NCBI RefSeq assembly: GCF_000685275.1
Contig: NZ_ARYK01000006.1
Coordinates: forward strand, 62,001-126,000
Origin: Hyphomonas johnsonii MHS-2
GTDB taxonomy: Bacteria > Pseudomonadota > Alphaproteobacteria > Caulobacterales > Hyphomonadaceae
Reading direction: 5' to 3'
Length of the DNA: 64,000 bases
Part shown: one piece after another, positions 1-64,000 of the stretch
Numbering within the stretch: the first letter of the stretch is position 1
Layout of the letters: each line of letters opens with the position of its first letter
Position numbers and translations under genes: made by a program
Notes under the pieces: generated by a model
Database searches by the model: none
Told to the model about the DNA's origin: nothing
Seen by the model: only the letters and a program-made list of their open reading frames with translations

Positions 1-1935
1 GCACTCTACTCTGACTGGACCGAGAACCTGTCGACCGAGTTCCGTGTCACCTACGTTGACCTTGAAAACCGCCAGATCCCTGTCGGCGGTCTCGACAATT
101 TCGGTGAAGTCCAGGTGCGCGTTGGCGGTTCGACCGTCTACCTCGGTGCAGACGACAGCCGTCATGCCAACGAGCTGACCTACGAAACGCTGAACTTCAA
201 AGGCAAAGCCGACTACACGATGGGCAATCACCTGTTCACGGTGGGTGCCGAGCGTGAAGAGTTTGAAGTGTTCAACCTGTTCATCCAGGAAGTTCAGGGC
301 GAATGGGTGTTCGACTCGATTGCAGATTTTGCTGCAGGCGACTTTTCGGATTTCCGTTACGAGAACGCGGCTGGCACGAACAACCAGGATGATGGCGCGG
401 CTGCGTTTTCCTACGCAATCAACACGTTCTACGCGCAGGACGAGTGGCAGGTTAACGACAAGCTGAACATCGTGGCCGGTCTGCGCTACGATACTTACCA
501 GTCTGACGATGCACCTGCATTCAACCAGACTTTCCTCGACACTTACGGTATTCGCAACGACGAAACCATGGACGGCCGCGACCTGCTGCAGCCGCGCCTC
601 GGCTTCAAGTACGAGTTCAGCGACAATGTTGAATTCCACGGCGGTGCCGGCCTCTATTCCGGCGGCAACCCGAACGTCTGGATCGCGAACAATTACTCCA
701 ACAATGGTGTGACCCTGTTCGAATGCCGTGAGCGGACCCGCACGAATGACTGCCTGCCAGGCATTGGTGGCGTTGCGCCGAACATTGCTGACTACACCTA
801 TGCCGGTGGTGCGGGTCGTCCGTTCATCGACGTGCCGGATGAAGCAGTGGCTGCTGTCGCTGCGGCAACTGGTGGTGGCCCCGTCAACGCCATCGACCCC
901 AACTTCGAAATCCCATCCGAGTGGAAGTTCGCTCTGGGTACGGTTATCGACTTTGACAGTGCGAACCCGATGATCGGCAGCGACTGGCGCATCATGGCCG
1001 ACATTCTGTATTCCAAGACGAATGAAGCGGCCCTGTCGCAGCCAATCAGCTGGGTCCAGACGGATACGGCACCTGATGGGCGTCCGATCTACGGCACAGG
1101 CAACACGAACGACTTCCTGCTGACCAATGCGAAAGAGAAGGGCTCCGCGCTCGTCCTGTCGCTTGGTGTGTCCAAGCAATATGACAACGGCATGGATTGG
1201 TCGCTCGGCTACGCCTACACCGATGCCAAGGATGCCAACCCGATGACGTCTTCGGTGGCCTTCTCGAACTTTGTGAACTTCTCGACGGACAATGCATTCC
1301 AGCCTGACCTGGGCACGAGCGACTATGAGATTGCTCACCGTTTCACGTTCCAGTTCAACTATGAGAAAGACTTCATCAACAACCTGACGACCCGGGCATC
1401 GCTGTTCGGCACGGCCAGCGAAGGTGCGCCATACAGCTACACCTTCGGCTCGAACACCGGCATCTTCTCGCCGCTGTTCAACAATGCCCGCGCACTGGCC
1501 TATATCCCGGCAGGTGAAGGTGATGGCCTGATCTCGCCACTGTCGGATCCGGCAGCCGTTGCTGCGCTGAACCAGTACGTCAGCGAGAACAAGGATCTGT
1601 GGGACTATCGCGGCGGTGTCGTCGATCGTAACTCGGCTGCTGATGACTGGTGGACGAAGTTCGACCTTCGCCTGTCGCAGGAACTGCCAGGCCTTCGTGA
1701 GAATGATCGCACGGAAGCGTTCATCGTTATCGAGAACCTGGGCAACCTGTTGAACGACGAATGGGGCGTCCTGCGCGAGCACGGCTTCCCGGGTAATGCT
1801 GATCTCTATGACATCAGCGGTATCGACAACGGCCAGTACGTCATCACGAGCTTCAATGGCGACGCTGACCGTGACCGCATCGTCAACAGCGCGTCGCTGT
1901 GGCAGGTTCACTTCGGCGTCAAATACAAGTTCTAG
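1..1935 (+). CDS. TonB-dependent receptor, 5' truncated by the window edge
   Basis: The reading frame is open from base 1, so the first ATG (115) is not the true start; 644 C-terminal residues are present. The protein is rich in alternating aromatic and polar beta-strand segments (for example around the FTFQFNYEKDF stretch) and ends in VHFGVKYKF, the C-terminal aromatic residue being typical of outer-membrane beta-barrels. The plug domain and TonB box are lost upstream. It would act in the outer membrane as an energised importer; the substrate cannot be read from this part. The style (Oar-like, large extracellular loops, two Cys in a CRERTRTNDC loop) fits the expanded receptor families of Caulobacterales-type bacteria. 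It is followed at once by a strong terminator, so it is the last gene of its transcript. Confidence 0.88.
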   Translation, partial: ALYSDWTENLSTEFRVTYVDLENRQIPVGGLDNFGEVQVRVGGSTVYLGADDSRHANELTYETLNFKGKADYTMGNHLFTVGAEREEFEVFNLFIQEVQGEWVFDSIADFAAGDFSDFRYENAAGTNNQDDGAAAFSYAINTFYAQDEWQVNDKLNIVAGLRYDTYQSDDAPAFNQTFLDTYGIRNDETMDGRDLLQPRLGFKYEFSDNVEFHGGAGLYSGGNPNVWIANNYSNNGVTLFECRERTRTNDCLPGIGGVAPNIADYTYAGGAGRPFIDVPDEAVAAVAAATGGGPVNAIDPNFEIPSEWKFALGTVIDFDSANPMIGSDWRIMADILYSKTNEAALSQPISWVQTDTAPDGRPIYGTGNTNDFLLTNAKEKGSALVLSLGVSKQYDNGMDWSLGYAYTDAKDANPMTSSVAFSNFVNFSTDNAFQPDLGTSDYEIAHRFTFQFNYEKDFINNLTTRASLFGTASEGAPYSYTFGSNTGIFSPLFNNARALAYIPAGEGDGLISPLSDPAAVAALNQYVSENKDLWDYRGGVVDRNSAADDWWTKFDLRLSQELPGLRENDRTEAFIVIENLGNLLNDEWGVLREHGFPGNADLYDISGIDNGQYVITSFNGDADRDRIVNSASLWQVHFGVKYKF

Positions 1936-1967
1936 GCCGCTTGCGATCCAGGACGTAGATTGGGGAA

Positions 1968-1996
1968 GGGCGGCCTGCGATGCGGGCCGCCCTTTT
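1968..1996 (+). terminator. Rho-independent terminator after the TonB-dependent receptor
   Basis: GGGCGGCC (1968-1975) pairs perfectly with GGCCGCCC (1985-1992) around a 9-nt loop, and TTTT follows at 1993-1996. It lies 33 bases after the receptor stop codon and just ahead of the agmatine deiminase start. Confidence 0.85.
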
Positions 1997-2011
1997 CGTT
2001 ACCGGAAAGGT

Positions 2012-3013
2012 ATGGCAAGCGCTGCAACCATGATCGAAGCCAAATCCATCCTGCCGCCTGAATGGGCGCCGCAAGCCGCCCTGTGGTGTGGCTGGCCGCG
2101 CCTCGCCGAGGAATGGGGCGGTGATCTTGAAGGTGCCCGCGCCGAGATCGCGGCCTTCATCCGCACCGCCGCCGGGTTCGTACCGGTCAAGGTCGCGGTG
2201 GGGTCAAGCGAAGCGCTCGCATCGGCGCGTGCCATGCTCGGCGAAACCGCTGAACTGGTCGAGATTCCGACCGGCGATATCTGGCTGAGGGATACAGGCC
2301 CCATCTTCACGTCCGGGCCCGAAGGCCGCGAGGCGCAGGCCTTCCGGTTCAACGGGTGGGGCGGCAAGTATGTCATGCCGGGTGATGACCAGACGGCGGC
2401 CGCCCTGGCCGGTGTCGAGGGCGTGCCCCTGCACGCCCACGATTTCGTGCTGGAAGGCGGCGCGATCGATGTCGATGGCGAAGGGCGCCTCCTGACAACC
2501 CGGCAATGCCTGCTCAATCCGAACCGGAACACCGGCTGGGGCGAGGGCGATGCGGAAGTTGCGTTGTCGGTGGCCTTTGGCGTCAACGAAATCATCTGGC
2601 TCGGCGACGGCCTGCTCAACGACCATACTGACGGCCATGTCGACAATGTTGCCCGTTTCATCGCGCCGGGCCATGTGCTGTGCCAGCATCCGACCGGCAA
2701 GGAAGATCCGAACGCCGCCATCCTGCTGGCCATCGTCGACCGGTTGCGCACGATGGGCCTGATGGTCTCGACGATCTCCTCGCCGGGCCGGATCGACCTT
2801 GGGGATGGTAAGGCCGCGCCGGCCAGCCACATGAATTTCACCATCACCAATGGTGCCGTGATCGTGCCGGTCTATGACGAACGCTTCGGCCTCGTCGCCC
2901 TGTCGGAATTGCGTCCGCTTTTCCCGGGGCGCAAGGTGATCGGCCTGCCGGCATTGAACATTCTGCGCGGTGGCGGCAGTTTCCACTGCATGACCCGTGA
3001 AATTCCCGCCTGA
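2012..3013 (+). CDS. aguA: Agmatine deiminase
   Basis: Porphyromonas-type peptidylarginine deiminase family, about 333 residues, the usual length. It hydrolyses agmatine to N-carbamoylputrescine and ammonia in the cytoplasm, the second step of the arginine-to-putrescine route. Visible signatures are GDIWLRDTGP near the N-terminal third, FNGWGGKY, EGGAIDVDGEG, HTDGHVDN and the catalytic cysteine in GGGSFHCMTREIP, seven residues before the C-terminus. The frame is open well upstream, through the receptor gene, but that part is antisense to nothing plausible and crosses a terminator; starts at ATG 2012 or ATG 2030 (MIEAKSILPPEW) are both possible. GGAAAGG at 2004-2010 is too close to the first and rather far from the second. 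The partner amidase follows 57 bases later. Confidence 0.93.
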   Translation: MASAATMIEAKSILPPEWAPQAALWCGWPRLAEEWGGDLEGARAEIAAFIRTAAGFVPVKVAVGSSEALASARAMLGETAELVEIPTGDIWLRDTGPIFTSGPEGREAQAFRFNGWGGKYVMPGDDQTAAALAGVEGVPLHAHDFVLEGGAIDVDGEGRLLTTRQCLLNPNRNTGWGEGDAEVALSVAFGVNEIIWLGDGLLNDHTDGHVDNVARFIAPGHVLCQHPTGKEDPNAAILLAIVDRLRTMGLMVSTISSPGRIDLGDGKAAPASHMNFTITNGAVIVPVYDERFGLVALSELRPLFPGRKVIGLPALNILRGGGSFHCMTREIPA

Positions 3014-3070
3014 CACCCCATCTGCCACACCCGCCCCCTCACCCTGTCGCCCCCATCCGGACTTCCGCCC

Positions 3071-3913
3071 ATGCCCCGCCCGATCACCCTTGCCGCCATC
3101 CAGTTCGCCCCGTCTGACGACGTCCAGGCGAATATTGCCCGGGTTGCCGGCTTCGTGCGCGACGCGGCCGGGCAGGGCGCCGATGTCGTGCTGCCGCCTG
3201 AACTCTTCTGCGGGGCGTATTTCTGCAAGACGCAGGACGAAGTGCATTTTGCCCGGGCGCACCCGTGGAAAACGCATCCGGCGGTCGTGCAACTCTCTGA
3301 AATCGCTGCAGAACTGGGCGTCGTGATTCCCGTCTCGATCTACGAGAAGGACGGCCCGCACTATTACAATTCACTGGTCATGCTGGATGCTGACGGCAAG
3401 GCGCTGGGCGTTTACCGCAAGAGCCATATTCCTGACGGGCCGGGCTACCAGGAGAAATTCTATTTCCGCCCCGGCGACACGGGGTTCCGCGTCTGGGACA
3501 CCCGGAAGGGCCGCATCGGGGTTGGCATCTGCTGGGACCAGTGGTTCCCGGAAGCCGCGCGGGCCATGGCCCTGATGGGCGCCGACGTCCTGCTGTATCC
3601 GACAGCGATTGGCGCCGAACCGCAGGATTCAAGCCTCGATACTGCCGCGCGCTGGCGCCGCGCCATGCTGGGGCACGCGGTATCGAACGTCATTCCGGTG
3701 GCTGCCGCCAATCGCATCGGCGATGAAGACGGCCAGGTGTTCTACGGCACCAGCTTTATTGCTGACCAGGCCGGTGAGGTCGTCACCGATCTCGGCCGAA
3801 CGGAAGAAGGCGTGATCAGCGCGACGTTCGACCTTGAAACGGTCGAGCGGGACCGGGCGGCCTGGGGTTTCTTCCGCGACCGGCGCCCGGACCTGTATAC
3901 GTCGCTGGCCTAG
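3071..3913 (+). CDS. aguB: N-carbamoylputrescine amidase
   Basis: Nitrilase-superfamily amidohydrolase of 280 residues that converts N-carbamoylputrescine to putrescine, CO2 and ammonia. The catalytic triad is visible: Glu44 (PPELFCG), Lys117 (YRKSHIPDGPGYQEK) and Cys154 (GICWDQWFPE). The PDGPGYQEKFYF segment is characteristic of the AguB branch. It sits directly downstream of aguA, so both steps of agmatine conversion are encoded together. Its TAG stop overlaps the stop of the small convergent gene on the other strand. Confidence 0.94.
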   Translation: MPRPITLAAIQFAPSDDVQANIARVAGFVRDAAGQGADVVLPPELFCGAYFCKTQDEVHFARAHPWKTHPAVVQLSEIAAELGVVIPVSIYEKDGPHYYNSLVMLDADGKALGVYRKSHIPDGPGYQEKFYFRPGDTGFRVWDTRKGRIGVGICWDQWFPEAARAMALMGADVLLYPTAIGAEPQDSSLDTAARWRRAMLGHAVSNVIPVAAANRIGDEDGQVFYGTSFIADQAGEVVTDLGRTEEGVISATFDLETVERDRAAWGFFRDRRPDLYTSLA

Positions 3914-4212
3914 TCCTGCGACGGGCGCCGCGCGGCATCGAACCAGTCGGTCAACACGGTGCCGGGCACTCTGGACAGGTCACGGTACCATTCCGGCAGG
4001 GTCTGCAGGGCATCAGCCGTCTTCCCCCAGCGGCGCAGGTTGGCGCCGGCTGCGGAATGGAATGCCTCGCGCATGCGGGCCTCGTCCATCGGCTGCATGC
4101 TGGCAAGCCCTGCGCTGCCGATCATGTTTTTCTGGGCCTTGAGCATCATTTCCAGTGCAGAAGTTGTGAGGGCGAGAGACGCTCGCCACGGTGCGAGCCA
4201 GAGTTCCATCAT
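3910..4212 (-). CDS. Uncharacterised 100-aa helical protein (phasin-like composition)
   Basis: A 100-residue protein starting MMELWLAPWRASLALTTSALEMMLKAQ. The start at 4212 is preceded on the minus strand by AAGGATCAAGG, a usable ribosome-binding site. It lacks a signal peptide and is predicted mostly helical, with amphipathic stretches and a Trp/Tyr-rich end (LPEWYRDLSRVPGTVLTDWFDAARRPSQD). This resembles small phasin-like or granule-associated proteins, but I cannot assign a family. It lies between the convergent aguB (stop-stop overlap) and the divergent murI. The open frame extends upstream antisense to murI, which is an artefact of high GC. Confidence 0.6.
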   Translation of the reverse strand: MMELWLAPWRASLALTTSALEMMLKAQKNMIGSAGLASMQPMDEARMREAFHSAAGANLRRWGKTADALQTLPEWYRDLSRVPGTVLTDWFDAARRPSQD

Positions 4213-4335
4213 GGGCCTTGATCCTTGTTCCTGTTCAATATGTAGTCCTTTATGTTGCGGTGCACAACAAACCACATGACAGTGCCGTGGAACTGCCCCG
4301 TTTCCGCCGTCTGCGAATGCACATATCATTCCGTG

Positions 4336-5205
4336 ATGACCGAGTTCCTGCCGAATAATTTCGTCCCTTCGCCGGCCCGGGGCCGGGTCCTGGTGTTCGA
4401 TTCCGGGGTTGGCGGCCTGACGGTGGCGGAAGAGATCCGCGCCCTCGGGCCAGCGCTCGGTGTCCATTATGCTGCCGACAGCGCCTTTTTCCCCTATGGC
4501 GACAAGTCGGATGAGGCGCTCAGGGAGCGGCTGCCGCGGGTGGCCAAGGCCCTGTGCGACCATGTCCGGCCGGACGTGTTCGTGATCGCCTGCAACACGG
4601 CCAGCACGCTGGCCCTGCAGGAGGTTCGGGCTGTGCTCGACATCCCGGTTGTCGGAACGGTGCCGGCGATCAAGCCGGCAGCGGCGTTTACCCAGACGGG
4701 CACGATCGGCCTGCTGGCCACGCCTGGAACCATAGGGCGCGCCTATACGGCCCGGCTGATCGCGGAGTTCGCCGGCAGCCGGCGCGTGATCCAGCATGGC
4801 AGTATCGAACTGGTCCGCCTGGCCGAGGCCCATGCGCGGGGGGAGGACGTCCCGATTGAGGCGATTGCCGCCGCCCAGGCCCCGCTGTTCGAGGCACCGG
4901 GCGGCGACGAGATCGACACGATCGTGCTGGCCTGCACGCATTTCCCGCTGGTGCGCGGCCAGCTTATCGCCAGCGCCCCTCACGCGGTGAGCTATGTCGA
5001 TTCGGGCGCGGCAATTGCCCGCCAGACCATCCGCGTCCTGCCGCAGGAAACCGAGGCGCGCAGCGTGGGCGGCTCGGCCTATCTCACCAGCCCGCCCGAG
5101 GAGGCGCCGGACCTGGCGCTTGTCCTCAGACGTTACGGTTTTCCGGAGGTTCAGTTCGTGGCTTTGGAGCCGATCGCGATCACTTCCGCGCCGACCTTGT
5201 TGTAG
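4336..5205 (+). CDS. murI: Glutamate racemase
   Basis: Makes D-glutamate for peptidoglycan. The 289-residue form starting MTEFLPNN at 4336 fits the family; 28 more in-frame residues upstream look non-conserved. Signatures: DSGVGG (22-27), YGDKS, catalytic Cys86 in ACNTAS and Cys200 in ACTHFPL, the two acid/base cysteines of the family. It is placed between the two putrescine routes. Its 3' end runs 55 bases into the 3' end of the convergent ornithine decarboxylase gene, so the two transcripts are complementary there. Confidence 0.93.
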   Translation: MTEFLPNNFVPSPARGRVLVFDSGVGGLTVAEEIRALGPALGVHYAADSAFFPYGDKSDEALRERLPRVAKALCDHVRPDVFVIACNTASTLALQEVRAVLDIPVVGTVPAIKPAAAFTQTGTIGLLATPGTIGRAYTARLIAEFAGSRRVIQHGSIELVRLAEAHARGEDVPIEAIAAAQAPLFEAPGGDEIDTIVLACTHFPLVRGQLIASAPHAVSYVDSGAAIARQTIRVLPQETEARSVGGSAYLTSPPEEAPDLALVLRRYGFPEVQFVALEPIAITSAPTLL

Positions 5206-6344
5206 AGGCTCGGCCACGGCGCATCGTGAACGATGGCTACTTCGCTTTCACCGAACCCGTTGAACCGGCTGGCCATCGCACGGCCATAGGCGCCGATATT
5301 GCCGAACTCGATATAGTCGCCTTCGGTGAGCCCTGCAGGCAACCAGACCTTTTCGGGGAACTTGTCGGTCGAATCGCAGGTCGGCCCATAGACCGTGTAC
5401 TCGGCCATGCCGCGCAGCTTGCGTCCGTCGCCGGTGATGGCCCGCATCGGGAACTGCCAGCGCTCGTGCACGGCGTCATAGAGGGCACCATAGGAGCCAT
5501 CGTTGAGATAGAGCGAGCCGGGTTTGGCGAGTTCCACGCGCAGCAGAAGGCTTTCCGCTTCCGCGACGAGCGCGCGGCCGGGTTCGCACCACAGGTCGGC
5601 GTTTTCGAGAACGAACATGGACTCGAACGACCGCTCGACCATGGCGGCATAGTCTTCCAGCGACGGCGGGGGCGTATCGGCATAGATCGACGGGAATCCG
5701 CCACCGACATCCACGATATCGACCGTGACACCAGCCGAAATGATGATGCGCGAGACGTCTGCCATGGCGGTCGCCCAGGCCGATGGTTTCATCGCCTGGC
5801 TGCCGACATGGAAGGAGACGCCCAGCTCGTCGGCATAGCGGCGGGCTTCGCGCAGGATTTCCGCAGCGTCATCTTCATTGGCGCCGAACTTGCCGGTCAG
5901 CGGCAGGGTCGCGCCGTCATTCGAGACGCCGATACGCACGATGATCGTCAGGTCGCGGGCAAAGCCGGTTTCCTCGAGGATCTTCTGCAATTCGGCATGC
6001 GTGTCGGTCACGAAGATGCGCACGCCATACTGGTGGTAGGCGCGCGAAATCGCGCGGCGGTTCTTGACCGGATGCAGGAACGCCATGCGGGCGCCCGGGA
6101 AGCGGTTGTAGATCAGCTCGACCTCGTTCTCGGAGGCAACGTCAAAGCTGTTGATGCCTGCGGCCCAGAGGGCGTCGAGCACGTGAACGCCCGGATTTGC
6201 CTTGACCGCATAGAACGGCTGGCCCGGAAAGCTTTCGCGGAACCATTTTGCAGCCGTCGTCACCCGGTCGGGGCGGAAGCAGTAGACAGGCATGTCGGGC
6301 TCTTGCGAGCGCACAATATTATAGGGGGTAGCATAGGAGTGCAT
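5151..6344 (-). CDS. Ornithine (or lysine/ornithine) decarboxylase, fold type III
   Basis: PLP-dependent decarboxylase of the alanine-racemase fold, as in eukaryotic ODC, 397 residues; gives putrescine (or cadaverine) in the cytoplasm. Visible: PLP lysine Lys48 in PFYAVKAN, the SENEVELI segment, GGGFPS phosphate-binding loop, CEPGRALVAEA, and the active-site Cys323-Asp in YGPTCDSTD. Start at 6344 (MHSYATPYN) is chosen because GGAGG lies 9 bases upstream and the family begins there; an extension to 6512 would run through the promoter and leader. Substrate choice between ornithine and lysine cannot be settled by eye, but the CDSTD element is the ODC-like form. With aguA and aguB nearby the cell has two routes to putrescine. 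Confidence 0.9.
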   Translation of the reverse strand: MHSYATPYNIVRSQEPDMPVYCFRPDRVTTAAKWFRESFPGQPFYAVKANPGVHVLDALWAAGINSFDVASENEVELIYNRFPGARMAFLHPVKNRRAISRAYHQYGVRIFVTDTHAELQKILEETGFARDLTIIVRIGVSNDGATLPLTGKFGANEDDAAEILREARRYADELGVSFHVGSQAMKPSAWATAMADVSRIIISAGVTVDIVDVGGGFPSIYADTPPPSLEDYAAMVERSFESMFVLENADLWCEPGRALVAEAESLLLRVELAKPGSLYLNDGSYGALYDAVHERWQFPMRAITGDGRKLRGMAEYTVYGPTCDSTDKFPEKVWLPAGLTEGDYIEFGNIGAYGRAMASRFNGFGESEVAIVHDAPWPSLYNKVGAEVIAIGSKATN

Positions 6345-6443
6345 GACACCTAACCTCCAAAGGGCTTTTAACCAGCTTCGGGCGTTAGTGCAGGGGGCCC
6401 CCAGTTTAAGGGTTGGCCCAGATGTCCGCCACATCCGTATTCG
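6345..6443 (-). promoter_or_regulatory. Structured 5' leader of ornithine decarboxylase that can hide the Shine-Dalgarno site
   Basis: Read as RNA on the minus strand, CACUAAC (6390-6384) can pair with GUUAGGUG (6354-6347, one bulged G). The helix closes directly next to the start codon and includes the last G of the GGAGG ribosome-binding site (6358-6354). Further upstream a GAUGU/ACAUC hairpin and a GGGGGCCCCC self-complementary stretch are visible. Alphaproteobacterial ODC genes are known to carry a conserved leader RNA (the speF motif); this may be an instance, but I cannot match the consensus by eye. Confidence 0.4.
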
Positions 6444-6449
6444 GAGCGT

Positions 6450-6478
6450 GAGATATGCGAACATGATCGCGAGTGCAA
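6450..6478 (-). promoter_or_regulatory. Candidate promoter of ornithine decarboxylase
   Basis: TTGCAC (6478-6473), a 17-base spacer and TATCTC (6455-6450) on the minus strand. Transcription would start near 6443 and give a leader of about 100 nt. Confidence 0.35.
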
Positions 6479-6503
6479 GTGAAACTTTTGGTCCGGCTGC
6501 AAA

Positions 6504-6521
6504 CTGTCGCAAAAATGTTAC
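6504..6521 (+). promoter_or_regulatory. Candidate Pho box upstream of the phosphate-binding protein
   Basis: CTGTCGC (6504-6510), AAAA, ATGTTAC (6515-6521): two half-sites with the 11-base repeat period of PhoB sites, matching CTGTCAY at 6 of 7 and 5 of 7 positions. It lies 88 bases before the pstS-like start, a fitting place for a PhoB site replacing the -35 element. Confidence 0.55.
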
Positions 6522-6609
6522 TTTTCATCCATACCACCGTCATCTGCGAGCCGTATTGCGGGAGACAGATTCCCTGGGAAATGTCCCATGCAACATCGGA
6601 GATTCCTTC

Positions 6610-7707
6610 ATGAAGACCGGCATGATCTGCGGTACTATCGGCCTTGCGGCCCTGACGCTTGTCGCCTGTGGCAAGAGCGACCTGTCATCACTCGACACAT
6701 CGGATGGCGTCGCTGCGGCGCCTGAAATGAGCGGATCGACCCAGAAGATCAAGATCGTGGGGTCTTCCACGGTTTCGCCCTTTGCCACGACCGTGGCCGA
6801 GCGCTTTGGTGCGACGTCCGGCTTTTCGACGCCGATTGTCGAAACGACCGGCACTGGCGGCGGCTTCAAGGCCTTTTGCCAGGGCCTCGGCCCTGACCAA
6901 CCGTCGATTTCCAACGCATCACGCCCGATCAAGGCCAGCGAAACGGCGCTTTGCGCCAGCAACGGCGTCACCGAGATCACGCCGGTCGAAATCGGCTATG
7001 ACGGGATCGTTGTTGCGAACTCGAAGAACGGGCCGGATTTCGACATCACGAAGACCCAGCTCTACCTCGCGCTGGCAAAGGACATTCCGGATGGCGCCGG
7101 TGGCTTCCAGCCCAATCCGTACAAGTCCTGGCACGATGTCGACGCCGGCCTGCCGGATGAACCGATCCAGGTATTCGGCCCGCCGCCCACTTCCGGCACA
7201 CGCGATGCCTTTGTCGAGCTTGGCATGGAACACGGGGCCGAATCGCTGCCCGCCCTCGACGCGCTGAAGGCGAGCGACAAAAAGGCGTTCCAGGTGCGCG
7301 CGCATACGATCCGCACGGACGGCGCCTGGATTGACGCGGGTGAGAACGACACGGCCATCATCCAGCAGCTGGTGAAGTCGCCGACGGCGATTGGTGTGCT
7401 CGGCTATTCGTTCCTCGAACAGAATGGCGACCGGGTGAAAGGCGCCCAGCTCGCCGGGGTGCCGGCGACGTTCGAGAACATCGCGTCGGGCGATTATGGC
7501 CTGTCGCGCATCATGTATTTCTACGTCAAGGACCAGAACCTGACGCTCGTCCCGGGCCTGATCGACTACATCGAGGCGTTCACGTCGGACAGCGCGTTCG
7601 GGCCGGACGGCTATCTCGTCGAGAAGGGACTGATCCCGCTGACGGATGAAGACCGGGACGCCCAGCGTGCGGTTGCCGAAAGCCTGAAGGCGGCGGCGTC
7701 GAACTAG
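6610..7707 (+). CDS. Phosphate ABC transporter substrate-binding lipoprotein (PstS-type)
   Basis: 365 residues. The start MKTGMICG at 6610 has GGAG upstream and gives a lipoprotein signal with lipobox LVAC (Cys20). The mature protein carries the PstS phosphate-binding signatures: IVGSSTVSPF, TGTGGGFKAFC, NASRPIK, and PTSGTRDAF, all contacting phosphate in known PstS proteins. It would sit lipid-anchored in the periplasm and hand phosphate to a PstCAB permease. No permease genes are adjacent, so it acts with a system elsewhere or serves as a stand-alone high-affinity binder. A Pho box upstream suggests induction by phosphate starvation. Its stop overlaps the stop of the convergent DUF3008 gene by two bases. 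Confidence 0.88.
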   Translation: MKTGMICGTIGLAALTLVACGKSDLSSLDTSDGVAAAPEMSGSTQKIKIVGSSTVSPFATTVAERFGATSGFSTPIVETTGTGGGFKAFCQGLGPDQPSISNASRPIKASETALCASNGVTEITPVEIGYDGIVVANSKNGPDFDITKTQLYLALAKDIPDGAGGFQPNPYKSWHDVDAGLPDEPIQVFGPPPTSGTRDAFVELGMEHGAESLPALDALKASDKKAFQVRAHTIRTDGAWIDAGENDTAIIQQLVKSPTAIGVLGYSFLEQNGDRVKGAQLAGVPATFENIASGDYGLSRIMYFYVKDQNLTLVPGLIDYIEAFTSDSAFGPDGYLVEKGLIPLTDEDRDAQRAVAESLKAAASN

Positions 7708-7895
7708 GCATGCCCCTTGACCTTGTCGGGAAGGCGCTTGTGCAATGTCCCGGCAAGGTCTTCGAGTTCTGCCTCGGTCATTGAATCATACATGTGTCGG
7801 GCCGCGCCGGTCAGGTCCTTGCGGTCCTGTTCGCCGCGTTTGGCGGCAAGCGCGGCGCCAGCGGCCTTCTGTTGGGCTTTTGAGCGTGCGGGCAT
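7704..7895 (-). CDS. DUF3008 family small protein
   Basis: A 63-residue, highly charged protein beginning MPARSKAQQKAAGAALAAKRGE, the hallmark of DUF3008. The start at 7895 has an ideal GGAGG in GAAAGGAGGAAAGACCG directly upstream, so the 14 extra in-frame residues before it are rejected. Function unknown; small basic proteins of this family are widespread in Proteobacteria. Convergent with the phosphate-binding protein gene. Confidence 0.82.
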   Translation of the reverse strand: MPARSKAQQKAAGAALAAKRGEQDRKDLTGAARHMYDSMTEAELEDLAGTLHKRLPDKVKGHA

Positions 7896-7978
7896 CGGTC
7901 TTTCCTCCTTTCCAGTGCCTGTGATTTCCCTACGCACGAGGCGCCCGGAAGTTCTCAGGGTGAGGTGGAAACCTGCCT

Positions 7979-9085
7979 CTAGAGGCCTTCGATCGGCGGG
8001 CGCTTGCGCCGGCGCAGGCGGATCTTCTGCCAGAAGCGGCGCCGGGCAGGGGCCGGCAGAGGCTGGAGGTTTTCGATGAACGCCTCGGCGCAGGCTTTCC
8101 AGCTATAGGTCTCGGCAAAGGTCCGGCAGGTCTTGCGGTCGAGTGACAGGCAGTCGATGGCACCTTTCGCAAGGTCGCCTCCGACCGGCGTGATCGTGCC
8201 GGCGCCCGAACCCGGTATCACGTCGCGCGGGCCGGTCGCGTCGAAGGCGGCGACCGGGATGCCGGATGCCATGGCCTCGAGCACGACGAGGCCGAACGTG
8301 TCGGTCAGGCTCGGGAAGACAAAGACGTCGGCGCTGGCATAGACCGCTGCCAGGTCCTCACCAAACCGGCTGCCAAGAAAGGTGACGTTCGGATAGTTGC
8401 GCTTCAGTTCTTCCAGTTGCGGGCCGTCGCCGACAATCACTTTCGATCCCGGCAGGTCGAGTTCGGCAAAGGATTCGATGTTCTTTTCGACGGAGACGCG
8501 GCCGACATTCAGGAAGATCGGGCGCGCCAGTCCCTTGAACGGGTCTTTTTCTTCTCCTTCCGGGACACGGCGGCTCGGATTGAACATTTCGGTATCGACG
8601 CCGCGCGTCCATGCGACCAGATTGATGAAATGGCGGGCCCGCAATTCCTCGACCATCGAGGGGGTCGGTACCATGACCTTGCCGGAGTATTTGTGGAACC
8701 AATGGACAAACGAATATCCAACCGACGTCGGAATGGGCAGGCGCGCAGACACATATTCCGGAAACCGCGTGTGGTAGGCCGTCGAAAACGGGTGCTTGAC
8801 GGTCAGGCACATCGCCCGGCCGGCCATGCCGAGCGTGCCTTCAGTGGCGATATGGATGGCATCCGGCTCGAACTCGCGAAAGCGCTCCTCGATCTTCTTG
8901 CGGGCGAACAGGGCCAGCTTGATCTCGGGATAGGTGGGCAGCGGCACCGTGCGGAAGCCGTCGCCGGGATGCACGATCTCCCAGATGTGGCCCATTGCCT
9001 CGGATTCCTCGATGACGCGCTTCATCGTGCGCACGACGCCATTTACCTGAGGGTCCCAGGCGTCTGTGACGAGCATGATGCGCAT
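7979..9085 (-). CDS. Glycosyltransferase family 4 (GT-B) protein
   Basis: 368 residues starting MRIMLVTDAWDPQVNGVVRT, the N-terminal donor/acceptor loop of GT4 enzymes that act on glycolipids or mannosides. The second Rossmann domain carries the expected NVGRVSVEKN, GDGPQLEEL, SADVFVFPSLTDTFGLVVLEAMASG (the ExFGxxxxE-type nucleotide-sugar motif with Asp in first position). The C-terminus is a very basic tail (RRRFWQKIRLRRRKRPP), which suggests peripheral attachment to the inner membrane. Closest by eye to the glucosyl/mannosyl-diacylglycerol synthases of alphaproteobacteria. Start chosen at 9085 after AAGGAA; upstream in-frame codons are not family-like. Confidence 0.82.
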   Translation of the reverse strand: MRIMLVTDAWDPQVNGVVRTMKRVIEESEAMGHIWEIVHPGDGFRTVPLPTYPEIKLALFARKKIEERFREFEPDAIHIATEGTLGMAGRAMCLTVKHPFSTAYHTRFPEYVSARLPIPTSVGYSFVHWFHKYSGKVMVPTPSMVEELRARHFINLVAWTRGVDTEMFNPSRRVPEGEEKDPFKGLARPIFLNVGRVSVEKNIESFAELDLPGSKVIVGDGPQLEELKRNYPNVTFLGSRFGEDLAAVYASADVFVFPSLTDTFGLVVLEAMASGIPVAAFDATGPRDVIPGSGAGTITPVGGDLAKGAIDCLSLDRKTCRTFAETYSWKACAEAFIENLQPLPAPARRRFWQKIRLRRRKRPPIEGL

Positions 9086-9270
9086 GAGTGTTCCTTGAGG
9101 CCATTGGCGGGTCGCGGCGCAATGTGGCCGGGTTGTGCGCATGCGTAAAGGGGCGGAACAACTGCAAACTTCCTCGCGTTACAGAATGGACCGCGATATA
9201 TCTATGCCAACAAACCCGAATATGACGGCAGGATTTTCCCTGCCATGGCGCCCATCCTTCAAACCTTCAG

Positions 9271-12200
9271 ATGACCGGACCCTGCATGCCTGACTCGATT
9301 CCCCCCATTTCCATCGATTGGGACACCCTGGACGACGAGAAATTTGTCGATGAGGAGGCCTTGCTTGAAGGCATCCTGAACGCGGCGCCGTTGAGCGAGG
9401 GCGCGCGTCACACGGCCGTGCGGCGTGGCCGCGAACTGGTCGAGATCGCCCGGTCACGTGGCCGCAAGAAGGGCGTGATGGAGAGTTTCCTCGAGGAATT
9501 CGGACTGTCGAACTCCGAAGGCCTTGCGCTGATGTGCCTCGCCGAGGCGCTGCTGCGCGTGCCGGATGCTGATACGCGGGACGACCTGATCGCGGAAAAG
9601 ATCCGGTCGGGCGACTGGTCCTCGCATCTCGGCCAGTCCGAGAGCTGGCTGGTGAATGCCTCGACCTGGGGGCTGATGCTGACCGGGCACGTGATCGGAG
9701 TGCCGAACTCCCTTTCCAAGGGGCCGGCCAATTTCGTCTCCGGCCTGATCCGCGAGAGCGGCGAGCCGGTGATCCGGGCCGCGATGATGCAAGCCATGCG
9801 GATCATGGGCGAGCAGTTCGTCCTAGGGCGCACCGTCAAGGAAGCGCTGAAGCGCGGCCGCCGGATGGTGAAGCTCGGCGAAGCTGCGCATTTCAGCTTC
9901 GACATGCTCGGCGAGGGCGCCCGCACCAGCGCAGATGCAGCGCGCTACCTGAAAGCCTATGAACTGGCGATCGATGCCGTTGCCGTCGACAAGGACAGGG
10001 CCCTTGCGCCGGAAGCGGCGAATGGCGTGTCGGTCAAGCTGTCGGCGATCCATCCGCGCTTCGAGGCCGTCAATGAAGCCCGCGTCATGGCCGAGCTTTA
10101 TCCCCAGCTCCTGTCGCTGTGCGAAAAGGCGGCCGCGGCCAATATCCATCTCTGCCTCGATGCCGAAGAAGCGGACCGCCTGGTCATCAGCCTGAAACTG
10201 TTCGAACGCCTGGCGCGCGAACCGTCGCTGAAGGGCTGGGCCGGCCTCGGCCTGGCCATCCAGGCCTACCAGAAGCGCACATTGTCGGTGATCGCCAACC
10301 TGACCCGGCTGGCTGAGGATACGGGCCAGCGTTTCATGGTGCGGCTGGTCAAGGGCGCCTACTGGGACAGCGAGATCAAGCACGCCCAGGTCGAAGGCTA
10401 TGCGAACTTCCCTGTCTTCACCACGAAGCAGGGGACAGACCTGCACTATATCGCGTGTGCCAAGGAGATGCTGGCGGCCTCGCCCGCGATCTATCCGCAA
10501 TTTGCCACACACAATGCCCACACCCTGTCGGCGATCGACATTCTCGCTGAAGAGGCTGGCGTGACGGCGTACGAGTTCCAGCGCCTGCACGGCATGGGAG
10601 AGGCGCTGTATGATGCTGCCGAAGCCGGCCGCCGGGTGCGCGTCTACGCACCGGTCGGCGCGCACAAGGACCTTTTGCCCTATCTCGTTCGCCGCCTGCT
10701 GGAGAATGGCGCGAATGCCAGCTTCGTGCACTCCTTCCTCGACCCGGACGTGCCGGTCGAGGATGTCGTCGACGATCCGATCATCAAGGTGGAGGTCGGT
10801 CCGCGCCGGCATCCCGGCATTCCGACGCCGCCCCGCATCTATGGGCCGGAGCGTCGCAACTCCCAGGGGCTCGACCTCAGCCAGGCCAGTGTGCGCAAGG
10901 CCATGGCTGCCTCGCTCAAATCCTTCCGCGACAGCCCGGCGATTGCGGCCGGCGCGATCGTGTCCGGCAAGCCGGACGCCAATGGCGGAGACCTCGTGCG
11001 CGTGCCGTTCGACACGGAGACCGTGCTCGGTGCCTGCAAGGAAGCGAGCGAAGCCTCGATCAATGCGGCGATGGAGGCCGCCACGCGCTTCCAGCCCAAG
11101 TGGGATGCGCTGGGCGGCGCAGAGCGCGCCGATCACCTGCGCGCGATGGCCGATATTCTTGAAGAGCACGCATCGCGCCTGATCGTCCTGATGGCGCGCG
11201 AAGCGGGCAAGACACTGGCCGACGGCGTCGCTGAAGTGCGTGAAGCTGTCGACTTCTGCCGCTATTACGCGGCGCAGGCAGAGCTCGATTTTGCCGGCCC
11301 TGTCCGCTTGCCGGGACCGACGGGCGAGACCAACCACCTGTCACTGCACGGGCGCGGCGTGTTCTGCTGCATCAGTCCGTGGAACTTCCCGCTGGCCATT
11401 TTCACCGGACAGATCGCTGCCGCCCTTGCGGCCGGCAACACGGTCGTTGCCAAGCCGGCCGAGCAGACGCCGCTGATTGCGTTCGAGGCGGTCCGCCTGT
11501 TCCAGCGCGCGGGACTTCCGGTGGATGCACTTCACCTCCTGCCGGGCCGGGGCGAGACGGTTGGCGCAGCGCTGACGTCGGACCTGCGCGTGTCTGGCGT
11601 CTGCTTTACCGGTGGCACGACGACGGCGCGGCTGATCAATCGCACACTTGCCGGCCGCGACGGGCCGATCATTCCGTTCATCGCGGAGACGGGCGGCCTG
11701 AACGGCATGTTCGTGGACACGACGGCGCTGCGCGAGCAGGTGATCGACGACATGATCGTGTCGGCCTTCGGGTCTGCGGGCCAGCGCTGTTCGGCGCTGC
11801 GCCTGGCCTTCATTCCGAAGTCCACGGCGAACGGCCTTATCGAGGGCCTGATCGGCGCAATGAATGAATTGAAGCTTGGCAACCCGGCCGAGGCCGACAC
11901 GGATGTCGGCCCGGTGATCGATACCGACTCGCGCGAATTGCTGAGGGCGCACCTCGAAAGGATGAAGACCGAGGCCAAGCTGCTGCACCAGGTCGATGCC
12001 GGGAAGATCGGCGAGGACGGCTACGGGTTCGGGCCGGCGCTGGTGGAACTGTCATCGCTGGACCAGATCAGCGAAGAGAATTTCGGGCCCATCCTTCATA
12101 TCGTTCGGTATGATCCGGACAATGTTGCCAAGGTGGGCAAGGCATTGGCGGCCAAGGGCTACGGCCTGACGCTGGGCGTGCATTCGCGCCTTGAATCCTT

Positions 12201-12420
12201 CCATGCGAAAGTCATCGCGGCCTGTCCGGTTGGCAATACATATGTGAACCGGTCGATGACCGGGGCGGTTGTCGGCGTGCAGCCGTTCGGCGGGGAAGGG
12301 CTGTCCGGCACAGGGCCGAAAGCGGGCGGGCCGCACTATCTCCATCGTTTTGCCTCGGAGCGCGTGGTAACGGTAAATATCACGGCGCAGGGCGGGGATG
12401 CCGAACTGCTGAGCCTTTGA
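9271..12420 (+). CDS. putA: Bifunctional proline dehydrogenase / L-glutamate gamma-semialdehyde dehydrogenase
   Basis: 1049 residues. It oxidises proline to P5C with FAD (feeding electrons to quinone) and then to glutamate with NAD+. The proline dehydrogenase barrel covers roughly residues 130-470 (RLVKGAYWDSEIK, ATHNAHT, YEFQRLHGMGEALY); the aldehyde dehydrogenase part roughly 530-1010, with the catalytic Glu near 805 (AETGG) and Cys near 840 (GSAGQRCSALR). There is no N-terminal ribbon-helix-helix domain, so unlike the E. coli protein it is not a DNA-binding autorepressor. The N-terminal residues to about 120 are the usual arm/alpha domain. An alternative ATG is at 9286. The next gene starts 11 bases after the stop. 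Confidence 0.95.
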   Translation: MTGPCMPDSIPPISIDWDTLDDEKFVDEEALLEGILNAAPLSEGARHTAVRRGRELVEIARSRGRKKGVMESFLEEFGLSNSEGLALMCLAEALLRVPDADTRDDLIAEKIRSGDWSSHLGQSESWLVNASTWGLMLTGHVIGVPNSLSKGPANFVSGLIRESGEPVIRAAMMQAMRIMGEQFVLGRTVKEALKRGRRMVKLGEAAHFSFDMLGEGARTSADAARYLKAYELAIDAVAVDKDRALAPEAANGVSVKLSAIHPRFEAVNEARVMAELYPQLLSLCEKAAAANIHLCLDAEEADRLVISLKLFERLAREPSLKGWAGLGLAIQAYQKRTLSVIANLTRLAEDTGQRFMVRLVKGAYWDSEIKHAQVEGYANFPVFTTKQGTDLHYIACAKEMLAASPAIYPQFATHNAHTLSAIDILAEEAGVTAYEFQRLHGMGEALYDAAEAGRRVRVYAPVGAHKDLLPYLVRRLLENGANASFVHSFLDPDVPVEDVVDDPIIKVEVGPRRHPGIPTPPRIYGPERRNSQGLDLSQASVRKAMAASLKSFRDSPAIAAGAIVSGKPDANGGDLVRVPFDTETVLGACKEASEASINAAMEAATRFQPKWDALGGAERADHLRAMADILEEHASRLIVLMAREAGKTLADGVAEVREAVDFCRYYAAQAELDFAGPVRLPGPTGETNHLSLHGRGVFCCISPWNFPLAIFTGQIAAALAAGNTVVAKPAEQTPLIAFEAVRLFQRAGLPVDALHLLPGRGETVGAALTSDLRVSGVCFTGGTTTARLINRTLAGRDGPIIPFIAETGGLNGMFVDTTALREQVIDDMIVSAFGSAGQRCSALRLAFIPKSTANGLIEGLIGAMNELKLGNPAEADTDVGPVIDTDSRELLRAHLERMKTEAKLLHQVDAGKIGEDGYGFGPALVELSSLDQISEENFGPILHIVRYDPDNVAKVGKALAAKGYGLTLGVHSRLESFHAKVIAACPVGNTYVNRSMTGAVVGVQPFGGEGLSGTGPKAGGPHYLHRFASERVVTVNITAQGGDAELLSL

Positions 12421-12431
12421 GGAGATTGTCC

Positions 12432-13298
12432 ATGCTGAAACTGGCCTGCTGCGCCGCAATCGGTGCGCTGACGCTTGGCGCCTGTAGCGGAAAGACCGAA
12501 CCGGCCGCGCCGGCCGCACCTGACGCGCCAGCGACGAATGTGGCGGCGACCGGCGGCGCGGAGACTGTCGTCGCGCCACCAGAGGTGCCTGTTGTCCAGC
12601 CGGGGCCGGCGCATGAGATTTCGGTCAAGACCGACAGTTTCACCGGCTCGTCGGTGATCGACGACCGCCTGTTCGAGATCGCCCCGAAGATCGCGGCTGA
12701 CCTGGCCTATGATTCCAGGGTGCGGATCGACGCGATGGATAATGACGCGACCACCTACAAGCTTGAGGATCCGGCATATTTCACGCCCTTCAGCCTCACC
12801 ATCAAATGGTCGCTGGTGGCCGAAGCCGGCGACCTGATCAGTATTGAAGGCTTTACAGGCGCCTATTCCGGCGGCGCGCACGGGAACTATTATACGGATG
12901 CACGCATCCATGACGTGACGACCGGGCGCGAGCTGACATTGCGGGACCTGCTGACGGATCCGGTTGCGACGGTCAGCGCAAACCTGCCGCTGATCTATGC
13001 CGACATTGCCGACAAGCGGGTGGCGGCTGCGGGTGACGCGAAATCGCGGGAGGTGTTCCGGGCCGAATCAGCGGACGCCATTTCCGACAACAGCATTCTC
13101 GACGGCGAGGTCGGCCTGGCGGCGTCAACCGAGGCCGGCAAGTTCGGCGGCTATACCGTGCATTTTGCGCCTTACGAGATCGGCTCGTTTGCTGAAGGCG
13201 CCTATCGTATCACCGTGCCGCAGGCGGCCTTCCATGACGGACTGAAGCCCGAATACCGGGACCTGTTCGCCGGTGAGCCGGTCGATCCTGAGAATTAG
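12432..13298 (+). CDS. DUF3298/DUF4163-type lipoprotein (RsiV-like periplasmic domain)
   Basis: 288 residues. Signal peptide with lipobox LGAC (Cys18) and then a Pro/Ala-rich linker to about residue 60. The folded part shows the pattern of the PdaC/RsiV-type DUF4163 plus DUF3298 module: SFTGAYSGGAHGNY, TGRELTLRDLL, FAPYEIGSFAEGAYRITVP. Such domains occur in lysozyme-sensing anti-sigma factors and PdaC deacetylases; here there is no anti-sigma or deacetylase part, so it is a lipid-anchored periplasmic protein of unknown role. Start at 12432 is fixed by GAGGAG at 12419-12424; this ribosome-binding site overlaps the putA stop, so the two genes are probably cotranscribed. Confidence 0.78.
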   Translation: MLKLACCAAIGALTLGACSGKTEPAAPAAPDAPATNVAATGGAETVVAPPEVPVVQPGPAHEISVKTDSFTGSSVIDDRLFEIAPKIAADLAYDSRVRIDAMDNDATTYKLEDPAYFTPFSLTIKWSLVAEAGDLISIEGFTGAYSGGAHGNYYTDARIHDVTTGRELTLRDLLTDPVATVSANLPLIYADIADKRVAAAGDAKSREVFRAESADAISDNSILDGEVGLAASTEAGKFGGYTVHFAPYEIGSFAEGAYRITVPQAAFHDGLKPEYRDLFAGEPVDPEN

Positions 13299-13418
13299 GG
13301 CCTGGCCGGCGCAGGGCCGGAAAACGAATTCAGCGGACGCTGATGGCTTGATCCAGCGCCTGCGGCGCCTGTGAGGGCGCTTCGCATTCGAGGACGGGTT
13401 TTCAGAGGTGGGCCGGGG

Positions 13419-13802
13419 TCAGGTGTCGGGGATGGGGCCGATCCGGACCAGCCTTGCGCTTGGGCCTGCTGCGGGGCAATCGCAATGTGATTGCTGATCC
13501 CTTCGCAGCCTCGGCGCGCGCCGAAGGCATGGGGGAGGGGTGGTATCCGTGAGGGCCAGCCGCAGCCTGCTCGACACAGGTGCACGGAAACAGCCCGAAC
13601 GCTGCACGGACATGTCGTCAGACAGACGAATGAGCACGACACGCCCGTTCCGCATCACGCCCCACAGCATCTGCGCCCCGGGATGCCCTGCCGCGCGGAA
13701 CCACTTCTTCAAACGCTGGATGCGCCAGAAGATCAGCGGCCAGAGCGGCAGCAGGTACCAGGGCAGCCCCTGCATGGGGGTGAGGAGGGAGAAGGGTGGC
13801 AT
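13419..13802 (-). CDS. Hypothetical short membrane-associated protein, possibly leaderless
   Basis: 127 residues. The N-terminal 65 look like a real protein: a hydrophobic Trp-rich helix (GLPWYLLPLWPLIFWRIQRLKKWF) then QMLWGVMRNGRVVLIRLSDD. After about residue 75 the composition turns into Arg/Pro/Cys-rich low-complexity sequence that reads like a shifted frame, so the 3' half may be frameshifted or simply degenerate. There is no ribosome-binding site, but a perfect TATAAT (13814-13809 on the minus strand) ends six bases before the ATG, which would put the transcription start at the A of the start codon. I do not recognise the family. Confidence 0.45.
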   Translation of the reverse strand: MPPFSLLTPMQGLPWYLLPLWPLIFWRIQRLKKWFRAAGHPGAQMLWGVMRNGRVVLIRLSDDMSVQRSGCFRAPVSSRLRLALTDTTPPPCLRRAPRLRRDQQSHCDCPAAGPSARLVRIGPIPDT

Positions 13803-13808
13803 CGGCGC

Positions 13809-13814
13809 ATTATA
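13809..13814 (-). promoter_or_regulatory. -10 element (TATAAT) directly before the hypothetical gene
   Basis: A perfect TATAAT on the minus strand with six bases between it and the ATG at 13802. No good -35 hexamer is seen 16-18 bases upstream. The spacing is that of leaderless transcripts. Confidence 0.35.
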
Positions 13815-13867
13815 CGCCGGACGCCAAAGGGGTTGGATAGGCAGGGAGCCAGACGGGCCGTTGCGGC

Positions 13868-14605
13868 TCAGGCGGGGTTGAGGCCGAGATAGATCGTCTG
13901 CGTGTGATTCTTGTCCTGCAGGGGATTGTAGAACGTGACCGGTTCGGCCGAGGCGCTCGCAAAGACGCCTGACAGGCGCTGCACGAAGGCCTCGTCCGGC
14001 ACGACATCCGACCAGAGGCCCATGATGCCGCCCGGCTTCAGGTGCGTGCGCAGTTTCCGCAGGCCCGCCTCGCTGTAGAAGTGGCCGCTGCGCGCATCGA
14101 GCAGCCAGTCGGGCGTGTGATCAATGTCGATCAGGATGGCGTCGAACTGGCGGCCCGGCTGGGCGGCGTCAAAGCCGGTATCGGACTGGGCGAGGGCGAA
14201 GAAATCATCGCGCACGATCTGGCAGCGATCATCGGCGCTGAGTGGCGGGTCGAGCGGCACCAGGCCGGCATCGTGCCAGTCGGCCACGGCGTCCAGCATC
14301 TCGACGACGCGCAGCGAGGCAACGCGCGGATATTCCAGCACCGCGCCGGCGGTGTAGCCGAGGCCGAGGCCGCCGACGACGACATCCCATTTTTCATCCG
14401 AGCCGGGACTGAGGCTGGCCAGCCTGTCGAGGCCGAGGCGGGCGAGGGCGATTTCCGACACGGTGAAGATGTTCGACATCAGGTGCTCGTCGCCGAGGAT
14501 GATCTCGAACACGTCCACTTTCAGCAGGGGGTGGAAGCGCCGCCGCAGGCTGATCGGCCCGATCGGCGTGTCGCGATAGTCGAGTTCTTCAAACAGGCGG
14601 CTCAT
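13868..14605 (-). CDS. Spermidine-synthase-fold (SpeE-like) methyltransferase/aminopropyltransferase-like protein
   Basis: 245 residues with a Rossmann core: VVVGGLGLGYTAGAVLE (SAM/dcSAM-binding glycine loop, about 76-92), VVEMLDAVADWH (acidic end of beta2) and FDAILIDIDHTPD (beta4). The order matches spermidine-synthase-like proteins annotated in many alphaproteobacteria. The catalytic aspartate region of true spermidine synthases (DSSDP type) is replaced by DIDHTPD, so aminopropyl transfer is uncertain and a methyltransferase role is possible. Given the putrescine genes a few kilobases away, a polyamine link is tempting but not shown. Confidence 0.72.
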   Translation of the reverse strand: MSRLFEELDYRDTPIGPISLRRRFHPLLKVDVFEIILGDEHLMSNIFTVSEIALARLGLDRLASLSPGSDEKWDVVVGGLGLGYTAGAVLEYPRVASLRVVEMLDAVADWHDAGLVPLDPPLSADDRCQIVRDDFFALAQSDTGFDAAQPGRQFDAILIDIDHTPDWLLDARSGHFYSEAGLRKLRTHLKPGGIMGLWSDVVPDEAFVQRLSGVFASASAEPVTFYNPLQDKNHTQTIYLGLNPA

Positions 14606-14973
14606 GCGGCGACGTCCTTGCGTTGTAGCATCCTCCCTAGCGGGTTCGAGCGGCGGGGCATAGGCGGCTGGCCAAGCGGTCGCTTACAATGTCTGTTTGA
14701 TCCTGAAAGCGGACATTGGGCGGTACGATTTCAATGTTAGAAAATCGCCAAAGATGGTCATACGATATCCAAATTCGGACGGCTGCTTCCGGCGTCAAAG
14801 CTGAAACTGGCGAGAGGGTTTAAATGCAACTAATTGTCGTCACGCGATTGCAAGAGTTGCCTCGATATCGACGACGGCTCACGGATTAGAACCATCGTCG
14901 GAGTTCCAAGCTTAATTGACTAAAGTGATCATCTCACCAACAGTAAGCTGGCAATGCTTGGGTGGGGAATAAT
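14606..14973. other. Non-coding, AT-richer spacer ahead of the permease
   Basis: 368 bases with no supported gene. GC content drops clearly from about 14690 onward. It holds AAAGCGGACATT (14706-14717), whose core recurs inverted after the permease (16289-16298), and a weak TTGACT (14916-14921) that could serve as a -35 element for the permease. The left part near 14606 is probably the start region of the SpeE-like gene. Confidence 0.5.
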
Positions 14974-16278
14974 ATGGGTGAAGTACCTACTTCGCGTCCG
15001 ATTGGCTTTTGGGGTATTTGGGCGCTGACAGTCGGCGCGATGGTCGGCTCGGGCATATTCTTGTTGCCGGCGGTACTGGCACCATTTGGTGTTTATGCGC
15101 TTGCAGGTTGGCTCGTAACCGGGGCCGGGGCGATGTGTATTGCCGTGGTAATCGGCAAGCTCGCGGTAAGATCTCCGCGATCTGGCGGACCTGCAGTTTT
15201 CGTAAAAGATGCATTTGGCCGCTTTGCTGGATTCATGGCAGGGTGGAGCCTATGGGTTTCGTTTGTTATCGCAGTGCCAGCCATTGCAATGGCCTTTGTC
15301 GGATACGCAGGAAGCCTGTACCCTGACTTATCAAACAACAATTTTGCACAAATGGCGGTTGGACTCGTTGTCATTTGGAGTCTGACTTTTATTGCCTTGA
15401 AAGGCGTTAAAGAAGCTGCGCTCGCGACCATCGTTTTAACAATGTTGAAGCTGCTGCCACTCATTTTTGTAATTGGTCTAGCGATTGTTGTCGGTTCGCC
15501 AAAAGAGCTTTTAGCATTGGACGTTCCTGAGACCAGTTTCTTCCCTTCTTTGGCGGCAACGGCTCTGCTCACAATGTGGGCATTTCTTGGGCTGGAGGCA
15601 GGTGTTGTTTCAACTGATGCTGTGGCCGATCCTCAAAGAACACTACCACGTGCCGTCTCTCTCGGCGTTTTGACTGTCATGAGTATATATGTGCTCATCA
15701 CGCTCGCCACTATGGTGCTGGTTCCGCAAAATATTCTGATGAATTCCGAAGCCCCCCTGGTTGATGCCACTCGGTCGCTTGGCCGTGCTGGCTTCACAAT
15801 TGTCGCTGTGGGGGCCTTGGTTTCGACGGCGGGAGCGTTGCTCGCAGCCCTGTTCGTCATTGGCCACCTCGCGTTTGGCATGGCCCAAGACGGTATCGCC
15901 CCGCAATTTTTTGCCCGACAGCGACCTGGGGGCGCGCCTGCAGCTGCGCTTGTCGTGGGCGCGTCGATTGGGTCGGTGCTCGTGTTGTTAAACGCAACGG
16001 AAGGACTCCTTGGAGCCTTTACTTTCCTGCTGATGATGTCCACGGCCACCGCGTTATTGCCGTATTTTCTTTGTGCATTGGCGGAACTCAAACACTCTTG
16101 GGGATCATCACGAGGATGGATCACGCTCGCCTTTGTTAGTGCAATGTATTCGTTTTTCGCCTTAGTGGGATCAGGCTTTGTTGTGCTGATGTGGGGCGGG
16201 ATACTGTTGTGCGCTGGCATACCTGTATATTGGCTAGCCGACCGAGAACAAAAGGTGATGGCGATTGCTCACGAATGA
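14974..16278 (+). CDS. APC-superfamily amino acid permease (AdiC/PotE-like)
   Basis: 434 residues with about twelve transmembrane helices. The N-terminus has the APC signature GAMVGSGIFLLPAVLAPFG (unwound TM1) and the TM6 region reads LLTMWAFLGLEAGVVSTDAVADPQRTLPRA, both typical of the basic amino acid/polyamine antiporter branch (AdiC, PotE, CadB). Substrate probably an amino acid or its decarboxylation product. Start: ATG 14974 with GGTGGGG six bases upstream; an in-frame GTG lies at 14962. Codon use and GC content are clearly lower than in neighbours (many A/T third positions), and non-coding AT-richer sequence lies on both sides, so it was probably acquired horizontally. Confidence 0.85.
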   Translation: MGEVPTSRPIGFWGIWALTVGAMVGSGIFLLPAVLAPFGVYALAGWLVTGAGAMCIAVVIGKLAVRSPRSGGPAVFVKDAFGRFAGFMAGWSLWVSFVIAVPAIAMAFVGYAGSLYPDLSNNNFAQMAVGLVVIWSLTFIALKGVKEAALATIVLTMLKLLPLIFVIGLAIVVGSPKELLALDVPETSFFPSLAATALLTMWAFLGLEAGVVSTDAVADPQRTLPRAVSLGVLTVMSIYVLITLATMVLVPQNILMNSEAPLVDATRSLGRAGFTIVAVGALVSTAGALLAALFVIGHLAFGMAQDGIAPQFFARQRPGGAPAAALVVGASIGSVLVLLNATEGLLGAFTFLLMMSTATALLPYFLCALAELKHSWGSSRGWITLAFVSAMYSFFALVGSGFVVLMWGGILLCAGIPVYWLADREQKVMAIAHE

Positions 16279-16495
16279 CATAGTAAATAATGTCCGCTCA
16301 TGACCCGAAGCAGAAGCAAATCAGACGCTCGCAATAGGAGTAACGACCGGCGACAATGGGCCAAATGCGGACCTTGGGCATCTGTGAACTGGATGTCTCC
16401 TTTTGAGCCCAAACCGGACATCGCAGTATTGTAGACTACTGCCGCTTTCTGGCGAGTTCCCGCGTTTGAGAGCGGCCAATCGATCCTGCCCCGCG
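16279..16495. repeat. Non-coding spacer with repeated GCGGACAT-like words
   Basis: 217 bases downstream of the permease. AATGTCCGCT (16289-16298) is the exact inverse of AGCGGACATT upstream of the permease (14708-14717). Degenerate copies follow: ATGCGGACCTT (16365-16375) and ACCGGACAT (16413-16421), next to GGGCCAAA/GAGCCCAAA words. This looks like a decayed intergenic repeat family rather than a gene. Confidence 0.4.
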
Positions 16496-16927
16496 TCAGT
16501 CTCCGCCGACCATGAAATGGGCCATCAGTATGGTGACGGGTTTTGACTTCTCGTCCTGCCAGGCAACGGCCTGGACCGAGCACATGCGCCGGCCCATCTT
16601 GGTGATGGTGGCGCGGGCGTAGAGATGCTTCGCGTGGGCCTGTCGCAGGTAGTCGATGGTCAGGTTGATCGGGCGCGGCGGGCGCGTCAGGTGTTCGGTG
16701 ACGAGGAAGACCTGTGCCATGGCGGTGATCTCGAGGAAGGCGCCAATGGCGCCGCCATGGATGGCGCGGATGGCGACATTGCCGATCAGCTTGTCCTGGA
16801 AGGGCAGGACGGCGGTCATCTCGTCGCCCATGACTTCGCAATGCATGCCGAGTTCCTGCGCGAACGGCGTGCGCGCGATGAAAGCGGCCACTTCATCTGC
16901 CCGGCTTGGGGGGGTGTCACTCGGCAT
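16496..16927 (-). CDS. PaaI-type hotdog thioesterase (first of a pair by position)
   Basis: 143 residues starting MPSDTPPSRADEVAAF, with GGGAG six bases upstream (an extension to 16978 is rejected). Hotdog-fold signature: IHGGAIGAFLEITAMAQVFL, preceded by the FQDKLIGN segment; TIDYLRQAHAKHLYARATITKMGRRMCSV is the following strand pair. Such enzymes hydrolyse acyl- or aroyl-CoA thioesters. Its start overlaps the 3' end of the upstream paralogue by 11 bases, so the two are translated from one transcript. Confidence 0.85.
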   Translation of the reverse strand: MPSDTPPSRADEVAAFIARTPFAQELGMHCEVMGDEMTAVLPFQDKLIGNVAIRAIHGGAIGAFLEITAMAQVFLVTEHLTRPPRPINLTIDYLRQAHAKHLYARATITKMGRRMCSVQAVAWQDEKSKPVTILMAHFMVGGD

Positions 16928-17417
16928 CGGAGGCTCCCATCGTGGAGGGCGCGCGCGGCTTGGTGATGGCGAAGGCACCGGCAGCGGTGGCGATCACCTT
17001 GTCGCGGGTTTCGTGGAAGGCCCAGGCGCGGGTGAAGCAGATCGAGCGGGTGACGTGATAGCACTCGGCCTCGCCGAGAATGTCGCGGCGCGGCTCGGCC
17101 GGGCGCATATAGTCGATGCGCAGGTCGAGCGTTGCGACATAGCGCAGCTGCTCCATCGCCGAGCCGGCGGCCGTGCCGCAGAGATTGTCGAGGAAGGCGG
17201 TCAGCACGCCGCCATGGATGACGCCGGTGTCGGGGTCGCCGACGAGGCGCTCCTTCCAGGGCTGGACGCCCCAGACATGGCCCTTTTCCACCCTGGTCAT
17301 GCGGAAGCCGAGACGGCGGCCCCAGGGGATGACACCGGAGATCATGTCGAGGTTTTCCTGCATCAGGCGAAGCGGCAGGACACCGCTTTCGGGGGCTGAC
17401 GTCGGGTCATCGCTCAT
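16917..17417 (-). CDS. PaaI-type hotdog thioesterase, paralogue
   Basis: 166 residues, same fold as its downstream neighbour: GDPDTGVIHGGVLTAFLDNLCGTAAG (active-site helix) and LDLRIDYMRPAEPRRDILGEAECYHVTRSICFTRAW. First gene of a two-gene operon. Tandem, diverged PaaI thioesterases may form heteromers or act on different acyl chains; which is not visible here. It is divergent from the flavin monooxygenase gene with about 90 bases between starts. Confidence 0.86.
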   Translation of the reverse strand: MSDDPTSAPESGVLPLRLMQENLDMISGVIPWGRRLGFRMTRVEKGHVWGVQPWKERLVGDPDTGVIHGGVLTAFLDNLCGTAAGSAMEQLRYVATLDLRIDYMRPAEPRRDILGEAECYHVTRSICFTRAWAFHETRDKVIATAAGAFAITKPRAPSTMGASDAE

Positions 17418-17507
17418 GTGCTGGCCTCTTCGTTTGACGTTCCGGTCGCCCCGGATAACATCTGGTCAGGAGCGTGGGAACACATCACGCAAGGGAGGAC
17501 ACTGCAA

Positions 17508-18839
17508 ATGGCATTTGATGGCAGCAGCAAACCGAAAACGTGCATCATTGGCGCGGGATGCTCGGGATTCACCATGGCCAAACGCCTGAAGGATCATGGC
17601 CTGCCTTATGACTGTTTCGAGATGTCGGACGATATCGGGGGCAACTGGTACTACAAGAACCCCAACGGCACCTCGTCCTGCTACCAGAGCCTGCATATCG
17701 ACACGTCGAAATGGCGCCTCGCCTTCGAGGACTATCCCGTGCCCGAGGACTGGCCGGATTTTCCTCACCATGCCCAGCTGCTGCAGTACTTCCATGATTA
17801 CGTGGACCATTTCGGCCTGCGCGAGACGATCACGTTCGGCACGGCGGTGACCGATTGCGAGAGCCTGACGGGCGGGCGCTGGAAGGTGACGCTGTCGACC
17901 GGCGAAGCGCGTGAGTACGATGCGCTGGTGGTGGCGAACGGCCATCACTGGGACGCGCGGATGCCGAGCTATCCCGGGCATTTCGATGGTTACCAGGTGC
18001 ACTCGCACCACTATCGCGATCCGTTCGAACCGTATGATTTCCGGGGCCGGAACGTGATGATTGTCGGCGCCGGCAATTCGGCGATGGACATATCCTCGGA
18101 ACTGTCACAGCGGCCGATCGCCGACAAGCTGTTCATCTCGATGCGGCGCGGTGTCTGGGTGCTGCCGAAATATATCGATGGCCGGCCCGCCGACAAGGCG
18201 GCGCTGCCGGCCTGGATGCCGGCGAAACTGGGCCGCAAGCTGGCCCGCGCGAAGATCAAGAAGACGATCGGCATGATGGAGGATTACGGCCTGCCCAAGC
18301 CCGACCATGAGCCGCTGGACGGGCATCCGTCGGTGTCGGGCGAATTCCTGACGCGGGTGGGGTGCGGCGATATCTGCCCGAAGCCGGGGATCGAGCGTCT
18401 CGACGGCGACGGCGTCGTGTTCACCGACGGCAGCCGGGAACAGGTCGACGCGATCGTCTGGGCGACCGGCTATAATGTGACCTTCCCGTTCCTGAAGCAG
18501 GCGGACCTGACGCCGCAGGAGAATACGTTCCCGCTGTTCAAGCGCATGGTGAAGCCGGGCCGGGAGACCTTGTTCTTCCTCGGCCTGGCGCAGCCCCTGC
18601 CGACGCTGGTGAATTTTGCCGAACAGCAATCCAAGCTGGTCGCCGCGGCGCTGACCGGCGCCTATGCCTTTCCCGATGCAGCCGAGATGGAGCGGGTGAC
18701 GATGGCGGACGAAGCCGAGCACCTTGGCCATTTCTATGACAGTCCGCGCCACCGGATGCAGGTGGATTTCGGCGTCTATGTCGCGGATTTGCTGAAGGAA
18801 ATAAAGCGGGGCGAAAAACGCGCGTCCGTGGTTGCCTGA
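17508..18839 (+). CDS. Flavin-containing monooxygenase
   Basis: 443 residues, class B flavoprotein monooxygenase using FAD and NADPH. Visible: first GxGxxG in CIIGAGCSGFTMAKRL, the FMO fingerprint FxGxxxHxxxY (GHFDGYQVHSHHYRD), the second dinucleotide loop IVGAGNSAMDIS, and the conserved ATGYNVTFPF. Start at ATG 17508 is set by AAGGGAGG at 17491-17498; the open frame continues upstream to 17418 without family-like residues. Substrate (amine, sulfide or ketone) unknown; the paired thioesterases on the other strand might suggest lipid-derived substrates, but this is only context. Confidence 0.88.
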   Translation: MAFDGSSKPKTCIIGAGCSGFTMAKRLKDHGLPYDCFEMSDDIGGNWYYKNPNGTSSCYQSLHIDTSKWRLAFEDYPVPEDWPDFPHHAQLLQYFHDYVDHFGLRETITFGTAVTDCESLTGGRWKVTLSTGEAREYDALVVANGHHWDARMPSYPGHFDGYQVHSHHYRDPFEPYDFRGRNVMIVGAGNSAMDISSELSQRPIADKLFISMRRGVWVLPKYIDGRPADKAALPAWMPAKLGRKLARAKIKKTIGMMEDYGLPKPDHEPLDGHPSVSGEFLTRVGCGDICPKPGIERLDGDGVVFTDGSREQVDAIVWATGYNVTFPFLKQADLTPQENTFPLFKRMVKPGRETLFFLGLAQPLPTLVNFAEQQSKLVAAALTGAYAFPDAAEMERVTMADEAEHLGHFYDSPRHRMQVDFGVYVADLLKEIKRGEKRASVVA

Positions 18840-18869
18840 TATTAACGCGCCGCCCGGCATAAGGGTGTG

Positions 18870-19532
18870 ATGACCCGCTTCGTCCCTGCGATCTTTCTGC
18901 TGCTGGCCGTTTGCGCCTGTGCGACGGCCCCGGCGCCTGTCGTCTATGGCCCGCCGGGCGACCCCGGCAACCCGGTGCAAGGCCCGTTCCAGCCGAATGC
19001 CTACCTGCAGGTCTGCGGCGGCATGTCGGTGTCGAATGCGCCGGTCTTCTATCCGGGCGGTTGGGTGGCCGATTTCAAGCCGGTGATCGTGGTCGACGGC
19101 GTGGTACTGGTGACGGTGCCGACGAATGATGCCTGCCTGTCTTCCGGGTTCGGCTACAGGGGCGGCAGGCTGCACGAGGGCATCGACCTGACACACCGAC
19201 CGGCGGGCACCGTCTATGCGGCGGCGCCGGGCCGCGTGGTCGAGGCGCGCATGTCGACCGGGTACGGCCTGCAGGTGCTGATCGACCACGGGCGGGGCGT
19301 GTACACGCGCTATGCCCACCTGGCCCATACCGACACGCGCGTCCGGGTCGGCCAGCCGATCGGCTATGGCCAGCCGATCGGCGTGATGGGGCAAAGCGGC
19401 AACGCGACGGCGATCCACCTGCATTATGAGATACTGACCGGAAATTATCGCAATCCGAAGGGCTCAAAAGGGCTGTCCGTGCACGATCCGTTCAGGTTTC
19501 CTGCCTATGAGCCGGCCCTGACGGGATACTGA
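18870..19532 (+). CDS. M23-family (LytM) endopeptidase-like lipoprotein
   Basis: 220 residues. The N-terminus FLLLAVCACATAP is a lipoprotein signal with two candidate cysteines. After a proline-rich stretch comes the LytM domain with the zinc ligands in GRLHEGIDL and HLHYEI and the central YTRYAHLAHTDTRV. The first His of canonical HxxxD is present, so activity on peptidoglycan cross-links is plausible. No coiled coil, unlike EnvC/NlpD. ATG 18870 is preceded by AAGGG; GTG 18867 is an alternative. Confidence 0.86.
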   Translation: MTRFVPAIFLLLAVCACATAPAPVVYGPPGDPGNPVQGPFQPNAYLQVCGGMSVSNAPVFYPGGWVADFKPVIVVDGVVLVTVPTNDACLSSGFGYRGGRLHEGIDLTHRPAGTVYAAAPGRVVEARMSTGYGLQVLIDHGRGVYTRYAHLAHTDTRVRVGQPIGYGQPIGVMGQSGNATAIHLHYEILTGNYRNPKGSKGLSVHDPFRFPAYEPALTGY

Positions 19533-19573
19533 ACGGGGGAGTGGGGGACAATGCAACCATCAGGCACGGCCAC

Positions 19574-20260
19574 ATGAGCGGCCGCTTTTTCGATCCGGCC
19601 GTCCTGGCGCGCACCTTCCGTGATCCCCTGACTTGGCTCAGCCTCGTGACAGACCTGTTGCCGATCCTTGCGATCATCCTGTTGCAGTGGGGGCCGACAC
19701 CGCTGGTGGCCCTGTACTGGCTGGAGAACCTGGTGATCGGCGCCTATACGATATTGCGGCTGGCCGGTTCGGCGACGGGCAATATCGCGAAGCTGGGCGC
19801 GGCGATCTTCCTGATACCGTTCTTCACGCTGCACTATGGCATGTTCTGCTACGGCCACGGCGTGTTCCTGAAATCGTTCGCGAGCAATGCCGGCGGCGGC
19901 GATGGCATGATGGACATCGTGCGCTGGGCAGTCGGTTCGGGCGAAGGCATGCCGGTGTTCCTGGCCATTATCGTCTTCACCAACGCGGTATTCTTCGCGG
20001 TCGACTATATCGGCAAGCGCGAATTCGTGACGGCCAACCCGGCCGCCGAGATGTTTGCGCCCTATGGCCGGATCGTCACGCTGCACGTGGCGATCATCCT
20101 GGGGGCCTTCTTCTCGATTGCCACGGACCAGCCACTGCTGGGCGTGCTGATCCTGATCGTGATCCGCGTCGTGTTCGGACTCGTCCTGTCGGTGCTGCGG
20201 CGCCTGAAACTGGACGGCCAGCTGGGCGCCAGCCTGTCTGCGTTCGAGCAGGCGGGATGA
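19574..20260 (+). CDS. DUF6498 family integral membrane protein
   Basis: About 228 residues with five to six hydrophobic helices. The stretch LYWLENLVIGAYTILRL followed by FFTLHYGMFCYGHGVF is diagnostic of DUF6498. Function unknown. Start uncertain: ATG 19574 is preferred, with GTG 19541 also in frame. The 3' end stops 23 bases before the stop of the convergent DUF1593 gene. Confidence 0.78.
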   Translation: MSGRFFDPAVLARTFRDPLTWLSLVTDLLPILAIILLQWGPTPLVALYWLENLVIGAYTILRLAGSATGNIAKLGAAIFLIPFFTLHYGMFCYGHGVFLKSFASNAGGGDGMMDIVRWAVGSGEGMPVFLAIIVFTNAVFFAVDYIGKREFVTANPAAEMFAPYGRIVTLHVAIILGAFFSIATDQPLLGVLILIVIRVVFGLVLSVLRRLKLDGQLGASLSAFEQAG

Positions 20261-20283
20261 TCACCGCCGCCGTGACCGGCGCA

Positions 20284-21741
20284 TCAGTCGGGCAGGACGG
20301 TGACGATAACCCGCTTGTAGCGCGCGAGCGGGGGGCTACCCTTGTCGGTTACCCGCAGGATGAAATGCAGCGTTGACGGCGTGGTAACGTCCGGCGCGAC
20401 GACATGGACCCGCGCGATGTTCTCGGCAGAGTCGATCGGTACCGGGGCGTCCAGCGTGCCGGCCTCGGGATAGTTGAACCAGACATAGCTGAGGCTGTCG
20501 CCGTCGGGATCGGTCGTCGGGGTCGCATCCAGCGTGAAGCCGCTGCCGGACTTGACGGTGAGCGTGTCGGCATGGCCGAGCACCGGGACAGGCGGGTGGT
20601 TGGCGTTCCCGAACGGTTGGGTCGTCCAGTCCATGCGGGCCGCGAAGTCGTTCTGGATGTCCTTGCGCCACCGCCACAGCGTGGCCTTGTTGCCGTCGAT
20701 GGCTTCGGATCCGGCATGTGTTGCCCGCCCGTATGTGCCGGCAACGAGCGGGACATATTGATCGGACGCATTGGTCCAGATGGCCCGCGGCTCGGCTTCG
20801 ACCGGGACGCCGCCCGTGAATCCGTCGGGGTCGAGCGCGGCCCGGTCCGGCCGGTAGAGTTCGTAGCGCCCGCCCCAGCCGCCCCAGTCAGGGTGTTCGG
20901 GGGCGTTCAGGCCATTCGGGATGAGCGCGAGATAGGCGGGCGTATCGCCCTCCATGCCATAGGCCACGTCGGGATACCTGGCGCCAAGGACGCCGTGGCC
21001 CTGCTGGATGTTCCCGGCCAGCCAGGCATTGCTGATCTCGTGATTGTCAAAGCCGGGAATTTCGGCGTTGATCGCTGTCCAGGTTGCGCCGCCATACCCG
21101 CCGGGACTGACGATGTAGAACAGGTCGGGGAAATTGCGCCGGATCCAGATGCCGGAATCATCCTGGTCCGAGATCGTGTAGACGCGCAGCTTGGCGACCA
21201 GGCGCGCCGCGTCGGCCTTGCTGTGGGTGCGCCGGATCTTGTGCAGCGCCTGGGCCAGCGTGTTGGCGCCGCCCCAGACCGATACCCAGACCGGCCGGTC
21301 GTCATCCTGTTCCAGGACATGGATGATCCAGTCCGATCCTTCGCTGTCCTTTCCTGCGCCGACGCCGCCCATCCCGTATTCCGGCAGGCCGTGCAGCGTG
21401 ATCGCCTTGAGCGCAGCGCCGGTGGGATAGCCGGCGGCATGGGTTTCGAGATTCGGCCGGACGTGTTCGTAAGTGTCGAGGACCGCGCGGATCGACTCGG
21501 GCGCGACGCGGGTCTTCTGATGGACTGACGTGGTGGCGATCAGCCCCTCGATGTCAATTTCATTGGCGTAGAGCAGCAGGCGGATGAGCGACTGCGTGTC
21601 ATCGGGGTCGGCCTCGATGTCGGTCAGGACGATCAGGCGCTGGGCCGGTTCGGCCGTCGTGGTCTGGGCCGATGCCAGGGGGGCGAAAACGAGCCCCAGG
21701 ATCGCCAGGGCGCGTAATACTGGTTTCGGCGTGACGATCAT
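20284..21741 (-). CDS. Exported DUF1593 nucleoside hydrolase-like protein
   Basis: 485 residues. Signal peptide cleaved near ASAQTT. The N-terminal domain (about 30-310) shows the inosine-uridine nucleoside-hydrolase-like fold: RLIVLTDIEADPDDTQSLIRLLLYANEIDIEGLIATTS, keeping the Asp cluster that binds calcium. The C-terminal part (about 390-485) is an immunoglobulin/cadherin-like domain (TLTVKSGSGFTLDATPTTDPDGDSLSYVW) as in the second half of DUF1593 proteins. This family is found in cell-wall or plant polysaccharide loci of saprophytes. An operator-like palindrome lies upstream, in line with sugar-responsive control. Frame continues upstream antisense to tetR, which is spurious. Confidence 0.85.
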   Translation of the reverse strand: MIVTPKPVLRALAILGLVFAPLASAQTTTAEPAQRLIVLTDIEADPDDTQSLIRLLLYANEIDIEGLIATTSVHQKTRVAPESIRAVLDTYEHVRPNLETHAAGYPTGAALKAITLHGLPEYGMGGVGAGKDSEGSDWIIHVLEQDDDRPVWVSVWGGANTLAQALHKIRRTHSKADAARLVAKLRVYTISDQDDSGIWIRRNFPDLFYIVSPGGYGGATWTAINAEIPGFDNHEISNAWLAGNIQQGHGVLGARYPDVAYGMEGDTPAYLALIPNGLNAPEHPDWGGWGGRYELYRPDRAALDPDGFTGGVPVEAEPRAIWTNASDQYVPLVAGTYGRATHAGSEAIDGNKATLWRWRKDIQNDFAARMDWTTQPFGNANHPPVPVLGHADTLTVKSGSGFTLDATPTTDPDGDSLSYVWFNYPEAGTLDAPVPIDSAENIARVHVVAPDVTTPSTLHFILRVTDKGSPPLARYKRVIVTVLPD

Positions 21742-21796
21742 GAACCACCTGTGGAGCGTTGAAGGCGAAGCGCGAGAATAGGGCGCACGCCCTTTT

Positions 21797-21811
21797 TGTC
21801 TAGCGCTAACA
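21797..21811. promoter_or_regulatory. LacI-type operator-like palindrome upstream of the DUF1593 gene
   Basis: TGTCTAGCGCTAACA: an 8-base perfect palindrome TAGCGCTA (21801-21808) flanked by TGT and ACA with one inserted C. Close to TGTTAGCGCTAACA, the form of many LacI-family operators in alpha- and gammaproteobacterial glycoside regulons. It lies 56-70 bases upstream of the start codon at 21741. A short hairpin AGGGC-GCAC-GCCCT with a T run (21780-21797) sits between the two. Confidence 0.4.
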
Positions 21812-21957
21812 TTCGAGCGGAATCGGATCGGCATGGGCGGCTGGCCCCGGCGACAGGGCAGGGTGTTCGCCTCGCTGACGTATAAAGTTGACGCATGATG
21901 ACGGTTGGGCGCATTATCCGCCGCTGAAGCCGGATTCGCGGCACAGAAGGGTTTTTC

Positions 21958-22587
21958 ATGACGTCTACCGCCGACAGTCTCACCGTTCCGGGCAAGCGCG
22001 CCCGGTCCAAGGCCGCCAATCGCCGCGCGATCCTGCTCGCCGGGCGGCGCGTGTTTGCCCGCATCGGGTTCGAGGCGACCACCGTGCGCGACATCATCCG
22101 GGAGACTGAACTGGCGGCGGGCACGTTCTACAATTACTTCAAGTCCAAGGAAGAGGTCTTCGAGGCCATCGCCGAGGATTCGACCTATCGGTTCCGTGCG
22201 CGGCTGAGCGATGTCCGGGCGCGGGCGACCTCGCTGGAGGACTATATCGACCAGGCCTATCGCGCCTATTTCAGCTTCATCGCCGCCGAGAACGAACAGG
22301 CGATCAGCGATGGCGCGCCGCATATGGCCCTGATCGGCGTGCGCGTCGACACGCCGGAAATGCTGGCGGTCGCCGACGAGATCCGCTCCGATCTCGACCA
22401 TGTGCTTTCGGCAGACGGCGCGCCGGACGTGGATATCGACTACCTGACATCCGCCGCCATCGGGATTGCGCGTGAAATGGGCGACGACATGTTGCAGCGC
22501 CGCCCGGTCGATGCGGAGGGCGCAACCCTGTTCGCGACCCGGCTGCTGCTGGCGGGTGTAAAGGAAGTGGCTGGCAAGCGGCCCTAA
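21958..22587 (+). CDS. TetR-family transcriptional regulator
   Basis: 209 residues. N-terminal helix-turn-helix at about 20-65: RRAILLAGRRVFARIGFEATTVRDIIRETELAAGTFYNYFKSKEEVFEAI, the complete TetR pattern with the YNYF recognition segment. The C-terminal ligand domain is not assignable. It is transcribed ahead of the alpha/beta hydrolase and quinone reductase genes and probably regulates them or a fatty-acid pathway; this is by position only. Confidence 0.9.
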   Translation: MTSTADSLTVPGKRARSKAANRRAILLAGRRVFARIGFEATTVRDIIRETELAAGTFYNYFKSKEEVFEAIAEDSTYRFRARLSDVRARATSLEDYIDQAYRAYFSFIAAENEQAISDGAPHMALIGVRVDTPEMLAVADEIRSDLDHVLSADGAPDVDIDYLTSAAIGIAREMGDDMLQRRPVDAEGATLFATRLLLAGVKEVAGKRP

Positions 22588-22658
22588 GGACAAGCCTTGG
22601 CGAACCTCACGGAAGGGGACTAAGCTGCCGGAAACAAAGGCAGGATGGGAGCCCGGGC

Positions 22659-23693
22659 ATGAGCCTACAGCAGACGATCGCGAAATTGATGTTCAAACTG
22701 CCGGGCGGGTGGCTCGTCAGGCTGGCGGGTGGCAAGCCGATCGAGATCAATGGCCGCGTGCTGGAGCCGCAATTGCAGCTGGTAGCCTGGAATGGCCGCA
22801 AGGCGCCGCCGCTGTCCAGCCTGCCGGCCGATGTGGTGCAGGCGGCGACCAAGGAACAGCTCGCGATGCTGGCGGCCGATCCCGAGCCCGGCGTGGCGTT
22901 CGAGGACTTCACCATTCCCGGCCCCGACAAGAACGAGATTCCCGTCAGGCTGTACCGGCCGGACGAACAGGAACCGGCGCACCCGATGATGGTGTACTAT
23001 CATATGGGCGGTGGCGTGATCGGCGATATCGAGACCTGCCATGCCTTCTGCTCGATGATTGCGAAGACCGCGCAATGCCCGGTCCTGTCGGTCGACTACC
23101 GGCTTGCCCCGCAGCACAAGTTCCCGGCCGGCATCGACGATGCCATCGCGGCCTATGAATGGGCCCTGCGCAATGCCGGCAAATATGGCGCGCCGGAAGG
23201 CGTCGCGGCGGTTGGTGGCGACAGCATGGGCGGCAATTTCGCCGCCATCGTCGCGCAGGAAATGAAGCGTGAGGACAAGCCGGTACCGGCCCTGCAGCTG
23301 CTGATCTACCCGGCCATCGACCTGGTCGAGGAATTCCCGTCACGGACCGTGTTCAGCGACACGTTCTCGCTGTCGGCCGACACGATGAACTGGTTCATGG
23401 ACCAGTACCTGCCGGAAGGGTTCGACCGCAGCGACGCGCTGTTGTCGCCTGGCCAGACCGGCGACCTGTCGGGCCTGCCGCCGGCCATCGTGATCACGGC
23501 CGGGCATGACCCGCTGGTCGACGAGGGCGATGATTATGCCCTGCGGCTGGGCCGCGACGGCGTTTACGTCAAGCACAAGCGCTTTGATGCGCTGGCCCAT
23601 GCCTTTACGGCGTTCACGGACTTTTCTCCCGGCTCTCGCGCTGCGTGCGAGGAAATAGCAGGCATGGTTCACGACATGTACGGTCGCCTGTGA
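22659..23693 (+). CDS. Alpha/beta hydrolase of the hormone-sensitive-lipase (family IV esterase) type
   Basis: 344 residues. Catalytic elements: nucleophile Ser in GGDSMGGN, Asp in AGHDPLVDEGDDYA, His in DALAHAFTAF. The oxyanion motif reads YYHMGGGVIG instead of the usual HGGG, that is, HMGGG with one extra residue. Acts on short acyl esters in the cytoplasm. Its TGA stop overlaps the GTG start of the next gene (GTGA), so the two are translationally coupled. Confidence 0.88.
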   Translation: MSLQQTIAKLMFKLPGGWLVRLAGGKPIEINGRVLEPQLQLVAWNGRKAPPLSSLPADVVQAATKEQLAMLAADPEPGVAFEDFTIPGPDKNEIPVRLYRPDEQEPAHPMMVYYHMGGGVIGDIETCHAFCSMIAKTAQCPVLSVDYRLAPQHKFPAGIDDAIAAYEWALRNAGKYGAPEGVAAVGGDSMGGNFAAIVAQEMKREDKPVPALQLLIYPAIDLVEEFPSRTVFSDTFSLSADTMNWFMDQYLPEGFDRSDALLSPGQTGDLSGLPPAIVITAGHDPLVDEGDDYALRLGRDGVYVKHKRFDALAHAFTAFTDFSPGSRAACEEIAGMVHDMYGRL

Positions 23694-24667
23694 GAGCGCT
23701 TGTCTGCCATCGGATCGCAGACGATTTTTCGGGCGTCGAAGTCCGCGACGTGCCGTTGCCGGAGCCGGGGCCTGACGAAGTGCGCGTGCGGGTCAGGGCG
23801 GCCAGCGTCAATTTCCCGGACCTGCTGCTGACGCAGGGCAAGTACCAGCTGAAACTGGAACCGCCCTTCACGCCGGGCATGGATTTCTCGGGCGTTGTCG
23901 ACAAGATGGGGGAGGGGGCCGAAGGGCCGCTGCGCCTGGGCCATGACGTGGCGGGCGGCAGCCGGTTTGGCGCCTTTGCCGAATTCGTCGTCGTGCCGGC
24001 CGACGCCCTGCAGAAGAAGCCGCCAGCGATGGGTTTTGCCGAGGCGGCGGCCTATCCGGCGGCCTACCTGACGGCCTATGTCGCGCTGGTCAGGCGCGCC
24101 AACCTGCAGCCCGGCGAGACACTGCTGGTGCACGGTGCGAGCGGCGGCGTGGGCCTGGCTGCCGTCGATGTCGGCAAGCTGCTGGGGGCGACGGTGATTG
24201 CGACGGGCGCATCGGACGAAAAACTCGATCTCGTCGTGGATTACGGGGCCGACTATGCAATCAATGTGATGCAGGGGTTCCGTGACAAGGTGAAGACGCT
24301 GACGGGCGGGCGCGGGGCGGACGTGATCTTCGATCCGGTCGGCGGCGACGTGTTCGACGAAAGCGTGCGCTGTATCGCATTTGGCGGACGCTTGCTGGTG
24401 ATCGGCTTCACGTCAGGCCGGATCGCGACCGTGGCGACCAACATGCCGCTGATCAAGGGTTTCTCCGTCGTCGGCGTGCGGGCCGGCGAATATGGCCGAC
24501 AGTTCCCGGACAAGGGCCGTGAGAACGTCGAGACCATCTGGGACTGGGCGCGCGAGGGCAAGACGCATCCGCGGGTTCATGCGAGCTTCCAGCTGGAAGA
24601 CGCGCTGGACGCGTTCGCCATGCTGCGGGACCGCAAGGTTGTCGGCAAGGTCGTGGTCACGCCCTAG
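23690..24667 (+). CDS. Zinc-independent quinone oxidoreductase (MDR superfamily)
   Basis: 325 residues starting at GTG 23690 (VRALVCHRIADDF), chosen because it overlaps the upstream stop by four bases and gives the normal family N-terminus. NADPH-binding GASGGVGLAAVDVGKLLGATVIA, followed by the YGADYAINV segment and GGRGADVIFDPVGGDVFDES, identifies the NADPH:quinone reductase branch. No structural or catalytic zinc ligands are seen. Second gene of the hydrolase operon; convergent with the EamA exporter gene (4-base overlap). Confidence 0.88.
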   Translation: MRALVCHRIADDFSGVEVRDVPLPEPGPDEVRVRVRAASVNFPDLLLTQGKYQLKLEPPFTPGMDFSGVVDKMGEGAEGPLRLGHDVAGGSRFGAFAEFVVVPADALQKKPPAMGFAEAAAYPAAYLTAYVALVRRANLQPGETLLVHGASGGVGLAAVDVGKLLGATVIATGASDEKLDLVVDYGADYAINVMQGFRDKVKTLTGGRGADVIFDPVGGDVFDESVRCIAFGGRLLVIGFTSGRIATVATNMPLIKGFSVVGVRAGEYGRQFPDKGRENVETIWDWAREGKTHPRVHASFQLEDALDAFAMLRDRKVVGKVVVTP

Positions 24668-25560
24668 GCCGAACAGAGCACCAACCCGATGATCCCGCCG
24701 GCGACCAGCAGGACGCCGGCGATCTCGCGGACGGTGACGCGCTCCTTGAAGACGAGGATCGAGGCGGCGATCATGAAGATGACCTCGACCTGTCCAAGGG
24801 CGCGAACGAGTGCTGCGTTCTGCAGGGTGAACGCCGTGAACCAGGCGAGCGAACCCAGCATGCCGACCAGGCCGACCCAACCGGCACTCCGCCAGCTGCG
24901 CAGGAGGCGCTGCGTCTGGCCGGGTTCCCGGACAAGCAGCCACACGAGCACGGTGATGGCCTGGAAGCCGGTGACGAAGGCGAGCGTGACCGAGGCGCGC
25001 AGGAACACGTCGCCGTCCGCGAGTGACAGGGACGCGCCGCGATAGGCAACGGCGGACAGGCCGAACAGGCCGCCGGAGAGGATTCCCAGCAGGGCCTTCC
25101 GGTCAAGAAAGCTGCGCCGGCCGGTGGCGTCCGCCGGAATCGAGATCAGGATGACACCGACAAGGCTGACAAGGATGGCGACGGCGACGGGCAGTGACAG
25201 GTGGTCACCCAGAAGGATGATGCCGAACAGCGCTGTCTGGATCGGTTCGGTCTTGGTGAAGGCCGTCGCGACGGTGAAGTTCTTGTAGGAGAAGAGATGG
25301 ATCAGCAGGCCGGTCGCGAGGATCTGCGCGAGGCCGCCGGCCATGCCGCTGAGCACGAAGGTCAGGTTCAGTGGCGGCACCGTGGCGCCGGTGGTCAAGA
25401 CGAGACCGCCCAGAACGAGGAGCGCAAGCGGCGCGGCATAGACGAAACGGGCCGCCGTCGCGCCCCAAGTGCTGAGCGTGGCTTTCAGGCGTTTCTGCAG
25501 CGCAGAGCGCAGGTTCTGCAGGAACGCTGCAGCGATCGTGATCGGGATCCAGATTTCCAT
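24664..25560 (-). CDS. EamA/DMT-family permease
   Basis: 298 residues, ten hydrophobic helices in two repeated EamA halves (first about 5-135, second about 155-295; the second half ends RALGQVEVIFMIAASILVFKERVTVREIAGVLLVAGGIIGL, typical of the family). Likely exports a metabolite across the inner membrane; substrate unknown. Start MEIWIPITIAAA at 25560 is preferred over MRFDKP at 25602; neither has a strong ribosome-binding site. The long open frame further upstream overlaps the thioredoxin gene and is spurious. Confidence 0.83.
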   Translation of the reverse strand: MEIWIPITIAAAFLQNLRSALQKRLKATLSTWGATAARFVYAAPLALLVLGGLVLTTGATVPPLNLTFVLSGMAGGLAQILATGLLIHLFSYKNFTVATAFTKTEPIQTALFGIILLGDHLSLPVAVAILVSLVGVILISIPADATGRRSFLDRKALLGILSGGLFGLSAVAYRGASLSLADGDVFLRASVTLAFVTGFQAITVLVWLLVREPGQTQRLLRSWRSAGWVGLVGMLGSLAWFTAFTLQNAALVRALGQVEVIFMIAASILVFKERVTVREIAGVLLVAGGIIGLVLCSA

Positions 25561-25675
25561 CCGGCGCTTGGACAGTAGGCGGACCGGCTTGTCAAAGCGC
25601 ATCGCGGGCGCGCGCCTTGACGGATTCAAAGCATGTGACAGTATTACAATCCATCTATGGGTGAGGAGGATGGAT

Positions 25676-26455
25676 GTGAAGGTTGCATACGGGATCGTGG
25701 GGGCGGCGGCTCTCTGTGCGGGATTTGCCGGCGGGCTGGTGGCGGCGCCGCACCTGTTTCCGCAGGCCGTCGAGCCGGGAGAGGGCTGGGTGGACCTGTC
25801 CGTGCTGCCGGACGACCTGATCGAGCAGCACAGGACGACCGCGTATCTCGAAAACGAGATAAAGAGTGCAGAGATGTCCAAAAGAATGCTCGAAGAAATG
25901 GCGGCGGAAAAGGCCGCGCGTGCTGACATCAAGCTGCCGGAAGGCGTGCCGTCATTCCCTGGTGGGCGCCTTGTTGAGGCGCCGTCGAGCGCCGACTGGC
26001 CGGATATCGCGCCGGAAGGTGACACCGGGGGCGCATTCGCCGCCGCGAAGGATGGCTGGGTTGTGATCAACATATGGGCGACGTGGTGCGCACCCTGTGT
26101 CAAGGAACTGCCTGACATGGATGCGGGTGCGCCGCGCCTGGCCGAGGCGGGCGTGACATTGCTGGCAATCGACGCTGACATGTCGCGCAATGACACGCTG
26201 GCCGATGTCGAGGCGGTGTATCGCAAGCGCGGCGTGAAGTCGCTCGCGCCCCTGTTTGCAGCCGGATCCGACGCCAATGCCTTGCTCATTGCGAGCGGGC
26301 AGACCGTCGGCGCACAATACCCGACGAACATCGTCTACAGGCCGGGCGGAGAGCCCTATGCCCTGTTCTACCAAATGCCCGACGACCGGACAGGTATCTG
26401 GTCGTCGGACGAGATGATTGCCTTCTTTGCCGCGCTGACGGAAAGCGGCGGCTAG
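25676..26455 (+). CDS. TlpA-like thioredoxin-fold protein, membrane-anchored
   Basis: About 259 residues. N-terminal membrane anchor (VAYGIVGAAALCAGFAGGLVAA), a helical segment with many Glu/Lys (about 45-90, possible coiled coil: ENEIKSAEMSKRMLEEMAAEKAARA), then a thioredoxin domain with active site WATWCAPCVKELP and cis-Pro region GAQYPTNIVYR. It probably reduces periplasmic disulfides. Start: ATG 25670 abuts the GAGGAGG ribosome-binding site (25663-25669), whereas GTG 25676, in the same frame, has the proper six-base spacing and is preferred. Confidence 0.82.
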   Translation: MKVAYGIVGAAALCAGFAGGLVAAPHLFPQAVEPGEGWVDLSVLPDDLIEQHRTTAYLENEIKSAEMSKRMLEEMAAEKAARADIKLPEGVPSFPGGRLVEAPSSADWPDIAPEGDTGGAFAAAKDGWVVINIWATWCAPCVKELPDMDAGAPRLAEAGVTLLAIDADMSRNDTLADVEAVYRKRGVKSLAPLFAAGSDANALLIASGQTVGAQYPTNIVYRPGGEPYALFYQMPDDRTGIWSSDEMIAFFAALTESGG

Positions 26456-27354
26456 ACCGTCCGCTTCGCCTTGTCGGCATTGTTGGTGGCGGTGATGGCA
26501 TCCTTGGCGGCCTGCCACTGGGCGTCTCCCCATTCGGTGAGCATCGAGAAGTTGCCGCCGGACGCATTGTACATGGCACCGTCAATGGCGATGGTCTGGC
26601 CGTTGATGTATTCGGCGCCGGGGCCCATCAGCAGGACGGCGAGATTGACCAGTTCGTGCATCTCGCCGACGCGGCCCATCGGGTTGGCGGTGCCGCTGTC
26701 CATCCGCTTGGCACCGTCGGCATCCGGCGCGAGGCGCTTCGACATGCCTTCCGTGGGGAAGGGGCCCGGCGCAATGGCGTTGAAGCGCAGGCCGTAGCGG
26801 CCCCACTCGACCGCGAGGCTTTGTGTCATCACGTTGACGCCGGCCTTGGACATGGCGGACGGCACGACGAAGGGCCCGCCATTCCAGACCCATGTCGTCA
26901 GGATGGAGACAACGTTGCCGCGATGGCCGCCCTTGATCCAGCGCGTGCCGATATCATGCGTCATGTAGAACGTGCCGCGGAAGACGATATTGGCGATGGC
27001 GTCGAAGCCGCGGATCGAGAGGTCTTCGGTGCGCGAGATGAAATTGCCGGCGGCATTGTTGACGAGGCCGGTGAGCGGGCCGTGCTTGGCCCAGATCGCG
27101 TCGTTCATGTCGGTGATCGCCTCGGCGACGCGGATATCGCACGCGTGCGGCACGACCTTGCCGCCATGCTTGTCCATCAGTTCCCTGGCGGTCTCTTCGC
27201 ACACGCCACCGCGCCGGCCGCAGATGTGGACCTCGGCGCCGAGCGTCAGGAAGCCTTCGGCCATTTCCTTGCCGAGGCCGGTGCCGCCGCCCGTGACCAG
27301 GATGCGTTCACCCTTCATCAGGCCGTCGCGGAACATGAGTTGTGACGTATCCAT
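26452..27354 (-). CDS. Short-chain dehydrogenase of the 2,4-dienoyl-CoA reductase type, without the catalytic Tyr
   Basis: 300 residues. Cofactor loop VTGGGTGLGKEMAEGF, NNAAGNFI, and VVPSAMSKAGVNVMTQSLAVEWGRYGLRFNAIAPGPFPTEG, closely matching the pattern of mitochondrial and peroxisomal 2,4-dienoyl-CoA reductases, where the normal YxxxK is SxxxK. In those enzymes the working Tyr lies 11 residues before that Ser; here the residue is Trp (TTWVWNGGPFVVPS). A role in beta-oxidation of unsaturated fatty acids is plausible but the chemistry needs another residue. Start 27354 has GGGGAG upstream. Three-base stop overlap region with the thioredoxin gene. Confidence 0.8.
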   Translation of the reverse strand: MDTSQLMFRDGLMKGERILVTGGGTGLGKEMAEGFLTLGAEVHICGRRGGVCEETARELMDKHGGKVVPHACDIRVAEAITDMNDAIWAKHGPLTGLVNNAAGNFISRTEDLSIRGFDAIANIVFRGTFYMTHDIGTRWIKGGHRGNVVSILTTWVWNGGPFVVPSAMSKAGVNVMTQSLAVEWGRYGLRFNAIAPGPFPTEGMSKRLAPDADGAKRMDSGTANPMGRVGEMHELVNLAVLLMGPGAEYINGQTIAIDGAMYNASGGNFSMLTEWGDAQWQAAKDAITATNNADKAKRTV

Positions 27355-27416
27355 AAGTGGTCTCCCCTTTTTTTATCTGCTAGCGAGTATAGCCAGTCTG
27401 CAGCCGGAGGCATCCC

Positions 27417-27833
27417 ATGAAACCTGTCATCTTTTCGCTCTTTGCCATTACCCTCGCGGCAGGCCATGCCAGCGCCGGACCGCTCGACGTGTTCGGCACG
27501 TTCGCAACCGAAGAAGAGAATTCGCATGTCGAGATTGCCGATTGCGGCGACGGCACCCCGTGCGGCACGATCGTGTGGATCGATCCGGCAAGCGTGACGG
27601 ACGGCAAGACGCCGGACACCGCGACGGATGCGGACGGCAAGAAGATTCTCGGCCTGACGATGCTGCAGGGCTTTGAGAAGAAGGCCAAGGGCTGGGCCGG
27701 TGGCACGATCTACAACCCGAAAGAGGGCAAGACCTACAGCTCGCGCATGAAACGGCTGGACGATGGCGTGCTTGAAGTGAAGGGCTGTATCGCCATGCTG
27801 TGCAAGACGCAGAACTGGAAGCCGGTAGGCTGA
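27417..27833 (+). CDS. DUF2147 family periplasmic protein
   Basis: 138 residues with signal peptide cleaved near GHASA-GP. The mature part has the DUF2147 pattern: FGTFATEEENSHVEIADCGDGTPCGTIVWIDP, LGLTMLQGFEKKAKGWAGGTIYNPKEGKTYSSRMKRL, VKGCIAMLCKTQNW. Four conserved cysteines (two in DCGDGTPC, two in GCIAMLC) could form two disulfides. Function unknown. Divergent from the SDR gene. Confidence 0.85.
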   Translation: MKPVIFSLFAITLAAGHASAGPLDVFGTFATEEENSHVEIADCGDGTPCGTIVWIDPASVTDGKTPDTATDADGKKILGLTMLQGFEKKAKGWAGGTIYNPKEGKTYSSRMKRLDDGVLEVKGCIAMLCKTQNWKPVG

Positions 27834-27839
27834 GGGGCG

Positions 27840-28205
27840 CTATTTCCGGAAGGGCAGGCTGACCAGCCGCCAGAGAATCCAGACCGGCAACACGATGCCG
27901 GCGCCAGCGAGCGCGGGCTTCCAGAAATTCCGGACAGCCCAGCCGGCAGCGGCGAGCGTCTGGCGGGCAATCGAGGCGAGGGCGGCGGGGACGTCGACGT
28001 CGGGCGAGGCCGGATTGAAATTGGCCGCCAGGACGAAGAATCCCACCAGCACGCATAGCGCGAGCAGCTTGAGGCCGCCCCAGGGACTGATGCCGAACAG
28101 GCGGATGAGCAGGGGGCGGGGCGGCGGCTTGACGGGCCTGGGCGCGGGGGCCGGGCCGGGCGGCGGCGGAAGCGGTTCTACAACGGGTGGTTCGCTGTCA
28201 CTCAT
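27840..28205 (-). CDS. DUF6460 family integral membrane protein
   Basis: 121 residues: a proline-rich cytoplasmic N-terminus (about 1-30), the conserved RLFGISPWGGLKLLALCVLVGFFVLAANFNPA with the first helix, and a second helix near the C-terminus (LPVWILWRLVSLPF). Function unknown. It overlaps the end of the upstream MscS gene by eight bases and closes that operon. Confidence 0.75.
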   Translation of the reverse strand: MSDSEPPVVEPLPPPPGPAPAPRPVKPPPRPLLIRLFGISPWGGLKLLALCVLVGFFVLAANFNPASPDVDVPAALASIARQTLAAAGWAVRNFWKPALAGAGIVLPVWILWRLVSLPFRK

Positions 28206-29295
28206 GTTCCGCCTTGTTCACTGCCACATTGCCCTTGTAGGCGACATTGACCTGGTGCGGATACGGGATCGAGATGCCTTCGCGATCGAAGGCTTCCTTG
28301 ACGCCCTTGGTAATGTCGGCGCGGACCTGCACGAATTCGGGTGTCGCGACCCAGGCGCGCAGGCGCAGCTTGACGCTCCAGTCGGCGAGGGCATGCACGC
28401 CAACCCATGTCTCGCTCTTGGCCAGCACGCGCGGATGGTCGGTGGCGACCGCCAGCAACACGGCCAGCGCGTGGTCCATGTTGTCGTCATAGGAAATGTC
28501 GAAATAGAGGTCGAACCGGCGGCGTGTCTGGCGCGTGTGGTTGACCAGCGCATCGCTCCAGACCTTGTCATTGGTGACGATGACGATCTTGTTGTCGACC
28601 TGCTTCAGCGAGGTGGTGAAGGGCGAGATGTCGGTAACCTCGCCTTCGAGACCGGCCAGGCTGACATAGTCGCCAATGCGGAACGGGCGCAGGATGGCCA
28701 GCATGACGCCGGCGGCGACCGATTTCATCGTGTCCTGCAGGCCAAGGCCGATGGCCAGGCCGAGCGCACCAAGCACGGCGGCCAGCGAGGTTGTCGGGAA
28801 ACCAAGCTGGGTCAGCGCCATGACGATGGCGACGGCGAATATCAGGTATTTGACCAGTGACCCGGCAAAAGCGAACAGCGTGTCGTCTGCGCCGGTGCGC
28901 CGATGGGCCTTGCCGCCGAAATTGCGCATCGACCGGGCGACCCAGTTCGCAAACAGGATGGCCACGAAGAGGATGGCGACCGCCGCGATCGCGCCCGGAC
29001 CCCGGTTCTCGACCAGTGTTCGCCAGTCATAGCCCGCCAGTCCAAGCGGCAGGGGCGACATCAGGATCAGCGCGAACATGCGCGCCACCGAAGCGCCCAG
29101 GTCCCAGCTGGAGCCTTCGAAATCCATGTCCTTTGCGGTGACCATCTTGCCGACCAGCATGACCAGCCGTTTGATCACGATGGCGACAATCCAGATCAGG
29201 ATGGTTGCGCCGAACACCAGTGACCATTTCAGGACCTCGGGTTCCGCAGCCACTGCCCAGTCGGGCCAGCCCGTCATGTCGATTTCAGGTATCAT
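28198..29295 (-). CDS. MscS-family mechanosensitive channel (larger paralogue)
   Basis: 365 residues. Several N-terminal helices, then the pore-lining TM3 and beta domain: LAAVLGALGLAIGLGLQDTMKSVAAGVMLAILRPFRIGDYVSLAGLEGEVTDISPFTT, ending in IPYPHQVNV. The Gly/Ala packing of TM3 (GALGLAIGLGLQ) is the MscS hallmark. Releases osmolytes on hypo-osmotic shock. It follows a smaller MscS paralogue by about 30 bases in the same direction. Confidence 0.92.
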   Translation of the reverse strand: MIPEIDMTGWPDWAVAAEPEVLKWSLVFGATILIWIVAIVIKRLVMLVGKMVTAKDMDFEGSSWDLGASVARMFALILMSPLPLGLAGYDWRTLVENRGPGAIAAVAILFVAILFANWVARSMRNFGGKAHRRTGADDTLFAFAGSLVKYLIFAVAIVMALTQLGFPTTSLAAVLGALGLAIGLGLQDTMKSVAAGVMLAILRPFRIGDYVSLAGLEGEVTDISPFTTSLKQVDNKIVIVTNDKVWSDALVNHTRQTRRRFDLYFDISYDDNMDHALAVLLAVATDHPRVLAKSETWVGVHALADWSVKLRLRAWVATPEFVQVRADITKGVKEAFDREGISIPYPHQVNVAYKGNVAVNKAEHE

Positions 29296-29326
29296 GGCGA
29301 CCTCATGTCATGCGCCGGAGCTGGCT

Positions 29327-30163
29327 TCAACTCTCGCTTTTGGTCACGTTGACCTGGTGCGGGTAAGGAATGGAAATGCCGGCGTCATCGAGGGCCGCCT
29401 TGACGTTCATTGTGAGGGCCCAGCGGGTTTCCCAGTAATCGGGTGTCTTCACCCACGGGCGGGCAATGATGTCGACCGAACTGGCGCCCAGCGCGCTGAC
29501 CCGTACGACGGGGGCGGGGTCTGCCAGGACACGCTTGTCGGCCTTGATGACACCCTCGATGACGCTGATCGCATGTTCCATGCCGTCGCCGTAGTCGATG
29601 CCGAAGACAAGATCGATGCGGCGGGTCGGATAGCCGGCATAGTTCTTGATGACGCCGTCAATGGCCTGGCTGTTGGGCACGATCACCTGGACATTGTCGG
29701 GTGTCGCCATGATGGTCTGGAACAGGTTGATTTCCTTCACCGTGCCGCCAATGCCGGCGACCTCGATATACTGGCCGACACCATAGGGGCGGAACAGCAT
29801 GATCATGATGCCGGATGCGATATTGCCGAGCGCGCCCTGAAGCGACAGGCCGATGGCCAGGGTCATGGCGCCGAGAATGGCGACGAAGCTGGTCGCCTGG
29901 ATGCCGAACAATTGCAGCGCGGCGATGATGGTGGCCGCGGTCAGGAACCAGCGGACGAGGGAGGCGAAGAAGCTGCCCAGCGTTTCGTCGATATTCGGGC
30001 GCTTGACCGCCTGCCGACGGACGAGGCTGGCCATTGCGCCGGAGATGCGCAGGCCGACAATCAGCAGGATGAAGGCGCCGAGCGCCTTCAGCCCATAGGC
30101 TGCAAGCGTGGGCCAGTTTTCGGCGAGCGCGGCTTGCCAGTCGATATTGTTCAGAAAGTCCAT
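29327..30163 (-). CDS. Small-conductance MscS-type mechanosensitive channel
   Basis: 278 residues, the size of E. coli MscS, with three helices. VAILGAMTLAIGLSLQGALGNIASGIMIMLFRPYGVGQYIEVAGIGGTVKEINLFQTI covers TM3 and the first beta strands, and the C-terminus has the matching IPYPHQVNV. Second of two tandem MscS genes; the paralogues share the C-terminal motif but differ in the N-terminal membrane part. Confidence 0.93.
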   Translation of the reverse strand: MDFLNNIDWQAALAENWPTLAAYGLKALGAFILLIVGLRISGAMASLVRRQAVKRPNIDETLGSFFASLVRWFLTAATIIAALQLFGIQATSFVAILGAMTLAIGLSLQGALGNIASGIMIMLFRPYGVGQYIEVAGIGGTVKEINLFQTIMATPDNVQVIVPNSQAIDGVIKNYAGYPTRRIDLVFGIDYGDGMEHAISVIEGVIKADKRVLADPAPVVRVSALGASSVDIIARPWVKTPDYWETRWALTMNVKAALDDAGISIPYPHQVNVTKSES

Positions 30164-30177
30164 GAAATACTCCGGGG

Positions 30178-30936
30178 TCAGGTTTGGCCAAGCGCGCCGC
30201 GAGCGCCGCGCGTCAGCCGGAGGTAGAGGATGAGACAGGTGACGACACCTGTCATGATGGCGAGCCAGTTCATGCCCGTGATCGTCCAGTTGTTGAGGAT
30301 GATGCCGACGAGGCCCCAGCCGAGCGCAATGAAGAACCAGGGACTGCGGCTGATGAAGCGGCTAAAGGCCCAGGTGCCAAGCGCTGCGGCACCGATCGTG
30401 GTCCACAGCATGGGCCAAGGGAGGTCTGTCGGGCCGAGGGTCGAGAACGAGCGGATGGTCAGCGGGATCGATATTGCGATGGCGACCATGATCCAGCCGG
30501 ACAGAAGGCCGGTGGCGGCATCGGCGATGAACTTGGCCGGGCTGCCGCCCATGCCGCGCACGCGGTCGAACCTGTAGGCCGCCGTCCATGCCGTGATTGC
30601 GATGGGAAAGAGCAGGACGAAGTCGAGTGGCTGGGAGGCGATGATCTGCGCACTCAGCATCCAGACAACACTGAAGAATCCGGCGAGGGCCAGCGGCGCT
30701 GCGATTCGGTCCATCCAGGGTTCGTGCCGCAGCAGTGTAGCCAGCGCAAACAGGAAATAGGCCAGGAAAATCACGCCCCAGATTGCGAAGAAAATCGGCA
30801 GCGGTTGTTCCGGCGCGCCCGCATCGCGGGTGGCATTGCCGATCGGTGTGCCGATTCGCAGCACGGGCGCGAGGGCGCCTGCCAGTGGCTGCAACAGGGC
30901 AAGGAGAATCAGGATGGATGACCGGTGTCTCTGCAT
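30178..30936 (-). CDS. Seven-helix TspO/MBR-like membrane protein
   Basis: 252 residues, seven or eight hydrophobic helices, Trp-rich. FFAIWGVIFLAYFLFAL resembles the first core helix of long tryptophan-rich sensory protein homologues, but the match is short and the assignment is tentative. It lies 14 bases upstream of the MscS pair and is probably cotranscribed with them. No Shine-Dalgarno sequence precedes the ATG at 30936. Confidence 0.6.
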   Translation of the reverse strand: MQRHRSSILILLALLQPLAGALAPVLRIGTPIGNATRDAGAPEQPLPIFFAIWGVIFLAYFLFALATLLRHEPWMDRIAAPLALAGFFSVVWMLSAQIIASQPLDFVLLFPIAITAWTAAYRFDRVRGMGGSPAKFIADAATGLLSGWIMVAIAISIPLTIRSFSTLGPTDLPWPMLWTTIGAAALGTWAFSRFISRSPWFFIALGWGLVGIILNNWTITGMNWLAIMTGVVTCLILYLRLTRGARGALGQT

Positions 30937-30992
30937 GGGAGGTGATATGTAGCTGAAAAATCATGCGGTAACGCGCCCCAACTGAAAAAAGT

Positions 30993-31022
30993 TTGATGCA
31001 GGCGGGCGAATTGACGTTATAC
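30993..31022 (+). promoter_or_regulatory. Candidate promoter of the HU-like gene
   Basis: TTGATG (30993-30998), an 18-base spacer and TTATAC (31017-31022), 40 bases upstream of the HU start codon. Confidence 0.35.
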
Positions 31023-31061
31023 GCCGACGCCTCTGCGGAGATTCAACAAAGGAATTTGCTC

Positions 31062-31508
31062 ATGGCAATGAAACCTGCGGCCAAGAAGGCCGCTGCCAAA
31101 CCTGCCGCCACGAAAACGGCTGTCGCGAAGAAACCTTCTGTCGCGAAGAAACCTGCTGCGAAGGCGGCTGCCAAGCCGGCTGCGAAAGCCAAACCGGCTG
31201 CAGCACCTGCCAAGGCGGCAACCAAGACTGCGCCGACTGTCACACTGCGTCAGATGTCGGTCGGCCTGGCCGAGACACACGGCCTGACTAAGAAGCAGGC
31301 GCAGGAAATTTTCGACGACATGGCGACGCAAATCACGAAGCGCCTCAAGAAGGGCGAACGTATTCGCCTGAACGGCCTCGGCACGCTGGAAGTGCGCAAG
31401 CGCCCGGCACGCATGGGCCGCAACCCGGCAACGGGCGAAGCGATCAAGATCAAGGCTTCGAAGAAGGTGGCCTTCCGCGTCGCAAAGGAACTGAAAGAGA
31501 CCGTCTGA
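31062..31508 (+). CDS. HU-family DNA-binding protein with a histone-H1-like basic tail
   Basis: 148 residues. Residues 1 to about 58 consist almost only of Ala, Lys and Pro in AAK/KPAA repeats, like the tails of eukaryotic H1 and of the few tailed bacterial HU proteins. Residues 60-148 are a full HU domain: TLRQMSVGLAETHGLTKKQAQEIFDDM, FGxG-like NGLGTLEVRKRPARMGRNPATGEAIKIKASKKVAFRVAKELK, including the DNA-minor-groove arm RNPATGE. Start at 31062 has AAAGG nine bases upstream. A strong terminator follows, so the gene forms its own transcript. Confidence 0.93.
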   Translation: MAMKPAAKKAAAKPAATKTAVAKKPSVAKKPAAKAAAKPAAKAKPAAAPAKAATKTAPTVTLRQMSVGLAETHGLTKKQAQEIFDDMATQITKRLKKGERIRLNGLGTLEVRKRPARMGRNPATGEAIKIKASKKVAFRVAKELKETV

Positions 31509-31535
31509 GGACGGAATTCTTTCCAGTATTCATTG

Positions 31536-31568
31536 AAGGGCCGGACCGGAAATGGTCCGGCCCTTTTT
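31536..31568 (+). terminator. Rho-independent terminator after the HU-like gene
   Basis: AAGGGCCGGACC (31536-31547) pairs with GGTCCGGCCCTT (31554-31565) around a GGAAAT loop and continues into TTTTT (31564-31568). A perfect stem; because A's precede and T's follow, it can end transcription from both strands and may also serve the convergent ligase gene. Confidence 0.9.
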
Positions 31569-31587
31569 CGTTTTGCGCAAGGGTCCG

Positions 31588-33210
31588 CTAGTCTGGCAGG
31601 AGTGCCACGAGTGTTTCGAGCCGGTCCGCCTCGGCGGTCGGTTTGTCCCAGCGGATGCGATTGATCCGGGGAAAGCGCATGGCGATACCGGACTTGTGGC
31701 GCGGCGAGCGCTGCAGGCCCTCGAAGGCCACTTCCAGAACGATGCCCGTTTCCTTGTTCGCCGTCACCGAGCGCACCGGCCCGAACCGCTCAATCGTGTT
31801 GGCGCGCACGAAGGCGTCGAGTTGCTTCAGTTCCGCGTCGGTAAAACCGAAATAGGCCTTGCCCACAGGGGTCAATTCGTCTTCGCCGCCGGCCGCGCGC
31901 CAGACACCGAACGTGAAATCGGAATAGAAGCTGGACCGTTTGCCGTGGCCGCGCTGGGCATACATCAGCACGGCGTCGACGAGATAGGGATCGCGTTTCC
32001 ATTTGTACCAGAGGCCTTTCGGGCGCCCGGCGACATAGGCGCTGTCCCAGCGTTTCAGCATCAGGCCTTCAATCTCGGGCGAGGGCGGTGCGAGGCGGGC
32101 GGCGTCGAGTGCGGCGATATCGGTGACCGGGACGAGCGGGGAGAGGTCGAAGCGGGCAGGGCTCAACCCTGCGACGAAGGCTTCAAGGCTCTGGCGGCGG
32201 GCGCGGAAGGGGCGGGCGCGCAGATCCGTTCCGCCATCCTGCAGGATGTCATAGGTGCGGATAAAGGCCGGATGGGTTTCCATCTGGCGCTTCGAGACCG
32301 TCTTGCGATTGAGGCGCTGCTGCAATGCATTGAAGGGGGCAACGGCGCCGTCGGTGGTCCGGACGAGGAGTTCGCCGTCGAGCGTGCCCTCGAAATCCAT
32401 CGCGGCCACGACATCCGGGAAGGTGCGGGAAATATCGTCACCGGTACGGGTGTAGATGCGCCGTGTGCCGCGTTCGGCCGAGGCCTGGACACGGATGCCG
32501 TCGAACTTCCACTCGGCTGCGAACGTGTCCGGCCGGATCAGCGCGGGGTCGAGGGCGTCCGGATTGCCGCGGTCGGCCTTGGGCACCAGCGGGTGGGCGA
32601 GCATGACGGGCCGGAAGGGGGCGGCGATGTCCGGCGCCGGCTTCTCGGCGCGGTCTTCCAGCCAGGCGAACAGGCTTTCATAGGGCGAGGCAAGGCCGTG
32701 CCAGATTTCCTCGATGTCGGTCACGTCCTTCTCGCCGAACTGGGCCAGGGCAAGTTTCGCGAGCCGGGCCGAGACGCCGATGCGCAGGCCGCCGGTCATC
32801 AGTTTCAGCAAGGCCCAGCGTCCGGTCGTGTCGAGATCGTCGAGCCAGCCCGCCACGAGACCCGGCGCCTCGGCGCGGCTGGCGCCCGACAGGGTCTCGA
32901 CGATGTCCGACAGGGGCGGCGGGCGGTTCGCACGCCGGTCTCCGGGCCAGACGAGGCTGACGGTTTCGGCAAGATCGCCAACGTAATCGTAGGACATCGC
33001 AAAAAGGCCGGCGTCCATCCGGTCCGCAATCAGGTCGCGGATCATGGCCGGCTTGACGCCGGGAATGTCGAGGTCGCCTGTGAGGGCGCCGAGGGCATAG
33101 CCGCGGTCCGGGTCCGGGGCAGCGGCGAAATAGGCCATCATGAGGCGGAGCTTGCCGTTGCGGGACGGCGTCAGGACCAGACGGTCGAGCAGGTCGGCAA
33201 AGGCTTGCAT
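31588..33210 (-). CDS. ATP-dependent DNA ligase, PP_1105 family (ligase of the Lhr-MPE-Exo-Lig repair set)
   Basis: 540 residues. An N-terminal DNA-binding domain (1 to about 195) precedes the adenylation domain with motif I lysine Lys235 in EWKFDGIR, then TRTGDDISRTFPD, DGELLV, EGLMLKRWDSAY and the motif V KWKRDP; the OB domain is at the C-terminus (PVGKAYFGFTDAELKQ... RFPRINRIRWDK). This domain order and length fit the bacterial ATP ligases that occur with a ligase-associated helicase, exonuclease and phosphoesterase. All three partners are found within the next 17 kb. Start MQAFADLLDRL at 33210 matches the family; the earlier in-frame start is only a TTG. Confidence 0.92.
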   Translation of the reverse strand: MQAFADLLDRLVLTPSRNGKLRLMMAYFAAAPDPDRGYALGALTGDLDIPGVKPAMIRDLIADRMDAGLFAMSYDYVGDLAETVSLVWPGDRRANRPPPLSDIVETLSGASRAEAPGLVAGWLDDLDTTGRWALLKLMTGGLRIGVSARLAKLALAQFGEKDVTDIEEIWHGLASPYESLFAWLEDRAEKPAPDIAAPFRPVMLAHPLVPKADRGNPDALDPALIRPDTFAAEWKFDGIRVQASAERGTRRIYTRTGDDISRTFPDVVAAMDFEGTLDGELLVRTTDGAVAPFNALQQRLNRKTVSKRQMETHPAFIRTYDILQDGGTDLRARPFRARRQSLEAFVAGLSPARFDLSPLVPVTDIAALDAARLAPPSPEIEGLMLKRWDSAYVAGRPKGLWYKWKRDPYLVDAVLMYAQRGHGKRSSFYSDFTFGVWRAAGGEDELTPVGKAYFGFTDAELKQLDAFVRANTIERFGPVRSVTANKETGIVLEVAFEGLQRSPRHKSGIAMRFPRINRIRWDKPTAEADRLETLVALLPD

Positions 33211-33299
33211 CAGGCCATACATAAGGCCAAACACATTGCATGACAGCGCCTCGTTCAAGATCGTGAACGCAAAATGAAAACCGCAAGGGATACCAGCCG

Positions 33300-33914
33300 A
33301 TGACGCTCACGCTCCACCACCTGAATGCTTCACGCTCGCAGCGGATCGTCTGGCTGCTCGCCGAACTCGGCGTGCCGCACGAAATCGTCCATTACAAGCG
33401 CAACGAGACCACCAACCTTGCGCCGCCGGACCTGTTGAAGATCCACCCGATGGGCAAGTCACCCCTGCTGGAGGATGACGGGGTCGTCATCGCGGAGACG
33501 GGCGCCATCGCCGAATACCTGATGGGCAAGTACGACACGGCCTTCCAGCTGCACCCGCGCCCCAACTCGCCGGAATTCCCGCGTTACCTGGAGTGGATTC
33601 ACGCTGCCGAGGGGGCCGTGTTCCTGCCGGGCCTGTTGCAGGTCTATTTCCGCAATGTCGACATGACAAACAGCCCGGTCACCGCAATGATGGCGGCCGA
33701 GCGCGAGAAGGCAGCTGGCGTCATCGAGGCGCACCTTGCGACATATCCCTACTTCGCGGGCGACCGGTTCACGGCAGCCGACTGCCTGATGGGCTTCCAG
33801 ATCCAGATGGCTGACAGCATGGGCGCGCTGGAAAATCGCCCGGCAACCAAGGCCTGGCTCACGAAGATGCAGGCGCGGCCAGCTTACCAGAAGATGCTGG
33901 AAGTCGGGATCTAG
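33300..33914 (+). CDS. Glutathione S-transferase family protein
   Basis: 204 residues. Thioredoxin-like N-terminal domain (1 to about 80) with NASRSQRIVWLLAELGVPHE and the conserved cis-Pro/Ser segment KIHPMGKSPLLEDDGVVIAETGAIAEYL that binds the gamma-glutamyl part of GSH; helical C-terminal domain from about 90 with FTAADCLMGFQIQMAD. Active residue probably Ser12 or Ser14. Soluble; substrate unknown. Divergent from the ligase gene. Confidence 0.91.
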   Translation: MTLTLHHLNASRSQRIVWLLAELGVPHEIVHYKRNETTNLAPPDLLKIHPMGKSPLLEDDGVVIAETGAIAEYLMGKYDTAFQLHPRPNSPEFPRYLEWIHAAEGAVFLPGLLQVYFRNVDMTNSPVTAMMAAEREKAAGVIEAHLATYPYFAGDRFTAADCLMGFQIQMADSMGALENRPATKAWLTKMQARPAYQKMLEVGI

Positions 33915-33920
33915 GCCTGC

Positions 33921-35198
33921 CTACCTGCAATGGTCCGTGCGGGCGTCGCACAGGGCCATGACAGAGGTGATCCAGCCCATATAGCCCTGCAGGTTGGTGT
34001 AGCGGCCATTATAGTCGCCGGCGCAGAATTCCCCGGTCGTGCGGTTCTGTTCGACGACCGAGAGCACGCCGACAACCGTACGGGTGCCGTCCGCCTCGGT
34101 GACATAGAGCGGCCCGCCGCTGTCACCGACACAGGGGCCGGCCCCGCCGGCGCTGGCCACGTCGATCACCGCCGGGCCGTCGGCCCTGTTGGCCAGCGTG
34201 GTGGTGAGGAGGGCGTTCGAGAGCTGGCCGCCATAATGGGTGATGCCCCAGCCGGCCATGTCGAATGTGGGGTAATTGGCGGGGGCCAGCGTCAGCAGGG
34301 TGGGACCATAGGTGGCGATCGGCACGTCCGCGATCGGGGCGACCTGGTCGTCGTCGAGGCGGATCAGCGCGATGTCATTGGCATAGCCGGTGGCAGTGCC
34401 CTTGTAGCCGGCATGGCACACGGCCGTCTTGCCGGAGGTGACCTTGGCGAGCGGGCTGCGCAGGTTTTCCGCGTCGCCGATGATGCGCAGCTCGTCATAC
34501 GGGTCATCGACGCAATGGGCCGCCGTGACGAACCAGTTGGGCGCGATGCGGGTGGCGCTGCAATGGCCGGACAGGATCGTGCCGTTGGGCCCGGGGCCGC
34601 GCGGTTCCAGCTTCACGATGCCCGGAAAGCTCGCAAGGCTGGCGGCGAGGCCGTTGACGGCGGAGGGCGCGGCGGTGCTGTCAGCCGCCGCTGGCGCACC
34701 GGCGAGTGAGGCGACGGTCGGTGTCGGCGCGGCGCCAGCGGGCAGGCCGCAGCGGCCGGCATTGAGGGACGCGAGGGTTGGCAGGGGCGTGTCGACGGTC
34801 AGGGCGAGGGCGGGGAGGGATTCAGGCTGCAGGCTTGCGTCGTCAACGGCGCTGGGCTCGCCGCTGGCATCAGCATCTGCATCTGTACCGGCATCGACAC
34901 TGGCATCAGCATCGGTATCCGTGCCGGTTTCGTCGGCGAGGGGGGTATCCGAAGCGGGCGCGGCGGCTTCAACTGTTTCTGCGGCTGCCGGCTCGGGGGC
35001 CGCGGCCACGGTTGCCGGGGCTTCAGGCACGACTTCAACAGAATTGGCTACATCCTCGTCGAAAATGTCGTCGGGCAGCTGGGCGACCGGATCGGCGGAC
35101 TCTTCCTCGACCGGGTTGACGCCCGGCACACGAACGGCGTCGCAGGCTGACAGTGCGAGTAGCGCGGCGGCGGCCGCAAATAGAACCGGGCGTTTCAT
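33921..35198 (-). CDS. Trypsin-like serine protease lipoprotein with long acidic linker
   Basis: 425 residues. Lipoprotein signal with lipobox LSAC (Cys19). Residues about 25-130 are an acidic, low-complexity linker of Asp, Ala, Glu, Thr and Pro, including a short DADAS/GTDADADAS repeat. The S1 peptidase domain occupies about 185-420 with the triad: His in VTAAHCVDD, Asp in NDIALIRL, Ser in GPCVGDSGGPLYV. Cysteines are spaced for several disulfides. It would be anchored in the cell envelope with the protease held away from the membrane. Start has GAGGGG upstream. Confidence 0.88.
   Translation of the reverse strand: MKRPVLFAAAAALLALSACDAVRVPGVNPVEEESADPVAQLPDDIFDEDVANSVEVVPEAPATVAAAPEPAAAETVEAAAPASDTPLADETGTDTDADASVDAGTDADADASGEPSAVDDASLQPESLPALALTVDTPLPTLASLNAGRCGLPAGAAPTPTVASLAGAPAAADSTAAPSAVNGLAASLASFPGIVKLEPRGPGPNGTILSGHCSATRIAPNWFVTAAHCVDDPYDELRIIGDAENLRSPLAKVTSGKTAVCHAGYKGTATGYANDIALIRLDDDQVAPIADVPIATYGPTLLTLAPANYPTFDMAGWGITHYGGQLSNALLTTTLANRADGPAVIDVASAGGAGPCVGDSGGPLYVTEADGTRTVVGVLSVVEQNRTTGEFCAGDYNGRYTNLQGYMGWITSVMALCDARTDHCR
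34866..34920. repeat. Short imperfect repeat coding for the DADAS-type linker of the protease
   Basis: Repeated GGCATC/AGCATC words (GGCATCAGCATCTGCATC, then GGCATCGACACTGGCATCAGCATC) encode the Asp-Ala-Asp-Ala-Ser pattern on the minus strand. The unit length of 6 bases makes this a site for length variation without frameshift. Confidence 0.45.
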
Positions 35199-35255
35199 TT
35201 CGTCCCCTCTGAAAGCACCAATGTCCCTCCTAAAGGCCGCATCCGGGGCGTGCGG

Positions 35256-36284
35256 TCAACTGACCTCTTCGTCATAGCCGACAAGGCGCAGGGGCCGGGC
35301 ACGGCGGCCTTCCAGCTCGGCCCAGCGTACCAGCGCGTCCTCGCGGCCATAGGTCACCCAGAGTTGGGACGGGTTCACTTCCTGCACCGTCCGGGTCAGC
35401 TCGTCCCAGTCGGCATGGTCCGAGATCACCAGTGGCAGCTCCACGCCGCGCTGTTTTGCCCGCTGCTTGATACTCATCCAGCCGGATGCGAAGGCGATGA
35501 CCGGATCGGGGAAATTCTGCGCCCACTTGCCCTCGAAACTGCCGGGCGGGGCGACGACGACCTGGCCGCGACAGGCTTCCCGCGCGGCTTTCGCCTGTTC
35601 GCCCGCTGGCACGGTGACCAGCACTCCGAGGTCAATGCCGACGGACTGGTAGTGCGCGCAGAGCTTTTCGAGGCTGGAATGGATGTAGATGGGCGCGTCA
35701 TGGCCGGCGAGGCGCAGGTGGCGGATCACGCGCTGGGCCTTGCCGAGTGAATAGGCGCCGACGCAATGCGTCCGCTCGGGGAAGGTGGCGAGGCTGTGCA
35801 GCAGGCGCTCGATTTCGCGGCCTGTATCGGGATGGCGGAAGACCGGCAGGCCGAATGTCGCTTCGGAAATCAGCACATGGGTATTCGTGACGGGCTCGAA
35901 GCTGGCGCAGGTCGGGTCGAAGCGGCGCTTGTAGTCGCCGGTGAACACCATGCGCAGGCCCTTGTAATCCAGCACGACCTGGGCCGACCCGAGGATGTGG
36001 CCGGCCGGGGAAAGCCAGACGGTGACGCCGTTGATGCTGACCGGTTCGCCATAGTCCAGCGCCTGTGTCGCCTTCGCGAAACTGGCGCCATAGCGGCAGG
36101 CCATGATGGCCAGCGTGTCGGGATGGGCGAGCACCTTGCCATGGCCGCCGCGGGCATGATCGGAATGGCCATGGCTGATCACGGCGCGGTCAACGGCGCC
36201 GCGCACGGGGTCCAGGTAGAAGTCTCCCGGCGGGCAGTAGAGGCCCTTGGGTGTCGGCTGGAGGAGGAGGTCGGGGCGGAGCAT
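35256..36284 (-). CDS. Ligase-associated MBL-fold exonuclease (Exo component of the repair set)
   Basis: 342 residues starting MLRPDLLLQPTPKGLYCPPGDFYLDP. Metallo-beta-lactamase/beta-CASP fold: HGHSDHARGG (HxHxDH metal motif), AGHILGSAQV, TGDYKRRFDP, a beta-CASP-like part with GAYSLGKAQRVI, and late VISDHADWDEL. This is the pattern of the putative exonuclease that accompanies PP_1105-type ligases; the P. putida member of that cluster is the Exo protein. It lies 2 kb from the ligase gene on the same strand, separated by the GST and the protease. The longer in-frame start (36377) gives a non-conserved basic N-terminus and is rejected. Confidence 0.88.
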   Translation of the reverse strand: MLRPDLLLQPTPKGLYCPPGDFYLDPVRGAVDRAVISHGHSDHARGGHGKVLAHPDTLAIMACRYGASFAKATQALDYGEPVSINGVTVWLSPAGHILGSAQVVLDYKGLRMVFTGDYKRRFDPTCASFEPVTNTHVLISEATFGLPVFRHPDTGREIERLLHSLATFPERTHCVGAYSLGKAQRVIRHLRLAGHDAPIYIHSSLEKLCAHYQSVGIDLGVLVTVPAGEQAKAAREACRGQVVVAPPGSFEGKWAQNFPDPVIAFASGWMSIKQRAKQRGVELPLVISDHADWDELTRTVQEVNPSQLWVTYGREDALVRWAELEGRRARPLRLVGYDEEVS

Positions 36285-36398
36285 GCGCGGAGTGTAGGCG
36301 CTGGTGCGGGTGGGGGAAGGGGGCAGACACGGTCCCTTTCGCTTTGCGCCCAAGTGGGCTAGGCGACGGGGCCGCATTTCGCATCAAGGGCTGCTCCC

Positions 36399-37628
36399 AT
36401 GCAAATTGGCATCGATTTCGGCACGTCGAACACGTCCATCGCCTTTTGCGGCCCGGACGGAACCACCTTGATCGCGCTCGAGCCGGAGACGACATCGATC
36501 CCGACGGCGGTGTTTTACGGATCGGAGTCCGGCGAGTACGCCATCGGGTCGCAGGCCGTGGCCGCATACGAGTCAGGCGAGGATGGCCGGCTGATGCGCT
36601 CGATCAAGTCGGTGCTGGGCTCGTCCCTGATTGACGAGACGACGGAAGTGGGCCGCCGGCGGCTGCCGTTCCGCGATGTGATCGCACATTTCCTGCGCCG
36701 GGTGATTGCCGATGCCGAGGCCCTGACGGGCCAGCGCGTCGACTCCGTGATCCAGGGCCGTCCGGTGTCGTTCAACGACAAGCATGCCGACCTGGACAGG
36801 CGCGCCCAGACCATCCTGGAAGCCTGCCTGCACGAGGCGGGCGTTGCGCGTGTCGCCTTCCTTGACGAGCCGGTGGCGGCGGCACGGTCTGTGGCGTTCC
36901 CGAGCGGACGGGAAAAGCTGATCTTCGTGGTCGATATCGGCGGCGGCACGTCTGATTTCTCGGTCGTGCGCATATCGCCGGACAATTCCGGGTTCGATGT
37001 GCTGGGCAGCGCGGGCCTGTATGTCGGCGGCAATGATTTCGATCACCAGCTGAGCTTTTTCGAACTCTCCCGCCTGTTCGGGAACTGGGAGACGCTGGAA
37101 CTGAACAACTTGCCGGCCCCCTCGACGCCGTATGCGACGCTGTCGGACTGGAAGAGCCTGAACAAGCTGTACACACGCGACATCCGGAAACAGATCAGCT
37201 GGATGATCCTGAACAGCCCGAACAGCAAGGCGATCCGGGCGTTCGACCATCTCGTGCACAACCACGAGGCGCACACCTATGCCAAGCGCACCGAGCAGAT
37301 CAAGATCGGCCTGAGCGACACGCAACAGCAGACATTCGTCTATGATACGCCCGAGGCGCATCTGGAGCGGCTGGTCGAACGCCAGACGTTCGAAGAGTTG
37401 ATTGACAGTGCCGTGACCAGGATGGACGCGGTGGCGGTGGACTGCCTTGCGCGGGCGGGTGTGGCGCCCGACCAGATCACCGACATCGTCATGGTGGGCG
37501 GGTCCACCTTCATCCCGCTGGTGCAGGAACGGCTGGCAGGGCGATTCAGCAATGCCGCCCTGTCAGCCAATGACCGCTTCGGCGCCGTCGCCAAGGGCCT
37601 GGCCCTGCATGGGGCCGCAACCCGCTAA
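36399..37628 (+). CDS. Hsp70-like ATPase without substrate-binding domain (YegD-like)
   Basis: 409 residues covering only an actin/Hsp70-type nucleotide-binding domain. GIDFGTSNTSIAF (phosphate 1), VVDIGGGTSDFSVV (phosphate 2) and IVMVGGSTFIPLVQERL (adenosine motif) are all present, as is FLDEPVAAARS. An inserted helical segment (about 235-330) replaces the normal subdomain and there is no peptide-binding domain, as in YegD. Role unknown; probably a chaperone-like ATPase for a specific partner. Confidence 0.87.
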   Translation: MQIGIDFGTSNTSIAFCGPDGTTLIALEPETTSIPTAVFYGSESGEYAIGSQAVAAYESGEDGRLMRSIKSVLGSSLIDETTEVGRRRLPFRDVIAHFLRRVIADAEALTGQRVDSVIQGRPVSFNDKHADLDRRAQTILEACLHEAGVARVAFLDEPVAAARSVAFPSGREKLIFVVDIGGGTSDFSVVRISPDNSGFDVLGSAGLYVGGNDFDHQLSFFELSRLFGNWETLELNNLPAPSTPYATLSDWKSLNKLYTRDIRKQISWMILNSPNSKAIRAFDHLVHNHEAHTYAKRTEQIKIGLSDTQQQTFVYDTPEAHLERLVERQTFEELIDSAVTRMDAVAVDCLARAGVAPDQITDIVMVGGSTFIPLVQERLAGRFSNAALSANDRFGAVAKGLALHGAATR

Positions 37629-37688
37629 CGTGCGAACGGGCTCGCACTGGCCCCGTTTCCCCTTGCATCCGTTCGGCAGGCTGGCCGC

Positions 37689-39974
37689 CTAGATCGCGGC
37701 CAGGACAGCGGACGGCTTGATCGGGATGTGGCGCAGGCGCGCGCCGACGGCATTGAAGATCGCATTGCCGATCGCCGGGCCGACGACGGTGGTCGCCGGC
37801 TCGCCGAGGCCCACGGGGACTTCGGTACTGTCGACAAAACTGATGTCGAGGTCCGGCACGTCGGCGAGGCGCAGCGGCGTGTAGGGGCCGAGGTTCAGGT
37901 CCTTGACCTGTCCGTTCACGAACTCCGTGCCCTCGTGCAGTGCAAGAGAGAGGCCCCAGAGCGACGCGCCCTGCATCTGGGCCAGCGCGCCGTCAGGATC
38001 GACGATGGTGCCGGCATCGGCCACCAGGGTCAGCTTCTCGGCCGTGACGCGACCGCTGGTGCGATCGACATGAACCTGCGCTGCGCAGGCAACCCAGGTT
38101 GGCATCCCGCGCTCCTGGCCGAAACTGGTCGCGAGACCGATCCCGGTATCGGCCGGCAGTGGCTTGCCCCAGCCGGCTTTGGCGGCGCAGCGGCGCACGA
38201 CTTCGGCCTGGCGCAGCGCGCCGCCGACAGCGTTGGGCGCCGAGCCGGCATTGAGGCCGGCACCGTCGAGCAGGCTGAGCCGGAATTCGACCGGGTCCTT
38301 GCCCAGTGCGTGGGCGGCCTCGTCCATGAAGCTTTCGAGCGCCCAGTTGGTGAAGCCGGGGCCGACCGACCGCAGCCAGCCCGGCCGGAACGCGCTGTTG
38401 GCGAGATCATTCGAGACAGCCCGGACGCGGTGGGCGCCGACTGTGTACCAATGGTCTGCGCCGCTGATGGCAAACGGGTCATAGGCGACGCCATTGGTGC
38501 CGTTGGGCATGAAGAAGGGGGCCATGACCTGGGTCGGCCAACCGGCGGCGACATGCTGTTCCATGCCGGTGACCTTGCCGTCGGCGTCAGCCGCCAGCCG
38601 CAGCCGCTGGACGCTGGGCGAGCGCACGGAGTCCATGCGGGTATCGTCCTCGCGGGTGAGCACCATCTTGACCGGCTTGCCGAGCACCTTGGCGGCGAGG
38701 GCGGCCGGCACGGCATAGTCGCCGTTCAGCCGGCGACCGAAACCGCCGCCGAGCCGGTAGGTGCGCATGACGATCTTGTCTTCGGGCATGCCGAGCGCCG
38801 TTGCCAGCCAGGGCAATACAAGGCTCTGCCACTGGTTGCCGGTGTGGATTTCCATCACGCCGTCTTTTTCAAAGGCCAGCGCATTGACGGGTTCGAGGTG
38901 CATGTGGAGCGCCGTGCCGGTCGTGTAGGTGGCTTCCACCCTGGTCGCTGCGGCGGCGAAGGCGGCCGTCGTGTCGGTCACGCCGGTGTCGAGAATGGCG
39001 CCTTGCGACGGATCGTCGAGCAGGCTGCTGGCATGATCCTGGATCTGCTTTTCGGAGACCTTGGCTGTCGGGCCGGGGGTCCAGTCGACCTTGACGAGGT
39101 CAACTGCCTTGATGGCCGCCGGATAGGTGTCGGCGATCACCATGACCCAGCCTGTCACGGTGCCGGACGGGTCGTCGATCACGAGGCTCTGCTGGTAGCC
39201 CTTGACCGCTTTCGCCGCGCTGTCGTCGACGGAATTGACTTTCGAACCATTGCGCGTCGGCGGCATGATGGGGCGGGCATAGACCATGCCGTCGACCTTG
39301 GCGTCGATGCCGTAGAGGGCCGTGCCGTTGGTCTTTTCCTTGATGTCGCGCGCCATGACCGGCTTGCCGATCAGGCGGCGGTCGGCGGCGGGCTTGACGG
39401 GGAGCGCCGCCAGTTCGTCGGGCGTGAACGTCCTGGTGACGCCCTTGCTGACGATGTCGGCATAGCTGATCTTCTTGCCGCCGGAGATGACTTCCCCGTT
39501 GCTGGCGGTGCAGGTAGCGACATCGACGCCGAGGGCGGCGGCGCCGGCCTCGATCAGCGCCGTGCGTCCGGCCGCACCGGCCTGCGAATAGATCGGGAAG
39601 GTCTGCCAGACAGACCAGCTGCCGCCGGTGACCATGAGACCCCATTTCGGATCGGTGTCGACCTGCTTGATGCGGACATTGTCCCACGGGATTTCAAGCT
39701 CGTCGGCGAGGATCCGCGCGAGCGCCGTACCGACATGCTGGCCCATTTCGGCGCGGATGATGTTGATCGTGGCGATTCCGTCGGCGCCGAGGGAAAACCA
39801 GAGTGTGGGCGCATAGGGCGCGGCATCGATCGTGGTTGCGTCGCTGGGGGCGTCTTTCGCGCCGCAGGCGGTGAGGAAGCTGAAGGCGAGGCCGCCGCCG
39901 GCGGTGGTGATGAGAAAGCCGCGCCGCGAGAGAGCGGTCGGGGCGGCATCGGATGGGCGTGTGAAGCGTGACAT
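37689..39974 (-). CDS. Molybdenum hydroxylase large subunit, isoquinoline 1-oxidoreductase beta type
   Basis: 761 residues. Twin-arginine signal SRRGFLITTAGGGLAFSFLTAC at the N-terminus, so the folded Mo enzyme is exported to the periplasm; the signal also ends in a lipobox-like LTAC. Molybdopterin (CO dehydrogenase/xanthine dehydrogenase superfamily) features: GGGFGRRLNGDY, the RSVGPGFTNWALESFMDE segment and the active-site Glu in VGLGEPATT. It pairs with the 2Fe-2S subunit encoded just upstream. Oxidises an aldehyde or N-heterocycle; the natural substrate is not visible. No Mo-cofactor insertion gene is nearby. Confidence 0.92.
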   Translation of the reverse strand: MSRFTRPSDAAPTALSRRGFLITTAGGGLAFSFLTACGAKDAPSDATTIDAAPYAPTLWFSLGADGIATINIIRAEMGQHVGTALARILADELEIPWDNVRIKQVDTDPKWGLMVTGGSWSVWQTFPIYSQAGAAGRTALIEAGAAALGVDVATCTASNGEVISGGKKISYADIVSKGVTRTFTPDELAALPVKPAADRRLIGKPVMARDIKEKTNGTALYGIDAKVDGMVYARPIMPPTRNGSKVNSVDDSAAKAVKGYQQSLVIDDPSGTVTGWVMVIADTYPAAIKAVDLVKVDWTPGPTAKVSEKQIQDHASSLLDDPSQGAILDTGVTDTTAAFAAAATRVEATYTTGTALHMHLEPVNALAFEKDGVMEIHTGNQWQSLVLPWLATALGMPEDKIVMRTYRLGGGFGRRLNGDYAVPAALAAKVLGKPVKMVLTREDDTRMDSVRSPSVQRLRLAADADGKVTGMEQHVAAGWPTQVMAPFFMPNGTNGVAYDPFAISGADHWYTVGAHRVRAVSNDLANSAFRPGWLRSVGPGFTNWALESFMDEAAHALGKDPVEFRLSLLDGAGLNAGSAPNAVGGALRQAEVVRRCAAKAGWGKPLPADTGIGLATSFGQERGMPTWVACAAQVHVDRTSGRVTAEKLTLVADAGTIVDPDGALAQMQGASLWGLSLALHEGTEFVNGQVKDLNLGPYTPLRLADVPDLDISFVDSTEVPVGLGEPATTVVGPAIGNAIFNAVGARLRHIPIKPSAVLAAI

Positions 39975-39979
39975 GGGTC

Positions 39980-40441
39980 TCAGCCTCCCTTCATGGCGTT
40001 GGCAGCCTGGCGCACGGCCGTCCGGATGCGGGTATAGGTCATGCACCGGCAGAGGTTGCCGGTCATGATCGAGTCGATATCGGCGTCCGACATGTCCGGG
40101 TTTTCGGCGAGCGCTGCAGCCGCCTGCATGATCTGGCCCGACTGGCAGTAGCCGCATTGCGGTACCTGCAGGTCTTGCCAGGCGACCTGGACGGGGTGCG
40201 CGCTGTTCGGATCAAGGCCTTCAATCGTGGTGATGTCTTCGCCGTCGACGGAACTGACCGGGGTGATGCAGGATCGGATGGCCACGCCACCGACATGGAC
40301 CGTGCAGGCCCCGCACTGGCCAATGCCGCAACCGAACTTGGTGCCGGTGAGGTTGGCTTCGTCCCGGATTACCCAGAGCAGGGGCGTGTCGGGATCGGTG
40401 TCGATCGTGAACGGTTTTCCGTTGAGTTTGAAGCTGGTCAT
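39980..40441 (-). CDS. 2Fe-2S subunit of the molybdenum hydroxylase (isoquinoline 1-oxidoreductase alpha type)
   Basis: 153 residues with two [2Fe-2S] clusters: plant-ferredoxin-like GTKFGCGIGQCGACTVHVGG plus a later Cys, and the helical second domain with CGYCQSGQ and NLCRCMTY. Start MTSFKLNGKPF at 40441 has GGAG six bases upstream (an extension to 40456 is unlikely). Five bases separate its stop from the start of the large subunit. Without its own signal peptide it probably leaves the cell by riding with the Tat-targeted partner. Confidence 0.93.
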   Translation of the reverse strand: MTSFKLNGKPFTIDTDPDTPLLWVIRDEANLTGTKFGCGIGQCGACTVHVGGVAIRSCITPVSSVDGEDITTIEGLDPNSAHPVQVAWQDLQVPQCGYCQSGQIMQAAAALAENPDMSDADIDSIMTGNLCRCMTYTRIRTAVRQAANAMKGG

Positions 40442-40738
40442 GTTTTCTCCACCCATGTCTGCCGATCATGGCAACCGGGACTGGCGATGCCGGACCTGGC
40501 CGGCCTGGCGTGGAGTCGCGATGCGGACCGGAGTCGGTTTGCCTGCCAATTCATTAACGCTCGTAGGCAGGAGGGCATATTCGCGCAATTCAGCGACGTG
40601 TCCAGCGCGCAGGGGGCCCGCGGACTTCACTTTCTTGTTTCAGCGGTGGTGGCGGATTGCCAGGCCTGGAACTGCCGCGCCACACTTGCGACACGGAATC
40701 ATGCCCATATGGTGCACCCGTCAGAGGAGAATTGACCC
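40442..40738. other. Divergent promoter region without a gene
   Basis: 297 bases between the Fe-S subunit and the serine hydrolase. A possible promoter for the hydrolase is TTGCGA (40686-40691), 16 bases, TATGGT (40708-40713), giving a leader of about 20 bases that contains AGAGGAGA as ribosome-binding site. I see no conserved ORF in it. Confidence 0.35.
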
Positions 40739-42250
40739 ATGCGTGCCATGTCTGCCGTGATCGTATCCCTTGCCGTGCTCGCGATGAGTGCGGTGCCCGC
40801 CCTGGCCCAGGAGGGTGGCAATACCGACGAAATGGATTCGGCCCTTGCCGCTGGCTGGAAGGCTGCGTTCACCTGTTCGGGCCTGTTCACTGCAGGCCAG
40901 ACGCTGGCCGAGATCGAGGACAACGAACTCGACGGGATCTACCAGGACTACCAGCGCGCCTATGACCGCCTGCCGCCTGTCAGGGTCGACACTGCGATGA
41001 AGACGGTTTCGGTGACCTATTCGCCTGACATGCCGCCGCGCATTGCCGCCTGGCGGCCCGGATATGGCTGCACCCAGCTGCCCATCGGGGCCGGTGAGGG
41101 CGCGATCGCCTACCTGCCGCATTTCACCACATGGCCGATTGTCCCGAGCGAGGACCGTGGCAGTGCCATCGGCGCGAACGTCAAGGTCTCGTTGCGCACT
41201 GAAGAGGCCGAACGGCTGGACCTGCCGGTCTCGTCGGCCTTTGACGAGCGGACCTATGGCAATGGCACGCGCACCAGCGCCGTCGTGGTCGTGCGTGACG
41301 GCCAGATCGTCGCCGAACGCTATGCGCGGGGCATCGATCACGAGACCCCGCAGCGGACATGGTCGGCCGGCAAGTCGATTGCCGCGACGATCCTCGGCGT
41401 CGCGCGGCGCAACGGGCATATCGATATCGATTATCCGGCAGTGATCTCGGCCTGGAACAATGGCGCCGACCCGCGCCGGGCGATCACGATCCGCAACCTG
41501 ATGCACATGGCCAGTGGGCTGGACAGCGGCGAGAGCGGCTCGCGTACCGACCGGATCTATTTCGGTGGCGGACGCGTGGTCGACCAGGCCGCAGGCAAGG
41601 TGCTGGAGGCCGTGCCCGGCACGCGCTTCAAGTATGCCAATGACGACACCCTGATCGCGATGCGGGCGTTCCGCGAAGCCCTCAAGGATGATGATGCCTT
41701 CCATCGCTTCCCGTATGAAAAGCTGCTGACGAAGATCGGTGCGGTGCACACGACCATGGAAATCGACTGGAACGGCGACTTCATCGCGTCGAGCCAGGTC
41801 TGGTCGACGGCACGTGACCTGGCCCGCGTCGGCCAGCTTTACCTGCAGGATGGAATGTGGGGCAATGAGCGCCTTCTGCCGGAGGGCTGGGCTGAATTCG
41901 TGCGCACGCCCGCCCCTGTGCAACCTGCAACCGGCCCCGGCTATGGCGCGCAGTTCTGGCTGATGAATGATGCGGCCGGCGTTCCGGAAGGCACGTTCTA
42001 CATGGCAGGCAATCGCGGCCAGTATGTCGTCATCGTGCCGTCAATGAATGCGATCATCGTGCGGCGCGGCTATGACGTGAACGGCGGCGCACGGTTCGAC
42101 ATCAACAGCTTCACGCGCGACGTGCTGCTGGGCCTGCAGGCCGCCGAGGATGAGCGCGCCGCGCAGCTCGCCACGGCCGAAGCGGAATCGGAAGAGGCCG
42201 AGGCGAAATTGCCCTACAAGGAACGCATCAAGCAGCGCTTCGGGCAGTAG
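40739..42250 (+). CDS. Periplasmic serine hydrolase of the class C beta-lactamase fold
   Basis: 503 residues with signal peptide (cleavage near ALAQ-EG). Catalytic SxxK in RTWSAGKSIAATI, YxN in FKYANDDT, and the usual MHMASGLDSGE segment after the first helix. A novel-looking N-terminal part (about 30-170) precedes the hydrolase domain. This group acts as esterases or D-amino-peptidases more often than as true lactamases. An acidic helical tail closes the protein (EAESEEAEAKLPYKERIKQRFG). Confidence 0.86.
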   Translation: MRAMSAVIVSLAVLAMSAVPALAQEGGNTDEMDSALAAGWKAAFTCSGLFTAGQTLAEIEDNELDGIYQDYQRAYDRLPPVRVDTAMKTVSVTYSPDMPPRIAAWRPGYGCTQLPIGAGEGAIAYLPHFTTWPIVPSEDRGSAIGANVKVSLRTEEAERLDLPVSSAFDERTYGNGTRTSAVVVVRDGQIVAERYARGIDHETPQRTWSAGKSIAATILGVARRNGHIDIDYPAVISAWNNGADPRRAITIRNLMHMASGLDSGESGSRTDRIYFGGGRVVDQAAGKVLEAVPGTRFKYANDDTLIAMRAFREALKDDDAFHRFPYEKLLTKIGAVHTTMEIDWNGDFIASSQVWSTARDLARVGQLYLQDGMWGNERLLPEGWAEFVRTPAPVQPATGPGYGAQFWLMNDAAGVPEGTFYMAGNRGQYVVIVPSMNAIIVRRGYDVNGGARFDINSFTRDVLLGLQAAEDERAAQLATAEAESEEAEAKLPYKERIKQRFGQ

Positions 42251-42308
42251 GCACGCTGCGATGACGGGGGAAGGCAAGCCTGCCTGCCTGGGCTAGGCTG
42301 GGCCTGCC

Positions 42309-44801
42309 ATGCCGGACAGCGCCGCCCCCGTGTTTACCCTGCCGGACCCCTTCGCGGGCTGGTTTGCCGCGCGTGGCTGGCAGGCGCGGCCACACCAGCT
42401 GGCGCTGACCGAGGCGGCGCTGGAGGGCCAGAGCGCCCTGCTGATCGCGCCGACGGGAGGGGGCAAGACGCTGGCAGGCTTCCTGGCCAGCCTGATCGAA
42501 CTGAAGGAGAAGGCGCGCGCATCGAACACCGGCATTCCGGCGCTGCACACGCTGTACATATCGCCGCTGAAGGCGCTGGCGGTGGATGTGCAACGCAACC
42601 TGATGGCGCCGCTTGGCGACATGGGCCTGCCGATACGGATCGAGACGCGCACGGGCGACACGCCGAGCCATGTGCGCCAGCGCCAGCGGCGCAATCCGCC
42701 CGACATATTGCTGACGACACCGGAACAGCTCGCCCTGTTCGTGGCGTCGGACCATGCCCGGGATTTCTTCGCTGACCTGAAATGCGTGATCGTCGACGAG
42801 GTGCACGCGATGGCAGCCTCCAAGCGCGGGGACCTGCTGGCGCTGGGGCTTGCAACGCTCAGCGGTTGGGCCCCGGCCTGCCGCTTCATCGGCCTTTCGG
42901 CGACCGTGAAGGAACCGGAGGAACTGGCCCGGTGGCTGGCGCCGGATGCCCGCATCATCCGCGCCGAGGGGGGCGTGTCGGCGGAGGTGGATATCCTGGT
43001 CTCGCGCGAGCACATCCCGTGGTCAGGCCATTCCGGACGGTTCGCGGTGCCGGAAGTGTACGAGGCGATCAAGCGCTCGAAAATGGCGCTGGTGTTCGTG
43101 AACACGCGGAGCCAGGCCGAGGTGATGTTCCAGGAACTGTGGCGGGTGAACGACGCCAACCTGCCGATCGCGCTGCACCACGGGTCGCTGGCGAAGGACC
43201 AGCGCGTGCGGGTGGAGGCGGCGATGGCGGCGGGGCAGCTGAAGGCCGTGGTCTGCACCTCGACACTCGACCTGGGCATCGACTGGGGCGAGGTGGACCT
43301 CGTGATCCAGATGGGCGCGCCGAAGGGCGCGGCGCGGCTGGTGCAACGGATCGGGCGGGCGAACCACCGGATGGACGAGGCGAGCCGGGCCGTTCTGGTG
43401 CCGACCAACCGGTTCGAAGTGCTCGAATGCCGTGCGGCCGAGGCGGCCGTGGAAGCCGGGGAGATTGACGGCGACGGCCTGCGGCAAGGTTCGCTCGACG
43501 TGCTGGCGCAGCATGTCATGGGCCGGGCCTGCGGCGACGGGTTCGAACTGGCGCCCCTGTACGACGAGATCGTGCGCGCCGCGCCCTATGCGGGCGTCGA
43601 CTGGGAGACCTTCGAGCGGATCGTCGATTTCGTGGCGAGCGGGGGCTATGCACTGAAGACCTATGACCGGTTCCACCGGATCGTGCGGCGGCCGGACGGG
43701 CGCTGGGTGGCGCGCACGGCGCAGGATGCGCAGCAGCACCGGATGAATGTCGGGGCGATTGTCGAGGCCGTGCAGTTGTCGGTGCGGCTGGCCAATTTCG
43801 TGGGGAAGGGGGCGGCAGCGGTCGGGGAAAAGCGAACGGTGCGGGCCGGGCGAAAACTGGGCGAGATCGAGGAATATTTCATTTCAACGCTGGTGCCCGG
43901 CGACACGTTCCTGTTCGGCGGCGAAGTGTTGCGCCTGATCGGCGTCGAGGGCCTCGACGTTCTCACCGTTCGGGCGGTGGGTGAGAAGCCGGCGATACCC
44001 TCCTATAATGGCGGGAAGTTTCCGCTGACGACGTTCCTTGCCGAACGGGTGCGCCAGATGATCCATGACCCGGCGCAGTGGGATGCGCTGCCCGGGCCGG
44101 TGCGGGAGTGGTTCGCAGTGCAGGTGCGCCGCTCAAGCATTCCGCCACCGGATCATTTGCTGGTTGAAACCTTCCCGCGCGGCGAGCGGCATTACATGGT
44201 CTGCTATCCGTTCGAGGGGCGGCTGGCGCACCAGACGCTGGGCATGCTGCTGACGCGGCGACTGGAGCGGATGGGGGCCAAGCCGCTGGGCTTCGTGGCG
44301 AGCGAATACGCGCTGGCTGTCTGGGCGATGGACGACATGAGCGGGCTGGACATGGGCGATCTTTTCCACCCGGACATGATGGGTGACGATCTCGAAGCAT
44401 GGCTGGACGAGAGTGCGCTGATGAAGCGGACCTTTGCGCATTGCGCGCAGGTGTCGGGCCTGATTGCGCGCAACCTGCCGGGCAAGGAAAAGAACTCGCG
44501 CCAGATCAGTTTCTCCAGCGACCTGATCTATGACGTGCTGCGCAGCCACGAGCCGGACCATATACTGCTCCAGGCGGCGCGGCAGGATGCGGCGACCGGC
44601 CTGCTGGATGTGCGGCGTCTGTCGGACATGCTGGTGCGCATTCGCGGCAAGATCGATCATGAGACGCTCGACCGTATCAGCCCGTTCGCCGTGCCGGTGA
44701 TGCTGGAAATGGGCCGGGAGCCGGTGTTCGGTGCATCAGCGCAGGACGCTGTGCTGGGCGAGGCGGAGGCCGACCTCGTGCGCGATGCGATGCGGGACTA
44801 G
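42309..44801 (+). CDS. Ligase-associated DEXH-box helicase (Lhr-core type)
   Basis: 830 residues. Superfamily 2 helicase: Walker A APTGGGKTLAG (48-58), YISPLKALA (motif Ia), TRTGDTP, DEVHAM (163-168), LSATVKE (motif III), CTSTLDLGIDWGEVD (V) and QRIGRANHR (VI). The Lhr-specific winged-helix and C-terminal domains follow. The N-terminus (FAGWFAARGWQARPHQLALTEAALEGQSALLIAPTG) matches ligase-associated Lhr-core proteins, 3'-to-5' helicases that act on DNA and RNA:DNA duplexes. Separated from ligase and exonuclease by several unrelated genes. Confidence 0.93.
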   Translation: MPDSAAPVFTLPDPFAGWFAARGWQARPHQLALTEAALEGQSALLIAPTGGGKTLAGFLASLIELKEKARASNTGIPALHTLYISPLKALAVDVQRNLMAPLGDMGLPIRIETRTGDTPSHVRQRQRRNPPDILLTTPEQLALFVASDHARDFFADLKCVIVDEVHAMAASKRGDLLALGLATLSGWAPACRFIGLSATVKEPEELARWLAPDARIIRAEGGVSAEVDILVSREHIPWSGHSGRFAVPEVYEAIKRSKMALVFVNTRSQAEVMFQELWRVNDANLPIALHHGSLAKDQRVRVEAAMAAGQLKAVVCTSTLDLGIDWGEVDLVIQMGAPKGAARLVQRIGRANHRMDEASRAVLVPTNRFEVLECRAAEAAVEAGEIDGDGLRQGSLDVLAQHVMGRACGDGFELAPLYDEIVRAAPYAGVDWETFERIVDFVASGGYALKTYDRFHRIVRRPDGRWVARTAQDAQQHRMNVGAIVEAVQLSVRLANFVGKGAAAVGEKRTVRAGRKLGEIEEYFISTLVPGDTFLFGGEVLRLIGVEGLDVLTVRAVGEKPAIPSYNGGKFPLTTFLAERVRQMIHDPAQWDALPGPVREWFAVQVRRSSIPPPDHLLVETFPRGERHYMVCYPFEGRLAHQTLGMLLTRRLERMGAKPLGFVASEYALAVWAMDDMSGLDMGDLFHPDMMGDDLEAWLDESALMKRTFAHCAQVSGLIARNLPGKEKNSRQISFSSDLIYDVLRSHEPDHILLQAARQDAATGLLDVRRLSDMLVRIRGKIDHETLDRISPFAVPVMLEMGREPVFGASAQDAVLGEAEADLVRDAMRD

Positions 44802-44802
44802 A

Positions 44803-45948
44803 TCAGGACGGGCGCTTGGCGATGACCGCCGGACCCGCCGTCCAGGCTGAAACATGCCGGAACACGGCATGGACCAGGCGCTTCCATGCACCCAGGCGCC
44901 GTTCCGAAATCTCGGCAAGGGCGAAACAGGCGATCAGCGCCGCGGTGGCCATCAGGGCGGGGTGCAGCACGCTGGCGCTGTCATAGCCCGGCAGGCCGTG
45001 CAGGAATGTCAGGATCGGATAGTGGAACAGGTAGAGCGAGAAGGTCGCGCCGGCCGCCCAGCGGATCGCCGTCTCGGCACGGGCACTGATCCAGGTGGCT
45101 TCCCGCGCAAGCCGGTACACGCCGAGGAAATGCAGGGCCATCAGGACGGCGATCAGGAAGTTCCAGATGAACTCATCGGAAAAGCCGAGAATGGAATTCG
45201 GCGGTGCGACTTTGCCAAGCAGGATATAGGTCAGGTTGGCCAGGCGGGTGGGCAGGTGAATTGCCTGCGCGCCAGCGTAGAGGATCCACGGGACCACGGC
45301 CAGCAGCCAGCCGGTTGCTCTCGACAGGGCCTGCGCGTGGCCCTTGTGAACCGCCTGCTGCAACAGGACGCCGAGCAGCCAGCACGGCGCCAGCAGCAGG
45401 ACGCGCGGGCCGACAATCGCCGCCATCAGCAGGAGCAGCAGGACCCGGACACGCCCGCGGCAGAACACGGCGACTCCGAACCCGGCATAATACCAGGCCT
45501 CGTAGGCGACGGACCAGAAAGGGCCGTTCGAGCCGACGCGGGTTGCGTCGAACCAGACCTGCGTCGTGAACGTCATTGCCTGCGCCAGCTGGCCGGCGCG
45601 GTCTTCGCCATTGTACCACCAGCCTGCGTAGGCGGCCGGTTCGATCCACGTGCCGAGCGTGTCGAGGGCGAAGGTCAGGACCAGCGCCGGGATGATCACC
45701 GAATAGAGGCGGGCGAAGCGGGCCTCGGCATAGGCAGCCGGGCCACGGTTGCGGGCGAAGGTCGTGTAGGCGATCACGAACCCGGACAGGACAAAGAAGA
45801 CCACGACGGCGTCGCTGCCAAGATTGAGGTCGCGGATCCACTGCATGTTGCCGCCGGTGAAGCGGGCATACCCCATGTGCGAGGCGAACACGACCAGCGC
45901 CGCAAGGAAGCGCAGCGCATCGAGATAGAGGGAAAAGCCGCGCGTCAT
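44803..45948 (-). CDS. Acyltransferase 3 family membrane protein
   Basis: 381 residues, about ten helices. N-terminal FSLYLDALRFLAALVVFASHMGYARF carries the family's catalytic His after the first helix; SDAVVVFFVLSGFVIAYTTF and YSVIIPALVL follow. These enzymes O-acetylate or O-acylate surface polysaccharides or lipids. ATGA overlap with the upstream sterol-desaturase-like gene, hence one operon. Confidence 0.9.
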   Translation of the reverse strand: MTRGFSLYLDALRFLAALVVFASHMGYARFTGGNMQWIRDLNLGSDAVVVFFVLSGFVIAYTTFARNRGPAAYAEARFARLYSVIIPALVLTFALDTLGTWIEPAAYAGWWYNGEDRAGQLAQAMTFTTQVWFDATRVGSNGPFWSVAYEAWYYAGFGVAVFCRGRVRVLLLLLMAAIVGPRVLLLAPCWLLGVLLQQAVHKGHAQALSRATGWLLAVVPWILYAGAQAIHLPTRLANLTYILLGKVAPPNSILGFSDEFIWNFLIAVLMALHFLGVYRLAREATWISARAETAIRWAAGATFSLYLFHYPILTFLHGLPGYDSASVLHPALMATAALIACFALAEISERRLGAWKRLVHAVFRHVSAWTAGPAVIAKRPS

Positions 45949-46982
45949 TTCGCGAGCCCTGCCTTGGCGGCAGGGGCAGGGCGGGCGGACTGGCGCAGCA
46001 CGTGTGCCGCTTCAGTGAAGGGCACGGCATACGCCGTGACGAGCGAGGTGTGCACTTGCGGTTCCGGGTGGCCATTGGCGTCGGCAACGCCGTAACGCAG
46101 CTGTTCGCGGCCTTGCGGAATGTACAGCGTGCCGAAGGCCCAGTCCCAGAGGGCGAACATCAGGCCGTAATTCCTGTCATGGTGTTTCGGGTCCAGGGAA
46201 TGATGGACCTGGTGCTGGGCCGGGCTGATGAAGATGTGGTCGAGCACCGGGCCGTAGTCGAGCCAGATGTGAGAGTGGCGGAGCGCGCCGCCGGCAAGGT
46301 TGAACACGGCAAAGAACACGCTGATCCCGAACAGGGTGGCGATGTCGAACATGCCGAAAAGCCCGTAGATCACGCCGATGACGGGCGCGATGAACAGTGC
46401 TGCGACGAGGTCGAGCAGCAGGTCAAAGACCGGGTGGTTGCGCTTGGCGGTGAGTATCGTCAGGTGCTCGGCGCTGTGGTGCAACTTGTGGAACGGCCAC
46501 AGCAGCGGGCTTTCATGATGGAAGCGGTGCGTGACGTAATAGGCAAAATCTGCGGCGAGCGCTGCGACGAAGGCCGCGAGGAACAGCATGGGCACCGGAA
46601 GCGTGCCGTCAGTACCGGGATGCAGGCCGGTGCCGACCGCGTCGGCGACGAATGCCACGATCACAAACTGCACCCCGCGCGACACCACGGCCCGCAGGGG
46701 CTGGAACAACTTGTTGGCCAGGAAGACCTTTACATCAAGCAAGGACGAGCGGGACAGGTAGATGCGCGCTGGCGTCAGGTAGGCGGCAAGGCCGGTGAAG
46801 CCTTTCTCGCGGATGGATTTGCGGTTGAAGGCATAAACAAGTGTGCCGAGAAAGAGGAAGGCGGCGAGACCCGTCCAGTGCGTACGGTCGCCGGTGCCGA
46901 CCGGCAGCAGGTCGAACAGCCACTGGCCCACGCGCTGCGCAATGCCCAGGGCATCACTCGCGGAGAGCGCAGATTCGGCCAT
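45945..46982 (-). CDS. Sterol desaturase/fatty acid hydroxylase family di-iron protein
   Basis: 345 residues with four or five helices and the eight-His di-iron pattern: HRFHH, HKLHHSAEH, and HQVHHSLDPKHHDRNYG. Such membrane enzymes hydroxylate or desaturate sterols, hopanoids, ornithine lipids or carotenoids. Start MAESALSASD at 46982 is chosen because GGAG lies nine bases upstream; the ATG at 46997 has no ribosome-binding site. Its TGA overlaps the ATG of the acyltransferase gene, which suggests joint modification of one lipid. Confidence 0.88.
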   Translation of the reverse strand: MAESALSASDALGIAQRVGQWLFDLLPVGTGDRTHWTGLAAFLFLGTLVYAFNRKSIREKGFTGLAAYLTPARIYLSRSSLLDVKVFLANKLFQPLRAVVSRGVQFVIVAFVADAVGTGLHPGTDGTLPVPMLFLAAFVAALAADFAYYVTHRFHHESPLLWPFHKLHHSAEHLTILTAKRNHPVFDLLLDLVAALFIAPVIGVIYGLFGMFDIATLFGISVFFAVFNLAGGALRHSHIWLDYGPVLDHIFISPAQHQVHHSLDPKHHDRNYGLMFALWDWAFGTLYIPQGREQLRYGVADANGHPEPQVHTSLVTAYAVPFTEAAHVLRQSARPAPAAKAGLAK

Positions 46983-47181
46983 TGCATACGACTCCATCAC
47001 GGTTTGTTATTTTCTGTCGCGTCCGCCAGTTGTAGGAAAACAAGCTTAAAACCATGTAAAGACAGGTGATTGTTGGGGACCGGGCGTTGCTGGCGCCACC
47101 GGGCGACGTTCAGCCCCGAGCGTTCTCAGGATGTGGAACAAGGATTTGACCCGCCCCGCCGCCCGGTCCAGTTTCACCTGC

Positions 47182-47904
47182 ATGACCGCTGCCGCCACCC
47201 GCCCGTCCGAAACGCTGTTGCACATTGGTGGCGAGATGCTGCTGCCGCTGCCGGAAGGGGCGCTGTGGTGGGCTGCCGAGCGGGTGCTCGTCGTGTCCGA
47301 CCTGCACCTTGAAAAGGGCAGCGCCTATGCGGCCCGCGGCCAGATGCTGCCACCTTATGACACGGCCGCGACACTGGATGTGGTGGAGCGGCTGTGCGCG
47401 GCCCTTTCGCCCCGCACCGTGATTTCGCTGGGTGACAGTTTCCATGACCGGGCCGCCGAGCTGCGCCTGCCAGCCCCCTACGCGGCGCGCATCCAGGCGC
47501 TGACCGGGGCGCATGACTGGGTCTGGGTGGAGGGCAACCATGATCCCGATCCGCCGGCGCATCTTGGTGGACGCGCGGCGAAGTCGCTGCGGATCGGCCA
47601 CCTCGTATTCCGGCACGAGCCGACCGGCGAGGCGGGCGAGATTGCCGGGCACCTGCATCCGGCGGCGAAGGTGAAAGGGCGCGGGCGCATGGTGCGGCGA
47701 CGCTGTTTTGCCAGCGACGGGGCGCGGCTGGTGATGCCCGCCATGGGCGCGCTTACAGGCGGCCTGAATGTGCTGGACGCGGCCTTTGCGCCACTGTTCC
47801 CGGAGGGCCTGATGGCGTTCGCGCTGGGCGGCGAGCGGGTGTTTGCCGTGTCGGCCAAAAGCCTGGTGCCGGATGTGGCGAACGGTGCGCGGTGGCGGCT
47901 CTAG
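47182..47904 (+). CDS. pdeM: Ligase-associated metallophosphoesterase (MPE component of the repair set)
   Basis: 240 residues starting MTAAATRPSETLLHIGGEMLLP. Calcineurin-like phosphoesterase motifs: VSDLHLEKGSAYAARG (first, with the DLHLEKG typical of this subfamily), ISLGDSFHDR, VEGNHDPDPP, GHLHPAAKV. In the P. putida cluster the matching MPE is a manganese-dependent DNA nuclease. It is 2.4 kb downstream of the helicase. Its stop overlaps the end of the DUF389 gene by four bases. Confidence 0.9.
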   Translation: MTAAATRPSETLLHIGGEMLLPLPEGALWWAAERVLVVSDLHLEKGSAYAARGQMLPPYDTAATLDVVERLCAALSPRTVISLGDSFHDRAAELRLPAPYAARIQALTGAHDWVWVEGNHDPDPPAHLGGRAAKSLRIGHLVFRHEPTGEAGEIAGHLHPAAKVKGRGRMVRRRCFASDGARLVMPAMGALTGGLNVLDAAFAPLFPEGLMAFALGGERVFAVSAKSLVPDVANGARWRL

Positions 47905-48923
47905 CCCGTCCAGGCGACGCCGAGGACGATGCGCCCGGTGATCATGGCGATGAAGACGAGCAGGATGGCGATCCACACGCCGAGCACGCTGGCCGTGATG
48001 CGCCAGCGTTTGGGCGGCAGGCCCTGCAGCAGGAAGGCCGCGATGCCTGCGATGTTGATGCAGACAAGGTTGGTGGCGAACAGGAACAGGCCGCGCAGGC
48101 CGAGTTCGATATCGCCCTGCCCGAAATAGAGCCCGGCGGCGGAAAGCGGCGGCACCAGGGCGACGGCGATCATGACGCCGACCAGTGATGCCGAGGCGCC
48201 CTTGTTGAGGGCCATCACGCCGGCCGCACCGGAGGCAAGGGCCAGGGCGATGTCGCCGAGATGCACGATTGTGCGGTTGTAGAGTTCCGGCGTGCGTGGA
48301 TCGAAGTCGATCACCAGGCCGAGCAGGGTGGTGAACACCAGCACACTGACGGCACCGACAAGGAGCGTGCGCCCGGCGCGCCAGGCGAGGGCGCTGTTGC
48401 CGACAGTGGCGGCGAGGGCGAGGGACAGGGTGGGGCCGAGCAGGGGGGCGATGACCATGGCGCCGATGACGATGGCCGTCTGGCCGCTGCGCATGCCCAG
48501 CGCGGCGATCAGGGCCGAGAGGATGACCGTGATCAGGTATTCCGGCGTCAGGGCGATGGAATCGACAACATCATCATAGATCTCGTCGGTGCTGCGCCGG
48601 TCGCGGCTGAGGAAGCGCTCGATCGGGGTGGGCGGACGCACGGGTTTACCGTGGTCTGTTCCGGCCACTTCCGGTTCCTGCAGTGGCGGGATGACGGCCT
48701 GCAACTCGACGACGAGGGCGACGAACCCTTCATTGTCATGCAGGGCGTTGCTGAGGCGCTTGAGCAGGTTCTCGACATCGTGGCTGAGCACGATGGCAGA
48801 GAACTTTTCACGTCCATCGGGAACGGTTTCCTGCCAGAGGCGGGCGCTGCAGCTTTCGAGAATGCTGCGGGCTTCGTCCACGTCGACATCCTGGACAAAC
48901 ACTTCGACGAGGCGTGATGACAT
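47901..48923 (-). CDS. DUF389 family membrane protein (TIGR00341-like)
   Basis: 340 residues. N-terminal soluble alpha/beta domain (about 1-95, MSSRLVEVFVQDVDVDEA) and then six to seven helices with DUF389 signatures: YLITVILSALIAALGMRSGQTAIVIGAMVIAPLLGPTLSLALA and GVMIAVALVPPLSAAGLYFG. Function unknown; probably a transporter-like membrane protein. Confidence 0.88.
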   Translation of the reverse strand: MSSRLVEVFVQDVDVDEARSILESCSARLWQETVPDGREKFSAIVLSHDVENLLKRLSNALHDNEGFVALVVELQAVIPPLQEPEVAGTDHGKPVRPPTPIERFLSRDRRSTDEIYDDVVDSIALTPEYLITVILSALIAALGMRSGQTAIVIGAMVIAPLLGPTLSLALAATVGNSALAWRAGRTLLVGAVSVLVFTTLLGLVIDFDPRTPELYNRTIVHLGDIALALASGAAGVMALNKGASASLVGVMIAVALVPPLSAAGLYFGQGDIELGLRGLFLFATNLVCINIAGIAAFLLQGLPPKRWRITASVLGVWIAILLVFIAMITGRIVLGVAWTG

Positions 48924-49046
48924 GATGGCGGACTCTCAGGGACAGGTGTTTGCCCGGTTCAAACCGGATGGCTGCAAGAGGCCTACGCGGAACACTATGT
49001 CTATGTCCATGCGCGTCCAGCTTCGATAGGCGGCCCGGCAAGGCGC

Positions 49047-49073
49047 TTGACAATAGGGTTTTATTCCTATTAT
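49047..49073 (+). promoter_or_regulatory. Promoter with operator-like inverted repeat before the S24 repressor
   Basis: TTGACA (49047-49052) is a consensus -35 and TATTAT (49068-49073) or the shifted ATTATC the -10. The inverted repeat AATAGG (49052-49057) / CCTATT (49066-49071), with 8 bases between, covers the spacer and touches both hexamers, so a bound repressor would block polymerase. Confidence 0.5.
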
Positions 49074-49105
49074 CCGTTGAGGCAGGACAGGACAGGGCGC
49101 GTTCC

Positions 49106-49723
49106 ATGCAGCATCGGGATATCTGGCGGGGGATTGACCAGCTGGCGGCCCATCATGGCCTGTCAGCCTCCGGCCTCGCCAGGCGGGCCGGGCTTGATGC
49201 GACGGCGTTCAATCCTTCCAAGCGCGAAGGTGCCGACGGGCGGCCACGCTGGCCCTCGACGGAAAGCCTGGCGCGCGTGCTGGAAGCGGTTGGCAGCGGG
49301 TTTGATGATTTCGCCGCCCTTGTGGAGGGGCGCCGGGGGGGGCTCGCGCCGCTGATCGGTTTTGCGCAGGCCGGGCAGGACGGCTTCTTTGACGATGCGG
49401 GCTTCCCGGTGGGCGGCAGCTGGGAAGAGGTGCGGTTTCCGGGCCTCGGCGACGAGCCGGTCTATGCGCTGCAGATCAGTGGGGATTCGATGGAGCCGGC
49501 CTATCGCGCCGGCGACCGGATCATCGTCGCGCCGGGCGCCGAGGTGAAGCCGGGCGACCGGGTCGTGGCGAAGACGACAGGCGGCGAAGTGATGGCCAAG
49601 GTGCTGGCCCGGCGCAATACGCGCAGCGTGGAACTGGCCTCGCTGAACCCGGATTACCCGGTGCGCAGTTTCAAGCCGAACGAGATCGCGTGGATCGCGC
49701 GCATATTGTGGGCGAGCCAGTAG
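49106..49723 (+). CDS. LexA-like (XRE plus S24 peptidase) transcriptional regulator
   Basis: 205 residues. N-terminal helix-turn-helix region (about 5-70: DQLAAHHGLSASGLARRAGLDATAFNPSKR) and a C-terminal S24 domain with the Ser-Lys dyad Ser128 (ISGDSMEPAYRAGDR) and Lys165 (VMAKVLARRN). An Ala-Gly pair (FAQAGQDGFF, 89-90) lies at the place where LexA and phage repressors cleave themselves. So it is probably a self-cleaving stress-responsive repressor, and the palindrome in its own promoter suggests autoregulation. The DUF3147 gene starts four bases after its stop. Confidence 0.88.
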   Translation: MQHRDIWRGIDQLAAHHGLSASGLARRAGLDATAFNPSKREGADGRPRWPSTESLARVLEAVGSGFDDFAALVEGRRGGLAPLIGFAQAGQDGFFDDAGFPVGGSWEEVRFPGLGDEPVYALQISGDSMEPAYRAGDRIIVAPGAEVKPGDRVVAKTTGGEVMAKVLARRNTRSVELASLNPDYPVRSFKPNEIAWIARILWASQ

Positions 49724-49726
49724 GGC

Positions 49727-50077
49727 ATGACATATCTCATTCTCAAGGCGCTGATCTCCGGCATCCTGATCGCGGCGGTGTCCGAGATTGCCAAGCGCAA
49801 TCCCGGGTTCGGGGCGCTGGTCGCCTCGCTGCCGCTGGTCTCGGTCCTCGGCATGATCTGGCTGTGGCGCGACAAGCCGGATGTCGCGACCATGGCCGAT
49901 CATGCCAGCGCGACGTTCTGGTATGTCCTGCCGTCGTTGCCGATGTTCCTGCTGATCCCGGCCCTGTTGCGGCAGGGCTGGGGCTTCTGGCCGTCGCTGG
50001 TGGCCGGGTGCCTTCTGACGATCATGCTTTACCTGCTGATGACGTGGATCGGCCCCAGATTCGGGCTCAGGCTCTGA
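49727..50077 (+). CDS. DUF3147 family small membrane protein
   Basis: 116 residues with four helices: MTYLILKALISGILIAAVSEIAKRNPGFGALVASLPLVSVLGMIWLWRD is the DUF3147 pattern. Function unknown. It is directly downstream of the S24 repressor gene and probably in its operon. Confidence 0.82.
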   Translation: MTYLILKALISGILIAAVSEIAKRNPGFGALVASLPLVSVLGMIWLWRDKPDVATMADHASATFWYVLPSLPMFLLIPALLRQGWGFWPSLVAGCLLTIMLYLLMTWIGPRFGLRL

Positions 50078-50164
50078 TCGTGCGGCCAGCAGGATGGGGC
50101 GTTTTGCAACATGCCGCTCGGGAAGCGCTTTGCATGTCGGGTGAAAGCAGGCGAATAAACGGAC

Positions 50165-51658
50165 ATGACCGACACGTCTCATGAAGAACCCACACCGCAA
50201 GTCTCGCTCGACCCCGATGACTGGGACGCCTTCCGCGCGCAGGCGCAGCGCATGCTGGACGCCGCCATCGACCGCATGCAGGCGAGCCGGCAGGGCCGCG
50301 TCTGGACCGAACTGCCAGCCGAGATCAAGGACACGCTGAAGGCGCCGCTACCCCGCGAGGGCTGGGGCACGGATGACGTCATCGGCCGGATGGAGGCCCT
50401 GTTGCCGTATGGCGCCGGCAATACCAATCCGCGCTTCTTCGGCTGGGTGCACGGGTCCGGCACGCCATCGAACATCCTGGCGGAAATGGCGGCCTCGTCG
50501 ATGAATGCCAATGTCGGCGGGCGCGACCATGGCGCGATCTATGTCGAGAAACAGGTGATCCGCTGGTGCCGCGAACTGTTCGCGTTTCCCGAGACCGCCA
50601 GCGGAATCGTCGTGTCCGGCACGTCTATGGCCACGATCATCGCGATCAAGGTGGCGCGGGATGCGCGCCTCGATTTTGCCAGCCGCAAGGCGGGCGTCTG
50701 CGGGCATGGCCTGGTCGGCTATACGTCGACCGAGGCGCATTCCTGCGTGGCGCGGGCATTCGACCTTGTCGGCCTCGGCACGGATGCCCTGCGGCGCATT
50801 CCGGCGAATGACCGGCTCGAGATCGACATGGACGCGCTGAAGGCGGCGATCGCGCAGGACCGCGCGGCGGGCCTGACGCCGTTCGTTGTGGTCGGCACGG
50901 CGGGCACGGTGAATGTCGGCGCGATCGATCCACTGGACCAGCTTGCAGATCTCGCGAAAGACGAGAACCTCTGGTTCCATATTGATGGCGCGTTCGGCGC
51001 GCTGGGCGTGTTGTCCGAGCGTGTGCGGGGCCGGCTGACCGGGATCAGGCGTGCGGATTCCCTGGCCTTCGATTTCCATAAGTGGATGCACGTCAATTAT
51101 GATGCGGGCTTTGCCCTGATCCGGGATGAGGTGTTGCATCGTGCGGCCTTCACCGACCGACCGGACTACCTGAAAGCCAAGGATCGCGGGCTGGCGGGCG
51201 GCAACCCGTGGCCGGTGGAATACGGGCCGGAGCTCTCACGCGGGTTCCGGGCCTTGAAAGTGTGGGCGCAGCTGGCGGAGTTCGGGACCGACCGGCTGGG
51301 GCAGATGATTACCCGCAATTGCGATCAGGCGGCGTATCTGGGCGAGCAGGTTGCCAGCACGCCGGGGCTGGAATTGCTCGCGCCCGTGGCGCTGAACATC
51401 TGCTGTTTCCGGCATGTCGTCGATGGGCTGCCCGGCCCTGTGCTGGACGCGATGAATGACGAGATTGTCATCCAGTTGCAGGAGCAGGGCATCGCCGCCC
51501 CGTCGACGACCCAGCTGCACGGTCGCACGGCGATCCGGGTGAACATCACCAATCACCGCACGGCGCGCAAGGATCTCGATATCCTGCTGCGCGAGATCGT
51601 GCGGATCGCCGCGTCGCCGGAAGTGGCCGCTGTGCGGGAAGCTGCTCGGCCAGCCTGA
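50165..51658 (+). CDS. Group II PLP-dependent decarboxylase (aromatic-L-amino-acid decarboxylase-like)
   Basis: 497 residues. PLP lysine in FDFHKWMHVNYDAGF, substrate-side GTAGTVNVGAIDPLDQL, and FHIDGAFGALGVLS with the PLP-binding Asp. N-terminal NTNPRFFGWVHGSGTPSNILAEM is typical of the aromatic amino acid/glutamate decarboxylase family. The C-terminal domain contacting the partner subunit is also present. Substrate could be an aromatic amino acid, aspartate or other; no neighbour decides it. Confidence 0.88.
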   Translation: MTDTSHEEPTPQVSLDPDDWDAFRAQAQRMLDAAIDRMQASRQGRVWTELPAEIKDTLKAPLPREGWGTDDVIGRMEALLPYGAGNTNPRFFGWVHGSGTPSNILAEMAASSMNANVGGRDHGAIYVEKQVIRWCRELFAFPETASGIVVSGTSMATIIAIKVARDARLDFASRKAGVCGHGLVGYTSTEAHSCVARAFDLVGLGTDALRRIPANDRLEIDMDALKAAIAQDRAAGLTPFVVVGTAGTVNVGAIDPLDQLADLAKDENLWFHIDGAFGALGVLSERVRGRLTGIRRADSLAFDFHKWMHVNYDAGFALIRDEVLHRAAFTDRPDYLKAKDRGLAGGNPWPVEYGPELSRGFRALKVWAQLAEFGTDRLGQMITRNCDQAAYLGEQVASTPGLELLAPVALNICCFRHVVDGLPGPVLDAMNDEIVIQLQEQGIAAPSTTQLHGRTAIRVNITNHRTARKDLDILLREIVRIAASPEVAAVREAARPA

Positions 51659-51681
51659 GGGCGGCGCCTTCCGCCAGACCG

Positions 51682-51708
51682 TGTCACAAATCCGGAGGCT
51701 GTTTCGTC
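51682..51708 (+). promoter_or_regulatory. ECF41-type promoter of the sigma-factor operon
   Basis: TGTCACA (51682-51688), exactly 16 bases, CGTC (51705-51708). This is the promoter described for ECF41 sigma factors in front of their partner genes. It stands directly upstream of an operon that ends with an ECF41-type sigma gene, so the sigma factor most likely drives its own operon. Confidence 0.82.
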
Positions 51709-51735
51709 ATGGAGGCAGCAAGAAGGAGAAAGCCC

Positions 51736-52122
51736 ATGTGGCGCGTGATATTGTTTGCGATAGCGATACTGAATTTCGTGCTCGCTGCCTATTTGTGGTT
51801 CGCACCGCATGCCTGGTATGAGGGCACGCCCGGCGTTGCGATGATGGGGCCGTTCAACCTGCATTTCATCCGGGATGTGGCACTGGCCTACCTGGCCAGT
51901 GCGGCGGCGCTCGGCTGGGGCGCCTGGAAGCGCGATGTCACGGCGGCCGTGTTCGGCGCGGCCTGGCCCTGTTTCCATGCCCTGTTCCATGTCTGGATCT
52001 GGCTGGGGCGCGGTGTGCCATTCGATGAGATCGCGCTGGTCAACCTTGTCGGCATCCAGGTGCCGGCCTGGCTGGCCCTGACGGCGGCCCTGCAGTTTCA
52101 GTCCGGGCGGGCGGGTCGATGA
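51736..52122 (+). CDS. Small four-helix membrane protein of the ECF41 operon
   Basis: 128 residues with four hydrophobic helices (MWRVILFAIAILNFVLAAYLWFAPHAWYEG then LAYLASAAALGWGAW, VFGAAWPCFHALFHVWIW, VNLVGIQVPAWLAL). I do not recognise the family with certainty; it is DoxX-/DUF4345-like in look. The start at 51736 is set by AAGGAGA with six-base spacing; an upstream in-frame ATG (51709) falls at the predicted transcription start. ATGA overlap with the next gene. Confidence 0.72.
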   Translation: MWRVILFAIAILNFVLAAYLWFAPHAWYEGTPGVAMMGPFNLHFIRDVALAYLASAAALGWGAWKRDVTAAVFGAAWPCFHALFHVWIWLGRGVPFDEIALVNLVGIQVPAWLALTAALQFQSGRAGR

Positions 52123-52661
52123 TCCGCTGGTTCCTGAACAGGCAGGCGCGCGCATTCGGCCGACGCTACGATTATGACACGGCCTACATGCATGACGTGA
52201 TCAACGCGGCGCCGAAAGCAGGCATGCGCATGGCGGCGTTCCCTTATGCGACCGGCTTTCGCGGACCACCGGAGGCGGGTGAGGTTGTTGCCGGCGCCAT
52301 GCTGGCATCGACGCTGGACGGTGATTGCGGGCCGTGCGCGCAACTGGTTGTCGACATGGTCACGCAGGCGGGTGGCGACCCGGGAAAGCTGAGGCTGTGT
52401 GCCGAGGGCATGGATGCAGAAGCTGGTGATGTCGGCATGGGATTTCGCTTTGCGAAAGCGGCGATCTCCGGTGATCCGCTGGCGGATGACTTGCGCGCCG
52501 AGATCGAAGCCCGGTTCGGGAAGGAGGCGGTCATCGCCGCAGCGTTCGCGGCAGCGACGGGGAGGTGGTATCCTGTGTTCAAACGCGGCCTGGGTCACGG
52601 CGCAGCCTGCACACGGCTGCGGTTCGGTGATCGATCAGTGAATGTGCTCACGGTGTCATGA
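52119..52661 (+). CDS. AhpD-like/carboxymuconolactone-decarboxylase-type protein with CxxC
   Basis: 180 residues. The helical segment LDGDCGPCAQLVVDMVTQAGG contains a CxxC pair where AhpD-fold proteins have their redox cysteines, followed by the usual AAFAAATGRWYPVFKRGLGHGAAC. The match to AhpD is by motif and not by full alignment. In other bacteria ECF41 sigma genes are nearly always next to a carboxymuconolactone decarboxylase, oxidoreductase or epimerase (COE) gene, and this fills that place. Overlaps both neighbours by ATGA. Confidence 0.7.
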   Translation: MIRWFLNRQARAFGRRYDYDTAYMHDVINAAPKAGMRMAAFPYATGFRGPPEAGEVVAGAMLASTLDGDCGPCAQLVVDMVTQAGGDPGKLRLCAEGMDAEAGDVGMGFRFAKAAISGDPLADDLRAEIEARFGKEAVIAAAFAAATGRWYPVFKRGLGHGAACTRLRFGDRSVNVLTVS

Positions 52662-53539
52662 ATACGGCGACGGCGATCTTCGAGGCGGAACGACCGAAGC
52701 TGACCGCGCTCTGCTACCGGATGCTGGGTGAGCAGGCCGGCGCCGAGGATGCGGTGCAGGACACGTGGTTGCGGTGGTCTGCAGTTGAACCTGATGCGAT
52801 TGACAATCCGGCGGCCTGGTTACGCCGCGCAGCGACGAATATTGCGATAGATGCCCTGCGATCGGCGCGCGCCAAGCGGGAGGTCTATCCGGGGCCGTGG
52901 CTGCCCGAACCCCTGTTTCACGGTCAGGCGCAGGACGCTGGTGCGCGGTTCGAAATCGCACAGGAATGCGAGCTGGCATTGTTGTGGGCGATGGAGCGCC
53001 TGAGCCCTGCCGAGCGCGCGGCCTTTATCCTGCGCGAAGCATTCGATGCAGGATATGACGAGATCGCGGCGACGCTTGGAAAGTCGCAGGCGGCGTGCCG
53101 GCAACTGGTCAGCCGGGCGCACAGGCGCCTGCAGGAAAGCGGTCCGCGCTTCGACGCGCCGAACACCCAGGTGCGTGAATTGATCGCCCGGTTCCTGGCG
53201 GCTGTCGCCAATGAGGATTTCGAGACCGCCACCCGGTTGCTTGCGCCTGATGCCGTTGCGATCAGCGATGGCGGGCGCAAGGCGCGGGCGGCGCTGCGCC
53301 CCCTGATTGGCGCGGAGGAAATCATAACCGTGTTCGCGTCGGTGATGCGCAAATCCGGCGCCGAGGTTGGCTGGCGGCTGGAGATGGCAAAGGTCAATGG
53401 CGCACCGGCACTGGTGCGCTGGCTGGGAGGGCGGGTGGACATGGTGCTGACGCTCTCGCCGGACAGCGCCGGGCGGATTGCCTGGTTCTACATGATGCGA
53501 AACCCCGACAAGCTGCAGGGTGCGCCAGCCTACCAATAG
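52658..53539 (+). CDS. ECF41-group RNA polymerase sigma factor with fused SnoaL-like C-terminal domain
   Basis: 293 residues. Sigma region 2 (about 8-75, ALCYRMLGEQAGAEDAVQDTWLRW, AAWLRRAATNIAIDALRSARAKR) and region 4 (about 105-160, ALLWAMERLSPAERAAFILREAFDAGYDEIAATLGKSQAACRQLVSRAHRRL). The linker GPWLPEPL and, in the C-terminal NTF2/SnoaL-like domain, DGGRKARAAL and NGAPALVRWLGG are the ECF41 signature motifs. The fused domain takes the place of an anti-sigma factor. Last gene of a three-gene operon with an ECF41 promoter. Confidence 0.93.
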   Translation: MNTATAIFEAERPKLTALCYRMLGEQAGAEDAVQDTWLRWSAVEPDAIDNPAAWLRRAATNIAIDALRSARAKREVYPGPWLPEPLFHGQAQDAGARFEIAQECELALLWAMERLSPAERAAFILREAFDAGYDEIAATLGKSQAACRQLVSRAHRRLQESGPRFDAPNTQVRELIARFLAAVANEDFETATRLLAPDAVAISDGGRKARAALRPLIGAEEIITVFASVMRKSGAEVGWRLEMAKVNGAPALVRWLGGRVDMVLTLSPDSAGRIAWFYMMRNPDKLQGAPAYQ

Positions 53540-53997
53540 GTTTCCATGATCGCCTTCGCCCAGTCGGGTTCGCGCAAGACCCCGCGCGGCTGGAAGCCGG
53601 ACATGACAGGCTTGATGTCGAGCACAGGCGTGCCGTCAATGGCGTCGAGCCCCTTGAGGTGGAGGACGGTCCCGTCAACGGACAGGATCTCGCAGACCGT
53701 GGCACCGAGCCGATTGGGACGGTTCTTGCCGCGCTGGGCGAAGATGCCGATCTTCGGCCAGTCCGTGTTGCCGCGCGGGTGGCGCGCGCCGGTCACGATC
53801 TTCTCGTCCGGCACCTGGTCGAACAGGAAGATCACTTCGGCATGGGAGAACGTGTCGAGGCCCATCAGCGCCTCGTGGTCGAACACGGCCGTATCGAGTT
53901 CGATACGGGTCGGAACGGCGTCCCAGTCATCATCGATCGGGTCTGACCGGTCGCAGCGGACAATGCCGACCGGTTTGAGCGTGAACGAGCCTGCCAT
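53530..53997 (-). CDS. tRNA (N6-threonylcarbamoyladenosine37-N6)-methyltransferase TrmO-like
   Basis: 155 residues starting MAGSFTLKPVGIVRC, with AAGGAG upstream of 53997. The UPF0066/TrmO fold shows SHAEVIFLFDQVP, RHPRGNTDWPKIGIFAQRGKNRPNRLGATVCEI and LDIKPV. Methylates t6A37 in threonine tRNAs in E. coli; a role as a shorter SAM-dependent relative is possible. Convergent with the sigma gene (10-base overlap), divergent from LysR. Confidence 0.87.
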   Translation of the reverse strand: MAGSFTLKPVGIVRCDRSDPIDDDWDAVPTRIELDTAVFDHEALMGLDTFSHAEVIFLFDQVPDEKIVTGARHPRGNTDWPKIGIFAQRGKNRPNRLGATVCEILSVDGTVLHLKGLDAIDGTPVLDIKPVMSGFQPRGVLREPDWAKAIMETYW

Positions 53998-54109
53998 CGC
54001 GATTCTCCTTGTGGGGCGCCCGTGCCAGTCTAGGCATAAACGGTGAATTCCACCATCCGTCCCAATATCCACTTGCCGTAAGGTCAGAGACGCGCCACAA
54101 GCGCTCCCC

Positions 54110-55015
54110 ATGGATTGGGGAAAATTAAGATCATTTCATGCTGCGGCGGAAGCCGGCAGCCTGACCTCCGCGGGCGATCGGCTTGGCATTTCGCAGTCGG
54201 CTGTCTCGCGTCAGATCGCCGCGCTGGAAGAGCAGCTCGGCGTTTCGTTGTTCCAGCGCCATGCCCGCGGGCTGGTGATGACCGACAGCGGGCACACGCT
54301 GTACCGGTCGACGATGGAAATGGCCGCAGCAGAGGCGTTGGCGACGACCGCGCTCAAGGACCAGAAGGAAACACCACAAGGCGAGCTGATCGTGTCGGCC
54401 CCGGTGGCCTTCGGCTCGACCTGGCTGGTGCCACGCCTCGGCGGCTTTGCCCGCAAGCACCCGGACCTTCACCTCGACCTGCGCCTCGACGACAAGGAAT
54501 ACGACCTCCTGAAACTGGAAGCCGAATGTGCGATCCGGCTCTGGGCAGCCGACAAGGCCGACCTGATCCAGCGCAAGCTCGGCACGGTGGCGACAAGCCT
54601 GTACGCCTCGCCGGAATACCTGAAGGAGAAGGGCGTCCCGCGCACCCCGCAGGACCTCGATAATCACCGCATCATCGCGTATGGCGACGAGGCCTCGCTG
54701 CTGCACGTGATGAGCTTTGCCAGACGGGTGGGGCGTGATGACAGCCCGCCGCGGCCAGCGGCCCTGAAGGTGAACAACGTGTTCGCCATGCTCCGGGCCG
54801 TCGATGCCGGGCTCGGCATTGCCGATGTGCCGGACTACATGGTGGCCGCGATGCCGCGCCTGGTGAAATTGCTGCCCGAGCATATCGGGCCGATCTTCGA
54901 TCTGTATTTCGTCTATCCGAGCGATTTGCGCCGGTCCAAGCGGGTTGCGGCATTCCGGGATTTCGTGACCCAGGAAACGGAACCCCTGCGCAAATCACCC
55001 ATGCGTCACCGGTAG
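54110..55015 (+). CDS. LysR-family transcriptional regulator
   Basis: 301 residues. N-terminal winged helix: LRSFHAAAEAGSLTSAGDRLGISQSAVSRQIAALEEQLGVSLFQRHARGLVMTDSG, complete. The effector domain (about 90-295) is of the two-lobe periplasmic-binding type. In this subclass the regulator often controls a divergent gene; the divergent gene here encodes the TrmO-like protein. Confidence 0.92.
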   Translation: MDWGKLRSFHAAAEAGSLTSAGDRLGISQSAVSRQIAALEEQLGVSLFQRHARGLVMTDSGHTLYRSTMEMAAAEALATTALKDQKETPQGELIVSAPVAFGSTWLVPRLGGFARKHPDLHLDLRLDDKEYDLLKLEAECAIRLWAADKADLIQRKLGTVATSLYASPEYLKEKGVPRTPQDLDNHRIIAYGDEASLLHVMSFARRVGRDDSPPRPAALKVNNVFAMLRAVDAGLGIADVPDYMVAAMPRLVKLLPEHIGPIFDLYFVYPSDLRRSKRVAAFRDFVTQETEPLRKSPMRHR

Positions 55016-55067
55016 TGCCAATTCTGTAAGGCTGCAGAAATGCATGGGTGAACTGCGGCGACGCAAC

Positions 55068-55095
55068 TTGCGCAGCGAGTCGCAATGATTATGTA
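55068..55095 (+). promoter_or_regulatory. Candidate promoter of the small RNA
   Basis: TTGCGC (55068-55073), 16 bases, TATGTA (55090-55095). A GAGTC site (a CcrM-type GANTC) lies in the spacer at 55077-55081. Transcription would begin near 55102. Confidence 0.4.
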
Positions 55096-55101
55096 GGGTG
55101 C

Positions 55102-55213
55102 ATGCCAAGGGTCCCGGGCATTTCCCGATCCTTCCTCCGATTGGGCGTTTCCTCCCCCTTCGGGACCCGATACTCAAGCCCGGCGCGATCCTTCGCTGCC
55201 GGGCTTTTTTTTT
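55102..55213 (+). ncRNA. Candidate trans-acting small RNA with anti-Shine-Dalgarno (CCUCC) loops
   Basis: About 112 nt. Hairpin 1: CCCGAU (55124-55129) pairs with AUUGGG (55140-55145), leaving the loop CCUUCCUCCG. Then single-stranded CGUUUCCUCCC. Hairpin 2: UCCC (55153-55156) with GGGA (55162-55165). Hairpin 3 is the terminator AGCCCGGC (55177-55184) with GCCGGGCU (55198-55205) and a run of nine T. Exposed CCUCC in loops is the design of alphaproteobacterial ar14 and cuckoo-type sRNAs that block ribosome-binding sites. No ORF with a ribosome-binding site fits this stretch. Start is inferred from the -10 element. Confidence 0.55.
55177..55213 (+). terminator. Rho-independent terminator of the candidate small RNA
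   Basis: Eight-base perfect stem AGCCCGGC/GCCGGGCT, 13-nt loop, T run at 55205-55213. On the opposite strand there is no T tract, so it is oriented for plus-strand transcription. Confidence 0.85.
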
Positions 55214-55222
55214 GCCTGCCAC

Positions 55223-55804
55223 TCAGCCTCCCGTGACGTGGCTGTAGAAGATCGACACCCCGATCGCGACCAGGACAAGGCCGCCGCCGATCTCGGCGCG
55301 CTGACCGAAGCGGACGCCGAGCGCCGGACCGATGGAAAAGCCGAGCGTGCTGATGACGAACGAGGTGAGGCCGATGGCGAGGGCGAGCCAGGCGCTGGTG
55401 CCGGCAAGTGCCATGGCGACACCGACAGCGGCGGCATCGACGCTGGTGCCAATTGCGGTGAGGAGGGTGAGAAGGGGGGAGGCGCGCTGCTGTGCGGCGG
55501 GCTCGCCGGGCACCTCGTCGGGATGATCGCCAAGGCCTTCGCGGATCATGTGCGCGCCAATGGCGGCAAGCAGGATGAGGGCGATCCAGTGGTCGACGAC
55601 TTCGGCATACGCCGCGACGCTGCGGGCGAGCCCCCAGCCGAGCAGGAACATGAGGCCTTCGCTGAGGCCGAAGACGGCGCCGACGCGGACGGCCTGGCCG
55701 ATATTGTGCGTCCGCTGGCGCGATCCGCGCGCCAGGGCGGCGGCGAACGCATCTGTCGACAGGGCAAGGCAGACCAGCGCCAGCGTCAGAAAAGCGTGAA
55801 TCAA
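55223..55804 (-). CDS. mntP: Manganese exporter
   Basis: 193 residues, six helices, MntP family: LALVCLALSTDAFAAALARGS with the Asp of the first metal site, then AIGTSVDAAAVGVAMALAG with the second Asp-containing repeat. Exports Mn2+ from the cytoplasm. The start is TTG at 55804 (LIHAFLTLAL), with GGAG nine bases upstream; no in-frame ATG or better start is near. Downstream of dps by 56 bases on the same strand, so cotranscription with dps is likely. Confidence 0.92.
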   Translation of the reverse strand: MIHAFLTLALVCLALSTDAFAAALARGSRQRTHNIGQAVRVGAVFGLSEGLMFLLGWGLARSVAAYAEVVDHWIALILLAAIGAHMIREGLGDHPDEVPGEPAAQQRASPLLTLLTAIGTSVDAAAVGVAMALAGTSAWLALAIGLTSFVISTLGFSIGPALGVRFGQRAEIGGGLVLVAIGVSIFYSHVTGG

Positions 55805-55860
55805 GGGGCGGTCTCCAGATCAGGGGCCGCCCCCCGATTGTCACAGGTCTGGCGCCGACG

Positions 55861-56325
55861 CTAGAGGTTGGCGCGCAGCATCCATGCCGTTTTTTCCGAA
55901 ATGTCGGCGCGGCGGGTCATCAGGTCGACGGTGACAATGTCGTTATTGTCCTCGGCAATCTTGAGGCCTGCCTTGGCGGCGCGGCTGATCGCTTCGTGAC
56001 CCTTGACGAGATTGGCCAGCATCGCGTCGGCGTCCGGCACGCCATTGTCGGGCTTGATGGTCGCGTTCGCCATCATTTCCGCCGAGGAACCGGGCGCGAA
56101 GTGGCCAAGGGCACGGATGCGTTCGGCAATTTCGTCGAGGGCGGTCCAGAGCTCTGTATACTGGGTCATGAACATGGTGTGCAGCGAATTGAAGCGCGGC
56201 CCTGTCACGTTCCAGTGGTAGCCATGAGTCTTGACGTAAAGCGCATAGGTGTCGCCGAGCAGAACGCGCAGCGCCTGGGCGGAAGATTCGCGGGCTTTTT
56301 CGTTGAGGCCGATATCAATGGGCAT
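55861..56325 (-). CDS. dps: Dps family ferritin-like DNA-protection protein
   Basis: 154 residues. Helical ferritin fold with the intersubunit ferroxidase ligands in THGYHWNVTGPRFNSLHTMFMTQYTELWTALDEIAERIRALG: His and the following Asp/Glu. Forms 12-mers that oxidise Fe2+ with H2O2 and protect DNA. A short N-terminus without a basic tail suggests weak DNA binding. First gene of a dps-mntP pair. Upstream there is an imperfect palindrome GTATAGATGCATTCCATAC (56337-56355) close to the start. Confidence 0.94.
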   Translation of the reverse strand: MPIDIGLNEKARESSAQALRVLLGDTYALYVKTHGYHWNVTGPRFNSLHTMFMTQYTELWTALDEIAERIRALGHFAPGSSAEMMANATIKPDNGVPDADAMLANLVKGHEAISRAAKAGLKIAEDNNDIVTVDLMTRRADISEKTAWMLRANL

Positions 56326-56556
56326 GTGTGTCTCCTGTATAGATGCATTCCATACGTTGCAGATGGTGATTTGATCCCATTACACCAATCTATTTTGTCC
56401 TCACTTGATATAGGTCTAATCAATGGCAAAGGAATGGTGTGGTTCGTTCCGGATCAAGCCGCCGGGAGGAACTGGAGTTTGTCAGTTCTTCTTTGGTCCA
56501 ACATAGTGAATGCAGAACCGACCTGAAGAGTTTGTCGCGCCTGTCGGAGAAGACGT

Positions 56557-57612
56557 ATGCCCTTGGTCACTGCAAATAATTTCTCCAGCCGGACATGGCT
56601 GGTGACTCCCGAGCTTCTCGGTGTGCTCAATGGTGAAGGCTATTTCAAGGGGACCAATCCGGCCTGGTACGCCACGCTTGGGTGGACACCTGCAGAAATC
56701 GAGCAGCACATGTTCCTGGATTTTGTCCACCCGGATGATCACGCAAGGACCCGGGAGGCCTTCGTTGCCATCCAGCAGGGCGAACCCATTCTCATGTTCG
56801 AGAACCGCTACAGGCACAAGGACGGCAGCTATCGCTGGCTGTCGTGGAATTGTGTGCCGGAAGAAGGCCTGTTCTACTGTAGCGCCAGAGATGTCACGCG
56901 GCATCACGACAACCTGTCTGCGCTGTCCAGCCGGGAAGAGGAAGCCAGATTCCGCGAGCAGTTCATTGCCGTGCTGGGGCACGACCTGCGCAATCCGCTG
57001 AGTGCGATTTCGTCGGCAATCCGTATCGTGTCACGCGAACCGCAATCGGAAAAGGCGACCCAGGTGCTCGACAGTGCGCGCGGTTCCGTCACACGAATGG
57101 CGCGCCTGATCGACGACCTGATGGACTTCGCCCGGTCACGCCTGGGCGACGGCATCTCGCTTGAAAAAGCCGCGCAGCAGGCGCTCGCGGACTCGCTTCG
57201 TCGCACCGTTGACGAGATCCGCCTGGCGCACCGCGGGGTGACAATCGAGGAGACCTTCTCTTTCACCGAAGGCGTGATGTGCGACGCCGACCGGTTGCAG
57301 CAATTATTGTCCAACCTGCTGTCCAATGCGGTCAAGCATGGCGATACGAGTGGATCGATCCGCGTGCATGCGATCGATCAGGCGGACGATTTCGTCCTGT
57401 CGGTGGCAAATTCCGGCGAGATGATTCCTGACGATGTCATGGGGAACCTGTTCAGGCCGTTCGTTCGCGGCGAAATGCAGGCATCGCAACAGGGCCTGGG
57501 GCTCGGCCTGTTCATCGCCAGCGAAATCGCCAAGGCGCATGGCGGCCGTCTCGACGCCAGGTCCGACCCGCGCGAAACGGTGTTTGAGTTCCGGATGCCG
57601 CGGCGCGCCTGA
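56557..57612 (+). CDS. PAS-domain sensor histidine kinase
   Basis: 351 residues. PAS domain about 10-118 (LLGVLNGEGYFKGTNPAWYATLGWTPAEIEQHMFLDFVHPDDHARTREAF; EPILMFENRYRHKDGSYRWLSWN). HisKA with His142 in IAVLGHDLRNPLSAISSAIR, and HATPase_c with NLLSNAVKHGD (N box), SVANSGEMIPDD (G1) and GLGLGLFIASEIAKAHGG (G2). No transmembrane segment, so it senses inside the cytoplasm. No response regulator is adjacent. Start has GGAGA upstream. Confidence 0.93.
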   Translation: MPLVTANNFSSRTWLVTPELLGVLNGEGYFKGTNPAWYATLGWTPAEIEQHMFLDFVHPDDHARTREAFVAIQQGEPILMFENRYRHKDGSYRWLSWNCVPEEGLFYCSARDVTRHHDNLSALSSREEEARFREQFIAVLGHDLRNPLSAISSAIRIVSREPQSEKATQVLDSARGSVTRMARLIDDLMDFARSRLGDGISLEKAAQQALADSLRRTVDEIRLAHRGVTIEETFSFTEGVMCDADRLQQLLSNLLSNAVKHGDTSGSIRVHAIDQADDFVLSVANSGEMIPDDVMGNLFRPFVRGEMQASQQGLGLGLFIASEIAKAHGGRLDARSDPRETVFEFRMPRRA

Positions 57613-57633
57613 CCCGTCCGTGTCCGACGTGGA

Positions 57634-58869
<1,236 letters not shown>

Positions 58870-59115
58870 TTAAAAATATTTCATACCTGCGAAGGCATTA
58901 GTCTGCGCGGCTTCCGGCGGCAAGTATATCCCCCATGCCGCACTGAATATTACAGAACGCAGGGAATGTGCCCGCAAGCAGCCGATTGCCGCAATATTCT
59001 GCCAAATGGATCAATTTTAACAGGTTTGTTTATCCGTTTTTGAACCAAAGCTGCGATGATGCGGGATCGTGAACGTGTGCGGCATTTCGGCTCCGGACAC
59101 AAAGGACGTAGGAAA

Positions 59116-59436
59116 ATGGCGACCCAGTCAGTTAACAGTCCCTTCCTGCCAATTTGGGAGGCGATGGTCCAGGAATCCAAGGATGGTCTGGCAGACCTGC
59201 TGCTCCTGTTGTCGCGTGCAAGCGACACGGAGCGGACGATTGGCCTGTGCCTGTTCGCCTTCATATTCATGCTGCTCATGCTGCGCCCACCGAAGGAGCG
59301 GAACCGGACATCCAGCACCGGGCGGGAATTCGGGTTCGCGCTCATCATTATCGTCGTGCTGGGCTTCGGCGTCGGCTGGATGTTCGATGGCACGCTGAGC
59401 GTGCCGGACATGTCGACAGTGCGGGCCTGGTTCTAG
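59116..59436 (+). CDS. Uncharacterised 106-aa protein with two transmembrane helices
   Basis: 106 residues beginning MATQSVNSPFLPIWEAMVQ, with AAAGGA at 59101-59106 upstream. Two helices, TIGLCLFAFIFMLLMLRPP and FGFALIIIVVLGFGVGWMFDG, with a positive loop between. No family recognised. It lies 40 bases before uvrC in the same direction. Confidence 0.6.
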   Translation: MATQSVNSPFLPIWEAMVQESKDGLADLLLLLSRASDTERTIGLCLFAFIFMLLMLRPPKERNRTSSTGREFGFALIIIVVLGFGVGWMFDGTLSVPDMSTVRAWF

Positions 59437-59475
59437 GCCTCGCAAGGCGGGCTGGCAGGCGCTATCTATACACTC

Positions 59476-61350
59476 ATGGATTCGCATGATGCCGATGTCC
59501 CAGCCATTCGCGGTGTGGATGTCATCAAGGACAACCTGAAACGCCTGCCCGGCAAGCCTGGCGTCTATCGCATGTTCGGCGATGGCGGCGAGGTGCTGTA
59601 CGTGGGCAAGGCGCGCAACCTGAAGGCACGGGTGGGGAGTTATGCGCGCCTTGGCGGGCATACGCAGCGGATTGCGCGGATGATCTCGTTGACGCGGCGG
59701 ATGGAATTCGTCGTGACCGAGAGCGAGACCGAGGCGCTGCTGCTGGAAGCAAGCCTGATCAAGAGCCTGAAGCCGCGCTTCAACGTGCTGCTGCGCGACG
59801 ACAAGTCGTTTCCCTATATCCTGATCCGCCGCAATCATGAGGCACCGCAGATCAAGAAATATCGCGGCGCCAAGCATAATGAGGGCGATTATTTCGGGCC
59901 CTTCGCCAGTGCCGGGGCGGTGATGCAGACGCTGGACACGCTGCAGAAGGCCTTCCTGCTGCGCACCTGCGAGGACAGCGTGTTCAATGCCCGCGCGCGG
60001 CCCTGCATGCTGCACCAGATCAAGCGTTGTTCGGCGCCGTGCGTCGGGCTGATCTCGACAGAGGACTATGCTGCACTGGCCGATGAGGCGGCCGACTTCC
60101 TGCGCGGGAAGGGGGCCGACCTGCAGAAGCGGCTGGCGGAAGAGATGGATGCCGCCGCTGAGGCGATGGAGTTCGAGACGGCGGCGCGGCTGCGCGACCG
60201 GATCCGGGCGCTGGCGCATGTGCGCGCGACGCAGGACGTGAACCCGGATGGCCTCGAGGAGGCGGACATTTTTGCCATCGCCATGGAGGGCGGCGTGTCG
60301 TGCGTGCAGGTCTTCTTCATCCGTGCCGGGCAGAACTGGGGCGCGACAGCGCACTATCCGCGTCACGACGGCGGCGAGACAGCGGAGGAAGTGCTCGGCG
60401 CGTTCCTTGTGCAGTTCTATGACAAGCGGCCTGCGCCGAAACTCATACTGGTCAATGAATGGCCCGACCAGGGCGAACTGATCGCTGAGGCGCTGGAACT
60501 GAAAGCCGACCGGAAGATCGAGATTCGCCGGCCGGAGCGCGGTTCCAAGCGGGACCTTGTCACCCAGGCGGCCCGCAGCGCGACCGAAGCGGTGACCCGC
60601 AAACTGGCCGAGACGGCAAGCCAGGCGCGGCTGCTGGACGAAGTGCAGAAAGTGTTCGAACTGGACAGCCCGCCGCAACGCATCGAGATCTACGACAACT
60701 CGCACATTCAGGGCACGAACGCTGTCGGCGGCATGGTGGTGGCCGGGCCGGACGGGTTCATGAAACAGGCCTATCGCAAGTTCAATATCAAGGACACGAC
60801 CATCGAGCCGGGCGACGATTACGGCATGATGCGCGAAGTGATGCGGCGACGGTTTGCGCGCGGCCTGAAGGAGAAGGCGGTCGGTAATGACCGCAACTGG
60901 CCGGACCTCGTGCTGATCGATGGCGGGCTTGGGCAGCTGAATGCCGTGCTTGAGGCGCTCGCCGATCTCGGACTCGGCCCGCAGGATGTGACACTGGTGT
61001 CGATCGCCAAGGGTGTCGACCGGAATGCCGGGCGGGAACAATTCTTCCGGCCGGGGCGGGCGCCGTTCAAGCTGCCGGAGACGGCGCCTGTGCTTTACTA
61101 CCTGCAGCGCCTGCGCGACGAGGCGCACCGCTGGGCCATCGGCGCCCACCGGGCCAAGCGGTCGGCCGAGATTGCCCGCTCGCCGCTTGACGAGATCGAG
61201 GGCATCGGCCCGGCGCGCAAGAAGGCGCTGCTGCAGTATTTCGGCTCGGCGCGCGGCGTGTCACGGGCCAAGGTGGCCGACCTGATGGTTGTTGAAGGCG
61301 TCAATGAGGCGCTGGCCGAACGCATTTACGGGCATTTCCACAGCGGCTAG
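59476..61350 (+). CDS. uvrC: Excinuclease ABC subunit C
   Basis: 624 residues. N-terminal GIY-YIG nuclease ([25 protein letters not shown]) for the 3' incision, a Cys-rich zone ([28 protein letters not shown]), the UvrB-contact UVR motif ([27 protein letters not shown]), the RNase H-like C-terminal nuclease with [18 protein letters not shown] and [10 protein letters not shown] for the 5' incision, and a C-terminal helix-hairpin-helix pair ([37 protein letters not shown]). Works with UvrA, UvrB and UvrD in nucleotide excision repair. No Shine-Dalgarno is obvious before ATG 59476; TATCTATAC lies just upstream. Confidence 0.96.
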
Positions 61351-61422
61351 GCCCCGGACCCGCGGCTTGCGGCGCCGGAACATCCGGTTGATGATCCCGG
61401 AATTGGTTTCGGGAGCCTCGAC

Positions 61423-63468
61423 ATGAAATTCACGCTGCTTCGTACGGTTTCGCTTGTGATCGGGACCTTCATTGCGATCAGTTTCATCGGTGGATCGGCC
61501 ATGTGGTCGGTGCTCGGACTGGCGCCGGACCTGACGATCGAGGGCGAAGCGCCGGTATTGCGGCCTGTTCCCGACGGAACGGGGCAGGGCTGGACGGCCT
61601 ATGGCGGCGACAAGGGCGGCGCGCGCTATGCGGCGGTCGCCCAGATCACGCCTGACAATGTAAAGGACCTGGAAATCGCCTGGTCCCTCGAGACGGGCGT
61701 ATTCGAAGGCCGGGAAGAGGCCAGGAAACGTGCGGCTTTTGAATCGACACCGATCCTCGTTGAGGGATCGCTGGTTTTCTGCACGCAGTTCCAGGACGTG
61801 ATCGCGGTCGACCCGGGCAATGGCACGCAAAAATGGCGCTACAGCCCCGGCGTGGATGCAACCGGCCGTCCGGCGAACCAGTTCACCTGCCGGGGCGTGT
61901 CCTATTGGCAGGACCGCGCGGCGGAATCAGGATCAGCGTGCGCATCGCGGCTGTACGTGGGCACGGTGGACTCGCGGCTGATCGCGCTTGATGCCCGGAC
62001 GGGGGCGCCGTGTGCAGAGTTTGGCGAAGGCGGGACGGTGAACGTCAAGCCGAGCATGGACCTGCGCTGGCCGGGCGAATACCAGATCACATCGGCCCCG
62101 GCGATCATCGGGGACACGGTGATCACGGGCTCTGCGATCAGCGACAACCTGCGGACAGAGGCACCGCTCGGCACGGTGCACGCGTTCGATGCGCGCACGG
62201 GCGAGGTCAAATGGCGGTTCAATCCGGTACCCCAGGACGCGGCCGATCCGGCAATGGCGACATGGGCGGACGGCTCGGCGGCGCGGACCGGGCACGCCAA
62301 TGTCTGGTCGACAATCTCGGTGGACGAGGCGCGCGGCCTGGTGTTCCTGCCGACATCGAGCCCGAGCCCCGATTACTATGGCGGCAACCGGGCCGGCGAC
62401 AATCGCTATGCCAATTCGGTTGTGGCCCTGAATGGCGAGTCCGGGGACGTGGTGTGGAGTTTCCAGACCGTGCACCATGATCTCTGGGATTTCGACCTGC
62501 CGGCCCAGCCGGGGCTTTACACGGTCTGGCGTGATGGCGTGGTGCATGACGTGGTGGCACAGGTGACCAAGTCAGGCCTCCTGTTCGTGCTGGATCGCGA
62601 TACGGGCGAACCTTTCCTGCCCGTCGAGGAGCGGGCCGTGCCGCAAGGGGCCGTTGCGGGCGAAGTGGCCTCGCCGACGCAGCCATTCCCGGCGGTGACA
62701 CCGAATATCGTGCCCAACACGCTGAAGCCGGGCAATGCGTTCGGCATCACGCTGTGGGACAAGCTGGCCTGCGCAAAGCAGATCAGGGGCCTGCGCCGAG
62801 ATGGCCTGTTCACGCCGCCGACCGAGCAGGGGACGCTCGCCTATCCGTTCCAGGGGGGTGGCGCCAACTGGGGCAGCACGGCTTACGACCCGGCGCGCAA
62901 CCTGCTGGTGGTGAACATGAGTTCGATCGGGGCCTTCGTGAAACTGACGAAGAAGAATGCCGACGAGTCCACGACGGAAACACTGAGCGACGATGCCGAA
63001 TATGCCCCGATGGAAGGTGCGCCGTTCGGCATGTCGCGGGGCATCCTGACGTCGCCGCTGGGCCTGCCCTGCACACCACCACCCTGGGGCGTGATTGCCG
63101 GAATCAATCTCGACACGGGGCTCATTGTCTGGCGCCAGACAATCGGTACGTCTCAGGACCTGGCGCCGGGTGGCATGGCGCTGAAGACCGGCACGCCGAA
63201 CATTGGCGGGCCGATCATCACGTCGGGGGGGCTCGTGTTCATTGGCGCGACCATGGACGATTACCTGCGGGCGTTCGATGTTTCGACCGGACGCGAGCTG
63301 TGGAAGGGGCGCCTGCCGGCAGGCGGCCAGGCGACACCGATGACCTATGACTATGACGGACGGCAATATGTGGTGATCGCAGCAGGCGGACACAGTTCGC
63401 TCGGCACAAAGCAGGGCGACTCGCTGGTTGCCTTTGCGCTGCCGGACCGGGGCAGCCCGTCGCGTTGA
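61423..63468 (+). CDS. PQQ-dependent quinoprotein alcohol/glucose-type dehydrogenase, membrane-anchored
   Basis: 681 residues. A single N-terminal membrane helix (SLVIGTFIAISFIGGSAMW) and then an eight-bladed propeller in the periplasm. Propeller motifs: GWTAYGGDKGGARYAAVAQITPDNVKDLEIAWSLETG, VVWSFQTVHHDLWDFDLPAQPG (the PQQ-contact WDxD-like HDLWDFD), GGGANWGSTAYDPARNLLVV. Its overall order fits the membrane-bound glucose/quinate/shikimate dehydrogenase group, though with only one helix rather than five. Electrons would go to ubiquinone. No pqq biosynthesis genes lie in the window. Confidence 0.9.
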   Translation: MKFTLLRTVSLVIGTFIAISFIGGSAMWSVLGLAPDLTIEGEAPVLRPVPDGTGQGWTAYGGDKGGARYAAVAQITPDNVKDLEIAWSLETGVFEGREEARKRAAFESTPILVEGSLVFCTQFQDVIAVDPGNGTQKWRYSPGVDATGRPANQFTCRGVSYWQDRAAESGSACASRLYVGTVDSRLIALDARTGAPCAEFGEGGTVNVKPSMDLRWPGEYQITSAPAIIGDTVITGSAISDNLRTEAPLGTVHAFDARTGEVKWRFNPVPQDAADPAMATWADGSAARTGHANVWSTISVDEARGLVFLPTSSPSPDYYGGNRAGDNRYANSVVALNGESGDVVWSFQTVHHDLWDFDLPAQPGLYTVWRDGVVHDVVAQVTKSGLLFVLDRDTGEPFLPVEERAVPQGAVAGEVASPTQPFPAVTPNIVPNTLKPGNAFGITLWDKLACAKQIRGLRRDGLFTPPTEQGTLAYPFQGGGANWGSTAYDPARNLLVVNMSSIGAFVKLTKKNADESTTETLSDDAEYAPMEGAPFGMSRGILTSPLGLPCTPPPWGVIAGINLDTGLIVWRQTIGTSQDLAPGGMALKTGTPNIGGPIITSGGLVFIGATMDDYLRAFDVSTGRELWKGRLPAGGQATPMTYDYDGRQYVVIAAGGHSSLGTKQGDSLVAFALPDRGSPSR

Positions 63469-63580
63469 GGGACAACCGTGACGTCCCGGCGTCGTGGAGT
63501 CACGGAGATCTGATGCCAATGGGCGCTGCCGCTACAGGCGCGCCATTGCCGCAGGCGGCGAATATCGTCACATTAGTGTC

Positions 63581-64000
63581 ATGAAAGCTGCCGAGTTCAG
63601 TCTCAAACGTGAATTGACGGCCCTGGTGACGGGTGCCTGGCTGCGCCCGCCCGTGGCGCATCAGGTGGCTGCGCTGTGCTGGCGGCGTGCAGGCGAGGGG
63701 CATGAAGTGCTGCTGTTGACGACGCGCGGGCGGGGCCAGTGGATGGTGCCGAAGGGCTGGCCCAAGGCGGCGGTGCCGGATGCCGAGATGGCAGCGGCAG
63801 AGGCGTATGAAGAGGCCGGTGTCCGCGGCACACTGAACCCCGTGCCAGTGGGCACCTTCCACTACGAGAAACGGATCGCCTCGGGCACGGTGATGGAATG
63901 CGCGGCGACGGTCTATGCACTGGAAGTGCACGAACACGCGCGTACTTTCCCGGAAGCGGGCGAGCGTGAAGTCGCCTGGTTCTCGCCGGGCGAGGCGGCG
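63581..64000 (+). CDS. NUDIX hydrolase, 3' truncated by the window edge
   Basis: 140 residues are present before the window ends. The frame starts at ATG 63581. MVPKGWPKAAVPDAEMAAAEAYEEAGV is the NUDIX region with PKGWP in front, as in diadenosine or inositol polyphosphate pyrophosphatases of the DIPP type. Two canonical residues differ: the first Glu of GX5E is Val and the Arg of REUXEE is Ala, while the two catalytic Glu (EE) are kept. VPVGTFHYEKR follows. Truncation prevents a finer call. Confidence 0.85.
   Translation, partial: MKAAEFSLKRELTALVTGAWLRPPVAHQVAALCWRRAGEGHEVLLLTTRGRGQWMVPKGWPKAAVPDAEMAAAEAYEEAGVRGTLNPVPVGTFHYEKRIASGTVMECAATVYALEVHEHARTFPEAGEREVAWFSPGEAA

Follow-up and report, generated by a model that had tools for sequence, protein, structure and literature searches.

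In the window, by which we mean the whole stretch of 64,000 nucleotides that was analysed, three genes encode a membrane protein (gene 1), a CGPC thiol protein (gene 2) and a sigma factor of the ECF41 group (gene 3). Operons under ECF41 control are already known, and we read this one, with a probability of about 0.8, as an alphaproteobacterial variant of the type that is autoregulated and yields a membrane-tethered thiol-redox module. Its features are as follows.

51682–51688, + strand: −35 element TGTCACA, ECF41-type, seen in the sequence and conserved at homologous operons; motif as given in the available text of Wecke 2012 (PMC3426412)
51705–51708, + strand: −10 element CGTC at a spacer of 16, from sequence and comparison
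51723–51728, + strand: AAGGAG, likely ribosome-binding site of gene 1, from sequence
51736–52122, + strand: gene 1, 128-residue protein with four predicted membrane helices and weak DUF4345 similarity
52119–52661, + strand: gene 2, 180-residue DCGPC protein, probably a distant member of the AhpD-like/CMD superfamily
52323–52337, + strand: DCGPC motif of gene 2, residues 69–73
52658–53539, + strand: gene 3, ECF41-group (SigJ-like) sigma factor of 293 residues with a C-terminal SnoaL-like extension
52886–52912, + strand: YPGPWLPEP, linker between sigma2 and sigma4, residues 77–85, from sequence
53267–53281, + strand: DGGRK in the C-terminal extension, residues 204–208, from sequence
53501–53515, + strand: NPDKL near the C-terminus, residues 282–286, from sequence

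The original prediction described a tight three-gene operon joined by ATGA overlaps and preceded by TGTCACA-N16-CGTC, and both parts are borne out. The three open reading frames listed above overlap by ATGA at both joints (gene 1/gene 2 and gene 2/gene 3), and the promoter sequence TGTCACAAATCCGGAGGCTGTTTCGTC occupies + strand positions 51682–51708 of the window, its spacer being exactly 16. The distance of 28 bases given from promoter to operon is corrected to 27, counted from the −10 element to the ATG at 51736. AAGGAG lies 7 bases 5′ of this ATG. Another ATG in the same frame, at 51709 and thus immediately behind CGTC, offers an alternative start for gene 1, but an unlikely one, as it would abut the −10 element. 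The Met of homologous proteins aligns to 51736, which is not a fair test of 51709 because the query itself began at 51736.

The target promoter of ECF41 sigma factors is given as TGTCACA-N16±1-CGTC in the accessible part of the founding study (PMC3426412). When spacers of 14–18 were allowed, the exact pattern had a single match in the whole window; shuffles of the window gave an expectation of 0.11 exact matches over the same spacers, and 11 of 100 shuffles held at least one, so that the match in the window is, by itself, weak evidence. The organism's own genome contains 5 exact matches at spacers 15–17 versus 3 for a reversed control pattern, and 3 versus 0 at spacer 16 alone; further exact copies there were considered as extra targets of the sigma factor. 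Upstream of the operon, a co-directional decarboxylase gene (50165–51658) ends 23 bases 5′ of the −35 element. We looked for a terminator between this gene and the promoter and found none, and because the two transcription units share a direction and lie so close, read-through from the upstream gene is possible.

Comparison with other genomes is more informative about the promoter than the window. Gene 2 was searched for in a class sample of 289 genomes and is present in 23 of them (23 loci), at each of which we scanned the 250 bases 5′ of the first gene together with the first 20 bases of that gene. The exact promoter occurs at spacer 16 in 17 of the 23 loci, and the remaining 6 have one mismatch at this spacer. 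Across 16 other spacers (8 to 24), the same 23 loci yielded one exact match in total, at spacer 13 in L041, an echo of that locus's own spacer-16 site, and control stretches inside gene 2 had no match with 0–1 mismatch at spacer 16. Matches with one mismatch also turn up at other spacers, with 8 at spacer 11 and 7 at spacer 13 against 6 at spacer 16, and the six loci that lack the exact element therefore carry little weight. Spacer composition was taken from 20 of the 23 sites, with L041, L047 and L051 omitted since another register scored equally.

The element also holds its place when the gene behind it changes. In a genus and order sample of 61 genomes, gene 1 was found in 16, at 17 places; 14 of these are three-gene operons, and all 14 carry the exact promoter. 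Four more genomes of the same genus, in which no gene 1 was found, have the element immediately ahead of gene 2, with the sigma gene following. On the sigma tree these four operons form two pairs, each beside a gene-1-bearing operon, so gene 1 was probably lost twice with the promoter kept. In G470, gene 1 stands directly before the sigma gene behind an exact promoter, with no gene 2 between; a second exact promoter in the opposite direction faces a metallo-beta-lactamase-fold gene. G324 (promoter–gene 1–gene 2) and G269 (promoter–gene 2) have no sigma gene adjacent; both encode an ECF41 protein at another locus, next to a CMD gene of its own, and gene 2 in these two genomes looks like a target in trans. 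In a further set of six loci, the three-gene operon with the exact element is present in a Rhodobiaceae MAG (L007), in Rhodobacteraceae Alg238-R152 (L009) and in an uncultured Shimia (L010); the other three hold gene 1 without the rest of the operon. On a plasmid of Rhizobium sp. BT03, two genes that the annotation lists as hypothetical proteins match the profiles of gene 1 (2e-36) and gene 2 (3.3e-48), behind a promoter with a spacer of 15. Across these arrangements the promoter keeps its position in front of whichever gene leads the operon.

Among promoter sites found genus-wide, nine regions beyond the gene-1 operons were inspected, of which four are gene-2 operons and five are not. The G003 site (C20:25600), at which there is no gene-2 operon, ends in CTGCCTCGTC and is followed by a small gene, and the G012 and G016 sites end in CTGCATCGTC, with no open reading frame of at least 100 residues starting within 600 bases downstream.

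The prediction that gene 3 encodes an ECF41 sigma factor is supported by its YPGPWLPEP, DGGRK and NPDKL motifs, by full-length alignment with SigJ and by the promoter comparison. The protein scores 302 bits against NF007214 (SigJ), above the cut-off of 271, and 301 bits against TIGR02957, short of the cut-off of 323; Sigma70_r2 and r4_2 are both over their Pfam cut-offs. The linker and C-terminal motifs that had been anticipated are found at residues 77–85, 204–208 and 282–286, and DGGRK can be set beside DGGGK, an ECF41 consensus. As for the fused SnoaL-like domain, alignment speaks for it, whereas a family score falls short: the match to Mycobacterium tuberculosis SigJ (5xe7; E 2.8e-45) runs through the domain, with sigma2, the WLPEP linker, sigma4 and the SnoaL-like extension aligning end to end, while SnoaL_2 reaches 23.8 bits, under the Pfam cut-off of 27. 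Gene 3 is the single ECF41 match in its own genome; the next two sigma matches (28 and 27 bits) cover the sigma core only. In the available text of two papers, WLPEP is named as an ECF41 linker motif (PMC3426412; PMC7730460), and the second of these names NPDKL as an ECF41 motif and describes SigG1 of group ECF56 as lacking it.

According to the accessible portions of published work, ECF41 sigma factors drive the promoter of their own partner gene and their extension tunes activity (PMC3426412; for S. meliloti RpoE9, PMC6180224). The same portions of the founding study report nothing to suggest that the two ECF41 proteins studied have a separate protein as their anti-sigma factor, and state that about 30% of known ECF41 proteins have no adjacent C, O or E partner gene (PMC3426412). 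As far as they are described, the operons RSP_0606-0607 of Rhodobacter sphaeroides and SMb20029-rpoE9 of Sinorhizobium meliloti resemble the window operon in their TGTCACA-N16-CGTC-type promoter, in the thiol-protein gene that precedes the sigma gene and in the long C-terminal extension of the sigma factor. The S. meliloti operon differs in its partner genes: a canonical CMD protein (CxxC...H with an upstream Glu) stands directly behind the promoter with no gene 1, while the window operon has a CGPC protein and a membrane protein. Taken together, the sigma motifs and the comparison of loci support a self-driven promoter for the window operon and make its autoregulation likely.

Gene 2 had been called a CxxC AhpD-like protein. 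The CxxC and a weak likeness at the level of fold stand; the protein lacks the relay His and Glu, and its CxxC reads CGPC. The window protein has no Pfam match at E up to 1, PF02627 included, and CMD (PF02627) is matched by 13 of 36 gene 2 homologues at E up to 0.1 (best 6.2e-5). Searched against the PDB, a profile of the 36 sequences matched Atu0492 with the CxxC aligned (E 7.2e-5), and the same profile weakly matches a CMD open reading frame in 8 of 27 other ECF41 loci (best 8.9e-11, an E-value for a very small set). The structural model (pLDDT 74) is helical apart from two short strands, and Foldseek again placed Atu0492 first (probability 0.91, E 0.59), with other CMD/AhpD chains ranked among unrelated designed helical proteins. 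An AhpD-like fold is thus suggested by profile and model as likely, not certain. The protein shares the letters CGPC with thioredoxin, the active site of which is WCGPC, but its model is helical and not of thioredoxin fold.

The catalytic residues set gene 2 apart. With 13 fusion proteins (described below) added to the 36 homologues, 49 sequences were available; none has His four residues after the second Cys, none has Glu at the fixed offset 12 residues before the first Cys, and 46 read CGPC, which in the window protein is residues 70–73. Both canonical CMD proteins used for comparison, SMb20029 and that of G337, have the relay His and Glu. In the available text of PMC3141380, the two Cys and the His four residues on are invariant among the AhpD-like proteins compared, and AhpD is described as using a Glu 12 residues upstream. 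On the absence of His and Glu and the constancy of CGPC, gene 2 represents a distinct CGPC branch and, judged by its residues, is not a catalytic AhpD. It is a helical CxxC protein like the members of that family (Atu0492, PA0269, M. tuberculosis AhpD), with weak profile and fold similarity to them, and unlike them it has the CGPC motif, lacks the relay residues and carries an extra conserved Cys164. Left out of alignment A3 are L048, whose gene 2 contains a stop, and L051, which loses its frame at the C-terminus; L011 and L025, in which the frame is also lost, are left out of alignment A4. SMb20029 was tried as a gene 2 orthologue and ruled out, being a canonical CMD protein; a tblastn search of plasmids with gene 2 found five records, four from Rhizobium and one from S. 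fredii, and S. meliloti was absent from these matches.

The class sample shows where this branch is used. Forty-nine genomes encode ECF41; two were left out because the sigma gene lies at a contig edge (G152 and G285, gene 2 likewise in G285). Gene 2 adjoins the sigma gene in 20 of the 49. At the other 27 loci a canonical CMD gene, called with a profile of three CMD proteins, is adjacent in 21 and 1.6 kb away in 1, and 5 have none. Where gene 2 adjoins the sigma gene, it stands in for the canonical CMD partner. A sigma tree of 67 rows, from which L027 and L048 (cut short) are omitted, requires the CGPC label to change at least 5 times and the CMD label at least 4 times.

Gene 1 was expected to be a membrane protein, and four hydrophobic stretches in its sequence agree with a model of four long helices (pLDDT 87). 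H43, F44, D47, H81 and H85 are invariant in 33 aligned sequences. Small multi-helix membrane proteins of the DUF4345 and DoxX-like kinds are similar in build, but gene 1 lies below every Pfam cut-off and is distinguished by these five residues: no family was over its cut-off for the window protein, DUF4345 reaching 16.4 bits against 26.5, and at E up to 0.1 three of the 33 homologues match DUF4345 and three DUF6790. Profile search of the PDB gave no match, and Foldseek no convincing fold match (best E 0.39).

A profile of gene 1 found 22 places in 20 of the 289 class genomes, and in a phylum sample of 398 genomes the 16 with a match all belong to that class. Judged by coordinates, gene 2 is the neighbour at 14 of the 22 places. 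The original prediction held that gene 1 is not one of the usual partners of ECF41 and thought the operon's composition of interest for that reason; we agree that it is not a C, O or E protein, and a search of ECF41 operons for the first two gene families shows that it accompanies gene 2 repeatedly. In the class sample, gene 1 is the leading gene in 13 of the 20 gene-2 ECF41 operons and in none of the remaining 27 ECF41 loci (Fisher p 5.5e-7, with no correction for kinship). It is also dispensable in gene-2 operons, being absent from 9 of the 23 class-sample gene-2 loci and from the four same-genus operons above. In G226 and G337, gene 1 follows an NmrA-like gene and is itself followed directly by a canonical CMD gene; in G226, the one genome of the two on which Pfam was run, an SDR gene follows the CMD gene, giving a set of C, E and short-chain-dehydrogenase genes, and 14 kb around this locus contained no ECF41 match and no promoter at 0–1 mismatch. 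At the other six class-sample places, no gene 2 was found alongside gene 1. That gene 1 might be a misread frame or a chance neighbour was ruled out by the conserved protein, the promoter ahead of it and the fusions.

These fusions were recognized in G537, where a single open frame spans genes 1 and 2. The same arrangement occurs in 13 of 249 genomes of its family, G537 included, under six genus codes, matching over nearly the whole query with no stops. The other 12 are 47–99% identical to G537, and a frame kept open over this range is no sequencing slip. HF..D, H...H, CG[PS]C and the C-terminal Cys are kept in all 13, one of which reads CGSC. No promoter (0–1 mismatch) or ECF41 gene was found in the flanks of the 13 fusions (about 1.5 kb; 3–5 kb for G537), and control of the fused unit by a neighbouring ECF41 factor is therefore improbable. 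Because the fusion in one open frame is conserved, the two proteins would act together, and the fusions support treating genes 1 and 2 as a single functional unit. The linker after the last helix is basic (ARQRIAP, for example). By the positive-inside rule, this suggests that the thiol domain is cytoplasmic.

We propose that the operon works in the following way. By analogy with other ECF41 proteins, and in keeping with the motifs of gene 3, the sigma factor's own SnoaL-like extension would hold it inactive. On a signal, the sigma factor would direct RNA polymerase to the promoter at 51682–51708, and transcription of its own gene along with genes 1 and 2 would form a positive loop in this species. 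The resulting unit would combine a four-helix membrane protein bearing a His/Asp cluster with a CGPC protein of probable AhpD-like fold, the latter presumably at the cytoplasmic face of the membrane, where it would most likely carry out thiol-disulfide redox work. The gene 1–gene 2 module would then remove the signal. We counted against this explanation the optional presence of gene 1, the fusions that occur apart from ECF41, possible read-through, the weak fold scores of gene 2 and the missing stress phenotype of ECF41 mutants, for which the available text of the founding study reports no oxidative-stress phenotype (PMC3426412).

Other explanations divide the same evidence differently. Gene 2 could be an ordinary peroxidase partner of AhpD type, with gene 1 a mere anchor. 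The PF02627 matches among its homologues, the profile match to Atu0492 and the weak matches to CMD frames at other ECF41 loci (very small sets) all lean this way, but a relay His and Glu missing from every one of 49 sequences and a CGPC in 46 do not fit a peroxidase of this type, and an anchor would scarcely need five invariant residues, four of them polar; we consider the explanation unlikely. A membrane protein within a sigma operon also invites the idea that gene 1 is a membrane-bound regulator of the ECF41 factor, anti-sigma-like or a sensor, with no part in an enzyme unit, and in G470 it does lie directly before the sigma gene. Yet gene 1 is fused to gene 2 in 13 genomes with no ECF41 gene in the fetched flanks, accompanies CMD, NmrA-like and SDR genes in G226 with no ECF41 gene, and is missing from same-genus sigma operons that keep the promoter; the lack of any sign of an anti-sigma protein for the two ECF41 factors in the available text of the founding study (PMC3426412) points in the same direction. 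Such a role is improbable.

That the promoter match is due to chance, and that the operon is read from the upstream gene or from an unseen promoter, strikes us as very improbable. The frequency of the pattern in shuffled windows and the nearby co-directional gene with no terminator found would allow it, but the same exact element precedes homologous operons in many genera, and tblastn with the upstream decarboxylase found no match at homologous loci outside the organism's own genome (flanks mostly of about 1.1–1.5 kb or 4 kb).

Within the reading that we prefer, an autoregulated ECF41 operon with a membrane-tethered thiol-redox module, a more specific function can be put forward tentatively. 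Membrane thiol oxidoreductases of the DsbB and VKOR types provide the comparison. Genes 1 and 2 might together be an undescribed oxidoreductase that is similar in working and unrelated in descent, existing as a two-gene pair under ECF41 or as a fusion away from it. It would possibly swap electrons between a quinone or metal in the membrane, at the HF..D / H...H site, and the cytoplasmic CGPC on an AhpD-like scaffold, and this activity could be what ECF41 operons of this type are really for.

In the literature consulted on ECF41, SigJ, CMD, DUF4345 and AhpD, we found no description of gene 1 as a recurrent ECF41 partner, of the gene 1–gene 2 fusion or of the CGPC branch of gene 2. Wecke 2012 notes, in the text available, that hypothetical genes with the promoter or between ECF41 operon genes occur, and draws them in its Figure 2 (PMC3426412); gene 1 may be shown among such hypothetical genes in earlier surveys, for instance in that figure.

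ECF41 factors are widespread, and the founding study, as far as its available text goes, reports no reproducible phenotype and leaves the signal open (PMC3426412). The target here is a protein pair whose functional link shows in natural fusions. Since its intramembrane His/Asp cluster and its CGPC pair can be mutated and assayed, the purpose of ECF41 becomes a testable biochemical question. A constant promoter at the head of the operon, together with the small number of changes between CGPC and CMD partners along the sigma tree, also makes these loci a compact case of regulon rewiring.

Conservation of the ECF41 promoter extends past TGTCACA and CGTC into the end of the spacer, both in the window (51699-51708) and in the homologous promoters. 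At spacer positions 11-13, which lie 3 bases ahead of CGTC, C occurs at 15/20, T at 14/20 and G at 18/20 of the sites used. An exact promoter found in one genome of the same genus (G003, contig C20, L136:1601-1627) stands ahead of a small gene, and its end, CTGCCTCGTC, is as at other operon sites.

The window promoter begins 23 bases beyond the 3' end of this upstream gene:

50165-51658, same strand as the promoter, pyridoxal-dependent decarboxylase gene (PF00282 match)

A tblastn search with this decarboxylase gave no match at the homologous loci outside its own genome.

Homologues of gene 1, which encodes the predicted four-TM protein of the window operon, also occur in other settings. Besides its three-gene operon, locus L007 has a second copy (679-1050) with 53% identity to window gene 1; this copy lies on the upstream side, ~3 kb from the operon. 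In G023, a genome of the same genus, a gene for a SnoaL_2 protein with a signal-like N-terminus (L128:2390-2926) is found directly 5' of the gene 1 homologue; this domain family is common to the extension of the ECF41 sigma factor, and neither ECF41 nor the promoter was found beside the gene pair at this locus. Two loci in G713 (L182 and L194) carry divergent ECF41-type promoters and gene 1 homologues near ORFs that weakly match the gene-2 profile and are probably CMD, the canonical thiol partner; at L194, gene 1 is followed by a sigma gene.

Two exact, divergent ECF41 promoters are present in G470 (L157:1-3354, equivalent to L164), one leading into gene 1 and sigma and the other into a metallo-beta-lactamase-fold gene (PF00753), which is possibly a further ECF41 partner.
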